A stretch of DNA of 59,563 nt from Prochlorococcus sp. AG-355-N16 (GTDB lineage Bacteria > Cyanobacteriota > Cyanobacteriia > PCC-6307 > Cyanobiaceae), in the NCBI GenBank assembly GCA_003278545.1, contig QCEF01000007.1, positions 1 through 59,563 of the forward strand, written 5' to 3'. Under the pieces are notes generated by a model. It saw only the letters and a program-made list of their open reading frames with translations, searched no databases and had not been told where the DNA came from. The position numbers and the translations under genes are program-made. Below, in pieces: positions 1 through 59,563 of this stretch (its first letter is position 1; the number at the start of each line of letters is the position of its first letter).

Positions 1-29
1 TGAAGACAATCATATAAAAAAAATAATAA

Positions 30-284
30 ATGATTATAAAAAATTCACCTTCTCCCAAAAACTCAAATCAAGCCCAAGAAATAGGGCATATCAAATATTC
101 TTATAAAGAAAGTTTTAAAAGAGAAAATAAATCTATTTTGGATGATTCGGAATTTATTGAAAATTACAATAACGCCCTTAAATCACCACAATCAAGAAGA
201 TTGTATAAAGATACAGAGAATGAAATTCATTTGGACTCAATTGAGGCCCAGAATATTTTACCTCTAGATAAAATTTCTATTTAA
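30..284 (+). CDS. Small hypothetical protein, 84 aa
   Basis: I do not recognise this protein. It is hydrophilic and rich in Asn, Ser, Lys and Glu. It has no signal peptide, membrane segment or cysteine, and looks poorly ordered. The ATG at 30 follows an A-rich stretch with no clear Shine-Dalgarno site. Codon use is as AT-rich as in the neighbouring genes. It ends 150 bases before the next small gene, and the sequence between them carries a structured leader that belongs to that next gene. No function is proposed. It is probably one of the many lineage-specific small proteins of picocyanobacteria, but without comparison it could also be a chance open frame. Confidence 0.5.
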   Translation: MIIKNSPSPKNSNQAQEIGHIKYSYKESFKRENKSILDDSEFIENYNNALKSPQSRRLYKDTENEIHLDSIEAQNILPLDKISI

Positions 285-365
285 AATTTTATTAAAAACT
301 ACTTTTAAAGATTTTTTAAATATATCTTAAATCCGACCTTTTTTTTTAATGTTAGCTTACTTCTA

Positions 366-421
366 CGTTCATCCAATTTATTTGGACGCATGAAATGAGA
401 ATAGGGAACGGGATTCTCATT
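366..421 (+). promoter_or_regulatory. Candidate glutamine-II (Downstream-peptide) riboswitch
   Basis: A compact pseudoknotted RNA can be drawn. P1 pairs CGTTC (366-370) with GAACG (406-410). P2 is a hairpin TCCAA/TTGGA (372-376 with 382-386) followed by CGCA. A pseudoknot pairs ATGAGAAT (395-402), inside the P1 loop, with ATTCTCAT (413-420), just 3' of P1. This order of CGTTCA, short hairpin, CGCA and GGAACG matches my knowledge of the Downstream-peptide motif, shown to bind L-glutamine and found upstream of short ORFs in marine cyanobacteria. The ATG of a 56-codon gene lies 15 bases after the pseudoknot, so translational control is plausible. A second copy with different sequence but the same architecture occurs at 38295-38348. 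Confidence 0.75.
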
Positions 422-435
422 AACTGCATAAGATC

Positions 436-606
436 ATGAATGAGCTCTCTCAAATAAGAGAAAAAATTACAAGAGCCAAGAGGCTTTATGAAGCCCAAAT
501 CTTGGCAACTAAAAATGGAGAAGTTACTCCATATAGAAGATCAGTCTTTGAAGAAAGAATTAGGGAAGCACAAAAAGAAATGAGAACGCAAGACACCAAA
601 AAATAA
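436..606 (+). CDS. 56-aa peptide downstream of a candidate glutamine riboswitch
   Basis: This is a short open frame starting MNELSQIREK and ending in TQDTKK. It is highly charged, almost certainly largely helical, and has no cysteine, signal peptide or membrane segment. A run of Glu/Arg/Lys spaced along the helix gives it a coiled-coil or partner-binding look, with a central Gly-Glu-Val-Thr-Pro break. It starts 15 bases after the structured leader at 366-421, which is the defining context of the Downstream-peptide class. By analogy with other glutamine-controlled cyanobacterial microproteins, a role in nitrogen assimilation is a reasonable inference, but no partner can be named from sequence. 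Its existence is supported mainly by the conserved-looking leader. Confidence 0.7.
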   Translation: MNELSQIREKITRAKRLYEAQILATKNGEVTPYRRSVFEERIREAQKEMRTQDTKK

Positions 607-622
607 ATTCTTTTGTAAAAAT

Positions 623-871
623 CTATTTTGTATCAGCTACATTCTTGAAGAAATCACAGTAAGCCATTAATTCTGATTCGGTTTCAATTTTTAGATTTAA
701 ATCATTAATTGCTTTATTGGTATCAATTCTGTAGCCATACCAATCTAGACAAACTTCTCTCTGCTTTTGGGTTTCAGAAACCTTTTGAGTACCTATTTTG
801 TTTGGGTTACTAGTACAACTCGCAAGGAAAATAGTTGAGAGAGCTAGTAGTGGGAATAGTAGTCTTTTCAT
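623..871 (-). CDS. Small putative lipoprotein, 82 aa
   Basis: The N-terminus MKRLLFPLLALSTIFLASC is a lipoprotein signal peptide with lipobox LASC and the lipidated cysteine at residue 19. The mature part is about 64 residues, mixed in charge, with two further cysteines (in EVCLDW and MAYCDF) that could form a disulfide outside the cytoplasm. I do not recognise the mature domain. It lies 3 bases downstream of the DUF3764-like gene on the same strand, so the two are probably co-transcribed. The first 35 bases of the gene closely resemble the 5' ends of the genes starting at 8129 and 11323, which suggests a shared signal-peptide module. Confidence 0.7.
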   Translation of the reverse strand: MKRLLFPLLALSTIFLASCTSNPNKIGTQKVSETQKQREVCLDWYGYRIDTNKAINDLNLKIETESELMAYCDFFKNVADTK

Positions 872-874
872 TTG

Positions 875-1180
875 TTAATCACAACAATTCTCCGTTGTTG
901 CTGAAAAAGTCCAAGATGATTCTTCCATTGTTGATAAGTCAACTCTATGAGTTGCCATCCAGTCACCATTAGCTTCTACAAACTTTTGAACATTACCTTC
1001 TGGAGCTTGATGAATAACAATAACTTTTTGAGGATCTTTCTTACTTACTCCTCTAAAAAGTGGCTTAATATCAAATTCTGAATGCCTTTTATCTGCTTCT
1101 GCACTATCAAATATTGCTGCCCATTCATCGAAAGTGCTTTCAATTTTAAAAGTAAAAACAGATGTTATAGAACAAGACAT
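875..1180 (-). CDS. DUF3764 family protein
   Basis: This 101-aa protein resembles the cyanobacterial DUF3764 family: an N-terminal Val/Phe-Thr-Phe-Lys strand, a WAAIFDS helix, an RGVSKKDPQ turn and a late DWMATHRVDLS segment. The family's function is unknown. Its pattern suggests a small ferredoxin-like alpha-beta fold, like several other small proteins in this island (6984-7292, 8622-8942). It has no signal peptide and ends in a Cys-Cys pair (ENCCD). It is followed after 3 bases by the lipoprotein gene at 623-871. I am fairly sure of the family and have no evidence for a reaction. Confidence 0.7.
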   Translation of the reverse strand: MSCSITSVFTFKIESTFDEWAAIFDSAEADKRHSEFDIKPLFRGVSKKDPQKVIVIHQAPEGNVQKFVEANGDWMATHRVDLSTMEESSWTFSATTENCCD

Positions 1181-1230
1181 AATAAAGATATTGTTTGTAT
1201 ATAAAATAAATCTATTTTATTAAGGCTTGG

Positions 1231-1767
1231 TTAATTATCTTTAAACGGAATTAAAATACCTTTTTTTTCAAATTTGAGCCAACCTTTTTTTTCTAGTATT
1301 TTTAAATTTCTTGTTACGGTTACTCTTGTTGAAGAAATTGAATTACCAATAATTTTATGGGTAAAATTAAATTCTTTTAAATTTAGATAAATATGTTTAT
1401 CTTTTTTTAAGCCAATAATTGAAGATAAGTATAAAAGAAATTCTTTTAGTTTTTCTTCTGATTTTTTTATATTACTTATTAATAAAAGTTTTTCCAATTG
1501 ATCAATTCTTTTTAGACTTTTTGTTAATAAGTCTGTAGATGAAAAAAATAGCCCTCTTTTAATTGTTTTAATTTCGCAATTTGTCAACGCAATTAATTTA
1601 ATATTTTCGTATTTACATAATTCCAAATTTATTACAACATTTTCATTTATTATCCCAACAATATTTTTCTTATTCTTGATTTTTGATTGCATTATTAATA
1701 TTCCTGATTTGACTTCTAGAATTGTATTTTCTTTAAATTCTATATTTTGCTTTTCAGGAATTATCAT
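1231..1767 (-). CDS. Crp/Fnr-type transcriptional regulator, divergent
   Basis: The C-terminal third (about residues 130-178) has a Crp-type winged helix-turn-helix: a THKIIGNSISSTRVTVTRNLKIL segment whose SSTRVTVTR part matches the recognition helix, followed by a wing (KGWLKFEKKGILIPF). The N-terminal 80 residues look like a shortened cyclic-nucleotide-binding beta barrel, and a central coiled helix (about 80-115) would be the dimer helix. At 178 aa it is shorter than NtcA or Crp (about 220), and no cyclic-nucleotide phosphate cassette is visible, so its ligand is unknown. It is transcribed divergently from phnD with 190 bases between them, so it may regulate the phn operon, as PtrA-like regulators do elsewhere in phosphate islands. 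That link is inference. Confidence 0.75.
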   Translation of the reverse strand: MIIPEKQNIEFKENTILEVKSGILIMQSKIKNKKNIVGIINENVVINLELCKYENIKLIALTNCEIKTIKRGLFFSSTDLLTKSLKRIDQLEKLLLISNIKKSEEKLKEFLLYLSSIIGLKKDKHIYLNLKEFNFTHKIIGNSISSTRVTVTRNLKILEKKGWLKFEKKGILIPFKDN

Positions 1768-1843
1768 ATTTATTTATTAAACTTAATCACCCTAAATTTA
1801 TAAAGTTAAAAATAAATTAAAAATTATTTAATTCCCTAATAAA

Positions 1844-1887
1844 TCTGATTAAAAATTGACTAACTCAAAATAAAACAATTAATCAGA
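1844..1887. promoter_or_regulatory. Inverted repeat between regulator and phnD, possible operator
   Basis: TCTGATTAA (1844-1852) and TTAATCAGA (1879-1887) are perfect 9-base inverted arms separated by 26 bases. They lie in the divergent intergenic region between the Crp-like regulator and phnD, about 70-115 bases before the phnD start. The arms could be two half-sites of a regulator or the stem of a long hairpin. They do not match the CTTAACCT-type tandem Pho box I know from cyanobacteria, nor the NtcA consensus GTA-N8-TAC. The assignment is tentative. Confidence 0.35.
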
Positions 1888-1958
1888 ATTTAAACTCTTT
1901 TTGGGAAAAAGTTAATCTCTTTAGAGCAAGTTAAATATGGAGAATAAATTAAACACTA

Positions 1959-2957
1959 ATGAAAAATTTATTAAAGATAGTCTTAGGTCTATCAATAATC
2001 AGTACAAGTATTTCAAGTTGTGGAAACAAACCAAATGATTTAATTGGAGATTTAGATTTATCTGATTGCAATCCAAATAATACTGTTGACAGCAAATATT
2101 GTGATCGAGATGGAGATTTTCTCGCAGATCTACCCCTTTCCGAAGATGAATGGATAGATCCTGAAACCATTGTGTTCTCATATACACCTGTTGAAGACCC
2201 CTCCGTTTATGCAAAAGTTTGGGAAGATTTTGTAACACATATGTCTAAGGTGACTGGTAAAAAAGTCACTTTCTTACCAGTTCAATCTTATGCTGCTCAA
2301 GTTGAGGCAATGAGATCTGGACGTCTTCATGTAGCAGGAATTAATACTGGAAGCAATACAGTGGCAGCAGCATGTGCAGGAGCAGTTCCATTTGGAATGA
2401 TGGCTAAAAAAGATTTATCTTACGGTTATGAAATGGAAATTATTGTTCCTTCTGATAGTCCAATTAATTCTCCTGCAGATTTAAAAGGTAAAAAAGTTAC
2501 ATTTACATCTAAGACATCTAATTCAGGATTTAAAGCACCATCGGCCATTCTTAAAGGAGAATTTGGTCTTGAGGCAAATAAAGATTTCACCCCAGTCTTT
2601 TCTGGCAAGCATCAAAATTCAATAATGGGTGTTGCAAACAAAGATTATGAAGTAGCACCAATTGCTAACTCAGTTCTTACAAGAATGGATGCAAGAGGTG
2701 TTGTTGATTCTTCTAAAATAAGAACTATTTATAAATCCCAAACCTTCCCAACGACAGGTTATGCTCATGCTCATAATTTACATCCAGCTGTAGTTGCAAA
2801 AGTAAAGCAAGCTTTTTACACCTATAACTGGGATAATTCAACATTAGATAAAGAATTTAAAAAGGCTGATAGATTCATTTCAATAAGTCACAAGCACGAT
2901 TGGGATGTTATTAGAAAAATAGATAAGGCTAATGGTGTTGTTTATGATTGCAAATAA
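1959..2957 (+). CDS. phnD: PhnD-type phosphonate/phosphite-binding lipoprotein
   Basis: This 332-aa protein begins with a lipoprotein signal (lipobox near SISSC, cysteine 21) and is anchored outside the inner membrane. The rest is a PhnD-family periplasmic binding protein: the family pattern of tyrosine and Gln-Ser-Tyr contacts (VQSYAAQVEAMRSGRL), a GIN(T)GS loop with SNT, and the hinge segment SPINSPADLKGKKVTFTSKTSNSGF, where the Thr-Ser residues usually hold the phosphoryl group. Family members in Prochlorococcus (PhnD1) have been reported to bind phosphite and methylphosphonate. It starts a four-gene operon with phnC and two phnE genes. No C-P lyase or phosphite dehydrogenase gene is in this window, so the final fate of the substrate cannot be told here. 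Confidence 0.93.
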   Translation: MKNLLKIVLGLSIISTSISSCGNKPNDLIGDLDLSDCNPNNTVDSKYCDRDGDFLADLPLSEDEWIDPETIVFSYTPVEDPSVYAKVWEDFVTHMSKVTGKKVTFLPVQSYAAQVEAMRSGRLHVAGINTGSNTVAAACAGAVPFGMMAKKDLSYGYEMEIIVPSDSPINSPADLKGKKVTFTSKTSNSGFKAPSAILKGEFGLEANKDFTPVFSGKHQNSIMGVANKDYEVAPIANSVLTRMDARGVVDSSKIRTIYKSQTFPTTGYAHAHNLHPAVVAKVKQAFYTYNWDNSTLDKEFKKADRFISISHKHDWDVIRKIDKANGVVYDCK

Positions 2958-2988
2958 AAATTATTAATCATAAATAAAATCAGACTTA

Positions 2989-3756
2989 ATGCTTAAAACA
3001 ATAAACCTCAAAAAGGTTTATCCAAATGGAGAAGAGGCGCTTAAAGGAATAAACCTAGAAATTCCTAATGGTCAAGTAGTTGCTCTTATCGGTCCTTCAG
3101 GTGCTGGTAAAAGTACGTTCATTAGAACAATAAATAGATTAGTTGAGCCCACTTCAGGGAAAGTTTATTTCGCTAATAAAAAAAATGATATTACCTCCTT
3201 AAATAAATCTAAATTAAGAAAAATAAGAAGACAAATTGGAATGATTTTCCAGGAATTTGCTTTGGTAGAAAGATTAAGTGTAATGGAAAATGTTCTTTCC
3301 GGCAGATTAGGTTATGTAGGATTTTGGAATAGTTTTTTCAGGAAATTTCCTCAAAAAGATATTGAAGAAGCATTCCGTCTGCTTCAAAGAATTGGACTAG
3401 AGCATATGCTTGATAAAAGAGCCGATGAATTGTCAGGAGGGCAGAGGCAAAGAGTAGGAATTGCTAGAGCTTTGATACAAAATCCAATGTTACTTTTAGT
3501 AGATGAACCTACAGCGAGTTTAGATCCCAAAAATTCCAGGCAAATTATGCGATTAATATGCGAGTTATGTAAGGAAAGAAATCTTGCTGCGATTATAAAT
3601 ATTCATGATGTTTTTCTTGCTCAGAATTTTGCAGAAAGAATAATAGGTTTAAAAGCTGGAGAAATTGTTTACGATGGCAAGCCAAGTGGCTTATCAGAGA
3701 CAATACTTACAAAAATATATGGAGAAGAAGACTGGTCTAAAAATGTAGCAAATTAG
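2989..3756 (+). CDS. phnC: Phosphonate/phosphite ABC transporter ATPase
   Basis: This is a 255-aa ATP-binding subunit with Walker A GPSGAGKS (residues 35-42), a Q-loop (IFQEFALV), signature LSGGQRQR, Walker [13 protein letters not shown] and the switch histidine in NIHDV. The length and the IGRNFIRT-like region after Walker A ([14 protein letters not shown]) fit PhnC. It drives uptake of the ligand delivered by PhnD through the two PhnE subunits. It lies 31 bases after phnD and 11 bases before the first phnE. Identity as an ABC importer ATPase is very secure; PhnC specifically follows from the operon. Confidence 0.95.
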
Positions 3757-3767
3757 GAATATATTAA

Positions 3768-4565
3768 ATGAATGATAAGAAAGTAATTTGGAAAAGAAAA
3801 CCGTTAATAAAAAATAGGTTATTAAGAATTGGATTAATTTTGCTAATTAGTACTTACTTATTATCTGTTTTCCTAACTACCGAAATTGATTGGCAAAGAA
3901 TTCTTGAAGGGATCCCAAGGGGTAAAAATTTTATATTTGCTTTTTTCCCTCCAGATTTTATAACTAGATCTGATGAGATTTTGGCAGGCATTTTTGAAAG
4001 TCTATGGATGACTATTGTTGCAACTATTGTGGGGATACTTATTTCTATACCTGTATCCTTAGGGGCGGCTAAAAACATAGCTCCTAAATTTGTTTATTTC
4101 TTATCAAGAGGAGTTATCACATTGTCGAGGAGTTTTCAGGAAGTTATCCTAGCAATATTTTTTGTCAAGTTAATGGGTTTTGGACCTTTTGCTGGGATGG
4201 TAACTCTGAGTTTATCGACAATAGGGTTTTTCGCTAAATTATTATCTGAAGATATTGAAGACATAAATAAATCCCAAGCTGAAGCAATCAAATCTACTGG
4301 CAGCAGTTGGTTTCAATGGGTTAATTATGGTGTCCAGCCTCAAGTTATGCCAAGATTTATTGGATTATCTTTATACAGATTGGATATTAATTTTAGAGAG
4401 TCTGCGGTAATTGGAATTGTTGGGGGAGGAGGTATTGGTTCTACCTTAAATACAGCTTTTGATAGATATGAATTTGAGACTGCAGCGGCTGTTCTTATCG
4501 TAATTATTTCTATCGTGATGATTGTTGAATATACATCTAGTCATCTCAGGAAATTAATAAAGTAA
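3768..4565 (+). CDS. phnE: Phosphonate/phosphite ABC transporter permease, first copy
   Basis: This 265-aa integral membrane protein has about six hydrophobic segments and the ABC-2 importer coupling motif around EAIKSTGSSWFQWVNYG, followed by QPQVMP. The conserved RESAVIGIVGGGGIG stretch near the C-terminus is typical of PhnE. It follows phnC by 11 bases and its stop codon overlaps the start of the second phnE (TAATG), so the two are translationally coupled. Two different PhnE proteins with one PhnC and one PhnD imply a heterodimeric channel. Confidence 0.93.
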   Translation: MNDKKVIWKRKPLIKNRLLRIGLILLISTYLLSVFLTTEIDWQRILEGIPRGKNFIFAFFPPDFITRSDEILAGIFESLWMTIVATIVGILISIPVSLGAAKNIAPKFVYFLSRGVITLSRSFQEVILAIFFVKLMGFGPFAGMVTLSLSTIGFFAKLLSEDIEDINKSQAEAIKSTGSSWFQWVNYGVQPQVMPRFIGLSLYRLDINFRESAVIGIVGGGGIGSTLNTAFDRYEFETAAAVLIVIISIVMIVEYTSSHLRKLIK

Positions 4566-5380
4566 TGCCAATAATAAAACAAAAGGATTACAAAACCTGG
4601 AAAAAATTTGATCGAAAAAGAGATTTACAAAACTGGCTTTGTTGGTTCTTAGGTACTTTAATTTTTAGCTTTTGTTTCGGTCTGATTAGTAGTAAAACAA
4701 TCTGGTTTTATGTTTTTGATTCACATAATGAGGCTTTAGATCTTTTAGGTAGGATGTTTCCTCCAGAAACTAATTATTTCTTCACTTTAATAAAACCTAT
4801 TTGGGATACTTTAAATATCGCGACTATTGGTACAACGATTGGAACTTTAATTGCAATACCATTAGCTTTTTTATCCGCAAACAATACTACCCCGAGTAAA
4901 AAGTTTATAAGACCTTTAGCCTTATTTTGCATAGTTTCAAGCAGATCAATTAATTCAGTAATCTGGGCATTACTTCTGGTTGCAGTTGTCGGTCCGGGAG
5001 TCTTGGCTGGCATAATTGCTATCGGATTAAGATCGATTGGATTTTGTGGAAAATTACTTTATGAAGCTATAGAGGAAATTGATGAAAACCAAATTGAAGC
5101 TATTGAGGCAACAGGGGCAAATAAAGCACAAATTATGACCTTTGGCATAGTGCCTCAAATTCTCCCAGCATTTACGAGTATTTCTATTTATAGGTGGGAT
5201 ATAAATATAAGAGAAGCAACTGTTGTTGGCTTAGTTGGAGCAGGAGGTATAGGGATAGAATTAGATGCTCAAATAGGAGACTTAGCTTGGGCTAAGGTAT
5301 CAGTTATTTTATTAGCAATAGTAGTGGCAGTAGTTTTTAGTGAATGGATTACAGCAAAAATAAGAAAGGCTATTATTTAG
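4565..5380 (+). CDS. phnE: Phosphonate/phosphite ABC transporter permease, second copy
   Basis: This 271-aa permease is homologous to the preceding gene. It has a long hydrophilic N-terminus (about 25 residues), around six membrane segments, the coupling helix EAIEATGANKAQIMTFG followed by VPQILP, and a C-terminal REATVVGLVGAGGIG block. Its ATG overlaps the stop of the upstream phnE by one base. It is the last gene of the phn operon; the ACR3 gene follows after 45 bases on the same strand and may be read through, because no terminator hairpin is visible between them. Confidence 0.93.
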   Translation: MPIIKQKDYKTWKKFDRKRDLQNWLCWFLGTLIFSFCFGLISSKTIWFYVFDSHNEALDLLGRMFPPETNYFFTLIKPIWDTLNIATIGTTIGTLIAIPLAFLSANNTTPSKKFIRPLALFCIVSSRSINSVIWALLLVAVVGPGVLAGIIAIGLRSIGFCGKLLYEAIEEIDENQIEAIEATGANKAQIMTFGIVPQILPAFTSISIYRWDINIREATVVGLVGAGGIGIELDAQIGDLAWAKVSVILLAIVVAVVFSEWITAKIRKAII

Positions 5381-5425
5381 ACTAAATTAAATACTAGGAT
5401 GAATAGTTAAGTAGAGATAAATTAA

Positions 5426-6436
5426 ATGCAATTTTCTGATAGATATCTAAGTGTTTGGGTTTTCTTAGCAATGTGTATTGGATCTTTATCCGGTTATTTA
5501 TTTCCTAATTTATCTCAATTTATAGGCGAATTAGAACTCTCAAGAATAAATCTTCCAATAGCAATTCTTATCTGGGGAATGATTTTTCCAATGATGTTAT
5601 CAATAGATTTCAAGTCAATAATAAATTTGAAATATAAGATTAAAGGATTTTCTATTGTCCTTTTTATTAATTGGTTAATAAAACCAGTTTCAATGGCAAT
5701 CATTGCAGCCTCTTTTTTATATTTTTTATATGGTAATTTGATAGATCCTGTACTTGCTAAAGAATATGTTTCTGGAATGATTCTATTAGGAATAGCGCCA
5801 TGTACAGCAATGGTTTTTGTCTGGAGTAATCTTGCTAAAGGCGATCCTTTATTTACTTTAATACAAGTAGCTATTAATGATCTAATATTAATTTTAGCCT
5901 TTCCATTATTGTCAAAAATTCTTTTAGGATTTAACAGTATAGATATCCCGTTAGATACTGTTTTCGGTTCTGTAATAATCTTTATTTTGGTACCACTTTT
6001 TCTAGCAATATTTTTAAAAAATAAAATCTATAGCGAAAAAAAAATAAAAAGTATTTTGAATAAAAGTAAAAGTTATTCGTTATTTTTTTTAATTCTTACA
6101 GTCTTTTTATTATTCTTTGTTCAATCAAAATCTATATTACAAAATCCTATTCATATAATCTTAATTTCAATTCCATTAATAATACAGACTCTTTTTATTT
6201 TTTATTTAACTGCTTTTTCAATGAAGTTTTTTAGGCAAAAGTATTCTATTTCCTGTCCAGGCTCGATGATAGCCGCTTCAAACTTTTTTGAACTTGCAGT
6301 AGCTGTATCGATAACTCTTTTTGGTATTAATTCAGGAGCTGCTTTGGCTACCATAGTTGGGGTACTAGTAGAAGTTCCTTTGATGCTTTATTTAGTAAAT
6401 ATTTCGAAGTCTTCCAAAATATTATTTATAAATTAA
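5426..6436 (+). CDS. ACR3-family arsenite efflux permease
   Basis: This 336-aa protein has about ten hydrophobic helices. It carries the ACR3/BASS-type hallmarks: GMIFPMMLSIDF in an early helix, the GIAPCTAMVFVWSNLAKGDP segment with the conserved cysteine at residue 126, and NFFELAVAVSITLFG near the C-terminus with the conserved Glu. ACR3 exports arsenite using the proton gradient. Its position right after a phosphorus-oxyanion importer makes sense, because phosphate-starved cells take up arsenate by mistake. No arsenate reductase is adjacent. An ArsM-like methyltransferase lies at 37228-38022. The 3' end overlaps a small convergent gene by 11 bases. Confidence 0.88.
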   Translation: MQFSDRYLSVWVFLAMCIGSLSGYLFPNLSQFIGELELSRINLPIAILIWGMIFPMMLSIDFKSIINLKYKIKGFSIVLFINWLIKPVSMAIIAASFLYFLYGNLIDPVLAKEYVSGMILLGIAPCTAMVFVWSNLAKGDPLFTLIQVAINDLILILAFPLLSKILLGFNSIDIPLDTVFGSVIIFILVPLFLAIFLKNKIYSEKKIKSILNKSKSYSLFFLILTVFLLFFVQSKSILQNPIHIILISIPLIIQTLFIFYLTAFSMKFFRQKYSISCPGSMIAASNFFELAVAVSITLFGINSGAALATIVGVLVEVPLMLYLVNISKSSKILFIN

Positions 6437-6593
6437 TATTTTCTTCTTCAAGTTTTTTCTTTAGTTCTAGTGGCATATAAGCAATATCTTTTTTAACTGC
6501 ATCTATCGCATCTTTATACTTTTGAGGATTAGATAAAAGCGTTTTTATTAAGTTGTATTGACTTTCTATTTCCTGAGAGGAAAATTTACTCAT
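6426..6593 (-). CDS. 55-aa hypothetical protein
   Basis: This short reading frame starts MSKFSSQEIE and ends in EENINL. It is hydrophilic and helical, with a Tyr-Lys-Asp-Ala-Ile-Asp-Ala-Val repeat-like centre, no cysteines and no membrane segment. The 3' end overlaps the end of the ACR3 gene on the other strand by 11 bases. The frame is free of stops and its composition matches real small Prochlorococcus genes, but I cannot name a family. An A-rich leader and one copy of the island palindrome (6624-6638) lie upstream of its start. Confidence 0.55.
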   Translation of the reverse strand: MSKFSSQEIESQYNLIKTLLSNPQKYKDAIDAVKKDIAYMPLELKKKLEEENINL

Positions 6594-6623
6594 TTTTAAA
6601 AACTTATCACTTTTTTTATTTTA

Positions 6624-6638
6624 GATTGACTGTCAATT
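6624..6638 (-). repeat. Island palindromic repeat, copy 1
   Basis: This copy of the 15-base near-palindrome GATYGACWGTCAATC reads GATTGACTGTCAATT on the plus strand. It is the only copy with the T in position 4, so its two arms GATTGAC and GTCAAT pair almost perfectly. It lies 30 bases upstream of the minus-strand gene starting at 6593 and 52 bases before the plus-strand gene at 6691. As with the other copies, TTTTA precedes it on the plus strand. Confidence 0.7.
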
Positions 6639-6690
6639 TAATCTGTCTTTAAATATCAACTCCTAAAATAAATTTAATTTTTAAATTATT

Positions 6691-6948
6691 TTGGGTTACT
6701 TAAAAAAAGAATTTATTAAATCACTTAAAGTTAAAGGGTCCATATTTTTAATTGTGTTAATTATTGGATTTATTTACTCAAGTCCAAAATCAAAAGTAAT
6801 TATTGCAAATTCTTTGACTTCTTCCGCTAAATTTTTAAACGAAACTGTAGAAATAACAGATAAAGATAGTTGGTTTTCTGAAACTGATTTCATTTTTAGT
6901 CTTAGGTTAAAATTACGAGAATTATTGAGAGGAACTCAAAGAGGTTGA
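6691..6948 (+). CDS. Small single-pass membrane protein, 85 aa
   Basis: A TTG start at 6691 is the most likely one; an in-frame stop lies three codons upstream (6682-6684), so no ATG can be used before it. The protein has a short basic N-terminus, one hydrophobic helix (about residues 17-30, IFLIVLIIGFIYSS), a Ser/Thr-rich linker and an acidic-then-basic tail ending LRELLRGTQRG. I do not recognise a family. It probably sits in the inner membrane with the tail outside the cytoplasm, or as a signal anchor. Both flanks carry copies of the island palindrome. Confidence 0.5.
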   Translation: MGYLKKEFIKSLKVKGSIFLIVLIIGFIYSSPKSKVIIANSLTSSAKFLNETVEITDKDSWFSETDFIFSLRLKLRELLRGTQRG

Positions 6949-6974
6949 GAAGCAGCTAAATGCTAATTATGGTA

Positions 6975-6989
6975 GATCGACTGTCAATC
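6975..6989 (-). repeat. Island palindromic repeat, copy 2
   Basis: On the plus strand this reads GATCGACTGTCAATC, identical to copies 3 and 4. On the minus strand it reads GATTGACAGTCGATC, and the TGA within it (6984-6986) is the stop codon of the gene at 6984-7292. The repeat therefore joins directly onto the coding end of that gene. Confidence 0.8.
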
Positions 6990-7292
6990 GTGATATCCAA
7001 CTTTAGAAACAATATTTCCTGAAACAGGGTCAGTAACTCCAAGTTCTGGAGACAACTCTTCCATAAATCCTCTAACCTCATCAAGGTGAGCAATCATAGC
7101 TGGTCTTTGAGCTGAAATAGCTTCTGCACTTTTCCAGATCCCAACAAAACAGTAATCATAATCTCCAGTTTTAGCGATATATCTTTGAGTCATCCCCTCA
7201 AAACTTGTTTTATCTATTACTTCGAAATACTTATCTACACAATCAGACTTTAATTTAAATCGAACAACATTCATGAAATTTTGAGCAGTCAT
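6984..7292 (-). CDS. Small ABM/Dabb-like ferredoxin-fold protein, 102 aa
   Basis: The pattern of a short strand (NVVRFKLK), a helix around DKYFEVIDKT, the strands YCFVGIWKS and a helix EAISAQRPAMIAHLDEV resembles the antibiotic-biosynthesis-monooxygenase (ABM) or stress-responsive Dabb fold. No catalytic residues can be assigned. The ATG at 7292 directly touches the U-tract of the upstream terminator hairpin (7293-7317), leaving no room for a ribosome-binding site. The internal Met-7 (7274) is an alternative start. The stop codon lies inside a copy of the island palindrome. The product is likely cytoplasmic, with unknown function. Confidence 0.6.
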   Translation of the reverse strand: MTAQNFMNVVRFKLKSDCVDKYFEVIDKTSFEGMTQRYIAKTGDYDYCFVGIWKSAEAISAQRPAMIAHLDEVRGFMEELSPELGVTDPVSGNIVSKVGYHD

Positions 7293-7317
7293 AAAAAAAG
7301 AGGGTTTTTATACCCTC
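7293..7317 (-). terminator. Rho-independent terminator upstream of 7292 start
   Basis: On the minus strand GAGGGT (7317-7312) pairs with ACCCTC (7305-7300) around a 6-base loop, followed by seven U residues (7299-7293). It is the strongest classical terminator in the island. It follows the disrupted gene at 7339-7551 and its repeat copy. It ends exactly one base before the ATG at 7292. Confidence 0.8.
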
Positions 7318-7325
7318 CAATTTTA

Positions 7326-7340
7326 GATCGACTGTCAATC
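7326..7340 (-). repeat. Island palindromic repeat, copy 3
   Basis: GATCGACTGTCAATC on the plus strand, preceded by TTTTA and followed by AATAAG. The stop codon (7339-7341) of the interrupted gene at 7339-7551 overlaps its edge, in the same way as copy 2 overlaps the stop of its gene. The terminator at 7293-7317 follows within 9 bases. Confidence 0.8.
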
Positions 7341-7551
7341 AATAAGCAGTTCCTCCTAATTTCTCAAGTAATTCATACTTATCTCTTTTCTCATACCACT
7401 TATTTAAATCTTCTTCACTTACTGTTTTAAATAAAAATAAGGATATCTTTTCTAAATAATCAGCAATATAAATTCATAAAATTGGGTTTAGAGAAACATA
7501 AATTATGGTAATTAAAACTAATAAAAGTTCAACTAGGAGTATGCGTTTCAT
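7339..7551 (-). pseudogene. 70-codon small gene interrupted by one in-frame TGA
   Basis: Reading the minus strand from ATG at 7551 gives 25 codons (MKRILLVELLL, then a hydrophobic helix) up to TGA at 7474-7476. The same frame then stays open for another 44 codons and ends at TGA 7339-7341. The second half is clearly protein-like, with a SEEDLNKWYEKRDKYELLEKLGG segment split here by the reading break upstream of it. The whole looks like one 69-residue protein with an N-terminal signal anchor and a charged helical tail, broken by a single nonsense codon. Recent inactivation, a sequencing error or readthrough are all possible. Its 5' end resembles those of the genes starting at 8129, 871 and 11323. 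Confidence 0.65.
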
Positions 7552-7559
7552 TCAGAAAT

Positions 7560-8129
7560 TTAAATTGAAGTTCCTTTTTTGAGCTTTGACGAGGAATCAT
7601 TTTCTGGAAAAATCTGTTTTATATTTTCTGGAAAGAAAAACTCTAATTGCCTCCTTAAATCACCTTCATATAAATAGTCTTTTGTTGAGACTTTAAAAGT
7701 ATCTCTTACTAATCGAACATTTATTTTTTCCTTTTTACCTGCCTCATTAATTCTTGATAAAACTAATTTAATTGGCTTATCTTTTGGTCCTTTTATGAGA
7801 GAAACAGCTTCATTTATACCCATTCCTTTAGTTGATTTGCCATCTATTTTTATGATTACATCATTTGGTTTAATGTCAGCTGAAGCAGCAGGTGAATCAT
7901 TTATTACAGATTGAATAGTTAATTCAGCAGTGTCACTATTGAGAAAAAGCCTTATTCCAATCCCTGATATTTCCTTATCTTTTTTATGAGATAGTTTTTT
8001 ATTAGTTTTCACACATCCTGCATAATCTCGTGCTTCTAAACATTTTTTATGTAATTCATCAGATATTTCAGCATTAACAGCAGTTGGTAAAGCGAGGGCA
8101 GCTAGTAATGGGAGTAGTAAGCGTTTCAT
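7560..8129 (-). CDS. Secreted PDZ-domain protein, 189 aa
   Basis: The N-terminus MKRLLLPLLAALALPTAVNAE is a clear Sec signal peptide (cleavage after AVNA). Two cysteines (KKCLEARDYAGC) follow at once. Residues about 55-140 form a PDZ domain: GIGIRLF is the carboxylate-binding loop, then SVINDSPAASADIKPNDVI, IDGKSTKGM and AVSLIKGPKDKPIKL. There is no protease domain, so it is not a Deg or Ctp protease by itself. It may bind exposed C-termini in the periplasm or lumen. It lies 4 bases downstream of the cupredoxin gene, which suggests co-transcription. The first 33 bases of the gene belong to the repeated signal-peptide module. Confidence 0.8.
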   Translation of the reverse strand: MKRLLLPLLAALALPTAVNAEISDELHKKCLEARDYAGCVKTNKKLSHKKDKEISGIGIRLFLNSDTAELTIQSVINDSPAASADIKPNDVIIKIDGKSTKGMGINEAVSLIKGPKDKPIKLVLSRINEAGKKEKINVRLVRDTFKVSTKDYLYEGDLRRQLEFFFPENIKQIFPENDSSSKLKKGTSI

Positions 8130-8133
8130 TTAT

Positions 8134-8538
8134 TTATTCAACAATAATTGAGCCTCCCATCCCAAAAGGTGCATGAGGAGAACAAACATAATAGTATTTC
8201 CCAGCTGATACACCCGTTGTGTTCCATGATAGTTTTCCATCTTGAGTTCCAGGGGTACCTGATAATGTCCCTTTGGTTACTTGATCACCGCCTCCACGAG
8301 AAAATTCAGTCTTTATATAAAACGGATGACTAAACGCATCAATATTAAAAACAATAGTATCTCCTTTATTAACAGTAACTGTAGGATCATTCCCACTTAC
8401 AGATCCATTTTTATCTTTACCACTAAGAATATAGTTTTCTATACTTTCTGCTGAAACATCAATAAAGTAAGTCTCTGAATTTGCATTCGCTGGAAATGAA
8501 AAACCTAAAAGCAAAGGCAATAATAAAAGTGAACGCAT
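8134..8538 (-). CDS. Secreted cupredoxin (plastocyanin/azurin-like) protein
   Basis: A 134-aa protein with a Sec signal peptide (MRSLLLLPLLLGFSFPANA). The mature part is a cupredoxin beta barrel with type-1 copper ligands in the right order: His71 (SHPFYIK), Cys119, His122 and Met127 (VCSPHAPFGM). The spacing resembles plastocyanin and pseudoazurin, but the body, with a Gly-rich RGGGDQ loop, differs from PetE, so it is probably not the photosynthetic electron carrier. A copper carrier or redox partner in the periplasm is likely. Downstream lies the PDZ protein; DUF411 and related genes lie on the other strand at 9.7-11.2 kb, so it may be part of a copper set. Confidence 0.85.
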   Translation of the reverse strand: MRSLLLLPLLLGFSFPANANSETYFIDVSAESIENYILSGKDKNGSVSGNDPTVTVNKGDTIVFNIDAFSHPFYIKTEFSRGGGDQVTKGTLSGTPGTQDGKLSWNTTGVSAGKYYYVCSPHAPFGMGGSIIVE

Positions 8539-8566
8539 AAACTTAAGGAATTTATATAAACATATT

Positions 8567-8591
8567 AAAAAAAAAAGGAGCTAATTGCCCC
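8567..8591 (-). terminator. Rho-independent terminator with repeat copy 4
   Basis: On the minus strand GGGGC (8591-8587) pairs with GCTCC (8581-8577), with one G-U, around AATTA, and is followed by ten U residues (8576-8567). It ends the DUF3303-like gene at 8622. Together with copy 4 it forms a block of about 40 bases that recurs at 11715-11754 with several substitutions. Confidence 0.7.
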
Positions 8592-8599
8592 TTATTTTA

Positions 8600-8614
8600 G
8601 ATCGACTGTCAATC
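8600..8614 (-). repeat. Island palindromic repeat, copy 4
   Basis: GATCGACTGTCAATC on the plus strand, identical to copies 2 and 3. It lies 7 bases downstream of the stop of the minus-strand gene at 8622-8942 and 8 bases before its terminator. The surrounding CCCCTTATTTTA is shared with copy 6. Confidence 0.8.
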
Positions 8615-8621
8615 AATTAAA

Positions 8622-8942
8622 TTATCCCATCACTGCTACTTCTTCAGCAAGTTGTTTATTTCTTAGAATAACTTCTTCATCATTAAAAACAGGAAGTACA
8701 TTCCATTCAACGCCAAATTTTGCTCTCCAAATACCAAAATGTTCAGCCATTTTAAGATGACTGTCAGCTTTGCATGTTACGAAAACTTCTCCGGTTTGAG
8801 GAGCATGGACTCTACTTATCAATTCAAAGCCGTCAAAATTATCCTTAGGTGCGCCGGAAGCAATATATTGTTCAAAGAGTTTGTACCCTTCAGATTGCGA
8901 AAGAGTATCTGGGATAACTCCATGAACGTGATAGTAAGCCAT
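8622..8942 (-). CDS. DUF3303-like small protein, 106 aa
   Basis: The pattern YYHVHGVIPDT, a helix with GYKLFEQYIASGAPK, the strands GFELISRVHAP and GEVFVTCKADS, and a helix HLKMAEHFGIWRAKF resembles the DUF3303 family of small alpha-beta proteins. Function is unknown and no signal peptide is present. It starts with ATG at 8942 and is followed by a palindrome copy and terminator, so it forms a self-contained unit. I am moderately sure of the family. Confidence 0.65.
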   Translation of the reverse strand: MAYYHVHGVIPDTLSQSEGYKLFEQYIASGAPKDNFDGFELISRVHAPQTGEVFVTCKADSHLKMAEHFGIWRAKFGVEWNVLPVFNDEEVILRNKQLAEEVAVMG

Positions 8943-9281
8943 AATTAAAATTCAATAGTGTAATTTCAATCTAAAAACGAAAATTTAAAAAGTATTTAAT
9001 TTATCTTTAAATTTAGATTTTTATATCGACAGTCAATCATCTATTTACTGATTGATATCTCTCTCTCGACTTTATCTCAAATAATTTATGATTGGCTTCA
9101 GTTGTATGCCTGCAACTGCCTCATGACAACCATGTATTAATCCTAGGACTGGTAATTAAATAACAGTCTCAAAATTTGGTCCTCTACCCGAACTTTATTC
9201 TTCCTTAAACCGTAAATTATGATACTCATAAATAATATGCGTTGGTAGTTAGAACATAGGTGTAGTAAGTAAGAGGAAATC
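8943..9281. other. Non-coding gap of 339 bases
   Basis: No convincing gene is visible on either strand. The gap holds palindrome copy 5 (9024-9038) and a hairpin CAGTTG/CAACTG (9099-9104 with 9113-9118) flanked by GGC and GCC. The rest is AT-rich and would have to contain promoters for both divergent genes. I cannot assign specific -10 or -35 boxes with confidence. A small RNA cannot be excluded. Confidence 0.5.
9024..9038 (-). repeat. Island palindromic repeat, copy 5 (diverged)
   Basis: TATCGACAGTCAATC on the plus strand. It differs from copies 2-4 in the first base and in the central base. No minus-strand gene ends directly upstream of it, so this copy may mark the place of a gene that has been lost. 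Confidence 0.6.
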
Positions 9282-9422
9282 ATGAATAAAAGAGTTCCTT
9301 ATACAATCATTCCTAAATACTTTAGGACTATTAATGATATAGATAATGGAGCAAATATTAAAGTAATTTATTGGAAACTTAAGTGTGAAGAGAACCCTTC
9401 ATATCGCGGCTGCGAAATTTAA
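9282..9422 (+). CDS. 46-aa hypothetical protein
   Basis: A short frame starting MNKRVPYTII, with a good ribosome-binding site (AAGAGGAA, 5-7 bases before the ATG). It ends KCEENPSYRGCEI; the two cysteines 8 residues apart with an Asn-Pro between them recall the C-terminal disulfide loop of CP12, but the rest does not match CP12. It is therefore a real-looking small gene with a possible redox or metal loop. No family is recognised. Confidence 0.6.
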   Translation: MNKRVPYTIIPKYFRTINDIDNGANIKVIYWKLKCEENPSYRGCEI

Positions 9423-9464
9423 AATATTCCTATGCTATTTAGATTAAAATAAAGATTATAAATA

Positions 9465-9707
9465 ATGAAAAATAAAGTTCTTCCTTTTATCAAAAAATAC
9501 CCAATGAGCATTTTATTAGCGATTATTGCTATTAATTTATTCTCTATTGCTAGCAGTTTAAGAACAGAAGCTTATTTAAATAGGGAAAAGAATCTTTGTA
9601 TTAAATATTTAAAACATCAAATAGATCGAGACACTCTTATCAAAAAGCTAAGAATAGTTAAGCAGGCAAATCCATCTAGTATTTGTGACTCTGTTCTTAA
9701 AAGTTAA
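9465..9707 (+). CDS. Small membrane protein, 80 aa
   Basis: A basic N-terminus (MKNKVLPFIKKYP) is followed by one hydrophobic helix (about residues 13-30, MSILLAIIAINLFSIAS), which is a signal anchor or uncleaved signal. The tail is charged, with two cysteines (KNLCIKY and SSICDS) that could form a disulfide outside. It lies 2 bases before the MauE-like gene, so the two are likely translated together. This puts it at the head of the metal-related cluster. No family is recognised. Confidence 0.65.
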   Translation: MKNKVLPFIKKYPMSILLAIIAINLFSIASSLRTEAYLNREKNLCIKYLKHQIDRDTLIKKLRIVKQANPSSICDSVLKS

Positions 9708-9709
9708 AA

Positions 9710-10162
9710 ATGCAATTAAAGTCTTTTACACCATTGGTTGCAGTATTTGGTACTTCATTTCTTATAACTATTATTTTGATTAAAAGCTTCCAAGTTTTTA
9801 TGGGCATATCAATATGTCTTTTAGCGATGCTGACGCTTATGGATATTGAAGCTTTTGGTTTGAGTTATAAAAAATATGATTTAATTACTTCTCGATTTAA
9901 GAATTGGATTTATATCTATCCTTTTTGCGAATTATTAATTGGCTTATGTTTTTTACTATCTTCACCTCCCTCTTCAATTATTTTAATTGCTTTAATACTA
10001 GGAATTTTTGGAATGGCATCAGTTTTTAAAGCTGTTTATTTAGATAAATTAAAATTAAATTGTGCATGCGTTGGAGGATATACAAAAATTCCTTTAGGAA
10101 TTATTAGTTTTATTGAAAATCTTTTAATGGCAATTATGAGTGCTTTGATTTTGATTAAATAA
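9710..10162 (+). CDS. MauE/DoxX-like membrane protein with CxCVGG motif
   Basis: A 150-aa protein with four or more membrane helices. The motif NCACVGG (around residue 119) in a loop between helices, and the IPLGIISFIENLLM segment, match the MauE-like proteins that often occur beside DUF411, mercury or copper genes. MauE helps form disulfides or matures partners in the periplasm. Here a Cys-x-Cys pair facing the cytoplasm or lumen could bind copper. It starts 2 bases after the previous gene, on the same strand, so it is part of the cluster 9465-11248. Fair confidence in the family, low in the exact role. Confidence 0.7.
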   Translation: MQLKSFTPLVAVFGTSFLITIILIKSFQVFMGISICLLAMLTLMDIEAFGLSYKKYDLITSRFKNWIYIYPFCELLIGLCFLLSSPPSSIILIALILGIFGMASVFKAVYLDKLKLNCACVGGYTKIPLGIISFIENLLMAIMSALILIK

Positions 10163-10223
10163 CAATTTTATAAAATTTCATTTATTTTATTAATAGTTTT
10201 GAAAATAATAATTTCATACTGAA

Positions 10224-10742
10224 ATGGCATTTAAGAAATCATTCTTTAAGAAGCATTTACTAGAGACTCTTTTATTTTCTGGATTTCTCATAGTAAATAT
10301 ATTTAATGCCCAAAAGAGTAGTGCTAAAAATCAAGATAATATAGATATACCTAAAGTCGTTTCTTATAGATCAGCATCATGCGGTTGTTGTAAGAAATGG
10401 GTAAATCATTTACGCCAAAATGGATTAGAAGTTGTTGATAACATTCTTGAAGATGTTTCGGGAATTAAAAACCAATATAAAATTCCCAATAATTTAAGGT
10501 CCTGCCACTCTGCAAAAATAGGAAACTACGCAATTGAAGGACATGTGCCGATTGAATCAATCACCAAACTTTTTAAAGAAAAACCAATTATCTCTGGTAT
10601 AGCAGTTCCTGGCATGCCTCTTGGTTCGCCTGGAATGGAAATGCATTCTCACGAATCACACTCGCATAATTATGAAAATTACAAAGTAGTTTCATTTAGT
10701 AATAGTGGCAAAACAAAAATATTCGACAAAATTTCACCCTAA
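10224..10742 (+). CDS. DUF411 metal-binding protein
   Basis: A 172-aa protein with an N-terminal hydrophobic signal (about 15-35). The core is DUF411: VVSYRSASCGCCKKWVNHL with a CxCC metal site, LRSCHSAKIGNYAIEGHVP, IISGIAVPGMPLGSPGME. Family members are found with copper and silver resistance genes. The C-terminal extension has a His-rich stretch (HSHESHSHN) that would add metal ligands. It would act in the periplasm. It lies in line with the MauE-like, DUF3721 and PepSY-TM-like genes. Confidence 0.88.
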   Translation: MAFKKSFFKKHLLETLLFSGFLIVNIFNAQKSSAKNQDNIDIPKVVSYRSASCGCCKKWVNHLRQNGLEVVDNILEDVSGIKNQYKIPNNLRSCHSAKIGNYAIEGHVPIESITKLFKEKPIISGIAVPGMPLGSPGMEMHSHESHSHNYENYKVVSFSNSGKTKIFDKISP

Positions 10743-10765
10743 TAAAAATACTAATTTAATTAATA

Positions 10766-10987
10766 ATGACTTTTGTTTTTAGAAAGATAAAAATTCTTAC
10801 TTTTTTCATTTTTATATTTCTTAATTTCAATTCATATTCACATGCTCATCTGAAAGGAACATATTCTTCTGAGCAAGATGCTTTAAAAAAGTCATTAGAA
10901 CTTGGTTGTCAAGGAACACATAAGAACAAAGAGAAATGGCTTCCATGTGAGGATGAAAAAGAATTACATAAGTACCTAAGAATGTAA
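10766..10987 (+). CDS. DUF3721 domain protein, 73 aa
   Basis: An N-terminal signal segment (residues 1-27) is followed by the DUF3721 pattern HLKGTYSSEQDALKKSLELGC, then GTHKNKEKWLPC. The two cysteines and histidines suggest a small secreted metal- or disulfide-containing domain. Family members are common in marine cyanobacteria beside copper-related genes, and that fits here, between DUF411 and a PepSY-TM-like gene. Its TAA touches the start of the next gene (TAAATG). Confidence 0.82.
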   Translation: MTFVFRKIKILTFFIFIFLNFNSYSHAHLKGTYSSEQDALKKSLELGCQGTHKNKEKWLPCEDEKELHKYLRM

Positions 10988-11248
10988 ATGCAAAAATTTA
11001 AACTTAGTAAAAGGAAAATACATAGAAAAGTAGCTGCAATTTCTTCAATACCTTTATTAATTACTCTTATATCTGGGACTATCTATAGTTTTCTTCAACC
11101 ATTAGGAGTAGATGCTTTTTGGTTGATCAAATGGCATACAGGTAATTTTGGCATTATTAATTTGCAGCCTTTTTATTCGATATTTCTTGGTATTGCATCG
11201 ATAATCTCTGTAATATCTGGCATTAGATTATTACAAAAGAATTCTTAG
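10988..11248 (+). CDS. PepSY-TM-like small membrane protein, 86 aa
   Basis: Two predicted helices (about residues 16-33 and 58-80) with HRKVAAISSIPLLITLISG at the N-terminus and a KWHTGNFG loop. The basic start, HR and WHTG motif resemble the first helix pair of PepSY-associated transmembrane proteins, which often carry haem- or metal-linked functions. It begins directly after the DUF3721 stop, so it is translated together with it. It is the last gene of the cluster on this strand. Family assignment is moderate. Confidence 0.6.
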   Translation: MQKFKLSKRKIHRKVAAISSIPLLITLISGTIYSFLQPLGVDAFWLIKWHTGNFGIINLQPFYSIFLGIASIISVISGIRLLQKNS

Positions 11249-11323
11249 CTTTAACCTTAAGAACCCACAACTATTCATAGGCAATGCTTGAGCAGCTAGC
11301 AGTGGGATTAGGAATCTTTTCAT
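11231..11323 (-). pseudogene. Orphan signal-peptide fragment (30 codons)
   Basis: From ATG at 11323 the frame reads MKRFLIPLLAAQALP, like the signal peptides at 8129 and 871, and then loses protein-like character and stops after 30 codons. The 5' sequence from 11289 to 11325 is nearly the same as the starts of those genes. It begins immediately after the stop of the gene at 11324-11707 (TAAATG) and overlaps the end of the PepSY-TM-like gene on the other strand. It is best read as a leftover gene start whose body was lost or replaced. Confidence 0.6.
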
Positions 11324-11707
11324 TTATTCCCATGTGGTCATATCAGTAGAGCCTTGAGATCTTTGCATCCAAGAATACTTCCAAGTACCATTTACATTTT
11401 TAAAAATGCAAGTATAAGTTGAAAGATCTTTATTTTGATTTCCTTTATAACTGAAGATTTCATTTAAAGTAAAAACTGCGTAAGCTATCTCACCGTAAAT
11501 TTCAATTTTGTGGGTTTTGATTAGTTCTGATGATTCTGCAACTAAGTCTTTACTATCAAACATTCCCACTAATCCCTTAGCAGATATTGGATTTCCACTT
11601 GGTCTTACAGCTAAAAAATCCTCAGTTACATTTGGGATTAGAAAAGAAGAATCTTCACTGGTTGCATAACCATTAATTAAATCTTCTATGGCTTTGGTAT
11701 TTGACAC
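11324..11707 (-). CDS. SnoaL/NTF2-like protein, 127 aa
   Basis: The order helix (AIEDLINGYA), PNVTEDFLAV strand, GLVGMFDS, HKIEIYGEIAYAVFTLNEIFSYKG and TYTCIFKNVNGTWKYSWMQRS resembles the NTF2-like or DUF4440 fold, often used as a ligand-binding or association domain. No catalytic residues can be assigned. The start is GTG at 11707, right at the U-tract (11709-11714) of a hairpin, leaving no leader. The following signal-peptide fragment starts at once after its stop. Confidence 0.65.
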   Translation of the reverse strand: MSNTKAIEDLINGYATSEDSSFLIPNVTEDFLAVRPSGNPISAKGLVGMFDSKDLVAESSELIKTHKIEIYGEIAYAVFTLNEIFSYKGNQNKDLSTYTCIFKNVNGTWKYSWMQRSQGSTDMTTWE

Positions 11708-11708
11708 T

Positions 11709-11729
11709 AAAAAAGAAGTTAATTGCCCC
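11709..11729 (-). terminator. Weak terminator-like hairpin before 11707 start
   Basis: The minus strand reads GGGGCAATTAACTTC followed by six U. The stem is only about four pairs with two G-U, so it is weaker than that at 8567-8591, of which it appears to be a diverged copy. It lies between repeat copy 6 and the GTG at 11707. Confidence 0.4.
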
Positions 11730-11737
11730 TTATTTTA

Positions 11738-11752
11738 GATTAATTGTCAATA
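11738..11752 (-). repeat. Island palindromic repeat, copy 6 (diverged)
   Basis: GATTAATTGTCAATA on the plus strand; the left arm is changed, so the palindrome is damaged. The flanking AATTGCCCCTTATTTTA is identical to that of copy 4, which shows common origin with that block. Confidence 0.6.
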
Positions 11753-11805
11753 ATGCACTAGTTATCGCACTATTTTGCTTCTGAAAGATCAGAAGTAAAT
11801 TCATA

Positions 11806-11925
11806 TCAAAGGATTAAAGAGATTAACCACTCCCTAAATGAGGGATTCAGCCATCCTTGACCAAAATTAGTGCGAACAGAGTCTCTTAAATCTGTTTCCC
11901 AAGAACCATTACTACTACTAGCCAT
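11806..11925 (-). CDS. 39-aa hypothetical protein or gene remnant
   Basis: A frame starting MASSSNGSWETDL and ending WLISLIL. It includes a Gly-Gln-Gly-Trp-Leu-Asn-Pro stretch that looks like a folded-protein fragment. It lies between repeat copy 6 and a cluster of short direct repeats near two tRNA genes. It may be a short gene, or the beginning of a longer gene that was truncated. No family recognised. Confidence 0.4.
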   Translation of the reverse strand: MASSSNGSWETDLRDSVRTNFGQGWLNPSFREWLISLIL

Positions 11926-11960
11926 TTAATTAGTGTCATTAGTGCGAATATTAGTGCGAT
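11866..11960. repeat. ATTAGTGCGAA short direct repeats
   Basis: ATTAGTGCGAA occurs at 11866-11876 and 11938-11948, with a one-base variant ending in T at 11950-11960; the last two are in tandem with a 12-base period. A weaker copy (ATTAGTGTCATT) lies at 11929. An inverted relative, ATCGCACTA, lies at 11764-11772. They are in the 300 bases beside the tRNA pair. They may be protein-binding sites or a remnant of recombination. Confidence 0.55.
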
Positions 11961-12065
11961 TTGCTCATTATGTCCATATATTCACTTATAAGCACTTGTT
12001 GGAGGATATATATTTTCTACTCTCTAAATTCTTCTAAACTGTTGCGGTAACTGAGTTTTGGGCTA

Positions 12066-12137
12066 TGCCCTTGACGAGAATTGAACTCATGGCCTCTCCC
12101 TTACCAAGGGAGTGCTCTACCGCTGAGCTACAAGGGC
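12066..12137 (-). tRNA. tRNA-Thr (anticodon GGU)
   Basis: A full cloverleaf folds on the minus strand: acceptor GCCCTTG/CAAGGGC, D arm with AGCTCAGCGGTAGAGC, anticodon stem CTCCC/GGGAG with loop TTGGTAA (anticodon GGT), T arm with GTTCAATTC, discriminator A. The length is 72 bases and CCA is not encoded. It is 11 bases downstream of tRNA-Tyr on the same strand, so the two are probably one transcript. Confidence 0.97.
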
Positions 12138-12148
12138 AATTTTTAAAG

Positions 12149-12230
12149 TGGGCCGGGTTGGATTTGAACCAACGTAGGCAGAGCCAGCGGATTTACAGTC
12201 CGCCCCCTTTAACCACTCGGGCACCGACCC
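12149..12230 (-). tRNA. tRNA-Tyr (anticodon GUA)
   Basis: A class II tRNA with a long variable arm on the minus strand: acceptor GGGTCGG/CCGGCCC, anticodon stem GCGGA/TCCGC with loop CTGTAAA (anticodon GTA), T arm GGTTCAAATCC, discriminator A. The length is 82 bases and CCA is not encoded. The tRNA pair separates the accessory part on the left from the core genes on the right. Confidence 0.97.
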
Positions 12231-12331
12231 CCACTATTTGAACTTATCAGTTAATGGACACTTTGTGTGAAATTGTTTTGGTTTTTTTGTTTCTTTCTAG
12301 ATAGCATTTAATAGAAAAGACTTTATTGATG

Positions 12332-12772
12332 ATGAATATTTTATTGATAAATGGACCAAATCTAAATCTTTTGGGCACTAGAGAACCTGAAATATATGGT
12401 AATAAAACATTGAGTGATATAGAAAAAGATTTAATTAAAGTTGCTAAAGAAAAAAGTATTAATCTTGAATGTTTTCAAAGTAATCACGAAGGAGAAATAG
12501 TAGATAAAATTCAGGAGTCTGTTAAAAGTATCCAAGGAATTCTTATAAATGCTGGCGCTTTTACTCATACCTCGATTTCTATTCGTGATGCTTTAATTGG
12601 ATCAAAAATTCCTTTTGTAGAGCTACATATTTCAAATATTTTTAGTAGAGAAAATTTTCGTAAAGAATCTTTTCTTACAGATAAAGCTATAGGAATTATT
12701 AGTGGATTTGGCATATCAAGTTATTCCTTAGCTCTTGAAGGAATCATTGGATATTTAATTAGTAAGGATTAA
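12332..12772 (+). CDS. aroQ: Type II 3-dehydroquinate dehydratase
   Basis: Catalyses dehydration of 3-dehydroquinate to 3-dehydroshikimate, the third step of the shikimate pathway, in the cytoplasm as a dodecamer. The family N-terminus [21 protein letters not shown] carries the catalytic-loop Arg and Tyr. [30 protein letters not shown] and [15 protein letters not shown] (with the active-site His) follow. The frame offers TTG at 12326 and ATG at 12329 and 12332; 12332 gives the usual N-terminus. The stop is followed directly by the start of the MiaE-like gene. The length of 146 aa is normal. Confidence 0.96.
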
Positions 12773-13381
12773 ATGCAAGTCGATTTTGAAAGGCCCACTT
12801 CTCATATTAAATATTTATCGTCATTTACCTCAAATGAGTGGATCAAACTAGCATTATCTAATCCAATTGATATTCTTATTGACCATGCTCATTGTGAAAG
12901 AAAAGCAGCAGGAGTAGCTATTCAATTGATGTTTAGATATCCATCAGAACCAAATCTGGCAGAAGTTCTAAGTCCAATAGCGAGAGAGGAATTAGAGCAT
13001 TTTGAAAAAATACTTTATTTTTTAAAGGATCTTGGACATTCTCTTGAGTCCTTAAAACCGCCTCCATATGGAGCTGAATTGTCCAAAAATATAAGAAAGG
13101 AAGAGCCCAATAGAATGCTTGATAGTTTCTTAATAGCAGGACTTATTGAAGCAAGAAGTCATGAAAGATTGAGCTTGCTTGCACTGAATTCTGAAGATAA
13201 ATCGTTTAAATCCCTTTATGAGTCTCTGCTTGAAAGTGAGGCAAGACATTTTGGAGTTTACTGGAAACTAGCGCAAACTAAATTCTCTAAAAATCAAACT
13301 TTCAAAAGGTTAGAGGAATTGTCTGAAATTGAGTCATCAATAATAGCTGAAACTTATGTATTGCCTAGGGTACATAGCTAA
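12773..13381 (+). CDS. miaE: MiaE-like tRNA 2-methylthio-N6-isopentenyladenosine hydroxylase
   Basis: A 202-aa helical diiron protein. Metal ligands are in place: Glu42 (HCERKAAG), Glu73 and His76 (EELEHF), Glu126 (IEARSHERL), Glu156 and His159 (ESEARHF). MiaE hydroxylates the isopentenyl side chain of ms2i6A37 in tRNA using O2. The family is found in several marine cyanobacteria. It starts at once after aroQ, which suggests translational coupling, and it is followed by cobI, with the cobI start 16 bases after its stop. Confidence 0.88.
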   Translation: MQVDFERPTSHIKYLSSFTSNEWIKLALSNPIDILIDHAHCERKAAGVAIQLMFRYPSEPNLAEVLSPIAREELEHFEKILYFLKDLGHSLESLKPPPYGAELSKNIRKEEPNRMLDSFLIAGLIEARSHERLSLLALNSEDKSFKSLYESLLESEARHFGVYWKLAQTKFSKNQTFKRLEELSEIESSIIAETYVLPRVHS

Positions 13382-13397
13382 ATTTAATAAAATAAAA

Positions 13398-14153
13398 ATG
13401 ATAATAAACAAGTTCTTAAGTTTACTTAATCGATATAAAACTGATTTACCAACATTAACCATCGTTGGTGTAGGCCCTGGAGATCCATCGCTTTTAACAA
13501 TTGCTGCTGTGGATGCAATAAAAAAAGCGAAAGTTATAGTTTTCCCAATATCAGATGATAATAAAAAGAGTTTCGCTGCGGAAATAGTCAAGAAGTACAC
13601 CAAATTTAAAAAAAATATTCCTATCATCTTTCCAATGGCTAGGGAGGATTTTGATCCAGATGAAATATGGACTAATGCTGTAGAAAAAATTGTGAAATTT
13701 ATAAAAAATGGCGAATCAGTTGTTTTACTTTGTCTTGGAGATACTTCACTATTTGCAAGTTCTTCTAATATTTTGAGGTTAATAAAAAATAATCATGCTG
13801 AAATTATTACCAAAACAATACCTGGTATTTCCTCTATCTCAGCAGCAGCAGCTTTGAATGATTTTGATTTGGTAAAAAAAGGCGAGACATTGATCATTAA
13901 AGAATGCCCCTCTTCAGAATCTGAATTAACAGCCCTTATTAGGGAAAGTAAGGCAAATAAAACGGTATTGGCAATTATGAAAGTTGGCAAAAGATGGAAT
14001 TTAGTCAGGAAAATTTTAAAAAAAGAGGATATCATCAATACAACATTAATAGCTTTAAGTATTGGGATGCCTGATCAAATTATTCAATATGCATCACAAT
14101 ATAAAAAGGAATTTATGCCTTATTTTTCTTTGATTTTGATAAGGTTAGATTAA
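13398..14153 (+). CDS. cobI: Precorrin-2 C20-methyltransferase
   Basis: A 251-aa SAM-dependent methyltransferase of the cobalamin pathway. The family hallmark GVGPGDPSLLTI near residue 25 and the CLGDTSLFAS and IPGISSISAAAA loops are seen. Residues VVFPISDDN fit CobI/CbiL rather than the other members. It methylates precorrin-2 at C20 on the way to B12 (in this lineage pseudocobalamin). The ATG at 13398 is chosen, as an earlier start at 13356 would overlap the MiaE-like gene. The stop overlaps the start of the DUF1823 gene by one base. Confidence 0.92.
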   Translation: MIINKFLSLLNRYKTDLPTLTIVGVGPGDPSLLTIAAVDAIKKAKVIVFPISDDNKKSFAAEIVKKYTKFKKNIPIIFPMAREDFDPDEIWTNAVEKIVKFIKNGESVVLLCLGDTSLFASSSNILRLIKNNHAEIITKTIPGISSISAAAALNDFDLVKKGETLIIKECPSSESELTALIRESKANKTVLAIMKVGKRWNLVRKILKKEDIINTTLIALSIGMPDQIIQYASQYKKEFMPYFSLILIRLD

Positions 14154-14638
14154 TGTATAGAAAAGAAAAATTAGTTGAAAATCAATTTACATGGCCAATA
14201 TGTAAGGATCTATTATTTCTTGTTCTTGAAGATAAGGTTAGTGACGTATTTGTTTGTGAATTAGTTTGGGAAAGACTTTTTTATACCAAAGAACTCGTTA
14301 TAAATGATTGGGCCTTTAGCTCATTAACTCCTTCTTATTGGTCAGAAAAATTTGAAAAAGCTCCTCAAATTATTTCAGAGCGACCAGCCTCAGTACATTT
14401 GACTCGATCAATTCCAAAAGACTATAAACAGGGATTGAAAAATTTTCTTAATTTTAAAGGTTATAAGATTAATGAACTCTATCCAAGAAGAACTAGAAGA
14501 GCGACGGCAGTAAATTGGTTGATTTATTGGGCGATTGAAAATGATTGTTTTTCAAAAAATAGTGGATTAATACCAAGTCCTTGTTCACCCCCTGTTAATC
14601 CAGTTAAAGGACATTTTGGCGATCCAGAAATTAAATAA
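14153..14638 (+). CDS. DUF1823 family protein
   Basis: A 161-aa cyanobacterial protein with the DUF1823 pattern: an acidic helix near the start (LLFLVLEDKVSDVFVCELVWERL), a YWSEKFEKAPQIIS segment, RPASVHLTRSIPKDYKQ and YPRRTRRATAVNWLI. The function is unknown. It is conserved in cyanobacteria and plastid-related genomes and has no signal. It overlaps cobI by one base and lies 75 bases before der. I am confident of the family only. Confidence 0.85.
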   Translation: MYRKEKLVENQFTWPICKDLLFLVLEDKVSDVFVCELVWERLFYTKELVINDWAFSSLTPSYWSEKFEKAPQIISERPASVHLTRSIPKDYKQGLKNFLNFKGYKINELYPRRTRRATAVNWLIYWAIENDCFSKNSGLIPSPCSPPVNPVKGHFGDPEIK

Positions 14639-14712
14639 GTTTTTTTCAAAAAGGTAAATGATTCTATTAAAGGTATAGTTGTAATGGATACTACTTTCTT
14701 TGGAGAGAAGAA

Positions 14713-16086
14713 TTGATTCTTCCTACAATAGCAATTATCGGAAGACCTAACGTTGGGAAATCTACCTTAGTTAATCGTCTTTGCCAAAGTAATGATGCAA
14801 TAGTATTTGATAAGCCTGGTGTTACAAGAGATAGAACTTATCAAAATGCTTCATGGGGAGGTAAGGAATTTCAAATAGTTGATACTGGAGGTTTAGTTTT
14901 TGATGATGATAGTGAATTTCTCCCAGAGATAAGGACACAAGTTTTCTTAGCTCTAGAAGAGGCTTCACTCGCGTTACTGGTGGTAGATGGGAATCAAGGC
15001 GTTACTGATGGTGATTTATCAATAGCAAAATGGTTAAGAAACTCAAGCTGTAAAACAATTGTTGCTGTTAATAAATGCGAATCGACTACTCTAGGAATAT
15101 CCTTGGCTTCAGAGTTTTGGAAATTAGGATTGGGAGAACCTAACCCTGTTTCGGCTATTCATGGTTCAGGTACTGGGGATCTTTTAGATCTTGTTATTGA
15201 TGAACTTCCTGAAAATAATATCCATGATGATGAAGAAAAGATAATGATGTCAATTATTGGCAGGCCTAATGTTGGTAAATCTAGTTTGTTAAATTCAATC
15301 TGTGGAGAAAAGAGAGCAATAGTTAGTGATATTAGTGGTACGACAACTGATTCAATAGATACGCTTATTAAAAAAGGTGATAATCATTGGAAAATTATTG
15401 ATACTGCTGGGATTAGAAGAAAGAAAAATGTTAAATATGGCACTGAATTTTTTGGTATTAATAGGGCTTTTAAATCTATAGATAGAAGTGATGTTTGTGT
15501 TTTAGTTATAGATGCTATAGATGGAGTAACTGATCAAGACCAGAAGCTGGCTGGGCGCATAGAAGAACAAGGCAGAGCTTGCATAATTGTTGTTAATAAA
15601 TGGGATCTTGTAGAAAAAAATAGTTCAACAATTTATCAAGTAGAAAAAGAACTTAGATCTAAACTTTATTTTTTACACTGGTCAAAAATGATTTTTATAT
15701 CTGCCCTAACTGGTCAAAGAGTTGATAATATTTTTGAGCATGCTCTTAATGCTGTAAATCAACACAGAAGAAGAGTTACAACATCTGTAGTTAATGAAGT
15801 ACTTAAAGAATCAATCAGTTGGAAAAGTCCTCCAACAAAGAGAAGCGGCAAGCAAGGTAGGCTTTATTACGGTACTCAAGTAAAGAACAAACCTCCCACT
15901 TTTACTCTTTTTGTAAATGACCCTAAATTATTCGGAATAACTTATAGAAGATATATTGAGAAACAAATTAGAGTAAATTTAGGCTTTGAAGGCACACCCA
16001 TCATTTTACTTTGGAGAGGAAAACAGCAAAGAGCTTTAAATAAAGAAGTAGAAAGAGAAAATATTGAGTTAATTCAAAAAGATTAA
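14713..16086 (+). CDS. der: Ribosome-assembly GTPase Der (EngA)
   Basis: A 457-aa protein with two GTPase domains and a KH-like C-terminal domain. The first P-loop is GRPNVGKST (residues 10-18) with DTGG and NKCE; the second is GRPNVGKSS (183-191) with DTAG and NKWD. Der acts late in 50S subunit assembly. The start is TTG at 14713, preceded by GGAGAGAAG, a good ribosome-binding site. The stop overlaps the start of the next gene (TAATG), which suggests coupling with the transporter gene. Confidence 0.97.
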
Positions 16087-17000
16087 TGAATTTGCTTACC
16101 AAATTTTCTGTTGGTCAATACGTTCATGGTAATAGAAGTTGGCTAAGAATTATAGATAGTAGATTAAAAATAATTATTGTAATGATATTTTTAATCACTC
16201 CAATTTGGGCAGGTCCAATATGGAGATTGAGTTTAGTTGGTTTTTTATTATTAATTACTTTTTTAAGTTTATTACCATCTAGAGTATGGTGGCGATCATT
16301 ATTTTTTCTCTCATGTTTGTCACTATTAGTTGGTTGTATTTCAATACTTGCCTCGTCTGATATTCAATCTCTTGATGGCTACTTAAGAAATCCCAATGAG
16401 TTGGAAGTAGTACTGGAAAGCCAAAAAGAATGGAATATTTTGCAAATTCCTTCGCAGAAGATATGGTTTATTAATTTTGGTCCCTACAACTTATCAAGAA
16501 AAGCTTTTGAACTAGGGATAAAAACTTCCACTTTGATATTTACCGTTATTCATAGTGTAAACTTGATGCTTTTAACCACATTGCAGGAAGACATTGTATG
16601 GGGATTAAGTTGGTTTATGTATCCATTAAGAAAGATTGGATTACCAACAAGTAGGTGGCTTTTTCAGTTGTTAATTGCATTACGTTTTATTCCTCTAGTG
16701 CAGGAAGAACTTCAAAATATCATTAAATCAGTGTCAGTTAGATCAATTAATTTTCGAAATTTAGGATTAAAGAAATCATTTAATGTTTTGTTAATCTTAG
16801 TGGAAAGGTTATTTCAAAATATATTTCTGAGAATTGATCATGGAGCAGAATCATTACTCTCAAAGAAAAAAATTATTATAAAAACCAACAGATTTAGAAC
16901 TCTTTATCCTTCAAAATCTCTCAATGTACTTGTTAATACATTATCGATTTGTTTTATTTGCATAGCAATTTTTCTTAGAAAACTGTATGGTGCATTATAA
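16086..17000 (+). CDS. ecfT: Energy-coupling factor (EcfT/CbiQ-like) transmembrane protein
   Basis: A 304-aa membrane protein of the CbiQ/EcfT family, about six to seven helices. The N-terminal SVGQYVHGNRSWLRIIDSRLK resembles the family start, and RFIPLVQEELQNIIKSVSVR is the coupling region that in EcfT carries the Ala-Arg-Gly or similar motif. It would form the scaffold of an ECF transporter with ATPases and an S component coded elsewhere; its substrate cannot be told here. It overlaps der by one base. The next gene is pipX. Confidence 0.82.
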   Translation: MNLLTKFSVGQYVHGNRSWLRIIDSRLKIIIVMIFLITPIWAGPIWRLSLVGFLLLITFLSLLPSRVWWRSLFFLSCLSLLVGCISILASSDIQSLDGYLRNPNELEVVLESQKEWNILQIPSQKIWFINFGPYNLSRKAFELGIKTSTLIFTVIHSVNLMLLTTLQEDIVWGLSWFMYPLRKIGLPTSRWLFQLLIALRFIPLVQEELQNIIKSVSVRSINFRNLGLKKSFNVLLILVERLFQNIFLRIDHGAESLLSKKKIIIKTNRFRTLYPSKSLNVLVNTLSICFICIAIFLRKLYGAL

Positions 17001-17019
17001 ATAACACAATATTTTAGGT

Positions 17020-17286
17020 TTGAGTTCTGAGCGTTATTTAAATCATCCAACATTTGGTATGTTGTACCAAGTTTCTCCTGGAAATGATGGGAGAGATATT
17101 TATGCGACTTTATACGCTCAAAAAATGTTCTTCTTGGTAGGAGTTCAACAGAGAGAAGTTTTTTTTGAAGTTATACCTTATTTAGATGCCCGTAATCAGG
17201 CCGAATTAAATCTTCAAAAAGCCAGAAGAAAAGGATCTGAAGAACTATCTAAATGGGAGAATTTATTTACGCAAACTTTCTTATAA
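17020..17286 (+). CDS. pipX: PII-interacting protein PipX, NtcA coactivator
   Basis: An 88-aa protein with the PipX pattern: ERYLNHPTFGMLYQVSP, DIYATLYAQKMFFLV, RYxxxxF-like region VGVQQREVFFEVIPYLDARN and two C-terminal helices ending FTQTFL. PipX binds NtcA under nitrogen limitation (2-oxoglutarate) and PII otherwise. The start is TTG at 17020, since the protein matches only from there. It lies just upstream of pipY, the usual cyanobacterial pair. The neighbours show that nitrogen signalling is encoded in the core of this window. Confidence 0.95.
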   Translation: MSSERYLNHPTFGMLYQVSPGNDGRDIYATLYAQKMFFLVGVQQREVFFEVIPYLDARNQAELNLQKARRKGSEELSKWENLFTQTFL

Positions 17287-17289
17287 AAG

Positions 17290-17925
17290 GTGAACCCTGC
17301 AAATTATTTAAAAATAAAAAATAAAATACCATCAAATGTAAATATTCTTGCGGTAAGTAAAGGATTTAAAAGTCAAGAAATCAAGATTATTCAAAATATA
17401 GGTCATAACGATTTTGGTGAAAGTAAGGTTCAAGAGGCGTTTGAAAAACAATTAACCTTAAAAGATCTTAAACAAATAAATTGGCACTTTATTGGAAGAA
17501 TACAAAGTAATAAAATAAGAAAAATAGTCCAAAATTTTAAATATATTCATTCTGTAGATTCATTTGAAAAGTTGCAAAAGATTTCTTATATTTCAAGTGA
17601 AGAGAAGAAAAATCCATTAATAATGTTGCAGGTTAAGTTGAGTGATGATCCTACTAAAGGAGGCTTTAATCCTGAATTTTTAATTTTGAAATGGAGAGAA
17701 ATTCAAGAGTTGAAAAATATTTCATTAACCGGTTTGATGACTATAAATCCTAAAGGACTAAGCTCTAAAGAAAATTCAGGATTGTTCAAAAAATGTCGTG
17801 CTCTCGCTGATTCTCTACAACTACCAGATTGTTCCATGGGGATGTCAGGTGATTGGGAGGAAGCTATTGACGCTGGATCAACTTGGTTAAGATTAGGATC
17901 ATTGATTTTTGGAGGCAGATCTTAA
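17290..17925 (+). CDS. pipY: PLP homeostasis protein PipY (YggS/PLPBP)
   Basis: A 211-aa single-domain PLP-binding barrel. Lys24 in AVSKGF is the PLP Schiff-base lysine; IGHNDFGESKVQEA, WHFIGRIQSNK, HSVDS and the phosphate-binding MGMSGDWEEAI loop with LRLGSLIFG follow. The family keeps PLP and amino acid balance and has no known enzymatic reaction. The GTG start at 17290 lies 3 bases after the pipX stop, so the pair is coupled, as in other cyanobacteria. Confidence 0.95.
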   Translation: MNPANYLKIKNKIPSNVNILAVSKGFKSQEIKIIQNIGHNDFGESKVQEAFEKQLTLKDLKQINWHFIGRIQSNKIRKIVQNFKYIHSVDSFEKLQKISYISSEEKKNPLIMLQVKLSDDPTKGGFNPEFLILKWREIQELKNISLTGLMTINPKGLSSKENSGLFKKCRALADSLQLPDCSMGMSGDWEEAIDAGSTWLRLGSLIFGGRS

Positions 17926-18075
17926 TTAGTTATTTTTTTATAAAATTCTTATCTATAAACTTGCAGTAAAGTTCAACTAACGTTATTTAAGTATAGGTAG
18001 TTTATTCATTTAAAAAATGGATCTATTACTCAAGGTTCTTAAACCTTAGTAATCAATTTCAAGAGGATTTAAAAG

Positions 18076-18651
18076 GTGTCACTTATTTCTAGATTAAAGG
18101 CAGTTGTTGCAGGGGATGAGTATCTCGATGATGATTTTGATGAGTTGGACTATCCTTCAGATGATGAATTAAATGATATTAATAATTTCAAACAAAATCC
18201 AAAGAATGCAAATGCCCTTGCAAATTCAAATCCATTCGATTTTATGAATAACAATAGATCATCAAAAGTTGTTGGTATGCCTGGGATCTCAAATTCATCC
18301 TCAGAAGTAAGCCTAATGGAACCAAGAAGTTTTGATGAGATGCCTCAAGCCATACAAGCATTAAGAGAGAGAAAAACTGTAATTCTCAATTTAACTATGA
18401 TGGATCCTGATCAAGCTCAAAGAGCGGTTGATTTTGTTGCTGGGGGCACATATGCAATTGATGGACATCAAGAGAGAGTCGGTGAAAGTATTTTTCTTTT
18501 TGCTCCAAGTTGTGTAAATGTAACTAGTTCTTCCCCAGAAGAAGCTTCACCTTCTTCTGTATCTACAGAAAACACACCACAATATAGTTTGGGCAAAAAT
18601 ACTACTCCTGAACCGGCATGGGGTAATTCTAAATTAAGTGCTTATTCATGA
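18076..18651 (+). CDS. sepF: Cell division protein SepF (Cdv2)
   Basis: A 191-aa protein with an N-terminal amphipathic helix ([13 protein letters not shown]) for membrane binding, an acidic linker, and a C-terminal SepF domain: [47 protein letters not shown] and a late [11 protein letters not shown]. SepF anchors and shapes FtsZ rings and is essential in cyanobacteria that lack FtsA. The start is GTG at 18076, with a GAGGATTT upstream. The order pipY-sepF-proC matches the yggS-sepF-proC order of many bacteria. Confidence 0.94.
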
Positions 18652-18658
18652 TTAATCT

Positions 18659-19471
18659 GTGACAGATAAAATTGCGATTATTGGTTTTGGAAATATTGCG
18701 AGTGCTATAGTTACCCCTCTATTAGATAACAAATTAATTCAGCCAGAGAATGTTTTTTGTCTTGTAAAAACAGAAAAAAGTTTAGAAAACATAAAAAAAA
18801 ATTATAAACATAATATAAACGTTTATAAATCAGTTTCTAAAGAGTCAAAAATAATTTGGGATTGTCAATACAAACTTCTTTCGATAAAACCTCAACAATT
18901 AAATGATATAAGTGAGGCTCATCATATAAAAGATAAGGACAATTTAATAGTTTCAATTCTTGCCGGGGTTTCAATAAATAGACTCACTCAAAAGTTTCCT
19001 AATCATAAATGTGTGAGGGTGGTTACAAATATTCCAATAACTATTGGAAGAGGTTTAACAGGGATTTCTTGGGGAGAAGAAATTACAGAAGATCAGAAAC
19101 AATTTACAAAAAAATTGTTTGAAAATACTAGTAAAATTTATGAATTTACTGAAGATTATCTTGATATATTTTTAGCTTTAACTTCATCAGGTCCTGCAAT
19201 TATTGCTTTAATTATAGAAGCATTAAGTGATGGAGGATTGAGCGGAGGATTACCAAAAATAATTTCAGAGGAACTTGTTATGGAAATGATACTAGGAACA
19301 ATTTGTCTAATAAAGGAAAATAAACTTACTACTTCTGAGCTTAAAAATTTAGTAACCTCTCCAGGTGGAACAACTATTTCTGCTTTAAGGGTTTTAGAAA
19401 AAAAGAGTGTAAGGTCAGCATTAATAGAATCAATAGTTTCAGCTAGTAATCGAAGTAAAGAGTTTCGTTAG
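18659..19471 (+). CDS. proC: Pyrroline-5-carboxylate reductase
   Basis: Catalyses the last step of proline synthesis with NAD(P)H. The 270-aa protein has an N-terminal Rossmann start IAIIGFGNIASAI, the LSIKPQQL and VSILAGVSINRL segments, VVTNIPITIGRG, and the C-terminal family signature TSPGGTTISALRVLE. The GTG start at 18659 lies 7 bases after sepF. It faces a convergent glycosyltransferase gene that ends 4 bases away. Confidence 0.95.
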   Translation: MTDKIAIIGFGNIASAIVTPLLDNKLIQPENVFCLVKTEKSLENIKKNYKHNINVYKSVSKESKIIWDCQYKLLSIKPQQLNDISEAHHIKDKDNLIVSILAGVSINRLTQKFPNHKCVRVVTNIPITIGRGLTGISWGEEITEDQKQFTKKLFENTSKIYEFTEDYLDIFLALTSSGPAIIALIIEALSDGGLSGGLPKIISEELVMEMILGTICLIKENKLTTSELKNLVTSPGGTTISALRVLEKKSVRSALIESIVSASNRSKEFR

Positions 19472-19475
19472 GTTT

Positions 19476-20633
19476 TCAATTATCTTTTAAGTTCATATAA
19501 ACTTTTTCGAGTGAATTTATGTTTTTTGCAATTGTGTATCTCTTAAGTATACGTTCTCTAGCTTTTTCTCCAAGATCTTTTGTAAATGAAGGGTGTTCCA
19601 CAAGAATTGGGATTATAGTTTTTAATTGTGCAGCCACATTATCAGTCGAAATTACTATTCCTGCTCCGTTATCTAAAACTTCGCCATCAGCTCCGGCATC
19701 CGTAGCTACACAAGCAGTACCAGAAGACATTGCCTCTAAAAGTGATAATGATAAACCTTCTACTAAGCTTGGTAAGAAAAATACTTCTGCTATTTGCATT
19801 ATTGCTATCCTAGTTTCTAAATCTAATTCGGCACCCCACCAAATTAATTTCTCATTACCAAGGTTAGAAAAACTATTTTCAAGTGTTGGCTTCATTGGCC
19901 CATCCCCAACAATAACTAATTTGCAATTTTGAGTTTTTGTTTGGCGCCAAGAACGTAAAAGTGCCTCGATATTTTTCTCATTTGCAATCCTTCCCATATA
20001 TAAAAAGATTCTTTTGTTCCCAAGTTTGTTTTTTACCTGATCATATTTTTTACTTTTTTCGCAAAAAGGTTTCCAAATATTTTCATCAACGCCGTTTGGA
20101 ATAATTATTTGTTTTTCTTTAGGTACTCCTAATTTTTCGAGAACATTTTTTTGAGGTTCAGAAAAAATAATTATTTTATCGAACTTTGCTAAAGAGGGAG
20201 CATAAAGTTGATATGTTAATTGTTGAGTGCTCGCAGTTAGATTTCTATTTTTTGAATCAAATGGTGGATGAAATGTTCCTATAAGAGGAATATTAATTTC
20301 ATTACAGAGCTCTGGAAGTCTAAAGTCTAAAGGAGATAAAGTTAGGCTTGCATGTACTATGTCAGGTTTTAATCTTTCCAATGATAGCCTTAGTTCTTTT
20401 TCTGCCCTGGGCGAGGGTATTGTATAAACCTGAGATTTAATTAAATATGGGAGACTTACATCAGGATCATTTGCAAGAAATAATGGGGTTGATGAATTTG
20501 AGCTAGAGGGATTGTCGAAATGAATAAAACTAATTTTATGCCCTCTGGCCTTTAATTCCTTAGTAGTTGAATTACCGTAAGTTACATTTCCACAAAAAGG
20601 GGATTTTTTCCCTAACCAGGCAATATGAACCAC
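19476..20633 (-). CDS. GT4-family glycosyltransferase
   Basis: A 385-aa GT-B enzyme. The C-terminal half has IFLYMGRIANEKNIEALL, KLVIVGDGP, WWGAELDLETR and the GT4 donor-binding motif PSLVEGLSLSLLEAMSSG, then TDAGADGEVLDNGAG. The N-terminal half has HASLTLSPLDFRLPEL, TFHPPFDS and IIPNGVDENIWKP. In cyanobacteria such proteins make galactolipids (DgdA-type), sulfolipid (SqdX-type) or polysaccharide. A lipid role is plausible because this gene is isolated from polysaccharide genes, but the acceptor cannot be told from sequence. No signal or membrane segment is seen. Confidence 0.87.
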   Translation of the reverse strand: MVHIAWLGKKSPFCGNVTYGNSTTKELKARGHKISFIHFDNPSSSNSSTPLFLANDPDVSLPYLIKSQVYTIPSPRAEKELRLSLERLKPDIVHASLTLSPLDFRLPELCNEINIPLIGTFHPPFDSKNRNLTASTQQLTYQLYAPSLAKFDKIIIFSEPQKNVLEKLGVPKEKQIIIPNGVDENIWKPFCEKSKKYDQVKNKLGNKRIFLYMGRIANEKNIEALLRSWRQTKTQNCKLVIVGDGPMKPTLENSFSNLGNEKLIWWGAELDLETRIAIMQIAEVFFLPSLVEGLSLSLLEAMSSGTACVATDAGADGEVLDNGAGIVISTDNVAAQLKTIIPILVEHPSFTKDLGEKARERILKRYTIAKNINSLEKVYMNLKDN

Positions 20634-20718
20634 ATTAATTGAATTAACTATTTATTAAGTTAACAGCCAAAGGCGCCATGATCATATTTTTTAAATTTTT
20701 TTATGCTTCATGAAAATG

Positions 20719-21504
20719 CTAACTATATATTTCTCTCAACATTTTTAGTGAAGATAGATCCTTCTCTAATTGAGTAGAGATCCATGTCTCAATAATGAAT
20801 AATATTTTAAGCCAGACTTTTTTTGGACCCAACAACTCTCCATTAGATTTTATGGGTAATTCTGGGAAAAGAAGTCTCTGTAATAGAGCAACTTCAGATG
20901 CATTTATTTTTAGATTACTTTGAGGATCTTCTATGGATGAAAACCCTTCACTTGGCAAATAATAACAATTCCATTCCCAATTTCCTAAAGGTGGAATAAT
21001 AGGTTCTCCAGTTTTACAACAATGATGAATTGGTAAATTAATACCCCCGATGGCTAATAGATGGATTAAAGATTGAATACTCATTGAGAGCATTTTAATA
21101 TCTTCTTCTTGAGACTCTTTATATAAATAAATCCTATCAAGATGTGCCAGAACGCAGGATAAATAGTCTTGTTGCTCGTCATTATTACCTACTAATAAAA
21201 ATGTTAATTCAGTTATTGCTTGTGCTGCTGCAAGACATTCAATATTTTTCCCCAGACCAGAATAGCTTTTTAATATTTTAATTTGACGTACAGATTTAAG
21301 ATTTCTTTTCCCAAAAATCTGCAGACTTAAATATGTTAAAGGAGTAGCTGCAGCAAGACTACTTTTAGGACGCCTAGCACCAGGTACCGCTAATCTAACA
21401 ATCCCTTGCTCATCGGTGAGGATAGTTATTAATCTATCATTCTCGCCTAATGGAGAAGCTTTAATACAGAGACCTTTTAGTCTACACTCACCTGAACCAG
21501 ACAT
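20719..21504 (-). CDS. recO: Recombination mediator RecO
   Basis: A 261-aa protein with an N-terminal OB-fold (ECRLKGLCIKASPLGENDRLITILTDEQGIVRL, followed by VPGARRPKSSLAAATPLTYL) and a helical C-terminal part with a Cys pair (HHCCKTGEP). RecO with RecR loads RecA on SSB-covered single-stranded DNA. It starts 1 base before the stop of the deoC-like gene, which is upstream on the same strand, so the two are translationally coupled. Confidence 0.93.
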   Translation of the reverse strand: MSGSGECRLKGLCIKASPLGENDRLITILTDEQGIVRLAVPGARRPKSSLAAATPLTYLSLQIFGKRNLKSVRQIKILKSYSGLGKNIECLAAAQAITELTFLLVGNNDEQQDYLSCVLAHLDRIYLYKESQEEDIKMLSMSIQSLIHLLAIGGINLPIHHCCKTGEPIIPPLGNWEWNCYYLPSEGFSSIEDPQSNLKINASEVALLQRLLFPELPIKSNGELLGPKKVWLKILFIIETWISTQLEKDLSSLKMLREIYS

Positions 21505-22164
21505 CTAAAAAACGTTTACCTCTTCAAAAATTTCACAAAAATTGGAAGTTCCCACGCAACTAATTCCATTATCAAACAAATCAATTACTTGCGTTAGTTT
21601 TTTTATGCCACCTACAACTTTGATTTGATTTTGTGAGCCTGTTATTTTTAGTATGTCGGGGACATCATAAGAGGTAAGAGGAGAACCAAACCCATCGCCG
21701 AATTGAAAATTTTTTATTCCTAATTCCAAACATATTTCTATCGCATTAATAAAAACTTCTTCTTTTAGCTTTGATTTATTTATGATTATTGAAACTGGTA
21801 ATCCAGATATTTTAACTTGCTCAATTTCAGCAGCGAAAGTTTCTAAGTTTCTTTTGGATAAATTGATAAAGTTTGGGAAATATTCAATTCCGTTTGCACC
21901 TTTATCTTTTGCAAAATTAACTAATTCTTCAATAAATGTAACTGGTAAATCTGCTAAAGGGTAAGAAATGAGCGCGTTTATGTTTGCACTGTAATTGCTC
22001 AAACGGTTTTTAAAATAATCTAAATAATTAAGAGAAGTAGAAATATTCTTGATATTATATTTTTTTATTAAATCGCAATTTCTGCAGAAATCTTCCCAGG
22101 TTAGATAAGGGTTAATAACAATGGCATGAATTTTCTCGTTTAATTCATATTCAATATTCGGCAT
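21505..22164 (-). CDS. DeoC-like protein with altered active site
   Basis: A 219-aa TIM-barrel protein related to deoxyribose-phosphate aldolase. The N- and C-terminal parts align with DeoC (ending VGGIKKLTQVIDLFDNGISCVGTS). The Schiff-base lysine of family motif KTST is missing: the corresponding stretch is NFQFGDGFG (152-160). The acidic residue usually in the VDVV/VIN segment is also not seen clearly (GIEYFPNF, 92-99). Lys182 in IKVVGGI is kept. It may have lost aldolase activity or have another role. It lies between hpf and recO in the same direction. Confidence 0.78.
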   Translation of the reverse strand: MPNIEYELNEKIHAIVINPYLTWEDFCRNCDLIKKYNIKNISTSLNYLDYFKNRLSNYSANINALISYPLADLPVTFIEELVNFAKDKGANGIEYFPNFINLSKRNLETFAAEIEQVKISGLPVSIIINKSKLKEEVFINAIEICLELGIKNFQFGDGFGSPLTSYDVPDILKITGSQNQIKVVGGIKKLTQVIDLFDNGISCVGTSNFCEIFEEVNVF

Positions 22165-22171
22165 TGAAAAG

Positions 22172-22756
22172 TTATTTAGATTGAATTAGTCCATAACCTC
22201 CATGATTTCTCTTATAAATAACTTGAAGTTCATTATTTTTTTTATTTCGAAAAACATAAAAATCATGATCAATGAGATCCAATTGTTTTCTTGCTTCTTC
22301 TGATGAAATTGGATTCATTTCAAAGTATTTATTTTTTATAGATGGCTCAGGCAGACTTGCTTCTATGCCTTCTTTAAGTAAAGATTCATCTAAAAATCTT
22401 GGTTCCGTAGTTTTAATTGGGAAAGACTCTTTATTTTTAAATTGATTATTATGGATCGTTTTATTGTTTCTTTCTTTGTATTTACGTAATTTTCTACAAA
22501 GTTTATTTGAAACTAAATCAATGCTTGAGTATAGATTTTCAGTTTTCTCTTCGGCTCTAATTACAGTACCATTTGCAAAAATAGTAACTTCTGCAGTCTG
22601 GAAGGAGACTCTTGGATTTTTTTCTATTGAAAGGTGTATGTCGGCTTCTTTAACGATATCCTTATAGTGATGTGTTGCTTTTTCTATCTTTGCTTCAGTA
22701 TATTCTTTCAATGCTCCAGTGAGCTCAAGATTTTTTCCATGGATTAAAATTTTCAT
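22172..22756 (-). CDS. hpf: Long-form ribosome hibernation factor (LrtA/HPF)
   Basis: A 194-aa protein with an N-terminal S30AE domain (MKILIHGKNLELTGALKEYTEAKIEKATHHY) and a C-terminal dimerisation domain (NPISSEEARKQLDLIDHDFYVFRN, then YKRNHGGYGLIQ). It pairs 70S ribosomes into inactive 100S dimers at stationary phase or in the dark; cyanobacterial copies are called LrtA for light repression. It leads a run with deoC-like and recO on the minus strand. The divergent lipB starts 45 bases away. Confidence 0.94.
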   Translation of the reverse strand: MKILIHGKNLELTGALKEYTEAKIEKATHHYKDIVKEADIHLSIEKNPRVSFQTAEVTIFANGTVIRAEEKTENLYSSIDLVSNKLCRKLRKYKERNNKTIHNNQFKNKESFPIKTTEPRFLDESLLKEGIEASLPEPSIKNKYFEMNPISSEEARKQLDLIDHDFYVFRNKKNNELQVIYKRNHGGYGLIQSK

Positions 22757-22800
22757 AACAAATCTAAAAATATTTACTTACTTTATAAATCTACTTAAAT

Positions 22801-23451
22801 ATGGTTAATAGAACAGCAATAATTAAACAACCTGATAATATTTCTTTTTTCAATGATGTTTATAAATTACAAAAAGAATATCAGAAGGCATTGATTGTAG
22901 ATAACTCTAACCCTGATTTTATTTGGATAGGAGAGCATCAACTCTGTTATACGTTGGGTAGAGGATCTAACTACGCTAATTTATTATTTTCTTTGAATGA
23001 TAATAATTATGATGTTTTTAAGATTGATAGAGGCGGTGAGGTTACTTGTCATATGCCAGGACAATTAGTAACTTACTTGGTGTTAGATTTGAAAAATTTT
23101 AATAAAGATTTAAATTGGTATTTAAGAAAAATTGAAGACATAATTATAAAAATTCTTGGAACTTTTAACATAGATTGTCATTTAAGAGAGGGATTCACTG
23201 GAGTTTGGATAGGAAATAAGAAAATTGCTTCAATTGGAATTGGTTGTAAAAGATGGATTACAATAAATGGATTTTCAATCAATATTGACTGCGAATTAGA
23301 AAACTTCAATAAAATTGTTCCTTGCGGAATAGAGAATTGTCTTATGGCAAATATGGTTGATTACAATAAAAATTTAAATATTCAAGAAGTCAAGAGAATT
23401 GTTAAAAAAATCATTCAGGAAGAATTTAATTTTGATTTTGTATCAAAATAG
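22801..23451 (+). CDS. lipB: Octanoyl-ACP:protein octanoyltransferase
   Basis: Transfers the octanoyl chain from acyl carrier protein to lipoyl domains, here probably including the pdhC product downstream. The family motif [14 protein letters not shown] (residues 77-90), [22 protein letters not shown] and VPCGIENC (with the active-site cysteine) are present. The length of 216 aa is normal. It is followed after 26 bases by the acyl-activating enzyme. Confidence 0.94.
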
Positions 23452-23477
23452 AAATTAAAATTCAAAATCAATTTAAT

Positions 23478-25421
23478 ATGCGTGATTTAGCATACTGGCC
23501 TTTAGTTAAACCTCTTTCTAAAAAAGATAAATTTGCTAAAAATAGAGATTTTATTAAGAACCTTCATCACATAGATCAAATTTGGGAAAAATTAAAATTT
23601 AAATGTGGTGATACTTTAGCTGTTTGCGATTTGAGAGGGAAATACAAAGAAAAATTTTCTTATTCTGAGCTTTCTGATTTAATAACAAAAGTCTCTTTTT
23701 CTTTTAAAAATTATGGTTTAGTAAAGGGGGATGTAGTTACTGTAATATCTGAAAATTCTCCAAGATGGCTAGTAGTTGATCAAGGCTTAATGCGTTTAGG
23801 AGCTATAAATGCAGTGAGAGGTATTAATTCTCCTTCAGTAGAATTAGACTATATTATTGCGCACTCTAATTCAGTAGGTCTAATAGTTCAATCCAAGGAG
23901 ATTTGGCTAAAGTTAAACAATAAAGAAGAATTAAAAAAAAGACTGAAATTTATAATCAATTTAGAAAATGAACAATTTGAAAGTTTAATAAATTGGAATC
24001 AATTTATAAGAAAAGCAGAAAAAGAAAATTCACAAACTAATAATATTGAAAAATTTAATCCAAAAATTGATGATGTTGCTACTATCCTTTACACTTCTGG
24101 GACAACAGGAAAACCTAAAGGTGTCCCTTTGACTCATGCAAATTTTTTGCATCAAATAATAAATTTAGCCTATATTGCTGATCCAGAACCTGGGACCTCT
24201 GTATTAAGTGTTTTGCCTATCTGGCATTCTTATGAGAGGAGTGCTGAATACTTCTTTTTTTCATGTGGGTGTTCTCAATACTATACAATTCCTAAATTCT
24301 TGAAAGATGATATTACACAAATAAAACCCGTTGTCATGGCTACTGTACCAAGACTATGGGAGGCAATACATGATGGTTTTTTTCAGGCGTTGAAAAAAAT
24401 GCCTTCCAAAAAGCAAAAACTTATTAAGTTTTTGATAAGTAATAGTTCTGTTTTTAAAAGAAGTTTAAGAAAGATCAGAAATTTAGATATCAATCAAATA
24501 TCATTCAAATCAAAAATCCCCTTACTGGCTACTGTTATTGGCCGATATCCTTTACATAAATTATCTACTATTTTTTTATGGCCAAATATTCTTAGACAAC
24601 TATGCGGAGAAAAACTGAAATTCCCTATTAATGGCGGAGGTGCCTTGCCAGAACATGTGGATCTTTTTTTTGAATCTTTAGGTGTAGATGTTTTGGTGGG
24701 ATATGGACTCACAGAAACTAGTCCAGTATTAACTTGTAGGAGAAGAGAATTGAATGTTAGAGGATCATCCGGTCAGCCTCTAGCATTTACCGAAATCAAA
24801 ATAGTGAATGATGATAAAAGAAAGATTCTGAAGTTCAGAGAAGTCGGAAAAATTCTTGTTAAGGGACCACAAGTAATGAAAGGTTATCTTAATAATGAAT
24901 TAGCTACAAAAGATGTTTTATCCAAGGATGGTTGGTTTGATACTGGTGATTTAGGTTTTCTCATACCAAATGGTTCCCTATTTATAACAGGAAGAGCCAA
25001 GGATACAATAGTGCTATCAAGCGGTGAAAATATAGAACCGAATCCGCTAGAGACCGAAATCCTTAGTTCTGAATTTATTAACCAAATTCAACTAGTAGGA
25101 CAAGATAAGAAATGTTTAACGGCCCTTGTAGTGCCTAATGTCGAATTAGTTAAAAACAAGTTTTTGGAAGCAGACCTTTCAAAGTTAAACCTGGATAAGA
25201 ATATTGGTACATTTTTTAAATCACAAATTAATAATTTGCTTAAAAGTCGATTAGGAGCAAGATCAGAAGAACAAATATTAGATTGTTATTTTGTTGATCC
25301 CTTTACTTTAGAAAATGGGTTATTAACACAAACTCTTAAACAAAAAAGAAAAGAAATAGAAAGAACGTATTCATTACAAATAGAAAATATGTATGAACAG
25401 AAATTTAGTAAGAAAAATTGA
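23478..25421 (+). CDS. AMP-forming acyl-ACP/acyl-CoA synthetase (Aas-type)
   Basis: A 647-aa ANL-superfamily enzyme. The P-loop-like motif ILYTSGTTGKPKGVPLTH (around residue 210), PIWHSYERS, YGLTETSPV, GWFDTGDLG and GRAKDTIVLSSGENIEP are all seen. Cyanobacterial homologues of this length activate free fatty acids to acyl-ACP for recycling. It acts near the membrane, though no membrane segment is evident. It lies between lipB and a YlqD-like gene in the same direction. Confidence 0.88.
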   Translation: MRDLAYWPLVKPLSKKDKFAKNRDFIKNLHHIDQIWEKLKFKCGDTLAVCDLRGKYKEKFSYSELSDLITKVSFSFKNYGLVKGDVVTVISENSPRWLVVDQGLMRLGAINAVRGINSPSVELDYIIAHSNSVGLIVQSKEIWLKLNNKEELKKRLKFIINLENEQFESLINWNQFIRKAEKENSQTNNIEKFNPKIDDVATILYTSGTTGKPKGVPLTHANFLHQIINLAYIADPEPGTSVLSVLPIWHSYERSAEYFFFSCGCSQYYTIPKFLKDDITQIKPVVMATVPRLWEAIHDGFFQALKKMPSKKQKLIKFLISNSSVFKRSLRKIRNLDINQISFKSKIPLLATVIGRYPLHKLSTIFLWPNILRQLCGEKLKFPINGGGALPEHVDLFFESLGVDVLVGYGLTETSPVLTCRRRELNVRGSSGQPLAFTEIKIVNDDKRKILKFREVGKILVKGPQVMKGYLNNELATKDVLSKDGWFDTGDLGFLIPNGSLFITGRAKDTIVLSSGENIEPNPLETEILSSEFINQIQLVGQDKKCLTALVVPNVELVKNKFLEADLSKLNLDKNIGTFFKSQINNLLKSRLGARSEEQILDCYFVDPFTLENGLLTQTLKQKRKEIERTYSLQIENMYEQKFSKKN

Positions 25422-25459
25422 TTTGTTCTTTCTATATTAAAAAGGTAATTTAATTTTTT

Positions 25460-25903
25460 ATGGAAACAAAAAACTCAATATCTATAAAGCGCTCAATAGC
25501 TATTAAAGCTGTAGTTACTCCAACTTGGAAGGAAGATGCTGAAAAAGAATTAAGTAAATCAATTTCAAACATTGATCAGCAATTATCTCAACTTGAGCAG
25601 GAGGGGCAGCAAATAGTAAATAATATTAGATCCCAATCGGTTAATCCTCTAGATCCAAGGGTTCAAGAACAGGTTGGTCAGGTGCAACAACAAGTAGCAG
25701 CAAAACGAAATGAAATTGAAGAACAAAAAAGAAATCTACTGCAACAACAGAGTCAAGTTCGCGAATTAAAAATGGACGAAATTGTTGATCAAGGGCAATT
25801 GGATAGTTTCTGTGATGTCACTGTGGGCGACAATCTTATTGAAAAAATGCAAGTCTCAATTACTGTTAAAGACGGCGTTATTCAGTCTATAGATAATAAT
25901 TAA
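25460..25903 (+). CDS. YlqD-like coiled-coil protein
   Basis: A 147-aa protein: an N-terminal strand region (SIKRSIAIKAVVTPTWKEDAEKEL), a long heptad-like coiled-coil (about residues 35-105, rich in Gln and Glu), then a beta part VTVGDNLIEKMQVSITVKDGVIQSI. This matches the YlqD family found in cyanobacteria and firmicutes, of unknown function. It has no signal peptide. It follows the acyl-synthetase by 38 bases. A 218-base non-coding gap follows, which may hold the pdhC promoter. Confidence 0.78.
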   Translation: METKNSISIKRSIAIKAVVTPTWKEDAEKELSKSISNIDQQLSQLEQEGQQIVNNIRSQSVNPLDPRVQEQVGQVQQQVAAKRNEIEEQKRNLLQQQSQVRELKMDEIVDQGQLDSFCDVTVGDNLIEKMQVSITVKDGVIQSIDNN

Positions 25904-26121
25904 ATAAAAAGATTTAGTATTTTTGATAAAATAAGTAAATCTTAACTGCGAAAAGTTTTAAATTCTAATCGATCTAAATTATTACTTTCTTAAGTTTTAA
26001 GAGTTCCCACTGTGAAAATGATTTCGTATAATTAGAACAAGAGTTAAAAGGGTTCTTGATCATAAAAACTTTTGAAAGTTTGGTAAAAATCCCTTAAAAC
26101 TTATGCAATAACAATTTTCTT

Positions 26122-27489
26122 ATGTCTCACGAAATATTCATGCCTGCTTTGAGTTCTACTATGACGGAGGGCAAGATTGTGGAATGGTTGAAAAATCCGG
26201 GAGATAAGGTTGAAAGAGGCGAATCTGTCTTGGTTGTTGAATCTGACAAGGCAGATATGGATGTTGAGTCTTTTCAAGATGGATATCTTGCAGCAGTTTT
26301 AATGCCTGCTGGCAGCACTGCACCTGTTGGAGAAACTATTGGTCTCATTGTGGAAAATGAGGATGAGATAGCTTCAGTTCAACAACAAAATAAAGGAAAT
26401 CAACCCGAAGTCTCTACTTCAGACCAACTTGAATTGGTAAGCAATAAAACTGAAGAAAAACAAGTAGTTCATACTGAAAATATCAAAAAAGAAGTACAAG
26501 AAGTCGTATTAAAGAGTGAAAAGCCAGTACCATCTTTAAACAGTGATAAAATTAATGCCGCTACAAGTAATGTTTCTTCGAGGATAATTGCATCTCCAAG
26601 AGCTAAAAAACTAGCCTCTCAAATGGGTGTTGATTTAGCAAAGGTTAATGGATCTGGCCCTCACGGAAGGATTCAAGCCGACGATATTTTAAAAGCTAAT
26701 GGCCAACCTGTTTCTATACCATGGATAGGGGAAGGTGCTTCTCCTGCAAGTATCCCTGGTTCAAATTTGGGAGTTGAAAGTAAACCAGAAACTTCAGGAA
26801 ATAGTTTTGGTAATCCCGGAGAAACAGTTCAATTTAATACTCTTCAAAAAGCGGTAAATAAAAATATGGAATCTAGTTTAGATGTTCCATGTTTTAGGGT
26901 GGGATACTCCATCAATACAGATAAATTAGATAATTTCTACAAAAAGGTAAAACAGAATGGAGTGACTATGACCGCTTTACTTGTAAAGGCAGTTGCTAAG
27001 ACACTAAAGAAACATCCTCAAGTTAACTCAAGTTTTTCAGAAAATGGAATTTCTTATCCAGAAAATGTAAATATTGCTGTTGCTGTCGCGATGGAAGATG
27101 GTGGACTAATAACTCCAGTATTAAAAGAACCATGCAGTACTGATTTATTTGAATTATCTAGGGAATGGAAAGATCTTGTAAAAAGATCAAGATCAAAACA
27201 ATTAGAACCAGATGAATACTCAACGGGAACCTTTACTTTATCTAACCTTGGTATGTTTGGAGTTGATAGATTTGACGCAATTCTTCCACCTGGTACCGGT
27301 GCTATTTTAGCCATAGCATCATCGAAACCAACTGTTGTTGCTAATAGTGATGGTTCAATATCTGTTAAAAAAATAATGCAAGTAAATCTTACAGCTGATC
27401 ACAGAGTGATCTATGGAGCTGATGGTGCTTCATTCTTGAAAGACTTGGCTAACTTGATTGAAAATGAGCCAGAGACACTTGTATCTTAA
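26122..27489 (+). CDS. pdhC: Pyruvate dehydrogenase E2 (dihydrolipoamide acetyltransferase)
   Basis: A 455-aa E2 subunit. One lipoyl domain (residues 1-80) with lipoyl-lysine 43 in ESDKADM, a flexible linker, the peripheral subunit-binding domain (SPRAKKLASQMGVDLAKV, GSGPHGRI) and the C-terminal catalytic domain with LTADHRVIYGADG, where the His and Asp are catalytic. It makes acetyl-CoA with E1 and E3, which are coded elsewhere. queA starts 6 bases after it. Confidence 0.96.
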   Translation: MSHEIFMPALSSTMTEGKIVEWLKNPGDKVERGESVLVVESDKADMDVESFQDGYLAAVLMPAGSTAPVGETIGLIVENEDEIASVQQQNKGNQPEVSTSDQLELVSNKTEEKQVVHTENIKKEVQEVVLKSEKPVPSLNSDKINAATSNVSSRIIASPRAKKLASQMGVDLAKVNGSGPHGRIQADDILKANGQPVSIPWIGEGASPASIPGSNLGVESKPETSGNSFGNPGETVQFNTLQKAVNKNMESSLDVPCFRVGYSINTDKLDNFYKKVKQNGVTMTALLVKAVAKTLKKHPQVNSSFSENGISYPENVNIAVAVAMEDGGLITPVLKEPCSTDLFELSREWKDLVKRSRSKQLEPDEYSTGTFTLSNLGMFGVDRFDAILPPGTGAILAIASSKPTVVANSDGSISVKKIMQVNLTADHRVIYGADGASFLKDLANLIENEPETLVS

Positions 27490-27495
27490 ATTTAA

Positions 27496-28620
27496 TTGAT
27501 TTCTCAAATTAATAAAGAAGAAAGAGATTATAGGCTTGAATCTTATGATTATTTACTTGATCCTTCATTAGTTGCTAGTAAACCTTCTGCAATTAGGCAT
27601 GAATCAAGACTGATGATAGTTAGAAATTGTTCTTTAGAAGAAGACTGCTTAACTAATAAATTTACCAAGAATCTTTTAGATGAATTTAGAGAAGGCGACC
27701 TTGTAGTTGTTAACAATACAAAGGTAATGAAAGCTAGGTTAAAGGTTGAATTAGAAAATGGGACTTTAGTCGAATTATTAGTCTTAGAAAGATTCCATGA
27801 ATGTGTTTGGTTATGTTTGGCAAAGCCAGCAAAAAAGTTAAAAATAAATAGAAAAATAATATTAAAATCTCCTTTTGCACAAAATATTAATTTGATGGTT
27901 GATGGGGTTGATGAAGAAACTGGAGGGAGATTTATTAAATTTCCTGAGAATATAATTGATCTCAATTCAATGAATGACCTTCTTGATAAATACGGGGAAA
28001 TCCCTCTCCCGCCTTATATAAAAAATACCGAAGAAGAATCTTTTCATGAGAACAGTTATCAAACTGAGTATGCAACTAATCCAGGGGCCGTTGCTGCGCC
28101 AACTGCTGGTTTACACTTAAGCAAAAGTCTTATTTTCAATCTTAAAAAAAAAGGAGTAATAATTTTGCCAATAACTTTGCACGTGGGCTATGGAACATTC
28201 AAACCAATTGATCAAGAAGATTTAAGTAACTTAAAACTTCATAAAGAATGGGTAAGTGTTAATAAGGAAGTAGTGGAGGAAATAAAAAAAATAAAGAAAA
28301 CCAATAGAAGAATAATTGCTATTGGGACAACTAGCGTGAGAGCTCTTGAAAGTTGTTATTCTCACGAAATTAATGACTATATTCCCATAGCGAAATACGT
28401 GGATTTAGTAATTAAGCCAGGTTATAAATTTAAGGTAGTTGATGGATTATTAACTAATTTTCATCTTCCTAAAAGTTCATTATTACTTTTAGTAAGTGCA
28501 ATGATTGGTAGAGAAAGATTATTAGATTTGTATAAAAAAGCCATAAAAGAAAAATTTAGATTTTTCTCTTATGGCGATGCGATGTATATTTCACCAGATT
28601 CATTACTGGAGAAAAAATAG
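27496..28620 (+). CDS. queA: S-adenosylmethionine:tRNA ribosyltransferase-isomerase QueA
   Basis: Transfers and isomerises the ribosyl part of SAM onto preQ1-tRNA to form epoxyqueuosine. The 374-aa protein shows YDYLLDPSLVASKPSAIRHESRL, GDLVVVNNTKVMKARL, PLPPYI, YQTEYATNPGAVAAPTAGLHLS split across a conserved block, HVGYGTFKPI, and TNFHLPKSSLLLLVSA. The TTG start at 27496 is used, as no earlier ATG is available. The gene faces cysK with 2 bases between stops, so no terminator fits between them. Confidence 0.95.
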   Translation: MISQINKEERDYRLESYDYLLDPSLVASKPSAIRHESRLMIVRNCSLEEDCLTNKFTKNLLDEFREGDLVVVNNTKVMKARLKVELENGTLVELLVLERFHECVWLCLAKPAKKLKINRKIILKSPFAQNINLMVDGVDEETGGRFIKFPENIIDLNSMNDLLDKYGEIPLPPYIKNTEEESFHENSYQTEYATNPGAVAAPTAGLHLSKSLIFNLKKKGVIILPITLHVGYGTFKPIDQEDLSNLKLHKEWVSVNKEVVEEIKKIKKTNRRIIAIGTTSVRALESCYSHEINDYIPIAKYVDLVIKPGYKFKVVDGLLTNFHLPKSSLLLLVSAMIGRERLLDLYKKAIKEKFRFFSYGDAMYISPDSLLEKK

Positions 28621-28622
28621 AT

Positions 28623-29609
28623 TTAGGCTTTGACTGGTTCTTGAATGATTCCGCTTGGAACTTCAGTAAACATAATTGATGATAAATATCTCTCTGCTAA
28701 ATCAGGTAGAACAACTACAATAGTTTTTCCCGCATATTCATCTTGTTCAGCTAATCTAACAGCAGCAGCGGCAGCAGCTCCACAAGATATTCCAACTAAT
28801 AAACCTTCTTCTTTTGCTAATCTAAGAGCCATCTCGATTGACTCGTCATTTGTCACCTGTTCAACTTTATCGACAATTGATAAGTCAAGGTTCTTAGGAA
28901 TAAATCCTGCTCCAATTCCTTGAATTTTATGTGGTCCAGATTTAACCTCTTCTCCATTCATCGTTTGTGTAATAACAGGACTATGTGAGGGTTCTACAGC
29001 TACAGAAGTAATATTTTTACCCTTTTCTTGCTTAATGTATCTTGAAACTCCTGTAATTGTGCCGCCAGTTCCAACCCCTGCGACTAAGACATCAATTTCA
29101 CCATCGCAATCATCCCAGATTTCTGGTCCAGTAGTTTTGAAATGAATTTCAGGGTTTGCTGGATTATCAAATTGACCTGGCATGAAATATTGAGAAGGAT
29201 TACTTTCTGCAATTTCTTTAGCCTTAGCTATCGCTCCAGGCATACCTTTAGATGCCTCTGTTAAAACAATTTCAGCACCCAAAACTGCCATAACCCTTCT
29301 TCTTTCAATTGACATGGATTCTGGCATTGTAAGGATGAGTTTATAACCTCTTGCTGAAGCAGTAAAAGCTAGAGCAATTCCTGTATTTCCAGAAGTTGGC
29401 TCTACAATAGTTTTGTCTTTTGTAAGCTTCCCACTTTTCTCTGCATCCCAGATCATGTTCGCGCCAATCCTGCATTTGACACTATAAGCGGGGTTTCTAC
29501 CTTCAATTTTTGCAAGTACTGTAGCTTTCGCGTTTTTAGTAACTGATTTTAATTTTACTAATGGAGTGTTTCCAATAGCAAAACTGTTGTCCTCATAAAT
29601 TTTTGCCAT
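28623..29609 (-). CDS. cysK: Cysteine synthase A
   Basis: Makes cysteine from O-acetylserine and sulfide. The 328-aa PLP enzyme has Lys46 in [11 protein letters not shown] as the PLP lysine, the asparagine loop [10 protein letters not shown], the GTGGTITG phosphate loop and a late [13 protein letters not shown]. It is the last gene of a sulfur amino-acid run on the minus strand, behind two cystathionine-type enzymes. It ends 2 bases from the convergent queA. Confidence 0.95.
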
Positions 29610-29693
29610 TTATATATTGAGAAAATATATTCTAATACTAACTATTATTCAGAAAAAGAGTATATAAGTTTCTATACGGTAAATACTAGGAAT

Positions 29694-31163
29694 TTAGAAA
29701 TTATTTAGTGCTTCAGAAAAGCTTTTCCATAATTGATCTTGGTCTTCTAATCCAACTGATACTCTAATAAGGTGCGATGGTATACCAAAACTTTCAGCCC
29801 AATCCAACTCGTCATAATGAGCTAGTAAAACATAAGGACAAACTAGAGTAAATTTTGTACCTAAACTAGGTCCTTTAGATACTTGAAGAGAATCATAAAA
29901 TTTTTTAGCTTTGTTCATTCCTCCATTTAATTCAAACGATAACAAGCAGCCGTATCCTCCATCAGAAGTGAGTAAAGAATTAAAATTTGGACAATTTTCA
30001 GGATGGAAAATATTTTTAATCTCGCTATGGGTCTCTAGTCTTTTTTTTAATTCTAAACATGCTTTATTTTGTTTAAAAACTCTTTGATTTACATCTCTAC
30101 TAACTTTCTCTAGATAAACTGTATCTCCATCGGAAAGTGTTGGAAGATTAATTTCGTTTAATGCATTTCTTAATTGATCAATCCATTTACTTTTTGGATT
30201 TAGTATTAATGATCCCGCAAGAATATCACCACTGCCTGAAAAAATTTTTGTAAGTGAAGTAAAAACTATATCTGCATGTTCTAAGGAATTTATATTTAAA
30301 TTTGAACCAATTGTATCGTCAACAATTAAGGGAATATTTAACTTTTTTGCTATTTTTGAAATTTTTTTAATGTTTACACATTTGAGCATTGGATTACTCG
30401 GTAGTTCAATAATTAATGCTGATGGATTTATGCTTTTGATTTCTAATTCAATATCCTCGCAATTTTCTTCTGTAATTAACTTGGCTCCATAAAAAATATT
30501 CATTGGTAATTTAAGTACATCTACATATGGGAAACCAATTTGTAGTGTTGGTTTAGCTGGAAATAATTTATATATGATTTCTAATGATGTATGCAATGCA
30601 GACATGCCAGATGAAGTTAAGTGAATATCATTAGAGTTAATTTTTGTAGATTTAGAAATTCTATTTTTTATTCTTTGAGAACATTCATTTACGTAAGATT
30701 TTGGAGGGCAATCTTCAAGACCTAGTTCTATAGCAGCAGCCCTTGAAGATATGCCAAGACCAGTATGTTGCCAAAAAGATTTTGCATAAATACTGCCTTC
30801 TTTTTCAGTTATTAAGAAAGATAGATTATCTCTTTTTTCAATTAATGAGAATTGTTCAGAAGTATTTCTATCAATGTATTTTTTAGCTTTAAAAGCTATG
30901 CTTTCATTAGGATATGGCCAGATACTTTTATTGTTGTAATAATTTTCCTTTTTTACTTTTTCACATAATCTTTTCACTATGGGGTTTAGCCCGAATCTTG
31001 GGTAAATGGACTTTAATAAATTCATGCATGCTTGATTTTTTTCCTCGTAATTTATTACATCATTCCAAGTTGGTAATGCTACAGAAACAGCATGAATACT
31101 ATCAGGAATAGAATATCCCAACTCTAAATTTTTCCATATAGGGTTTTTAAGTAAATCTCTCAA
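29694..31163 (-). CDS. Cystathionine gamma-synthase family PLP enzyme, extended
   Basis: A 489-aa PLP enzyme of the Cys/Met-metabolism family, longer than usual (about 390) by an N-terminal region of roughly 100 residues that has no obvious domain. The PLP lysine is in FTSLTKIFSGSGDIL. LTSSGMSALHTSLEI, IVDDTIGSNLNI and a late RVSVGLED are family marks. It starts 3 bases after the next gene upstream, the shorter relative at 31167. The pair probably carry out transsulfuration or methionine synthesis steps. Which of them is the synthase and which the lyase cannot be fixed from sequence. Confidence 0.82.
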   Translation of the reverse strand: MRDLLKNPIWKNLELGYSIPDSIHAVSVALPTWNDVINYEEKNQACMNLLKSIYPRFGLNPIVKRLCEKVKKENYYNNKSIWPYPNESIAFKAKKYIDRNTSEQFSLIEKRDNLSFLITEKEGSIYAKSFWQHTGLGISSRAAAIELGLEDCPPKSYVNECSQRIKNRISKSTKINSNDIHLTSSGMSALHTSLEIIYKLFPAKPTLQIGFPYVDVLKLPMNIFYGAKLITEENCEDIELEIKSINPSALIIELPSNPMLKCVNIKKISKIAKKLNIPLIVDDTIGSNLNINSLEHADIVFTSLTKIFSGSGDILAGSLILNPKSKWIDQLRNALNEINLPTLSDGDTVYLEKVSRDVNQRVFKQNKACLELKKRLETHSEIKNIFHPENCPNFNSLLTSDGGYGCLLSFELNGGMNKAKKFYDSLQVSKGPSLGTKFTLVCPYVLLAHYDELDWAESFGIPSHLIRVSVGLEDQDQLWKSFSEALNNF

Positions 31164-31166
31164 TTT

Positions 31167-32330
31167 TCAGAATTTATTTAAAGCAAATAATATGTCTGAG
31201 ATTAAATCGTTTGTTTCTTCACATCCAATCGATAATCTGACAAGAGCATCATTTATCCCTAAAAGATTTTTTGTTTCATCATCAACAGAAGCATGAGTCA
31301 TTGTTGCGGGGTGACAAATTAAACTTTCAACTCCTCCAAGGCTTTCTGCTAGCGAGAAATATTTGAGAGATTTGCAAAATTTAAAAGTATCCTCTTTATT
31401 TAAATTTAATTTTATGGTGATCATCGAACCTCCAGAGCTCATTTGCGATTTTGCTAAATTAAATTGCGGATGTTTTTGATTAAAAGGATAAATTACTTTA
31501 CTAATTATTTTATGATTGTCTAATTCTTCAGAAATTAATTTTGCACTTTGCGTTTGTTGTTCGATTCTTAAAGGAAGAGTTTTTACTCCTCTCGTAATGA
31601 GCCAACTATCAAAAGGAGATGGTTGCAGCCCTAGAGCTTTTTGAGAGAAAAGCATCTTACTATTCCATACCTCATTATTTGTAAGTACTGCTCCACCAAG
31701 TGCATCACTATGTCCATTAATGAATTTTGTTGTGCTTACGAGTGATAGTGTTGCACCGAGGTCCAATGGTTTTTGAATAAGTGCCGTTGAAAAGGTGTTG
31801 TCTACTACTACTGGGATTTGTAGTTTATTCGCTTCATCACAAATCGCCTTAATATCAAGTACCTTCAAAAGTGGATTAGTTGGACTTTCTAGCCATATCA
31901 AGGTTGGCTCGAAGTATGAAATCTTTTTGATATTATTTTCGTTTGTAAAATCTGTGTATAAAACTTCTAGCCCAAATTTCTTGAAAACTTTTTCGAACAT
32001 CCTCACTGTACAACCATAGAGATTTGACTCGCATAGTATCTTGTCACCTGATTTTAGTATTGATGAAATTGCAGTTACCGCGCTAATTCCAGATCCAAAA
32101 ACTGTACAGTATTTAGAATCTTCTATTGATTTAAGAACGCTTTCTAGAATTCTAAAGTTTGGATTGCCTGATCTGGTGTAGTCGAAATTATCTTTATTTC
32201 CATGTTTAAAAGTGGATGTAGAAAAAATAGGAGGCATAACGCATCCAGTTTCTTCTGCAAATGTTTCCCCATGGTGAATAGATAGGGTCTTAAAACCTGG
32301 CTTTTTGATATTATTGTCCTTATTTCCCAT
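31167..32330 (-). CDS. Cystathionine gamma-synthase/lyase family PLP enzyme
   Basis: A 387-aa enzyme of normal length. Key parts: FKHGNKDNFDYTRSGNPNF, VFGSGISAVTAISSIL, VVDNTFSTALIQKPLDLGA, PLP lysine in STTKFINGHSDALGGAV, and LICHPATMTHASV with RLSIGCEE at the end. Homologues are cystathionine gamma-synthase (metB) or lyase. Next to its longer relative and cysK, it belongs to cysteine/methionine interconversion. It is preceded by rpsD with a strong inverted repeat between. Confidence 0.88.
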   Translation of the reverse strand: MGNKDNNIKKPGFKTLSIHHGETFAEETGCVMPPIFSTSTFKHGNKDNFDYTRSGNPNFRILESVLKSIEDSKYCTVFGSGISAVTAISSILKSGDKILCESNLYGCTVRMFEKVFKKFGLEVLYTDFTNENNIKKISYFEPTLIWLESPTNPLLKVLDIKAICDEANKLQIPVVVDNTFSTALIQKPLDLGATLSLVSTTKFINGHSDALGGAVLTNNEVWNSKMLFSQKALGLQPSPFDSWLITRGVKTLPLRIEQQTQSAKLISEELDNHKIISKVIYPFNQKHPQFNLAKSQMSSGGSMITIKLNLNKEDTFKFCKSLKYFSLAESLGGVESLICHPATMTHASVDDETKNLLGINDALVRLSIGCEETNDLISDILFALNKF

Positions 32331-32353
32331 TATTTTTAAAAATAAGAATTAAA

Positions 32354-32387
32354 TTAAATCTCTCATTTTTTTTAATGAGAGATTTAA
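32354..32387 (-). terminator. AT-rich 14-bp inverted repeat after rpsD
   Basis: TTAAATCTCTCATT (32354-32367) and AATGAGAGATTTAA (32374-32387) are perfect inverted arms around a 6-base all-T loop. It lies between rpsD (stop 32408) and the metB-like gene start (32330) on the minus strand. The sequence after it on the minus strand (TTTAATTC) is U-rich but not a clean tract. It is most likely an rpsD terminator; a binding site or attenuator is also possible. Confidence 0.5.
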
Positions 32388-32407
32388 TAATCCAAAGAAA
32401 AGTAGTA

Positions 32408-33016
32408 TTAAACTTTTCTTGAATAATATTCAACAACAAGTAGTTCGTTTATTTCAAGAGCCACCCACTCTCTATCGCATTTTCCATTTATTTTTCCCGT
32501 TAATTTAGGTTTGTCTAAATCAAGATGAGGTGGAACATTTGCTAAGCCAGGGAATTCTATATTACCTTCAACAAGTTTTTTGCTTGCTTTGTTTTCTTTA
32601 ATTCCGATTACATCGCCTGATTTGCATTGATAACCAGCAATATCAAGAACCTTTCCATTAACGGTTACATGGCCATGATTTACTAATTGTCTTGAGCCTG
32701 GAATGGTACCTCCAAAACCAAATCTAAAACAAACATTATCAAGTCTGTTTTCCAAAAGTCTTAGTAGGTTAGTTCCTGTAGATCCTTCTTGAGCTCTAGC
32801 TTTTTTTACATAACGAACTAGTTGTTTTTCAGAAACTCCATAATTAAACCTAAGTTTCTGCTTTTCTTCTAGACGAATTGCATATTCTGATCGCTTGCGA
32901 CGGGCTTGGCCGTGCTGACCTGGAGGATTAGACTTCTTTGAAGCTTTCCTGGTGAGACCTGGTAGTTCTCCCAAGCGACGCGTAACCCTTAATCTGGGGC
33001 CGCGGTATCTTGACAT
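32408..33016 (-). CDS. rpsD: 30S ribosomal protein S4
   Basis: A 202-aa primary 16S-binding protein. It has [23 protein letters not shown] at the start, [21 protein letters not shown], an S4 RNA-binding domain ([31 protein letters not shown]) and a late EYYSRKV end. Length and motifs are standard. It stands alone in this region, not with the ribosomal protein operon. yidD starts divergently 95 bases away. Confidence 0.97.
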
Positions 33017-33111
33017 AATTTTAAATTAAATAGAAATTTGCAATAAATTGGATAATTGATTAAATTCAATTAAACTAATTACTACTAGGAATATTATTTT
33101 ACATCATTAAA

Positions 33112-33348
33112 GTGTTCAAAACTATTAATAAATCAATTACTTCTATACTTCTTTTTATGATTTCGTTTTATCAAAAGTGGTTTTCTCCTTTTTTTGGACC
33201 AAGATGCAGATTTATTCCAAGTTGCAGCTCTTATGGATATGAGGCAATTACTAGACATGGTCCTTGGAAGGGAGGGTGGTTAACTTTAAAAAGATTAAGC
33301 AGATGTCATCCTTTAACTCCCTGTGGTTGTGACCCTGTGCCTGACTAA
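33112..33348 (+). CDS. yidD: Membrane protein insertion efficiency factor YidD
   Basis: A 78-aa protein with [58 protein letters not shown], the family pattern in full. YidD helps YidC insert membrane proteins. The GTG start at 33112 is chosen because the homology begins near there. The next gene starts 4 bases after its stop. Confidence 0.95.
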
Positions 33349-33352
33349 ATGA

Positions 33353-33655
33353 ATGAAAATATTTATTTTTGTTAGGCAGGGATGTTGCCTTTGTGATTCA
33401 TTAAAAAACAAACTGGCAAAAATAAATCTTAATGAGTTATTCCCTAATCTAGAAGAGCTTAAAGAAATTGATATTGATAGGGTCGATTTATATAAAGATA
33501 AATATAAAAAATATGATTATGAAGTACCTGTTATTGCTATTGAAAGAATTAGGTCTGAGGAGATCATAGAATTGCCTCGCATTTCTCCAAGATTAAAAGA
33601 TGATCAATTAAAGAATTGGTTTCAAAAAAATATTAGTACCATTCTGGAGAAATAA
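33353..33655 (+). CDS. Glutaredoxin-like protein (DUF836)
   Basis: A 100-aa thioredoxin-fold protein with a CxxC-type site in VRQGCCLCDSLKNKL, and VPVIAIERI, the cis-Pro region. It is a family next to yidD or murE in cyanobacteria. Its target is unknown; it is likely a cytoplasmic thiol protein. It lies 4 bases after yidD and 9 bases before murE, so it is probably in one operon with both. Confidence 0.85.
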   Translation: MKIFIFVRQGCCLCDSLKNKLAKINLNELFPNLEELKEIDIDRVDLYKDKYKKYDYEVPVIAIERIRSEEIIELPRISPRLKDDQLKNWFQKNISTILEK

Positions 33656-33664
33656 TTTTTTTAT

Positions 33665-35200
33665 ATGAGATCTATAAAATTACATAAACTTTTAGATTTA
33701 GTAGGAATTATTCCTTCATTAGATTTAATCGATCATGAAATCAATAATATTTCTTTTAACTCTAAAGAAGTACAAAAAGGAACTTTATTTTTAGGAATGC
33801 CTGGTTTAAACGTTGATGGAGGAAAATTTTGTATTGAGGCAATTGAAAATGGCGCGGAGGCTGCCATTATTGGATCTGCTGCAAAAGAGAGAATTGGATC
33901 TATTGATCGAGAAAGGATTTTGGTTATTGAGGATAATTTAGATTATATTTTTGGTCAAATTGTCGCTGAGTTTTGGAATAGGCCTTCAAGAAAACTTAAA
34001 CTTATTGGTGTTACTGGTACTAATGGAAAAACGACAATTACTTTCTTATTGGAATATCTTTTAGAAAAATTAGGGAAAAAGACTGCATTATTTGGGACGT
34101 TGTTTAATAGATGGCCTGGCTTCTCAGAAGTGGCTTCTCATACAACTGATTTCGCCGATAAACTTCAAAAGAAATTAAATGCTGCTGTTGAGGCAGAATC
34201 TGAATTCGCGATATTAGAGGTAAGTTCTCATTCTATTGCTCAAAAGAGGATATCAGGATGCGAATTTGAGGCGGCTATTTTTACTAATTTAACTCAAGAT
34301 CATCTTGATTATCACTCAGATATGGAATCTTATTTTCAAACAAAAAGAAAATTGTTTTTCCCACCTTATTTAATAGAAAAGGATGGAATTTCTGTATTAA
34401 ATCACGATGACCATTGGATATCAAAATTATCGTCTGATCTTGAAAAAAGATCTTCATTAGTGTCTACAAAGATTACTGAAAGTGAATTTGGAAATGATGA
34501 TTTTTTTTTCGTAACAGATAAAAAATTTACTGAAAGTGGTTCCACTTGTATTTTTCATACACCTAGGGAAAAAATTCAACTTTTTGTTCCACTTGTTGGT
34601 GAATTTAATTTAATGAATGCGATTCAAGCAATAACAATTTTGTATAAACTGAATTTTTCTTTAAAAGATTTATCAAAGTTAATACAATCTTTCCCTGGTG
34701 CTCCTGGGAGAATGGAGAAAATACAAATTGATGATAATGACGTTTCAAGATCTCTTCCAACAGTAATCGTTGATTATGCTCACACTCCTGATGGATTAAA
34801 AAAAGTTTTGCAATCAATTAAAAAAATTTGTGAAGGGAAACTAATAATTGTTTTTGGCTGTGGCGGAGATCGTGATCGTAGTAAAAGGCCTTTGATGGGA
34901 TCAATAGCTGAAGAGTTGTCTGATCAACTTTTTATAACTTCAGATAATCCAAGATCAGAAGAACCCCAAAAGATAGTAAATGATATTTTGATGGGTATAA
35001 AAAAAAGAGAAAAAATAAAAATTGAAATTGATAGATTTAAAGCAATAAATGAATCTATTAAATTTGCCAATAAAAAAGATATTGTTTTAATTGCAGGAAA
35101 AGGACATGAAGACTACCAAATTCTCAATGATAAAGTTATTAATTTTGATGATAGAAAAATAGCTTATAAATTATTAAAAGAAAAAAATAAATCTCAATAA
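33665..35200 (+). CDS. murE: UDP-MurNAc-tripeptide synthetase (meso-diaminopimelate adding)
   Basis: Adds the third stem-peptide residue of peptidoglycan. The 511-aa ligase has the Mur P-loop GVTGTNGKTT (residues 115-124), a SHTTDFADKL-like start of the substrate loop, SSHSIAQKRI, VDYAHTPDGLKKVL and the DNPRSE motif typical of enzymes adding meso-diaminopimelate. This gives information on the cell wall type. It is the third gene in the yidD-glutaredoxin-murE run. Confidence 0.96.
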   Translation: MRSIKLHKLLDLVGIIPSLDLIDHEINNISFNSKEVQKGTLFLGMPGLNVDGGKFCIEAIENGAEAAIIGSAAKERIGSIDRERILVIEDNLDYIFGQIVAEFWNRPSRKLKLIGVTGTNGKTTITFLLEYLLEKLGKKTALFGTLFNRWPGFSEVASHTTDFADKLQKKLNAAVEAESEFAILEVSSHSIAQKRISGCEFEAAIFTNLTQDHLDYHSDMESYFQTKRKLFFPPYLIEKDGISVLNHDDHWISKLSSDLEKRSSLVSTKITESEFGNDDFFFVTDKKFTESGSTCIFHTPREKIQLFVPLVGEFNLMNAIQAITILYKLNFSLKDLSKLIQSFPGAPGRMEKIQIDDNDVSRSLPTVIVDYAHTPDGLKKVLQSIKKICEGKLIIVFGCGGDRDRSKRPLMGSIAEELSDQLFITSDNPRSEEPQKIVNDILMGIKKREKIKIEIDRFKAINESIKFANKKDIVLIAGKGHEDYQILNDKVINFDDRKIAYKLLKEKNKSQ

Positions 35201-35281
35201 AATTTCCTAATCAAATAAGAAAGATTTTTACGCAAATCACAAGAAAAGTTTCTTAGAATCAATGGAGTTATTTTTAATAAA

Positions 35282-35986
35282 ATGAAAGGCTTAGCCTTAG
35301 TTGTAGGCGCAGGTGGAATTGGAACACAAGTAGCTAAAGATCTGAATGAAAGTGAAAAAGATTTAGATGTTGTTTTGTGTGGAAGAAAAAGTGAATTTAA
35401 TCCTTTTTGGGAATTAGATATAGAGGATTCTCAATCCCTTTTGCAGTTGAAAAATAAAATATCAAATCATCCTTCAAAATTAAGGCTGGTTGTTAATGCT
35501 ACAGGTAGACTTCATAGTGATTCTCTTCATCCAGAAAAAAGATTACAACATCTTGATAAAAAAAATATGATGGAAAGTTTTTCAATAAATGCCTTTTCTC
35601 CTATTTTATTAGCTAAAGCGATTGAAGAATTTATACCAAAAGATTTTGATTTTAATTTTGCAAGTATAAGTGCAAGAGTTGGTAGCATTGGAGATAATCA
35701 AACTGGAGGTTGGTATTCATACAGAGCTGCAAAATCTGCGCAAAATCAGTTTTTTAAATCTTTAAGTATTGAATGGGCTAGACGTTTCCCAAAGGCTGCT
35801 ATCACATTGCTTCATCCAGGAACAGTAGATACTGATTTATCTAGACCTTTTCATAAATTTGTTCCAGAACATAAATTATTTAGTAAAGAAAAATCCTCCC
35901 AATTCCTGATCAATATTATTAAAAATCAATCACCAGAATCTACAGGAAAATTTATTGCATGGGACAATTCGGAGATACCTTGGTAA
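35282..35986 (+). CDS. Short-chain dehydrogenase/reductase (CsgA-like)
   Basis: A 234-aa Rossmann protein with VVGAGGIGTQVAKDL as the nucleotide-binding loop, VVNATGRLHSD, SISARVGSIGDN with the catalytic Ser, and GWYSYRAAKSAQNQ with catalytic Tyr and Lys. PGTVDTDLSRPF follows. The substrate is unknown. The neighbour order after murE suggests no clear pathway. Closely resembles C-factor-type SDR proteins. Confidence 0.85.
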   Translation: MKGLALVVGAGGIGTQVAKDLNESEKDLDVVLCGRKSEFNPFWELDIEDSQSLLQLKNKISNHPSKLRLVVNATGRLHSDSLHPEKRLQHLDKKNMMESFSINAFSPILLAKAIEEFIPKDFDFNFASISARVGSIGDNQTGGWYSYRAAKSAQNQFFKSLSIEWARRFPKAAITLLHPGTVDTDLSRPFHKFVPEHKLFSKEKSSQFLINIIKNQSPESTGKFIAWDNSEIPW

Positions 35987-36014
35987 ACTAAATTTTTTTT
36001 GTATCAATAGATCT

Positions 36015-37190
36015 TTAAGTCAATATTTTTTTTATTTCTCTAGCAAGTAAATCAATCTCAGCTTCGGTAGTCATTTGATGTACGCATGCTCTAAACCATT
36101 TTGGATCTTCTAAAACTCTAATCCAAATTTTTTTTTCTCCAAGTTTCTTTACATATTTATCCTTATCTTTAATATTTTCGATATTAAAACTAACAATCCC
36201 ATTTAAATATTTTTTTTCTAAAACTAATTCAACACCCTTTGATTGATATAATTCATCCCAAAGTTTTCCACTTAATTTTTTGATATTTTTGTTTTTTTCT
36301 TTTTCATGGCAGTCTTTATCCAAAAGATCTAAAGAATTCCGAAGGCCGGCAAGTAAAGGAATACAAGAGGTAGCTATTTCAAATTTCCTTGCATCATCAT
36401 GAAAAAGATTATCTGAAGGCTCATAAATGCCTTGTTCTTTTTTTAATGATTTCCAACCAATAATTGTTGGATCTGTTTCACGAATAAATCTATCTGAGAC
36501 ATAAATGGCTCCAAGTCCTTCTGGTCCACATGCCCATTTGTGAGAAGTTATTGAATATAAATCAGAATAAAAAACTTCTTTTTCAATATTTATGTGCCCA
36601 AAGGTTTGAGCGCCATCAACAAGTAAATAAGAGTTTTCTCGATTATTTTTTAATTCGATAGAAATTTGTTTTAAAGGAATTTTATATCCAAAGTTCCATA
36701 AGATATGCGAAATAATTAGGATCTTAGTCTTACTATTTAGATTTTTCAAAATCTCTAAAATTATATTTTCATCGTTTAGATTTTTAATTTTTTGGATTGG
36801 CAAAATTTTGAATATTAATTTATTTCTTCTGCAAAATTCTCGACTTGCAGCCACTACTCCAGGATGTTCACAGTCACTTATTAACAACTCTTCTCCCTCT
36901 TTTACTTTTATTCCCCAAAAGGGCAAAATCATACCGGAAGAGATATTTTCGGTAAAAGCTACATTCTTTGAATTGACACCTAATTTTTGCGCAATGATTC
37001 TTTTTGTGGTCAATATTTCTTTGTAAATAAAAGGCCACATATCATTGGTAAATGGTCCTAAATCTTGGATAATTTCCCAAGTTTTAACTATTGCTTCTAG
37101 AGAAGATTTTGGTAATGGTCCTTGACCGCCATAGTTGAAATAATACTTATTTTTTAATGCGGGTATTTGATCTCTTAGATTATTTCTCAT
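36015..37190 (-). CDS. Class V aminotransferase, cysteine/cystine lyase-like
   Basis: A 391-aa PLP enzyme. The PLP lysine is Lys218 in SITSHKWACGPEGLG; LLVDGAQTFGHI supplies the ring-stacking and Asp contacts. It resembles the cyanobacterial C-S lyase (C-DES) and isopenicillin epimerase more than SufS, as no SufS-type reactive-cysteine loop is seen near the end. It may release sulfur from cystine for Fe-S assembly. It lies 37 bases downstream of the ArsM-like gene, on the same strand. Confidence 0.8.
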   Translation of the reverse strand: MRNNLRDQIPALKNKYYFNYGGQGPLPKSSLEAIVKTWEIIQDLGPFTNDMWPFIYKEILTTKRIIAQKLGVNSKNVAFTENISSGMILPFWGIKVKEGEELLISDCEHPGVVAASREFCRRNKLIFKILPIQKIKNLNDENIILEILKNLNSKTKILIISHILWNFGYKIPLKQISIELKNNRENSYLLVDGAQTFGHINIEKEVFYSDLYSITSHKWACGPEGLGAIYVSDRFIRETDPTIIGWKSLKKEQGIYEPSDNLFHDDARKFEIATSCIPLLAGLRNSLDLLDKDCHEKEKNKNIKKLSGKLWDELYQSKGVELVLEKKYLNGIVSFNIENIKDKDKYVKKLGEKKIWIRVLEDPKWFRACVHQMTTEAEIDLLAREIKKILT

Positions 37191-37227
37191 GGAAATTTAT
37201 ATTATATTTTCAACTCTTGAATTTTTT

Positions 37228-38022
37228 TTAAATATTGCCTACTAAAGTTACTGTTCTAAATTCAATATCCTCAATTACTTTCCAAGGTTCAGCACTCCTT
37301 TCTGCAAATTTTAAATTTTTAAATCCTAGTTCTTTAAAATCACTTATAAACTCTGGCTCATACCATGCTCCACTAATACATCCTGTCCATAAATCATGAT
37401 CATTTTGCAATCTTAAAGGAACTTTTTTGTTAGAGACGATATCGCTAATTGCAATTCTTCCATTATCGTTTAAAACTCTTTTTATGTTATTTAGAAGGTT
37501 ATTTCTAGATTCTGGACTTACCAAGTTTAAAACGCAATTACTTAAAATAATATCAACTGATTTATCAGCGATTAATGGATTTAAATCTTTGTCTAATTCA
37601 TCAAGTTTTTCAATTGAACCTTCAAGAAATTCTGTATTGTTGAAACCTATATTTTTTGTAACTTCTTTAGATGCTGATCTTGATAAAGAAAGCATGTCAG
37701 GATTCTGATCAACTCCAATAACTTTCCCTTCTTTCCCAACAATTTGGGCACAAATGAAAGCGTTTTTGCCGCTACCACTTCCAAGATCTAAAACAATATC
37801 ATTTTTTTGAACATATTTTGTTGGATCACCACACCCATAGTCTCTTTCTATAACCTCTTGAGGAATTGCTTCTAGTAAAACGGGATCAAACCCAATTGGT
37901 GTACAAAGACAACTTTCTTTTTCTTGTGCCGCTGAGCCATATCTTTCTTGAATCGCATCTTTATGATCGAATTGATTAGGCGCTTTATTCGATGTGTTTG
38001 TATTACAGCAACTTTCAGACAT
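37228..38022 (-). CDS. ArsM-like arsenite methyltransferase
   Basis: A 264-aa SAM methyltransferase. LDLGSGSGKNAFI is the SAM loop. The arsenite-binding cysteines of ArsM have counterparts: Cys64 (DYGCGDP), Cys163 (SNCVLNLV) and Cys215 (GCISGAWYEPEF). Further cysteines lie at 5, 6, 38 and 40. ArsM methylates As(III), and in marine cyanobacteria related enzymes take part in arsenosugar synthesis. Together with the ACR3 exporter at 5.4 kb this indicates exposure to arsenate. A hairpin terminator lies upstream, so its promoter should sit in the short gap 38023-38062. Confidence 0.82.
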   Translation of the reverse strand: MSESCCNTNTSNKAPNQFDHKDAIQERYGSAAQEKESCLCTPIGFDPVLLEAIPQEVIERDYGCGDPTKYVQKNDIVLDLGSGSGKNAFICAQIVGKEGKVIGVDQNPDMLSLSRSASKEVTKNIGFNNTEFLEGSIEKLDELDKDLNPLIADKSVDIILSNCVLNLVSPESRNNLLNNIKRVLNDNGRIAISDIVSNKKVPLRLQNDHDLWTGCISGAWYEPEFISDFKELGFKNLKFAERSAEPWKVIEDIEFRTVTLVGNI

Positions 38023-38062
38023 ATTTTTTAAAGGACTCTTGATAAATATAGCTAAAAAAAAA

Positions 38063-38081
38063 AGCCCCTGAAAAAGGGGCT
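38063..38081 (-). terminator. Rho-independent terminator of the DUF4278 gene
   Basis: AGCCCC (38063-38068) pairs with GGGGCT (38076-38081) around TGAAAAA. On the minus strand it is followed by ten U residues, so it ends the DUF4278 transcript strongly. The other side has five T, so it could work in both directions. Confidence 0.9.
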
Positions 38082-38100
38082 TTTTATTTGTTTGATTAAA

Positions 38101-38274
38101 TTATTTAGTGTAATTAACACCTCTGTAATTTAATTCTGCTTTTTCTTTACTTGAAGAAGCGTCATCCATTCTGTTGGTGTATACGTTTCTTCTGTAGGTA
38201 AGTTCAACAAGTTGCTTTTTAGCAGCTTCTTTGTTTTGAACGTAGTTTTTACCTCTGTAAGTTAAAGTAGTCAT
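38101..38274 (-). CDS. DUF4278 microprotein, PirA-like
   Basis: A 57-aa protein with two DUF4278 repeats: MTTLTYRGKNYVQNK at the start and ELNYRGVNYTK at the end, with VELTYRRNVYT in the middle as a third related unit. DUF4278 proteins include, as I recall, PirA of Synechocystis, a PII-binding microprotein acting on the ornithine-ammonia cycle. The start at 38274 is chosen because an upstream in-frame ATG (38310) lies within the riboswitch-like structure. A leader with glutamine-II architecture and a strong terminator surround it, so this is a stand-alone regulated gene. Confidence 0.85.
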   Translation of the reverse strand: MTTLTYRGKNYVQNKEAAKKQLVELTYRRNVYTNRMDDASSSKEKAELNYRGVNYTK

Positions 38275-38294
38275 GTTTCGATGTGACAACACGG

Positions 38295-38348
38295 CCATCC
38301 CCCGTTCCATGGTATGACTCGAACTGCGCCCTCAAATGAGGGTGAACG
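38295..38348 (-). promoter_or_regulatory. Candidate glutamine-II (Downstream-peptide) riboswitch
   Basis: On the minus strand, P1 pairs CGTTC (38348-38344) with GAACG (38307-38303). P2 is CCCTC-ATTT-GAGGG (38342-38329), followed by CGCAG. A pseudoknot can pair CCAT (38312-38309) with ATGG (38298-38295) downstream of P1. The same layout and the same CGTTCA, CGCA and GGAACGGG bases occur at 366-421. The start codon of the DUF4278 gene lies 20 bases after. Glutamine is the known ligand of this class; on binding it is thought to change access to the ribosome-binding site. Confidence 0.8.
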
Positions 38349-38529
38349 AAAAAGTAGCAATTGCTACCAAATAATTATAAGCGTATTTTTAGCCGCATGT
38401 CTAGCTTTTACAAATAGAAACGTAGATTTAATGTTTTTTTAATTATTATCTTAGGTAAATTTTTTTATAAATAGTCTCTAAAAAGGTTTATGTTTATATT
38501 TGGTTTAATCTTCATGTAACTATTTATTT

Positions 38530-38787
38530 ATGACAGGTTTTTTATATTTCTTGGGAAATACTTTAAGGTGGCCAGTGTTAAAGCCAAAGGAATTTTTTTC
38601 ACTACATGCTTATTTTTCAATTATTTATTTGATAACTTTTACTTTGAGTAAATATGATGTAAGCCAATCAAATTTAGTTTTTACATTAGGAATTCTTGCA
38701 CCCCTTTTAATCGCTATTGGTCAAGGACTTCCAATTGATTGCCTTGATATGGAATCATCTTTGTTGAAGGAATTAAAAACTAAATAA
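38530..38787 (+). CDS. Small membrane protein, 85 aa
   Basis: Two hydrophobic segments (about residues 27-42 and 50-66) after a short N-terminus MTGFLYFLGNTLRWP. The charged tail ends in LLKELKTK. The start of the protein (FLGNTLRWPVLKPKEFFSLH) looks like a conserved family in marine cyanobacteria, but I cannot name it. It faces the nfu gene, which ends 20 bases away on the other strand. Confidence 0.6.
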   Translation: MTGFLYFLGNTLRWPVLKPKEFFSLHAYFSIIYLITFTLSKYDVSQSNLVFTLGILAPLLIAIGQGLPIDCLDMESSLLKELKTK

Positions 38788-38807
38788 TATAGTTCAGTTA
38801 AAAATTT

Positions 38808-39053
38808 TTATAAAACTTGGACAACTTCGCTTATTTCAGGAATCATTTCTTTTAACTTTCTTTCAATACCCATTTTGAGAGTCATAGTGCTACTTGGGCA
38901 ACTACCACATGCTCCTTGAAGTCTGACTTTGACAATTGGACCATCTATTTCTGCAATCTCTACATTACCTCCATCAGAAATTAAAAAAGGTCTTAGCTCG
39001 TCAAGGACTTTTTCTACATTTTCGTTTGTCAGCGAGAGTGTTTCAGTACTCAT
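38808..39053 (-). CDS. nfuA: NifU-like Fe-S scaffold protein
   Basis: An 81-aa protein consisting of a single NifU C-terminal domain: [21 protein letters not shown] and [19 protein letters not shown] with the CxxC cluster site. It assembles or carries 4Fe-4S clusters, in cyanobacteria mainly for photosystem I. The length fits the short cyanobacterial Nfu. mqo starts divergently 70 bases away. Confidence 0.93.
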
Positions 39054-39123
39054 AATTTTGGTTTAACTTTATAATAAGCCTAGAAAGAAATCAGATTAAT
39101 TGCAAAAAAGATAATTTTCTGTT

Positions 39124-40620
39124 GTGACTCCATCTAAAAATCCCACTAATGACAATAGCTACTTTGATGCAGTCTTGGTAGGAGCAGGGATAATGAGTAG
39201 TACTTTAGCCCTCCTAATTTCAGAAGTTTTACCAGATATAAGATTTCTTATTATAGAAAAATTAAATGCTCCGGGAAGTGAAAGTACTGGCGCTTTTAAT
39301 AATGCAGGTACAGGTCATGCGGCTAATTGCGAATTAAACTATACCCCTTTAGATGAAAAAGGAAAACTAAAAATAGAAAAAGCGCTCTCAATAAATCGTT
39401 CTTTTGAAACATCCATGTCTTTATGGGCCTCATTGTATGAAGCAGGGAAAATTGATATTAAAAAGTTTCTAAAATTTATTCCTCATATTAGCTTTGTGTC
39501 TGGTCAGGATAATATTTCTTTTTTAAAAAAAAGATTTAAGAAAATGACCGAAAATCCTGAATTTTGCGATATGGAATTTTCTACATCTTTTGATGAAATT
39601 TCATCATGGGCTCCTCTAATAACAAAAGATAGAAATCCATCTACTCAAATTGCTGCTACCAGAATAGGTAGAGGAACTGATATTAATTTTGAGGCTTTAA
39701 CTAAAGAGTATTTGTCATTAGTTTCTTTAAACAAAAATGTTGAAATAAGATACAAAACAGAATTAGTAGATTTAAAAAAAATTGATAAAAAACAATGGGA
39801 ACTAGAAATCAGTTCTGAAGGTAGAAAAACTTCAATTAGAACTGACTACGTTTTTCTTGGTGCTGGTGGAAAAACAATTAATTATTTACAAAAATCAAAA
39901 ATTCCAGAAGCAAAAAGTTATGGTGGATTTCCTGTTAATGGTAAATGGCTTATTTGCGAGAAAAAAGATCTAACAGAAAAACATAACTCAAAAGTTTATG
40001 GTAAAGCTGATATTGGATCGCCGCCAATGTCTGTGCCTCATTTAGACACCAGATGGATTGATAATAAAAAACTTCTTTTATATGGACCTTTTGCTGGATT
40101 TACAACGAAATTTCTAAAACAAAGTTCATACTTTGACTTATTTAGTTCTATTAAAAAGAATAATATTTTTTCTATGTTAGACGTTGGTTTCAAGAACAAC
40201 GATTTAATTAATTACCTAATATCACAATCATTAAAGAACCATAACTCAAGAGTTGAGAATTTAAAGAATATGATGCCATCAGCTAATCCTTCTGATTGGT
40301 ATTTAAAGAATGCTGGTCAAAGAGTCCAAATAATTAAAAAAACTGAAAGTGGTGGTTCTTTGAAATTTGGAACTGAGATCGTAAATTCATCTGATGGATC
40401 ATTGTCTGCTTTGTTAGGAGCCTCTCCGGGAGCAAGTACTGCGGTTTCAATTATGGTTGAGGTTCTAGAAAAATCTGTTTTATTTTTAAACAATAAGCAT
40501 AATCTTAAGAAAAAAATAGATGACTTAATTTATCCAGAACTATCAGTCTCTGAAAATTACAGTATCTTCATAAAAGAAATTAAAAAAAGAAATAATTCCA
40601 TTTTTGGTTTCCATCCATAA
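39124..40620 (+). CDS. mqo: Malate:quinone oxidoreductase
   Basis: A 498-aa FAD-dependent enzyme that oxidises malate to oxaloacetate and reduces quinones at the membrane. The dinucleotide-binding start is [65 protein letters not shown] and [10 protein letters not shown] all agree with Mqo. The GTG start at 39124 gives the family's usual N-terminus. It is followed by lepA with 55 bases between. Confidence 0.94.
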
Positions 40621-40675
40621 TTCTAATTAGCTAATATTGATCAAGATGTAATAAGAGGAGAATTTTTCTTTCTAT

Positions 40676-42484
40676 ATGACTGATATATCGGTTTCAAAAA
40701 TTAGAAATTTCTGCATAATCGCTCATATTGACCATGGTAAATCTACCCTTGCAGATAGGTTGCTTCAAGATACTGGTACTGTGCAGCAAAGGGATATGCA
40801 AGAACAATTTTTGGACAGTATGGATCTTGAAAGAGAGAGAGGAATTACTATCAAGTTACAAGCCGCTAGGATGAAATATAAAGCTGACGATTCCCAAGAA
40901 TATGTTCTGAACTTAATAGATACTCCAGGGCATGTTGATTTCTCTTATGAGGTTAGTAGATCTCTTCAAGCTTGTGAAGGCGCTTTACTCGTTGTTGATG
41001 CAAGTCAAGGAGTAGAAGCTCAAACCTTAGCTAATGTTTATCTTGCCTTAGAAAATAATCTTGAAATAATTCCTGTTTTAAATAAAGTTGATTTACCAGG
41101 GGCTGATGCTGAAAAAATAAAGCAAGAAATAGAGGAAATTATTGGACTTGATACATCTAATGCAATAAATTGTTCAGCAAAAACTGGGGTTGGTATTAAA
41201 GATATTTTGGAAGCAATTGTAAGAAGAGTACCTCCTCCTCAAGATGAAATTAAACTACCTACAAAGGCACTGATTTTTGATTCTTATTATGATCCGTACA
41301 GGGGAGTTATTGTTTATTTCAGGGTGATATCTGGGTCTCTAAGTAAGAGAGAAAAAATATTATTAATGGCAAGTAAGAAAAATTATGAACTAGATGAGAT
41401 AGGAATAATGGCGCCTGATCAGCAGCAAGTTGATGAATTACATGCAGGAGAAGTTGGTTATTTAGCTGCTTCTATAAAATCAGTTGCTGATGCGAGAGTG
41501 GGAGATACGATTACTCTTTTAAATTCACCTGCCAATGATCCTTTGCCTGGATATAAGACAGCAAATCCTATGGTTTTTTGTGGCTTATTCCCTACTGATG
41601 CTGATCAATTCCCAGATTTAAGAGTATCACTAGAAAAATTACAATTATCTGATGCAGCTTTAAAATATGAGCCCGAAACTAGTAGCGCAATGGGCTTCGG
41701 ATTTAGGTGCGGATTCCTAGGACTTCTTCATATGGAGATTGTTCAAGAAAGATTAGAAAGAGAATATGACTTGGATCTAATCGTAACGGCACCATCAGTT
41801 ATTTATAAAGTTAATTTAAATCAGCAAGAACGTATCTTTATTGATAATCCTTCTACAATTCCTGATCCACAACTTAGAGAATCAATAGAAGAGCCTTATG
41901 TGAAAATGGAAATTTATGCTCCCAATGAATTTAATGGAACATTAATGGGTTTATGTCAGGAAAGAAGGGGAGTATTTATAGATATGAAATACATAACAAC
42001 AGATCGAGTTACCTTGATTTATGAAATTCCATTAGCAGAAGTTGTTACAGATTTCTTTGATCAAATGAAAAGTAGAACCCAAGGTTATGCATCAATGGAA
42101 TATCATTTGATTGGCTATAGAAAAAATGACCTTGTTAGATTAGATGTTCTAATAAATTCAGAAAGAGCAGATCCATTAACTTCTATTGTTCATAAAGATA
42201 AGGCTTATGGAATTGGCAGAAGTTTAGTTGAGAAATTAAAAGAACTTATTCCAAAACAACAATTTAAAATACCTATTCAAGCATCAATCGGTAGCAGGAT
42301 TATTGCAAGTGAAAGCATAAGTGCTTTGCGAAAAGATGTTTTATCTAAATGTTATGGAGGGGATATTTCTAGGAAAAAGAAACTTTTAAAGAAACAAGCC
42401 AAAGGTAAAAAAAGGATGAAGGCAATGGGTAAAGTTGAAGTCCCTCAAGAAGCTTTTATGGCAGTCTTGAAATTAAACCAGTAA
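40676..42484 (+). CDS. lepA: Elongation factor 4 (LepA)
   Basis: A 602-aa ribosomal GTPase. G1 is AHIDHGKST (residues 16-24), then [18 protein letters not shown], and the LepA-specific C-terminal domain ([34 protein letters not shown]). EF4 back-translocates stalled ribosomes. It has a good ribosome-binding site (AAGAGGAGAA). The permease gene follows after 78 bases. Confidence 0.97.
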
Positions 42485-42562
42485 TTTCTTTTAATTTAAA
42501 ATTTAGAGCTATTTATTTTTAAAAGAATTGGGTATATTTCATTTATATCTTTAAAAAAGATT

Positions 42563-43408
42563 TTGGATATTAACTCATTTAATCGTGTCAGCGCAAATAT
42601 CAGAAAAGCTGGATTTTTAATTGTACTTTTTTATCTTCTTGTTGTTTTAATAATGAAATTTTTAGAGGCCAATAATTTTTTTGGCTATTCATTTTCAATG
42701 TTAAGCAATGATATCTTTGCCCCTCCTTCTCTTAATCATTTTTGTGGCACAGATAGATTAGGAAGAGATGTTTGCTTAAGAACTTTGCAAGGATCATCAT
42801 TAGCTATAGAAGTTGTATTCTTAGCTATTCTTTTTTCATTAAGTTTGGGTTTGCCATTGGGATTATTAAGTGGGTATTTTGGTGGTTTTTTTGATAAATG
42901 CTTATCACTAATAATGGATACTATTTTTTCAATACCTGTAATTTTGCTTTCAGTTGTTGTGGCTTTTGTATTGGGTAAGGGTATCCTTAACGCGGCTTTG
43001 GCATTGTGTATTGTTTACTCTCCTCAATATTTTAGATTAATAAGAAATCAGACAATATTGGTTAAATCCGAAACTTATGTGGAGGCAGCTCAAGTTGCAG
43101 GAGCTGATGTTAAAAAAATTATTTTTAAATATATCCTCCCAAATGTAATAACACCATTGCCTATTCTGCTTACCCTAAATGCTGCAGATGCTGTTTTGGT
43201 ATTAGGAAGTTTAGGATTTTTAGGCCTTGGCGTTCCTGCAGATGTCCCAGAGTGGGGAAGTGATTTAAATCTGGCTCTTGCCGCTTTACCGACAGGTATC
43301 TGGTGGACGGCTTTGTTCCCAGGTTTGGCAATGTTTTTTTTAGTTTTAGGTCTTTCTTTTATAGGAGAGGATCTTGAAGAAATTTTTGATAGTCAAAATT
43401 CTGAATAA
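42563..43408 (+). CDS. DppC-type ABC transporter permease
   Basis: A 281-aa inner-membrane permease of the peptide/nickel class. It has five or six helices, the N-terminal HFCGTDRLGRDVCLRTLQG motif of DppC/OppC proteins, and the coupling loop ETYVEAAQVAGADVKKIIFKYILPN. No ATPase or binding-protein gene lies beside it, so its partners are coded elsewhere. The TTG start at 42563 is the most likely. It ends 2 bases from the convergent trmH. Confidence 0.9.
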   Translation: MDINSFNRVSANIRKAGFLIVLFYLLVVLIMKFLEANNFFGYSFSMLSNDIFAPPSLNHFCGTDRLGRDVCLRTLQGSSLAIEVVFLAILFSLSLGLPLGLLSGYFGGFFDKCLSLIMDTIFSIPVILLSVVVAFVLGKGILNAALALCIVYSPQYFRLIRNQTILVKSETYVEAAQVAGADVKKIIFKYILPNVITPLPILLTLNAADAVLVLGSLGFLGLGVPADVPEWGSDLNLALAALPTGIWWTALFPGLAMFFLVLGLSFIGEDLEEIFDSQNSE

Positions 43409-43410
43409 AT

Positions 43411-44082
43411 TTAGTTATCTGTAATAGGATCAAGTTCTCCTTGATCATTCAACTTTGGATATTCTTTAGCTGATTTTTTATACACCGCAGCTAATTCTGG
43501 GTAACACCATTCAAAAAGTGTTTTTTGATATTCATCGATATTTAACCCTTCTCCATTATCGGGCAATATACCTTTATTTTTTCTTTGGCGAACAGCTTCA
43601 AATAATAATATAGAAGCAGCAACTGAAACATTCAGAGATTGAACCATACCTCTCATAGGTATAAAAATTGATTGATCAACCATTGATATAAGTTCATTAC
43701 TTAGTCCCCATTTTTCTGCTCCTAAAACAAAACATGTATTTTGAGAATAATCAAAAATTCTATAATCTACTGATTCACTATTAAGAGTCGTTCCATATAA
43801 TTTAAAACCCTTATTTTTTAAATCAGATATTGCCGTGATGGTGTTTTCATGATTATTCAGCTTTACCCATTTTTGACTTCCTTGAGCAGTACTATTAAAA
43901 GTCTTAACGGCATTCGTTTTGCTAATAAAATTTGCTTCGAAAACTCCTGCTGCATCACATGTCCTTAATATCGCAGATAAATTATGTGGTTTATTTACAT
44001 CCTCAACTAAAACAGTTAAGTTTTTCATTCTGCAATCTAAAACACTTTTGATTCGTTCAAATCTTCTTGGCAAAATTGACAT
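43411..44082 (-). CDS. trmH: tRNA (guanosine-18-2'-O)-methyltransferase TrmH-like
   Basis: A 223-aa SPOUT methyltransferase. It has LTVLVEDVNKPHNLSAILRTCDAAG, CFVLGAEKWGLSNELI and IFIPMRGMVQSLNVSVAASILLFEA, which are SpoU motifs 1 to 3 and form the knotted SAM site. The C-terminal extension is like TrmH. Length is close to the bacterial enzyme. It is transcribed toward the DppC-like gene. Confidence 0.93.
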   Translation of the reverse strand: MSILPRRFERIKSVLDCRMKNLTVLVEDVNKPHNLSAILRTCDAAGVFEANFISKTNAVKTFNSTAQGSQKWVKLNNHENTITAISDLKNKGFKLYGTTLNSESVDYRIFDYSQNTCFVLGAEKWGLSNELISMVDQSIFIPMRGMVQSLNVSVAASILLFEAVRQRKNKGILPDNGEGLNIDEYQKTLFEWCYPELAAVYKKSAKEYPKLNDQGELDPITDN

Positions 44083-44178
44083 TTATAATTTTTTCACACT
44101 TTTAAATTATATTCAAAAAATATTGATTACCTATTAAATCTCTTGGTTTATAATATTTTGGTAGTTTAAATTAACTCA

Positions 44179-44382
44179 ATGGCATACATAGAATGGGACT
44201 ATACAGTAATAACAAGTATGGTAGAAAAACAAGGGTGGGATTTACCTGATCGTGAATCGGAAGAATGGAATAAATTTAACGATGAATTAGGAGAAAAAAT
44301 GAGAGGTGTTGGACTTATTTTCGAAAAATATTGTAAATTTACTCCTGACGTAGGAGAAGGAGTTCATCTTCTTGATGACTGA
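44179..44382 (+). CDS. 67-aa hypothetical protein
   Basis: A short protein starting MAYIEWDYTVITSMVEKQGWDLPDRESEEWNKF and ending GEGVHLLDD. It is acidic and helical with one cysteine and no signal. It looks like a real, conserved picocyanobacterial protein by composition and by a clean start. No function is known to me. Confidence 0.6.
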   Translation: MAYIEWDYTVITSMVEKQGWDLPDRESEEWNKFNDELGEKMRGVGLIFEKYCKFTPDVGEGVHLLDD

Positions 44383-44399
44383 TAATAAAAAGTTTTAAA

Positions 44400-44491
44400 C
44401 CATTGATGTATCCCTTAATCAATGGCTTATTAATTAATAAGATAATATAATTTCACTAAATTAGAACAGGCAATTATTAAGGCTTTATAAA
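44400..44491 (+). other. Structured non-coding stretch after 44382
   Basis: CCATTGAT (44400-44407) pairs with ATCAATGG (44418-44425), followed directly by the palindrome CTTATTAATTAATAAG (44426-44441) and further on by GCTTTATAAAGC (44480-44491). A run of A and T follows. The first hairpin could end the small gene at 44179-44382, but it lacks a clear U-tract. It may also be a small RNA. Confidence 0.4.
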
Positions 44492-44559
44492 GCTTGTACT
44501 CAAAAAAAAAATTTTTATTCCACAAAAAAGTTATTTAATTTCTATATTTGTATAAAAAT

Positions 44560-44952
44560 ATGAAAAATAAATTAACTTTTTTATTCGATGGTGGTTGTCC
44601 ACTTTGTTTGAGAGAAACAAATTTTCTAAAAAAAAGAGATACCTTAAATCAAATTGCATTTATAGATATTAATAGTAAGGATTATGATCGAAGTCTTTTT
44701 AATGACATCTCATATTCGGAAGCTATGTCAAACCTCCATGGGATTATTGAAAATGGTGAAATTATTAGGGGACTAGATGTACTTGCATATTCTTATGAAT
44801 TAGTTGGATTAGGTTGGGTTTATTATCCCTTGAAGATTAAGCTCTTATCTCCATTATTGAGATTGGTTTACAGATATTGGGCAAAATATAGACTTCAAAT
44901 TACAGGTAGATCCGATATTGAAAAACTTTGTACCTCACAATGTGAACAATGA
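44560..44952 (+). CDS. DCC-family thiol-disulfide protein (DUF393)
   Basis: A protein of about 130 aa with the family signature FLFDGGCPLCLRETNFLKKRD at the start (CxxC redox site), then a middle GIIENGEIIRGLDVLAYSYELVGLGW and a C-terminal helical part. Family members exchange thiols or act in unknown redox steps. ATG at 44560 is chosen over TTG at 44548 because the homology starts there. It overlaps the next gene by 4 bases (ATGA). Confidence 0.85.
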   Translation: MKNKLTFLFDGGCPLCLRETNFLKKRDTLNQIAFIDINSKDYDRSLFNDISYSEAMSNLHGIIENGEIIRGLDVLAYSYELVGLGWVYYPLKIKLLSPLLRLVYRYWAKYRLQITGRSDIEKLCTSQCEQ

Positions 44953-45191
44953 ATATGGAAATTATCGATATAGACAGAATAATAGAAATGTGTTGGGAAG
45001 ATAGAACACCCTTTGAAGCTATCGAGTATCAATTTGGTTTAAAAGAGGAAGATGCGATAAAAATTATGCGTCAAAATCTTAAACCCAAATCTTTCAAAGT
45101 CTGGAGAAAGAGAGTTTCGGGAAGAAATACAAAACATATGGCCCTTAAAGATTCTACTAGATTTAAATCTACTCATAAAAGAAAATTATAA
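44949..45191 (+). CDS. TIGR03643-type small protein
   Basis: An 80-aa protein with IDRIIEMCWEDRTPFEAIEYQFGL, KEEDAIKIMRQNLKPKSFKVWRKRVSGRNTKH split here in two parts. This pattern belongs to a small bacterial family (TIGR03643) often coded beside DUF2256 and cryptochrome/photolyase genes. It is likely a helix-turn-helix-like or RNA/DNA-binding basic protein, but the role is unknown. It overlaps the previous gene by 4 bases. Confidence 0.8.
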   Translation: MNMEIIDIDRIIEMCWEDRTPFEAIEYQFGLKEEDAIKIMRQNLKPKSFKVWRKRVSGRNTKHMALKDSTRFKSTHKRKL

Positions 45192-45194
45192 ATT

Positions 45195-45326
45195 TTGAAA
45201 AATCTTTCTACTAAAACTTGTCCTGTTTGCAATAGGCCGTTTGAGTGGCGTAAAAAATGGAAAAACTGTTGGGATGATGTTATCTACTGTTCAAAAAGAT
45301 GCAGTAACAGAAAGTCGCAAAGATGA
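45195..45326 (+). CDS. DUF2256 zinc-finger-like microprotein, 43 aa
   Basis: A 43-codon gene starting at TTG (45195): [18 protein letters not shown], then [19 protein letters not shown]. The CxxC and CxxxC cysteines are typical of DUF2256 and probably hold zinc. Its stop overlaps the start of the photolyase gene (ATGA at 45323-45326), so they are coupled. This trio is a recurrent neighbourhood in bacteria. Confidence 0.88.
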
Positions 45327-46813
45327 AACAAGTATCAATTATTTTCCCGAATCAACTTTTTAGAGAAAGCCCAATCTTAAAAATAAATTGTGAAGTTTTG
45401 ATTTTGGAAGACTCATTATTTTTTGGAAATGATAAATTTCATAAATTAATTAACCATAAAAATAAGTTAGTTTTTCATAGAGCATCTATGCTCGCTTATA
45501 AAAATTATTTAGAAATATCTGGCTTTAAAGTTTTATATATCGAAAACAAGAATAATGTTTCTACAGTTGATTACTTATCGGAATTTATTAAAAATAAATA
45601 TCAGAAAATAAATCTCATTGACCCGCATGATTTTTTAATAATGAAGAGGATTAATAATTTTGTTAAAAGTAATAATTTAGCTTTAAATATTTTACCTTCT
45701 CCTATGTTTATGAGCAGTGAAGATTTAAAAGATTTATTTGCATCAAATCCAAAAAAACCTCTTATGGGGAGATTTTATGAGAATCAAAGAAAGAGCCAAA
45801 AGATATTAGTTAATCCTGATGATACACCTGAAGGCGGTAAATGGAGTTTCGATGAAATGAACAGAAAAAAATTACCAAAAAAAATAAATATACCCTATAC
45901 ACCTAAATTACAAAAAAATAAATTTGTAGTTAATGCAGAAAGGTCATTAGCCAATTTTGATATTAAGTTTATTGGAGAAAGTAATAACTTTTTATATCCA
46001 ACTAATTTTGAAGAGGCAGATGAATGGTTAAATGAATTTTTTAAACATAGATTTTTCTTATTTGGAGATTATGAGGATGCTATTTCTAAAGAAAATTCTT
46101 TTTTATGGCACAGTTTACTTTCTCCTCTTTTAAATAGCGGCTTATTAACCCCAGATGTAGTAGTAAATAAAGCATTACTTTTTGCAAAAAATAATAATGT
46201 TCCTATTAACTCTTTAGAGGGTTTTATTCGTCAAATTATCGGATGGAGAGAATTTATTTGCCTCGTCTATAAAAAGTACGGAACAAAGATGCGAAATAGT
46301 AATTTTTGGAATTTTGAAGATAAGCCAATTCCAAAATCTTTTTATCAAGGAAATACAGGAATTGAACCAGTAGACGTTGTTATAAAAAATATTATTAAAT
46401 TTGGTTATTGTCATCATATTGAGCGGCTAATGATTATTGGCAACTTTATGCTTCTATGTAGAATTCATCCCAACCAAGTTTATAAATGGTTTATGGAAAT
46501 GTTTATTGATTCCTATGATTGGGTTATGGTCCCAAATGTTTACGGAATGAGTCAGTTTAGTGATGGAGGTATCTTTTCAACAAAGCCATATATATCAAGC
46601 TCTAATTATGTAAAAAAAATGTCTAATTTTAAAAGTGGGCCATGGTGTGGAATATGGGATGGCTTATTTTGGAAATTTATTAAAGATAATGAAAGCTTTT
46701 TTAGAAAACAATATCGTCTGGCAATGTTAACGAGAAATCTCGATAAAATGTCAGAGGAAAAATTAAATAATCACTTAAAAACGGCCGATAAATTTTTAAG
46801 AGATATTCAATAA
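45323..46813 (+). CDS. Photolyase/cryptochrome-related protein (PhrB/CryB family)
   Basis: A 496-aa protein of the bacterial (6-4) photolyase group. Marks are SIIFPNQLF at the start, [35 protein letters not shown], and [14 protein letters not shown] for FAD binding. The group usually holds a 4Fe-4S cluster through four cysteines, with a CxxC near the end. Here the corresponding segment is [11 protein letters not shown] (433-443) and only one of those cysteines appears to be kept. So it probably has FAD but no Fe-S cluster. It may repair UV damage or act as a light sensor. Confidence 0.85.
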
Positions 46814-46917
46814 ATTAATAGTAATAACCTAAACTTTTCTTTGAAAAATTAAAAGAATATTATGTTATGACGAAATATTATGTACGGATGTTAATTTAGG
46901 AAAATTAGATTTATCTA

Positions 46918-47097
46918 ATGGAAATTGGAACACTTTTTTTAAAAAGTAATTCGACGGGAATTATCACTTTTTCTGAATTAGATTGGATAACTACCCATCA
47001 ATCTAATTTCTCAAGGTTAGAGGAATCTATAGCCATTAAGTTAGGAAGAATGCTTGATGCAGGAACAGTCAATATTGGTTGCCGTTTGAAATCCTGA
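46918..47097 (+). CDS. 59-aa hypothetical protein
   Basis: A short frame starting MEIGTLFLKS and ending GCRLKS. The sequence TFSELDWITTHQSNFSRLEESIAIKLGRMLDAG looks helical and folded. There is no signal peptide. It lies in a gap of about 500 bases between the photolyase and rsmB, together with a second short gene. No family recognised. Confidence 0.6.
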   Translation: MEIGTLFLKSNSTGIITFSELDWITTHQSNFSRLEESIAIKLGRMLDAGTVNIGCRLKS

Positions 47098-47116
47098 TTA
47101 AGTTTTTATTTTACTA

Positions 47117-47260
47117 ATGAAGTATCAAGAAGAAAAAAAAATATTTTTTCGGGAAAGAATTCATTCTTTAAATATCTTTATTTTTTTAGGATTTAATCTT
47201 TCACTTATTTCTATCTTAGGTTTTATTTGGTTTAATACTGCAATTGAAAAAGTAGTTTAA
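47117..47260 (+). CDS. 47-aa single-pass membrane protein
   Basis: A short frame MKYQEEKKIFFRERIHSLN followed by one hydrophobic helix (IFIFLGFNLSLISILGFIW) and a short charged tail ending EKVV. It resembles a small membrane protein of unknown function. It lies 19 bases after the preceding short gene and 50 bases before rsmB. Confidence 0.5.
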   Translation: MKYQEEKKIFFRERIHSLNIFIFLGFNLSLISILGFIWFNTAIEKVV

Positions 47261-47310
47261 ATTTTTGAATTTTTTGTATATTAAAGTTATCTTTAAAAAT
47301 AAATTATATT

Positions 47311-48627
47311 TTGAGCATAGGATATTTACAAAGAAAGGCAGCTTGGGAAATTTTATTAAAAGTTAGTTATGGTGATTTTTCTGATCATGCTCTTGAAAAG
47401 GTTTTAAAAAATTATCAATTTAATCCTCTTGATATAGCTTTTATTACGGAATTATCTTTTGGATGCATAAGGTATAGAAAATTTCTTGATCTTTGGACGG
47501 ATCATACATCAAAAATTACTCATAAAAAGCAGCCTCCAAAGTTAAGATGGCTTCTACATATAGGTTTATATCAACTATTGAAAATGGATAAAATTCCATT
47601 TCCTGCTGCTATTTCTACCACTGTAGAAGTTGCTAAAAAAACAGATTTAAATGGTTTGGCGGGAACTGTAAATGCGATATTGAGAAATGCATCAAGAAAA
47701 TTAGAACAAAAAATTTTTCCGGAATTATCTTCTGATAGAAAAGAAAGAATTTCATATCTTGAATCATTTCCATTATGGCTTGTGAAGGATCTTTATGAAT
47801 GGGTCGGCAATAGCGAGGGTGAAAATATCATTAAGGCATTTAATAAAAAACCATCAATTGATTTGAGAATTAACCAATTAAAAACTAATTTAGATAACTT
47901 TTTGAAAGTACTTCATGATAATAAAATTGATGCTGAAATTATTAAAGATTTACATAATGGAATTTCTTTAAAATCTAATCCAAGATCTATAAAAAATTTA
48001 CCAGGATATAGTGATGGACTTTGGACAATTCAAGATAGATCTTCTCAGTGGATAGCACCTCTCTTAAATCCAAAAGAAGGTGAAAAGATTTTAGATGCTT
48101 GTGCAGCGCCAGGAAGTAAGTCTACCCACTTAGCAGAATTAACAAATGATAGTGCTGAGATCATTGCCGTAGATAGATCAGCAAAAAGATTGAAAATACT
48201 GCAATCAAATTTAGAAAGGTTAGATTTGAAATCTGTTAATACCCTTAAGGCTGATGCTACGAGTTTGATTGAATTAAATCCTAAGTTTATATCTTATTTT
48301 GATAAGATTTTATTAGATGCTCCATGCTCAGGCATTGGAACTCTTTCAAGGAATCCAGATTCTAGATGGTCTTTAAGTAAAGAAAAAATAAAATCTTTAA
48401 CTTTATTACAGGAAAAACTTTTGGAGAGTATTTTTCCTCTTTTGAAAAAAGAGGGAACTTTAGTTTATTCAACTTGTACTATTTGTCCCGATGAAAATAA
48501 TCTATTAATTGAACGATTTATTGAAAAAAACAAAACTTTAAAATTGGTTAGCCAAAAGCAAATTTTACCTAGCTTGGATTATCCTGGTGATGGATTTTAT
48601 TCTGCAATAATTTCTTATAAATCTTAA
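47311..48627 (+). CDS. rsmB: 16S rRNA m5C967 methyltransferase
   Basis: A 438-aa protein with an N-terminal NusB-like RNA-binding domain (residues 1-130) and a SAM methyltransferase domain with LDACAAPGSKSTHLAEL, LDAPCSGIGTLSRNPD (first catalytic Cys) and VYSTCTI (second Cys). It methylates C967 of 16S rRNA. The start is TTG at 47311. It faces the convergent PBP gene with 9 bases between. Confidence 0.94.
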   Translation: MSIGYLQRKAAWEILLKVSYGDFSDHALEKVLKNYQFNPLDIAFITELSFGCIRYRKFLDLWTDHTSKITHKKQPPKLRWLLHIGLYQLLKMDKIPFPAAISTTVEVAKKTDLNGLAGTVNAILRNASRKLEQKIFPELSSDRKERISYLESFPLWLVKDLYEWVGNSEGENIIKAFNKKPSIDLRINQLKTNLDNFLKVLHDNKIDAEIIKDLHNGISLKSNPRSIKNLPGYSDGLWTIQDRSSQWIAPLLNPKEGEKILDACAAPGSKSTHLAELTNDSAEIIAVDRSAKRLKILQSNLERLDLKSVNTLKADATSLIELNPKFISYFDKILLDAPCSGIGTLSRNPDSRWSLSKEKIKSLTLLQEKLLESIFPLLKKEGTLVYSTCTICPDENNLLIERFIEKNKTLKLVSQKQILPSLDYPGDGFYSAIISYKS

Positions 48628-48636
48628 AAATATAAT

Positions 48637-50415
48637 TTATTTTTTAATTGGAATTTTATAAATTTCAGATATGAACTTCTTCCATAAATAAGCTGCATTC
48701 CCACTAGATAATTCAGATTCCTTGTTATCGTCGTAACCTATCCAGATCCCTGTTGTAAGGTTATCAATGGAACCAATAAACCAAAGATCTTTATTTCCAT
48801 CAGATGTTCCTGTTTTCCCATAAATTTTCTTTCCTTTTATAGAGGCTGCTTTACCAGTACCTTCTTTTACTGATTTTTCAAGAAGTTTATTTAGTTTCTT
48901 GTTTATTTTTATATCTAATATTTTCTTGGAAATAGATTTGTTTTCCCAAATAGGTTGTTTTTTAAATGATTCTATTTTTTCTATGATTTGAGGGCTTTGA
49001 ATCTTTCCATTATTGTTTATTGCAGAATATGCATTTGTGATGTTTAAAAGATTATCTCCGTAGGCGCCAATAGCTAATGATGGGAATTCGTCAAACTCTT
49101 GCTCGTAACCTAGTCCAAATGAATTCGCTAAATTAATAATATTTTTTAAGCCGATTTTTTTTGTTATTGATATTGGAACGATATTTGATGAACTTTTAAA
49201 TGATTCAATCAAAGATATTGAACCTCTATAGTCTTCTGAAAAATTTTTTGGGCAATAACTTTCCCAGCATATTGGTAAGTCTTCAAATTTATCGCTTAAT
49301 TTTATTCCTTCTATTAATGCAGCAGCATAAGGGATTATTTTAAAAGTAGAACCTAAAGGTCTTACAGATGAAATCACTCTATTGTATTCATTAATTGATG
49401 GATTTTTGCTAGTTATCATTGTCCTGATTAGTCCTGTGTTTGATTCGATAGATAAAAGACCAAATTCAAGTTCTTTAGGCCCTGCATATCTTGATATTTT
49501 TTGACCTTTTTCTTGCCAATCTTTGTTGATAGAAGATTTAATTCTTAAAAACTTAAAATCATTTTTACTTCCAATTTTTTTATCTGTTTCCTGAAGAATG
49601 AAGTTTATTAGTAATTTATCATCTAAAAAATTATCAGCTGTTTGATAATTTAACTTAATTTTTTCTTGTATAGCCTTATTCTTATTTGCAAGAGAAATAT
49701 ATCCATCAACATACATTGATTCAAGAACTTTATTCCTATTTTTAATAGCTAGTTCTAAATTTTGATAAGGTGAATAAATTGATGGAGCTGGAGCTAATCC
49801 TGCAATTAATGCGATCTCTGATAATGTCAATTCTTCTATGAATTTTCCAAAATAAACTTGGGCAGCCTCGTCTACCCCGTATGCGCCTGATCCTAGATAA
49901 ATATTATTTAAATATAATTTTAAAATTTGATTTTTGTTATATCTAAATTCAAGTATGAGTGATATAAATATTTCTTTGATTTTTCTTTGAAAACTTAAAT
50001 CATTATTTAGAAAAAGTAATCTAGCAACTTGTTGTGTAATCGTACTTCCTCCCTCTTTAACATAACCACTTCTAATATTTTGAATAAGGGCACGTGAAAT
50101 ACTTTTTAAATCTATTCCATTATGTTTATAAAATCTTTTATCCTCAGAAGATATAAAAGAATGTTTAAGAAAAAATGGAATTTTATGGTAACTATTATCT
50201 ATTTCAAATTTGCTGCTTAATTTGCTTAGTATCTTATTATCAGAAGATGATATTACGTAAGAATATTTGGTTTCCCGAGACTTTTTATTTTTAGAAACGT
50301 CAAATTTTAAGGTACTAAATATTAGACTAAAAAAATAAAAAGATATTCCAGAAAAAATTAATATTGGAATTATAAAAACAAAAGATTTGAATTTAATCTT
50401 TTGCACCTTAAGCAA
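48637..50415 (-). CDS. Class A penicillin-binding protein (bifunctional)
   Basis: A 592-aa peptidoglycan polymerase and crosslinking enzyme, with one N-terminal membrane anchor (about residues 11-35). The GT51 transglycosylase domain has catalytic Glu91 (SSEDKRFYKHNG), GGSTITQQ and NNIYLGSGAYGVDEAA. The transpeptidase has SxxK Ser357-Lys360 (PLGSTFK), SSN and KTGTSDG near the end. It resembles PBP1A-type but is shorter (typical around 800 aa). Its start overlaps the end of chlG by 8 bases. Confidence 0.93.
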   Translation of the reverse strand: MLKVQKIKFKSFVFIIPILIFSGISFYFFSLIFSTLKFDVSKNKKSRETKYSYVISSSDNKILSKLSSKFEIDNSYHKIPFFLKHSFISSEDKRFYKHNGIDLKSISRALIQNIRSGYVKEGGSTITQQVARLLFLNNDLSFQRKIKEIFISLILEFRYNKNQILKLYLNNIYLGSGAYGVDEAAQVYFGKFIEELTLSEIALIAGLAPAPSIYSPYQNLELAIKNRNKVLESMYVDGYISLANKNKAIQEKIKLNYQTADNFLDDKLLINFILQETDKKIGSKNDFKFLRIKSSINKDWQEKGQKISRYAGPKELEFGLLSIESNTGLIRTMITSKNPSINEYNRVISSVRPLGSTFKIIPYAAALIEGIKLSDKFEDLPICWESYCPKNFSEDYRGSISLIESFKSSSNIVPISITKKIGLKNIINLANSFGLGYEQEFDEFPSLAIGAYGDNLLNITNAYSAINNNGKIQSPQIIEKIESFKKQPIWENKSISKKILDIKINKKLNKLLEKSVKEGTGKAASIKGKKIYGKTGTSDGNKDLWFIGSIDNLTTGIWIGYDDNKESELSSGNAAYLWKKFISEIYKIPIKK

Positions 50416-51355
50416 CTAAAAAACTATGTCCTATTGCTAAAGCTGTAACTAACATTCCAGTTATAAGGAACGGTTGGGCGCTGGCTTGATATTTGACATC
50501 AAACTTTAAAGGATCTCTTAGTAACCACATATCTTGAAATGTAATTTGTGGAATTACCAATAAAACCAAAATTACAGAGGCTAAATGTTGACCAATAATG
50601 ACTAATACTAAAACCATTGCTAATTGAAAAATATCAATCAGTCCTGCACTTATTCTACTTGCATTTTTAATTCCAAATACTACTGGTAGAGAATTCAAGC
50701 CTAGCTTTGAGTCTCCTTCAACACTTTTGAAATCATTAATAACAGCAATTCCAAGTCCTGAGAGGCTATAAGCAAGTGTTAGTAATGCCGTCACGATTGT
50801 TAATTTCCCAAACAAGGCTTGTCCTGCCCACCAAGGTAAAGCTATATAAGATGCTCCTAATGCATAATTTCCAAGCCAACCATTCTGTTTTAATTTGAGT
50901 GGTGGAGCAGAATATATATAACTAACAAAGGAACCTCCTAATGCCAAAAGTAAGACGGATGGGAAGCTGTGCTTAGCATATAAATCTAATAGAAAAGCAA
51001 CTATCAAACCCGCTATAAGTAATACCCATATTTGTATTTTTACATCTTTAATTGAAATTTTCCCAGAAGGAATTGGTCTATTTGGTTCATTAATTGCATC
51101 AATTTCTTTATCAAAAAAATCATTTATGGTTTGGGTATAACCAGCCAGAAGCGGTCCACTCATCAACATACATGCTAATGAAGCTAGAACATTACTAAAT
51201 GTCCATTCAAAATTCCCACTTGCAGCTGCTCCACAAATAACTCCCCATATCAAAGGGATCCACGTTATAGGTTTCATTAACTGTACACGGAGTTTCCATA
51301 TACTTGATGTTTCAGAGGCACCTTTAATTCCTAATAGTTGTTTTGGATCATTCAC
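50408..51355 (-). CDS. chlG: Chlorophyll synthase
   Basis: A 315-aa UbiA-type prenyltransferase that joins the phytyl or geranylgeranyl tail to (divinyl) chlorophyllide. The two Asp-rich motifs are NDFFDKEIDAINEPNRP and NDFKSVEGDSKLG, and about eight helices are present. IPSGKIS and SYIYSAPPLKLKQNGW are further family marks. It lies after a DUF2862 gene and before the PBP gene, in one direction, with overlaps. It fits a photosynthetic host. Confidence 0.96.
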   Translation of the reverse strand: MNDPKQLLGIKGASETSSIWKLRVQLMKPITWIPLIWGVICGAAASGNFEWTFSNVLASLACMLMSGPLLAGYTQTINDFFDKEIDAINEPNRPIPSGKISIKDVKIQIWVLLIAGLIVAFLLDLYAKHSFPSVLLLALGGSFVSYIYSAPPLKLKQNGWLGNYALGASYIALPWWAGQALFGKLTIVTALLTLAYSLSGLGIAVINDFKSVEGDSKLGLNSLPVVFGIKNASRISAGLIDIFQLAMVLVLVIIGQHLASVILVLLVIPQITFQDMWLLRDPLKFDVKYQASAQPFLITGMLVTALAIGHSFLVA

Positions 51356-51363
51356 TTTATTCT

Positions 51364-51588
51364 TTAACCTTTCTCAATTTCTTCTGGGAAAAACCAATTT
51401 TGCTCACCATTCTGAAATTTTGCGGTGATTCCAATACTTCTCCCGTCTGTCATTTTATAGCCTGTTATTACGGCTTTAGGACTTGAGGATATTTGATCGA
51501 TTAATTTAGCTGGTAGTCTATCTTTTACTTTGTTAATGTTAATTTTGATTTTACTACCGATTTTGGGTAATAATTTTGTTTCAGCCAT
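51364..51588 (-). CDS. DUF2862 protein, 74 aa
   Basis: A short protein with KIGSKIKININKVKDRLPAKLID, then VITGYKMTDGRSIGITAKFQNGEQNWFFPEEI. The pattern is of the DUF2862 (cyanobacterial) family, SH3-like, of unknown function. It lies 8 bases upstream of chlG on the same strand, as in related genomes. Its start is 60 bases from the divergent hisF. Confidence 0.82.
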   Translation of the reverse strand: MAETKLLPKIGSKIKININKVKDRLPAKLIDQISSSPKAVITGYKMTDGRSIGITAKFQNGEQNWFFPEEIEKG

Positions 51589-51647
51589 AAGAGGTAAAAT
51601 GGAAGCTATTATGCAAGATTAACAGTATTTGGACAATTTTTACTAAA

Positions 51648-52412
51648 ATGGTAGCTCTTCGTTTAATTCCTTGTTTAGATGTCGCCAATGGCAGAGTGGT
51701 TAAAGGTGTAAATTTTGTTAACTTGAGAGACTCAGGCGATCCTGTTGAATTAGCTTGTAGGTATTCTGATGAGGGCGCAGATGAATTAGTATTCTTAGAT
51801 ATTAGAGCTAGCGTAGAAAATAGAAATACATTAGTTGATCTTGTCTCTAGGACCGCAAAATCAGTAAAAATCCCATTTACAGTAGGTGGTGGAATAGATT
51901 CTGTTTCTTCAATTAATGATCTTTTAAGAGCTGGAGCGGATAAAGTAAGTTTGAATTCTTCTGCAGTTAGAAATCCAGATTTAATTTCTAAAAGTTCTAG
52001 AGAATTTGGAAATCAATGTATCGTGATAGCAATTGATGCTAAAAGAAAAGTTAATAAGACTGATGAATGGGAGGTATATGTAAAAGGAGGGAGAGAAAAT
52101 ACTGGAATAGATGTATTAAGTTGGGCAAAGAAAGTTGAGGAGTTAGGCGCAGGGGAAATTTTGCTTACTTCAATGGATGGTGATGGCACGCAGAATGGAT
52201 ATGATTTACATCTGACTGAATCTGTTGCCAATATTGTTAATATTCCAGTGATTGCTTCTGGAGGAGCAGGTTGTTTAGAAGATATCTATGATGTTTTCAA
52301 TGAAGGCAGGGCATCTGCCGCACTTCTAGCATCATTACTGCATGATAAGAAACTTTCTTTAAGAGAAATAAAGGCTTTCCTCCTCGAAAAAAAACTTCCA
52401 ATTAGACCATAG
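51648..52412 (+). CDS. hisF: Imidazole glycerol phosphate synthase, cyclase subunit
   Basis: A 254-aa TIM barrel acting in histidine synthesis; it forms IGP and AICAR with the HisH subunit, which is not in this window. Catalytic Asp in [24 protein letters not shown], and Asp in [12 protein letters not shown] are seen. The C-terminal phosphate loop has ASGGAG. It is alone in this region, as typical for cyanobacteria, where his genes are scattered. Confidence 0.97.
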
Positions 52413-52464
52413 GAATAAAAAATTCAATTTAATACCAATTAAGAAATAATTTAAAAATTTAAAA

Positions 52465-53166
52465 ATGAAATTCTCAAAAACAATCGAAGTCAAAAATATA
52501 TTTAATAAGATTTCCCATAAATATGACTTCTTAAATAATCTATTAAGTTTTGGACTGCACAGAATATGGAAAAGGAAATTAGTTAATTTATTAAAACCTG
52601 TAAATGGTGAAGATTGGGCAGATTTATGCTGTGGAACTGGAGATTTAGCATTCTTAATTTCTAAGAGAGTTAGTCCAAGTGGTTCAATTACTGGGATTGA
52701 CAGTGCAAAGGATATTTTAAATATTGCAAAGAAAAAATCAGAGATAAAAAAAAATAAATTTATAAAGTGGGAAATTAAAGATGTTTTAGAAATTAATGAT
52801 TATTCAAAAAATTATGATGGGATTTGCATGTCATATGGACTAAGAAACTTGAATAATGTTGAAGAAGGAATAAAAAAAGTTTTTTATCTTTTGAATGATA
52901 AAGGAAGGGCAGGATTTCTGGATTTTAATCACTCAACAAAAAATTCTTTATCTAATGTTTTTCAGAAATTATATTTGAAATTCATTGTAGTAACAATTTC
53001 GCGCCTTTTTAATTTAAGTCCAGAGTACGAATATATTGAAAAAAGCATTAGAAATTTTCCAAAGAAAAATGAACTTATAAGAATTGCTATGAAAGTTGGA
53101 TTTAAAAAAGCTGAATATAGAACTATTTTGGGGGGGCAAATGGGAATACTAATTTTAGCCAAATAG
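52465..53166 (+). CDS. UbiE/MenG-type quinone methyltransferase
   Basis: A 233-aa SAM methyltransferase. The UbiE marks are YDFLNNLLSFGLHRIWKRKLV, DLCCGTGDLAFLIS, MSYGLRNLNNVEEGI and LGGQMGILI. In cyanobacteria this enzyme methylates the phylloquinone precursor, which is needed for photosystem I. Length and motifs are normal. It faces the DUF721 gene with 5 bases between. Confidence 0.92.
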   Translation: MKFSKTIEVKNIFNKISHKYDFLNNLLSFGLHRIWKRKLVNLLKPVNGEDWADLCCGTGDLAFLISKRVSPSGSITGIDSAKDILNIAKKKSEIKKNKFIKWEIKDVLEINDYSKNYDGICMSYGLRNLNNVEEGIKKVFYLLNDKGRAGFLDFNHSTKNSLSNVFQKLYLKFIVVTISRLFNLSPEYEYIEKSIRNFPKKNELIRIAMKVGFKKAEYRTILGGQMGILILAK

Positions 53167-53171
53167 AGCAT

Positions 53172-53657
53172 TTAGTTATTTATTTTTCTCCAACAAAAAG
53201 AACACTTTCCCCATCTTTTGATTTCGCCTTCAGGAGTTGGGGCATTACAGAGAGTACAAATGCACATATTATTTTGATGGATTCTGCTTGGATGCTTTGA
53301 CCAAACTATCTTTGCATTAGTAGCTTTAATATTTTTATTTTTAATTTCATAATTTTGTATTATTTTTATTTCATTCAAAGTTATCCCAATTTTCTCGATT
53401 CTCTCTTTTAATTTATGCTTGTTGTAGATTAAGGCTTGGCGCCACTGTGGATGATTTACTGCAATAGTAAGTATTTTTTTTTCAATATTTAATGGTTTGC
53501 ATTCTTGAAAAAGTTCCAAACCGATTAAGTTCTTCCAGTTTTCGTTGATTTTAGAAAGTTTATCTAAGTCACCCCATGATTTTTTGAAATTATCAAGACA
53601 ATTTTTTAATGGATCTGGATACCTTCTATTCACTATTGGCAAATACTTTTTGTCCAA
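53172..53657 (-). CDS. DUF721 (DciA-like) protein with C-terminal zinc ribbon
   Basis: A 161-aa protein. The N-terminal part (about residues 10-95) has the DUF721 pattern (NWKNLIGLELFQECKPLNIEKKILTIAVNHPQWRQAL split around residue 50-80). DciA-like proteins load the replicative helicase DnaB. The C-terminal 35 residues have CICTLCNAPTPEGEI and GKCSFCWRK, a four-to-five cysteine zinc ribbon not usual for DciA. I infer a DNA-related role. It is divergent from birA. Confidence 0.75.
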   Translation of the reverse strand: MDKKYLPIVNRRYPDPLKNCLDNFKKSWGDLDKLSKINENWKNLIGLELFQECKPLNIEKKILTIAVNHPQWRQALIYNKHKLKERIEKIGITLNEIKIIQNYEIKNKNIKATNAKIVWSKHPSRIHQNNMCICTLCNAPTPEGEIKRWGKCSFCWRKINN

Positions 53658-53732
53658 TTTGTAAAATTAACTTATTAAGACTAAAGTTAGTCTAATCTTC
53701 AAGAAGATGCTTGTTGTTTTAATAAAGAATTT

Positions 53733-54482
53733 GTGACAGTTATTGGATCTGCAGCTAAGACAGTTTTTTATTTAAAAAAGATTCAGGGTCAATATCCAAC
53801 TTGGAGACTTCTTTACAAAATAAAATGTAAAAGTACCGAAAATGAACTAACTAACTTACTTGGATATTCTGAAATAAAGAAAAACAAGCCAGTGGCAATA
53901 ATCGCAAGAGAACAGTTCTCTGGGGTTGGCCAAAACTCAAAAACTTGGGTTTCTCCAAAAGGAGGGATTTGGTTAAGTGCAGCTTACCCAATATTTTCAA
54001 AAGAATTTGCAAGTCAAATATTTAATTTGTCATTAGGGATTAAGATATGTGAAATGCTTAGACAAGAGAATATAAATGTTTGTTTGAAATGGCCAAATGA
54101 TATTTTTTTTGGTTCAAAAAAGTTGATTGGGTTTTTACCAAGAGTGATAACAAGAGGTAAGGAAATTATCTATGTAAGAATAGGACTTGGCATGAATTTT
54201 TTAAATTACACCCCATCAGAAGGTATTTCATTATCAAAAGTACTTCAAACTAAGAATATTAATCAACATTATTGGACAGCTAAAGTTCTTAAAGCTTTTC
54301 ATGATTCAGTTGAATGTAATAACAAAAAAGAATATGTCATTAAATCTGCAAATGAGTTTCTAACTAAAAGATTTTTACCTAGTGGTTATTGTCCTCATAA
54401 ATGGAAAATTAAAGATATTGATTCGAATGGGCATTTAAGAATTGAGAATGAAACTCAACTTAAGGTAATTAGAAGGTTTTGA
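53733..54482 (+). CDS. birA: Biotin-[acetyl-CoA-carboxylase] ligase
   Basis: A 249-aa class I biotin ligase without the N-terminal DNA-binding domain. It has the family KWPND motif (LKWPNDIFFGSKKLIG) and a late KRFLPSGYCPHKWKI. The biotin-binding loop GRGRRG of typical enzymes is here SGVGQNSKTW, with the arginines lost. The GTG start at 53733 is the most likely. It adds biotin to the AccB protein. It ends 2 bases from the convergent ABC ATPase. Confidence 0.88.
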   Translation: MTVIGSAAKTVFYLKKIQGQYPTWRLLYKIKCKSTENELTNLLGYSEIKKNKPVAIIAREQFSGVGQNSKTWVSPKGGIWLSAAYPIFSKEFASQIFNLSLGIKICEMLRQENINVCLKWPNDIFFGSKKLIGFLPRVITRGKEIIYVRIGLGMNFLNYTPSEGISLSKVLQTKNINQHYWTAKVLKAFHDSVECNNKKEYVIKSANEFLTKRFLPSGYCPHKWKIKDIDSNGHLRIENETQLKVIRRF

Positions 54483-54484
54483 AT

Positions 54485-55171
54485 TTAATTAACTTTTAAT
54501 TCAACTATTCTTCCATCCTTAAATTTGGCTATTTTTTTTGCCCGATTTGCAACTTCATCTTCGTGCGTAACTAAAACTATAGTTATTCCAGATTCATGCA
54601 GTTTGTCAAAAAGATCTAGTACATCTTCAGTGGTTTTTGAATCTAGTGCTCCGGTAGGTTCATCTGCTAACAAAATTGCAGGGTTATTGATAATAGCCCT
54701 CGCTATTGCAACTCGTTGTTGTTGACCTCCTGATAATTGGTTTGGACGATTATTCATTCTTTCTGAAAGGCCAACTTTTTTTAAGGCATTCTTACCTCTC
54801 TCTAATCTTTGCTCAGGCTCAATACCAGCATAAATCATTGGTAAAGTTACGTTTTCAAGTGCAGTTGCGTCTGAAAGAAGATGAAATTGTTGAAAAACGA
54901 AGCCTAATTTTTGGTTACGTATTTCTGCGAGCTCATCATCAGATAAATTCTCAACAGGAATACCATTTAATTTATAAATACCTTCAGATGGTCTATCTAG
55001 ACATCCAATAATATTCATAGCTGTACTTTTGCCTGAGCCACTTGCTCCCATTACAGCTAAATAATCACCTTTATAAATTTCTAAGTTTATGCTGTCTAAA
55101 GCTTTGACAGTTAGATCTTCTTTCCCATATGTTTTAGATATATTTTCTAAACTCGCGACTTTCTTTGACAT
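54485..55171 (-). CDS. LolD/MacB/DevA-type ABC ATPase
   Basis: A 228-aa ATPase. Walker A GASGSGKST (near residue 40), Q-loop FVFQQFHLL, signature LSGGQQQR, Walker B ILLADEPTGALD and switch THEDEV. The pattern of PTGALDSKTTEDVLDL and ENVTLPMIYAGI is that of the MacB/LolD/DevA group (transport of lipoproteins, glycolipids or small molecules). No permease gene lies beside it. It ends 2 bases from birA, on the other strand, and follows ndhB. Confidence 0.9.
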   Translation of the reverse strand: MSKKVASLENISKTYGKEDLTVKALDSINLEIYKGDYLAVMGASGSGKSTAMNIIGCLDRPSEGIYKLNGIPVENLSDDELAEIRNQKLGFVFQQFHLLSDATALENVTLPMIYAGIEPEQRLERGKNALKKVGLSERMNNRPNQLSGGQQQRVAIARAIINNPAILLADEPTGALDSKTTEDVLDLFDKLHESGITIVLVTHEDEVANRAKKIAKFKDGRIVELKVN

Positions 55172-55187
55172 TTATTGAAGAATTCTT

Positions 55188-56708
55188 CTAGGAAATATTG
55201 TTTGCTGTAGCAATAATATCTTGTAAGAAAGGAGTTTCTGAAACTGCTGTATTGGCTAATTTAAAAAGAGGATTAGATAGGATTCCTCCAAGAGCAGTTA
55301 CCGCCACGCAAGTATAAAGTGCAATTCTCAAGGGAGGTAATCCTACAATTCCCCAGTTAATTTCAGGATATGATTTCACTATTTCAGAAGCTTCCTGTGG
55401 TTCTTTAACTACCATCATTTTTATGACTGAAATGTAGTAATAAATAGATATAACTGAAGTTACTAATCCAACTATTACTAATAGATATTGATGATTTGCC
55501 CAACCTGCAAAGAACAAGTATATCTTTCCAAAAAATCCTAACATTGGAGGTAAACCTCCAAGAGAGAGGAGACAAAGGCTTAATCCTAATGTAATGAGAG
55601 GATCTTTTTGGTAAAGTCCTGAGTAATCAAGAATCCTGTCAGAACCAGTTCTTAGTGAGAAAAGTATTACACAAGAAAATGCACCCAAATTCATAAACAA
55701 ATATGCAGCCAAATATAAAACAGCAGCTGATAAACCATCTTGTGTTCCAGATACTATTCCAATCATTACAAATCCCGCCTGTCCAATAGAACTGTAAGCT
55801 AGCATCCTTTTCATTGAGGTTTGAGCTAGAGCTACTACATTTCCTAGAGCCATGCTCAATATGGCCAAAATGGTAAATAAAAGTTTCCATTCTTCGTCAA
55901 AAGAAGAGAAAGTTGTACTTAATATTCTTATTGCAAATGCAAAGCCCGCTGTTTTTGAACCAACAGATAAAAAAGCTACTACAGGTGTGGGTGAACCTTC
56001 ATATACATCAGGAGTCCATTGATGAAAGGGAACAGCTGCAATTTTAAATGCAACTGTTGATAGGACAAATACAAGAGCTAGAGAAGTAATGAAGGATGGC
56101 TTATTGATGATCTCTAAACCTATTGTCGCCAAGTTTGTTGAACCACTTAATCCATAAAGAAAAGAGGATCCATACAAATAGACTGCAGCAGCAGCTGATC
56201 CAACAAGGAGGTATTTTAAAGCCGCTTCTGAACTTCTTGGATCTCTCTTGAGGTAACCAGAAAGTAAGTAACTTGCTACAGATAAAGTTTCCAGAGATAT
56301 AAATACACTAATAAGGTCAGTAGATCCACACAAAAGCATTGCTCCAAGGGTGGCCGAAAGAACTATTGCTGCAAACTCGCCAATTGGGCTACCACTTTGT
56401 TCTGTATACCGCCAACTTATCAGTAAAGATACTAAGGTTGATAAAGAAATTATTGCTCTAAATGCGATTGCCAAATTATCTGAATTAAAGGACCCAAGGA
56501 ATGCGCTTTCTATCGGATTACTCCATTGCAATGCCAAACTAACAAGAGAGCTGCCAATTGATAAATAGCAAATTATTGGTGCCCATTTTGATGCAGTTTT
56601 TTCTCCAGCTAAATCTACAAGGAGTGTTCCAACAATACCTAATAAAATAAAAGCCTCTGGAATAATGGCTTGAGCATTTAAATTAATTGTAAAGATTTCG
56701 GTGGGCAC
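55188..56708 (-). CDS. ndhB: NAD(P)H-quinone oxidoreductase subunit 2 (NDH-1)
   Basis: A 506-aa membrane subunit of the photosynthetic NDH-1 complex with about 14 helices. Key family segments: [32 protein letters not shown] broken across residues 140-175, [28 protein letters not shown], and [14 protein letters not shown]. Charged Lys and Glu in the helices are as in antiporter-type subunits. It pumps protons in cyclic electron flow. Its start is about 175 bases from the divergent topA. Confidence 0.97.
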
Positions 56709-56883
56709 TTTATTAAATTGGATTAAATTAAATGTTTGATTGTAAGGGTCTAAGAGTTAATCTTAACTTGATTATAATTTGTGGGTATGATTTTTGAAAT
56801 TTTAAGAAGAAATTACTTGAAAAAGCTTCAAATAATCATAATATGCCCTAACTGAACAAAAACACCAATTTTTGAAATAAACC

Positions 56884-59490
56884 TTGGATCACACACTTGT
56901 TATTGTTGAAAGTCCCACCAAAGCAAAAACCATAAGAAAGTTTTTGCCCTCTAATTATGAAGTTCTCGCTTCAATGGGACACGTAAGAGATCTTCCAAAA
57001 GGAGCTGCTGAAATACCTGCTGCGGTTAAAAAGGAAAAATGGTCAAGGATAGGAGTTAATACAACAGAAGATTTTGAACCACTTTATATAGTTCCAAAAG
57101 ATAAGAAAAAGGTTGTTAAAGAGTTAAAAGATGCATTGAAAGGTGCGACTCAGCTATTATTGGCAACTGATGAAGATAGAGAGGGAGAGAGTATTAGCTG
57201 GCATCTCTTGCAAATTCTTAAGCCTAAAATACCAACTAAGAGAATGGTTTTTCATGAAATTACGAAAAAGGCTATTAATAAAGCTTTAGACCAAACAAGA
57301 GAAATTGATATGGAACTTGTTCAAGCTCAAGAAACAAGAAGAATCTTGGACAGGCTTTTTGGATATGAATTATCTCCTTTACTTTGGAAGAAGGTAGCTC
57401 CCCGATTATCTGCTGGTCGTGTTCAATCAGTTTCTGTAAGACTTCTTGTTAGGAGAGAGAGAGAAAGAAGATCCTTTAAAAAAGCAATTTACTGGGGGAT
57501 TAAAGCTTCTCTAGTAAAAGATAATGTTACTTTCGAAACTAAATTATTTAGTTTAAACGGTCAAAGAATTTCTAACGGTTCGGATTTCGATGAACAGACT
57601 GGCAAATTAAAACAAGGAAATAAATCATTAATAATTGGAGAAGAAAAAGTAAATGACTTATTGAAGATTTTTTCCTCTAAGGATTGGTTAGTCTCAAAAA
57701 TCGAAAAAAAACCATCTACTCGTAAGCCAGTTCCTCCATTTACAACTAGTACATTGCAACAAGAAGCAAACAGGAAGCTTCGTTTGTCTGCAAGAGAAAC
57801 AATGAGATGTGCTCAAGGGCTATATGAGAGAGGTTTTATAACATATATGAGGACTGATTCAGTGCATCTTTCCGAACAAGCCACAAGAGCTGCTAGAGAA
57901 TGTGTAAGTTCTATGTATGGAAAAGAATATTTGTCTCACTCACCAAGACAATTTAATTCAACTGCAAGAAATGCTCAAGAAGCACACGAAGCTATTAGGC
58001 CAGCAGGTGAGGTATTTAAAACACCTAAGGAAACTAATCTAACTGGTAGAGACTTATCTCTTTACGATTTAATTTGGAAAAGAACTGTAGCTAGTCAAAT
58101 GGCGGAAGCTAGGCTAACGATGATTAATGCTGAAATTAGGGTGGGGGATGGATTATTTAAATCGAGCGGGAAAAGTATTGATTTCGCAGGATTCTTCAGA
58201 GCTTATGTAGAGGGAAGTGATGACCCAAGTTCATCCCTTGAACAACAAGAAATTATTCTCCCAAACTTAACAACTGGAACATGTCTTGAAGTTACAAATA
58301 AGGAATCTACTTTTCATGAAACCAAACCTCCTGCAAGATATACAGAGGCTGCATTAGTTAAAGTACTTGAAAAAGAAGGGATTGGAAGACCTTCTACCTA
58401 TGCAAGCATTATTGGGACAATAGTGGATAGAGGTTATGCGAATATATCCTCCAATACTTTGGCTCCAACGTTTACAGCTTTTGCTGTTACGGCTCTATTA
58501 GAAGAACATTTTCCTGATTTGGTTGATACTACATTTACTGCAAAAATGGAATCTTCATTGGATGAAATATCTTCAGGCAATCTTGAGTGGCTACCCTACC
58601 TCGAAACTTTCTATAAAGGTAAAAATGGTTTGGAGGTAAAAGTTCAGAAAACTGAGGGTTATATTGATGGTAAAGCTTATAGACAAGTTGATTTCGATGA
58701 TCTTCCTTGCGTAGTCAGAATAGGCTCTAACGGACCTTGGCTAGAGGGTACAAAAATTGATGAATCTGGTAATGAAATTCAGGCCAAAGGTAATCTTCCA
58801 ATGGATATTACCCCTGGAGATTTAGACATAAAGCAAGTTGATCAAATTTTAAGTGGCCCATCAGATCTTGGAACTGATCCAAAAACTGGGGAAAAAGTAT
58901 TTTTAAGATTTGGCCCTTATGGACCTTATGTACAGTTGGGAAATAATGATCAAGATAAAGCTAAACCTAGAAGAGCTTCATTACCAAAAGAGTTTAAAAC
59001 TGATGATCTAACTCTAGATGAGGCTCTTGTTCTTTTAAGTTTACCTAGATTGTTAGGAGTTCATCCTGAAGGAGGAATTATTGAAGCTGATAGAGGAAGA
59101 TTTGGCCCTTATATCAAATGGATTAAAAATGAAAATGAATCTGAAAACAGATCCTTAAAGAAAGAGGATGATGTTTTTACAGTTGATATAAAACGAGCAT
59201 TAGAAATTCTTGCAATGCCAAAAATGGGTAGAGGTGGTCAAGAGGTACTTAAAGACTTTGGAAAACCGAAAGAATTTAAAGAAAAAATCCAAATATTAAA
59301 TGGAAGATATGGGGTTTATTTAAAATGTGGCAAAACTAATGTTTCGCTTGCAAAAGATACTGACTTAGAAAAATTTACAATGGATGATGCTGTATCTCTT
59401 TTAGAAGAAAAACTAAAAGATAAAAAAGGCTCTACTTTAAAAAAAACGAAGATAAGTAATAAAAAAAGCAATAGGAAAACGAAAAGTTAG
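56884..59490 (+). CDS. topA: DNA topoisomerase I
   Basis: An 868-aa type IA topoisomerase that relaxes negative supercoils. TOPRIM has VIVESPTKAKTI at the start and DEDREGE (97-103). Catalytic Tyr321 is in FITYMRTDSVHLS. The C-terminal part has repeated Toprim_C units (FGPYGPYVQLG, RGRFGPYIKW, NGRYGVYLKCG) in place of the zinc-ribbon modules of E. coli TopA, and ends in a Lys-rich tail. The TTG start at 56884 is used, as no earlier ATG is in frame. A lipoprotein gene begins 7 bases after the stop. Confidence 0.96.
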   Translation: MDHTLVIVESPTKAKTIRKFLPSNYEVLASMGHVRDLPKGAAEIPAAVKKEKWSRIGVNTTEDFEPLYIVPKDKKKVVKELKDALKGATQLLLATDEDREGESISWHLLQILKPKIPTKRMVFHEITKKAINKALDQTREIDMELVQAQETRRILDRLFGYELSPLLWKKVAPRLSAGRVQSVSVRLLVRRERERRSFKKAIYWGIKASLVKDNVTFETKLFSLNGQRISNGSDFDEQTGKLKQGNKSLIIGEEKVNDLLKIFSSKDWLVSKIEKKPSTRKPVPPFTTSTLQQEANRKLRLSARETMRCAQGLYERGFITYMRTDSVHLSEQATRAARECVSSMYGKEYLSHSPRQFNSTARNAQEAHEAIRPAGEVFKTPKETNLTGRDLSLYDLIWKRTVASQMAEARLTMINAEIRVGDGLFKSSGKSIDFAGFFRAYVEGSDDPSSSLEQQEIILPNLTTGTCLEVTNKESTFHETKPPARYTEAALVKVLEKEGIGRPSTYASIIGTIVDRGYANISSNTLAPTFTAFAVTALLEEHFPDLVDTTFTAKMESSLDEISSGNLEWLPYLETFYKGKNGLEVKVQKTEGYIDGKAYRQVDFDDLPCVVRIGSNGPWLEGTKIDESGNEIQAKGNLPMDITPGDLDIKQVDQILSGPSDLGTDPKTGEKVFLRFGPYGPYVQLGNNDQDKAKPRRASLPKEFKTDDLTLDEALVLLSLPRLLGVHPEGGIIEADRGRFGPYIKWIKNENESENRSLKKEDDVFTVDIKRALEILAMPKMGRGGQEVLKDFGKPKEFKEKIQILNGRYGVYLKCGKTNVSLAKDTDLEKFTMDDAVSLLEEKLKDKKGSTLKKTKISNKKSNRKTKS

Positions 59491-59497
59491 AAAAAAT

Positions 59498-59563
59498 ATG
59501 ATTTTTAAAAAAAAAGAATTTTTTTTATTAATTTTTTTAATTTTCTTACAATCATGTTCTGGA
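59498..59563 (+). CDS. Lipoprotein gene, 5' end only (truncated by window end)
   Basis: The first 22 codons, starting at ATG 59498, give a short basic N-terminus (MIFKKKE), a hydrophobic stretch and LQSCSG with a lipobox and cysteine at residue 20. It lies 7 bases after the topA stop, so it is likely in the same transcript. The rest of the gene is outside the window, so the protein cannot be named. Confidence 0.65.
   Translation, partial: MIFKKKEFFLLIFLIFLQSCSG

Follow-up and report, generated by a model that had tools for sequence, protein, structure and literature searches.

The window, the whole 59,563-nucleotide stretch of Prochlorococcus sp. AG-355-N16 analyzed here (contig QCEF01000007.1), carries a glutamine-II riboswitch aptamer directly in front of a 56-codon gene and, on the opposite strand, a second aptamer of this class in front of a gene for a 57-aa protein (Table 1). 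A sequence-only reading of this DNA had proposed the first pair from its elements (CGTTC/GAACG, a hairpin, CGCA, an 8-bp pairing, and the 56-codon gene), and all of these were located in the sequence. The Rfam covariance model RF01704 matched the leader at 55.4 bits against a cut-off of 33 (E 9.9e-11 for the window), which bears out the proposed glutamine-II (Downstream-peptide) class. The aptamer ends at 420, the ATG lies at 436, and the stop codon at 604–606 closes the 56 codons, a short-ORF leader as in RF01704 members. Genes behind the Downstream-peptide motif are reported typically to encode 17 to 100 aa of no known family (PMC2864571).

Table 1. Positions of the two glutamine-II switches of the window, their elements, and their genes
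Feature	Position	Strand	Basis or remark
Glutamine-II riboswitch aptamer	363–420	+	RF01704 55.4 bits, full model 1–60
PK helix, 5′ strand CGTTC	366–370	+	Partner 406–410; constant in 34 leaders
Hairpin (P1 of the crystal paper, P2 of the sequence-only reading)	372–386	+	Stem 372–376/382–386
CGCA	387–390	+	C387 G388 C389 = C17 G18 C19 of the crystal RNA (sequence as in PMC6698751)
8-bp helix (P2 of the crystal paper, pseudoknot of the sequence-only reading), 5′ strand ATGAGAAT	395–402	+	
PK helix, 3′ strand GAACG	406–410	+	Partner 366–370; constant in 34 leaders
8-bp helix, 3′ strand ATTCTCAT	413–420	+	Pairs with 395–402
Start region AUGAAUG, candidate OFF pairing	436–442	+	Complementary to CGUUCAU 366–372 with one G-U; RNAfold
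56-aa microprotein MNELSQIREK...DTKK	436–606	+	Same-genus relatives; pN/pS; AlphaFold2
57-aa DUF4278-type protein MTTLTYRGKNY...	38101–38274	−	Near-identical relative: PF14105, E 6.1e-11
Second glutamine-II riboswitch	38294–38351	−	RF01704 67.5 bits
NtcA-type box GTAGCAATTGCTAC, perfect GTAN8TAC	38354–38367	−	Upstream of the second riboswitch, read from the sequence

All three helices of the earlier proposal exist, and only their labels have to be exchanged: in the crystal structure paper the hairpin is P1, CGUUC/GAACG is PK, and the 8-bp helix that had been called the pseudoknot is P2 (PMC6698751). The wild-type RNA of that paper comes from Prochlorococcus sp. RS01, and the crystals and calorimetry, made with RS01 RNA in which the hairpin was replaced, gave a glutamine affinity in the micromolar range and a glutamine pocket within the PK helix (PMC6698751). 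The RS01 RNA is letter-for-letter the same as the leader of paralogues of the window gene (e.g. L029); it has its helices and conserved bases in common with the window leader, from which it departs in the hairpin loop and at two pairs of the 8-bp helix, A-U in the window and G-U in the RS01 RNA. Glutamine binding is thus known from the literature for a sibling aptamer (PMC6698751), and the ligand-helix bases (C1, G2, G18, C19, A33, G35, C39, G40, G41, and G42 of the published sequence) are all the same in the window. Our family model, R1, scored 86.3 bits at 366–434, the window being one of its 34 training sequences. Another R1 match in the window, at 45616 (17 bits, E 0.013), was taken as chance. 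The nested-only folding energy of the window leader was unremarkable (z −1.25). By eye, we also spotted CTCATT and AATGAG as a candidate pairing that would compete with the 8-bp helix. We conclude that the window RNA is an ordinary member of a known riboswitch class, with nothing new about it as an RNA.

Pairing and covariation were measured over 34 distinct leaders of the peptide gene family (612 cells), with 500 shuffles of the 3′ letters and with slid partners as controls. Paired cells made up 93.6% of the 612, compared with 86.1% after shuffling (none of the 500 shuffles reached 93.6%) and 36–57% with slid partners, and the covariation score was 0.290, compared with 0.143 shuffled and at most 0.101 slid. 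Two counts did not exceed what shuffling gives, namely pairs changed on both sides (7 versus 5.3 in shuffles, with 78 of 500 as good) and further pair types (20 versus 19.2, with 206 of 500 as good). Three of the five measures beat the shuffles, and the pairing is conserved. The hairpin showed two-sided changes at three of its five pairs (84.1% of cells paired, with the innermost pair open in 23 of the 34 leaders) and the 8-bp helix at four of its eight (95.6% paired), while the five CGTTC/GAACG pairs did not vary at all. In a set of sister aptamers (L278–L286 and L003), which precede a 33-aa protein beginning MVNMYFNGKSFVYC, CGTTC/GAACG is replaced by CGTCC/GGACG; here the ligand-binding helix has changed naturally on both strands. 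Compensatory change is present in all three helices, in PK only by way of the sister aptamers.

The translation of 436–606 is MNELSQIREKITRAKRLYEAQILATKNGEVTPYRRSVFEERIREAQKEMRTQDTKK. Pooled over 23 ORFs, pN/pS was 0.38; the 56-aa ORF is coding, and its orthologues are under purifying selection. This value bears on a rival explanation in which the transcript itself, a Yfr6-type RNA, is the product and the ORF is incidental. The related Yfr6 was indeed first taken as a possible functional RNA with a possible short frame of 33 aa (PMC1242208), but the pN/pS and a conservation at the protein level that extends to distant genera and phages make such a reading of the window gene highly improbable. 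AlphaFold2 predicts two helices, at residues 3–26 and 35–54, with moderate confidence (pLDDT 77.8, pTM 0.55), which agrees with the earlier description of the peptide as helical. Searches with the peptide returned nothing above the cut-off in Pfam (only PIN_2, at E 0.15, and no match to PF14105, the DUF4278 family) and no usable match in NCBIfam or among PDB sequences. Of 400 genomes from the taxonomic family, 96 contain relatives, 60 of 68 within the genus and 36 of 332 outside it; the window type, which begins MNEL and is at least 88% identical, is found in 13 of the 68. Prochlorococcus MIT 9302 (L094) and MIT 9107 (L144) are among the carriers of family members. A profile of 19 members matched 48 of 386 genomes of the phylum, among which no relative outside the taxonomic family scored better than E 0.011. 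The peptide is apparently a member of an undescribed protein family.

The genome of the window (1.65 Mb, 23 contigs) holds three copies of the gene: the intact MNEL copy of the window, a broken MNEL copy at the end of contig C11 (L005), and an MNNL copy on contig C5. The C11 copy has lost its frame through a 10-bp deletion and still has an aptamer of 51.2 bits. One of three copies being broken, the gene is not under uniform constraint. The contig of the window and contig C11 both start within one duplicated stretch (positions 1–680 of each), with a mean column identity of 90%. In the MNEL-type loci looked at, the gene is flanked on one side by an 84-aa ORF and on the other by a lipoprotein-like ORF, a DUF3764 protein, and a Crp-type regulator, and some loci have a neighbor shortened or absent. 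Beside the peptide gene, window positions 1231–4565 encode the Crp-type regulator and a phosphonate-type ABC transporter (binding protein, ATPase, and permease).

Switch and protein family are closely coupled. We examined 90 loci, namely 72 of the 123 places from the protein search (three of which, in the own genome, were also found by RNA search) and 18 of the 21 new places that the profile found within the taxonomic family. R1 detected an aptamer in 81 of them at E ≤ 0.0052, with 31 of its 34 training leaders coming from these loci, and RF01704 added L313, L314, L320, L323, L325, L326, and L330, so that an aptamer lies just upstream in 88 of the 90. The coupling proposed earlier for the window gene and the adjoining aptamer is supported. 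The independent part of this result is the 18 distant loci, which were found by protein profile alone: RF01704 matched upstream in 17 (E ≤ 5.3e-4), in 15 over the cut-off. The two matches under the cut-off are L313 and L328 (30.3 bits), and the aptamer of L327 was seen by R1 only (45.2 bits). At L289 and L328 the proteins are longer and repeat the helix motif, and the glutamine-II aptamers in front of them are weak (24 and 30.3 bits).

No aptamer was found by R1 or RF01704 at L050 and L078, both N-terminally degenerate copies, and the degenerate copies L066, L067, and L069 have weaker aptamers (R1 37.5–53.2 bits). Where the gene copy is degenerate, the aptamer thus tends to be weak or to escape detection, as if the two decayed jointly; L005 and L058 run contrary to this tendency, with broken frames behind good aptamers (R1 83.1 and 70.4 bits). 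The degenerate copies with a weak or undetected aptamer, together with the frame lost from the second MNEL-type gene at another contig end, are what a further rival would draw on, namely that the switch is a decaying relic in a duplicated locus. Against it, decay is not always joint, as L005 and L058 attest, the window copy keeps its 55.4-bit match with every base of the reported ligand site intact (PMC6698751), and the orthologues are under purifying selection; we therefore hold it very unlikely that the window switch is a relic.

Six glutamine-II elements occur in the own genome, two of them in the window. A glutamine-II match was present in 99 of 101 genomes of the genus and in none of 14 control genomes. 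Of 65 matches in 14 genomes, we inspected 48, and the own-genome L003 in addition; behind them stand DUF4278-type peptides (33 and ~57 aa), the 33-aa MVNMYFNGKSF..., a 109-aa protein, and the window family. From their size and leader, the 33-aa proteins may be the Yfr6 peptide. The 109-aa protein (MKFSHITIMSNN...; L269, L275, and L276) has no Pfam match and occurs twice in one genome (G375). For the DUF4278-type gene behind the second switch of the window, the ORF list begins the frame at an earlier ATG, at 38310.

For the crystallized RNA, competition has been proposed between the pseudoknot helix and an alternative structure hiding the ribosome site, with Klaehn 2018 cited for an ON switch (PMC6698751), and the ON direction is reported for a Prochlorococcus glutamine-II switch (PMC6316151, PMC6698751). 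In RNAfold predictions of the window leader, CGUUCAU pairs with AUGAAUG and hides the start codon. The strongest start-codon pair over 46 distinct leaders had a mean probability of 0.32, compared with 0.12 in shuffles, reaching 0.62–0.99 in six MNEL-type leaders and staying at or below 0.01 in 13 of 16 leaders from other genera. When the PK strands were kept from pairing, as a crude imitation of the pseudoknot, start-codon accessibility rose from 0.37 to 0.73, a gain matched by 7–11% of shuffled leaders and lost when 90 nt of coding sequence were added (0.58 to 0.60). We keep start-codon release as a candidate switching mechanism that is weak against these controls. The Met-Asn start of the protein is invariant in 19 aligned members and 24 aligned phage proteins; L330 has Met-Ser. 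Residue 2 might be under constraint from the RNA, since AUGAAY, which encodes Met-Asn, can pair with the CGUUC(A) strand.

We looked for NtcA-type boxes by the motif GTAN8TAC, which we take to be their signature. The best match at the window gene had two mismatches and was equaled in 168 of 200 shuffles, and we rejected it. Perfect motifs stand before the aptamer at 14 loci from other genera, 10 of them at a distance of 10 nt, and at none of the Prochlorococcus copies read; the scan, which gives no tally over all loci, dropped 17 loci without a leader and anchored L042 and L077 on a wrong upstream CGTT. With no adjoining NtcA box, the window copy appears to rely on its RNA switch.

The constant part of the family is an N-terminal helix, MNxLxLIRxxIxKAxRLHxAQ. 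It is followed by a YRR unit in the window type, by a second copy of the helix in L056, L057, L059, L077, and L329, by DUF4278-like YRG units in L320, L325, and L326 (degenerate in L323), by an unrelated tail of ~20 residues (e.g. L313 and L317), or by almost nothing (L315, L316, and L330). We compared these units by hhalign with 150 column-shuffle controls each. The N-half aligned with the phage family phrog_545 at a score of 45.2 (shuffle maximum 21.0, 0 of 150), and the C-half with DUF4278 peptides at 21.3 and 25.2 (shuffle maxima 14.8 and 14.9, 0 of 150 each), with hhalign probabilities of 51–79% (23–61% over the full length). The converse comparisons were not significant: shuffles did as well in 46 and 40 of 150 cases for the C-half with the phage family and in 48 of 150 for the N-half with DUF4278 peptides. 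In PHROG, the window peptide itself matched phrog_545 over residues 1–25 only (E 6.2e-4) and not over the whole 55-position profile, and as a lone query it found no relative in phage records or viral contigs; the phage link was reached via the PHROG match and then via a relative from another genus and profiles. Members of phrog_545 (e.g. in Syn19, S-CAM1, and S-P4) have the N-terminal helix, as MNxLxLIRxxIxKAxxLHxAQ, in common with the window family (hhalign E 1e-9) and a DUF4278-like C-half (PF14105 E 9.8e-5, 23.1 bits, under the cut-off of 25.3).

DUF4278 is described as the N-terminus of the inhibitor IF17 of Synechocystis (PMC6316151, PMC6698751), and DUF4278 peptides of the PMM1846 type stand under switches of the class found in the window (PMC6316151). 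The C-half of the window peptide tentatively resembles the YRR unit of the DUF4278 peptides; unlike them, the peptide has the N-terminal helix where their first YRG unit stands and gives no DUF4278 match in Pfam. General searches with Pfam and NCBIfam reported no IF7-like part in it. As judged by sequence comparison, the peptide is modular, with an N-terminal helix homologous to phrog_545 and a C-half with a tentative resemblance to a DUF4278 unit. The riboswitch class was already known, and what is new concerns the protein: the family to which it belongs, the modular make-up, and the counterpart in phages.

The phage counterpart is a helix-plus-DUF4278 fusion. It was matched at E ≤ 10 by 42 cyanophage records, the best of them at E 0.005, and is encoded in at least 581 viral-contig stretches among the 600 pattern matches listed. 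In Syn19, S-CAM22, and S-P4 the fusion gene sits between nrdB and talC. AlphaFold gave a model of the fusion that is too poor to use (pLDDT 61.3, pTM 0.27). The phage gene is preceded by two tandem glutamine aptamer-like elements (e.g. L080, 1020–1520), which differ from the window aptamer in having no glutamine-II 8-bp helix. Among the scanned loci, element 1 scored 20.1–29.1 bits where its hairpin is short, and element 2 of L184, which holds no ORF, reached 29.8 bits, all under the cut-offs of 33 and 35; the ORF-bearing elements gave no Rfam match at all, and we read them as aptamers because of their conserved core, their paired strands, and L184.

Of 85 phage loci (L080–L084 and L165–L244), element 2 was complete in 57 distinct ones; the remainder were duplicates (18), truncated by a contig edge (5), devoid of the core (1), or overlooked by the script (4). 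The hairpin strands enclose a complete ORF of 53–66 codons in 56 of the 57, and the stem around the ORF has 4–10 contiguous pairs. In 55 of these 56 the nested ORF reaches 15 nt into the core, where it ends as GAC GCA AAC GAC TGA or a close form, and L184 has a UUCG hairpin where the other loci have the ORF. In S-CAM1 (L082) the ORF stops earlier yet the core remains, which argues that the core is kept as RNA. Three kinds of nested protein were scanned by one representative each: two matched phrog_504 and phrog_13397, and one was unmatched. For element 1, the 5′ strand lies before an upstream ORF in 19 of 20 distinct long-loop loci, with stems of 4 or more pairs in 14 and of 3 pairs in 5; a contig edge truncates the remaining locus. 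Its strands formed 5.3 paired positions with their own partner versus 3.8 when swapped between loci (mean of 13 distinct cases), a modest excess. Folding of the Syn19 stretch gave z −3.14, with 1 of 100 shuffles as good, over a sequence that is partly coding.

Glutamine riboswitches of phages have been published as such (PMC9964418, PMC9004378); within the literature texts available to our search, no publication on ORFs inside them was found. We put at roughly even chances the proposal that host and phage share one glutamine-sensing microprotein system in which phage aptamers hold complete genes as hairpin loops. On the host side, helix or helix-plus-DUF4278 proteins would be made under glutamine-II switches; in T4-like cyanophages, the helix-plus-DUF4278 fusion would stand behind two tandem glutamine aptamers, one or both with a gene as hairpin loop. 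The start codon of the nested gene would lie in or next to one hairpin strand and, in the second aptamer, its stop codon within the core, so that folding around the ligand should be incompatible with translating the nested gene. If this is true, a phage could set host nitrogen metabolism according to the glutamine level, and the gene-in-a-riboswitch layout, if functional, would be a new way of coupling translation to metabolite sensing.

For the window gene, the explanation that we favor overall, and consider somewhat probable, is a glutamine ON switch controlling a 56-aa modular protein that damps ammonium assimilation. The glutamine-II riboswitch would sense L-glutamine and raise translation of the 56-aa frame when nitrogen is plentiful; the protein would be one form of a modular family (helix alone, doubled, or with a DUF4278-type unit), and it would bind a host partner and damp ammonium assimilation at high glutamine, the role of IF7 and IF17 in other cyanobacteria. 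In this scheme we infer that the switch controls the gene in this organism, that it works by start-codon release, and that the protein has such a partner and such a damping effect. Damping of nitrogen assimilation is the likeliest role, with a chance of about a half. The earlier suggestion that the peptide regulates nitrogen assimilation is plausible and is helped by the apparent link of its units to the DUF4278 peptides. PirA (Ssr0692), a PII-binding protein, is comparable in size class and in its nitrogen-excess role by analogy and description only; it is reported missing from marine picocyanobacteria (PMC8092223), and the window family, in 386 genomes of the phylum, was found only in its own taxonomic family.

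Alternatively, the riboswitch may work and the peptide act elsewhere, in excess-nitrogen disposal, stress, or a phage-related process, with no restraint of nitrogen assimilation. The peptide has no sequence match to known inhibitors in Pfam, NCBIfam, or PDB, its kept neighbors (the 84-aa ORF, the DUF3764 protein, and the Crp-type regulator, with the phosphonate-type transporter beyond) are not nitrogen genes, and its helix is carried by cyanophages. The switch class that it has in common with the DUF4278 peptides, and the units that it appears to share with them, nevertheless point to the IF17 theme, and we regard action elsewhere as possible but rather unlikely.

A damping role would bear on a question that a review states in a section heading, "The Regulation of GS in Marine Picocyanobacteria is Unclear" (PMC6316151). 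Marine picocyanobacteria are reported to be without the classical inhibitors (PMC8092223), and they nonetheless carry several glutamine switches. A conserved switch-tied family that has a defined helix and is apparently linked to DUF4278 offers concrete proteins for the question of how glutamine synthetase is regulated in picocyanobacteria.
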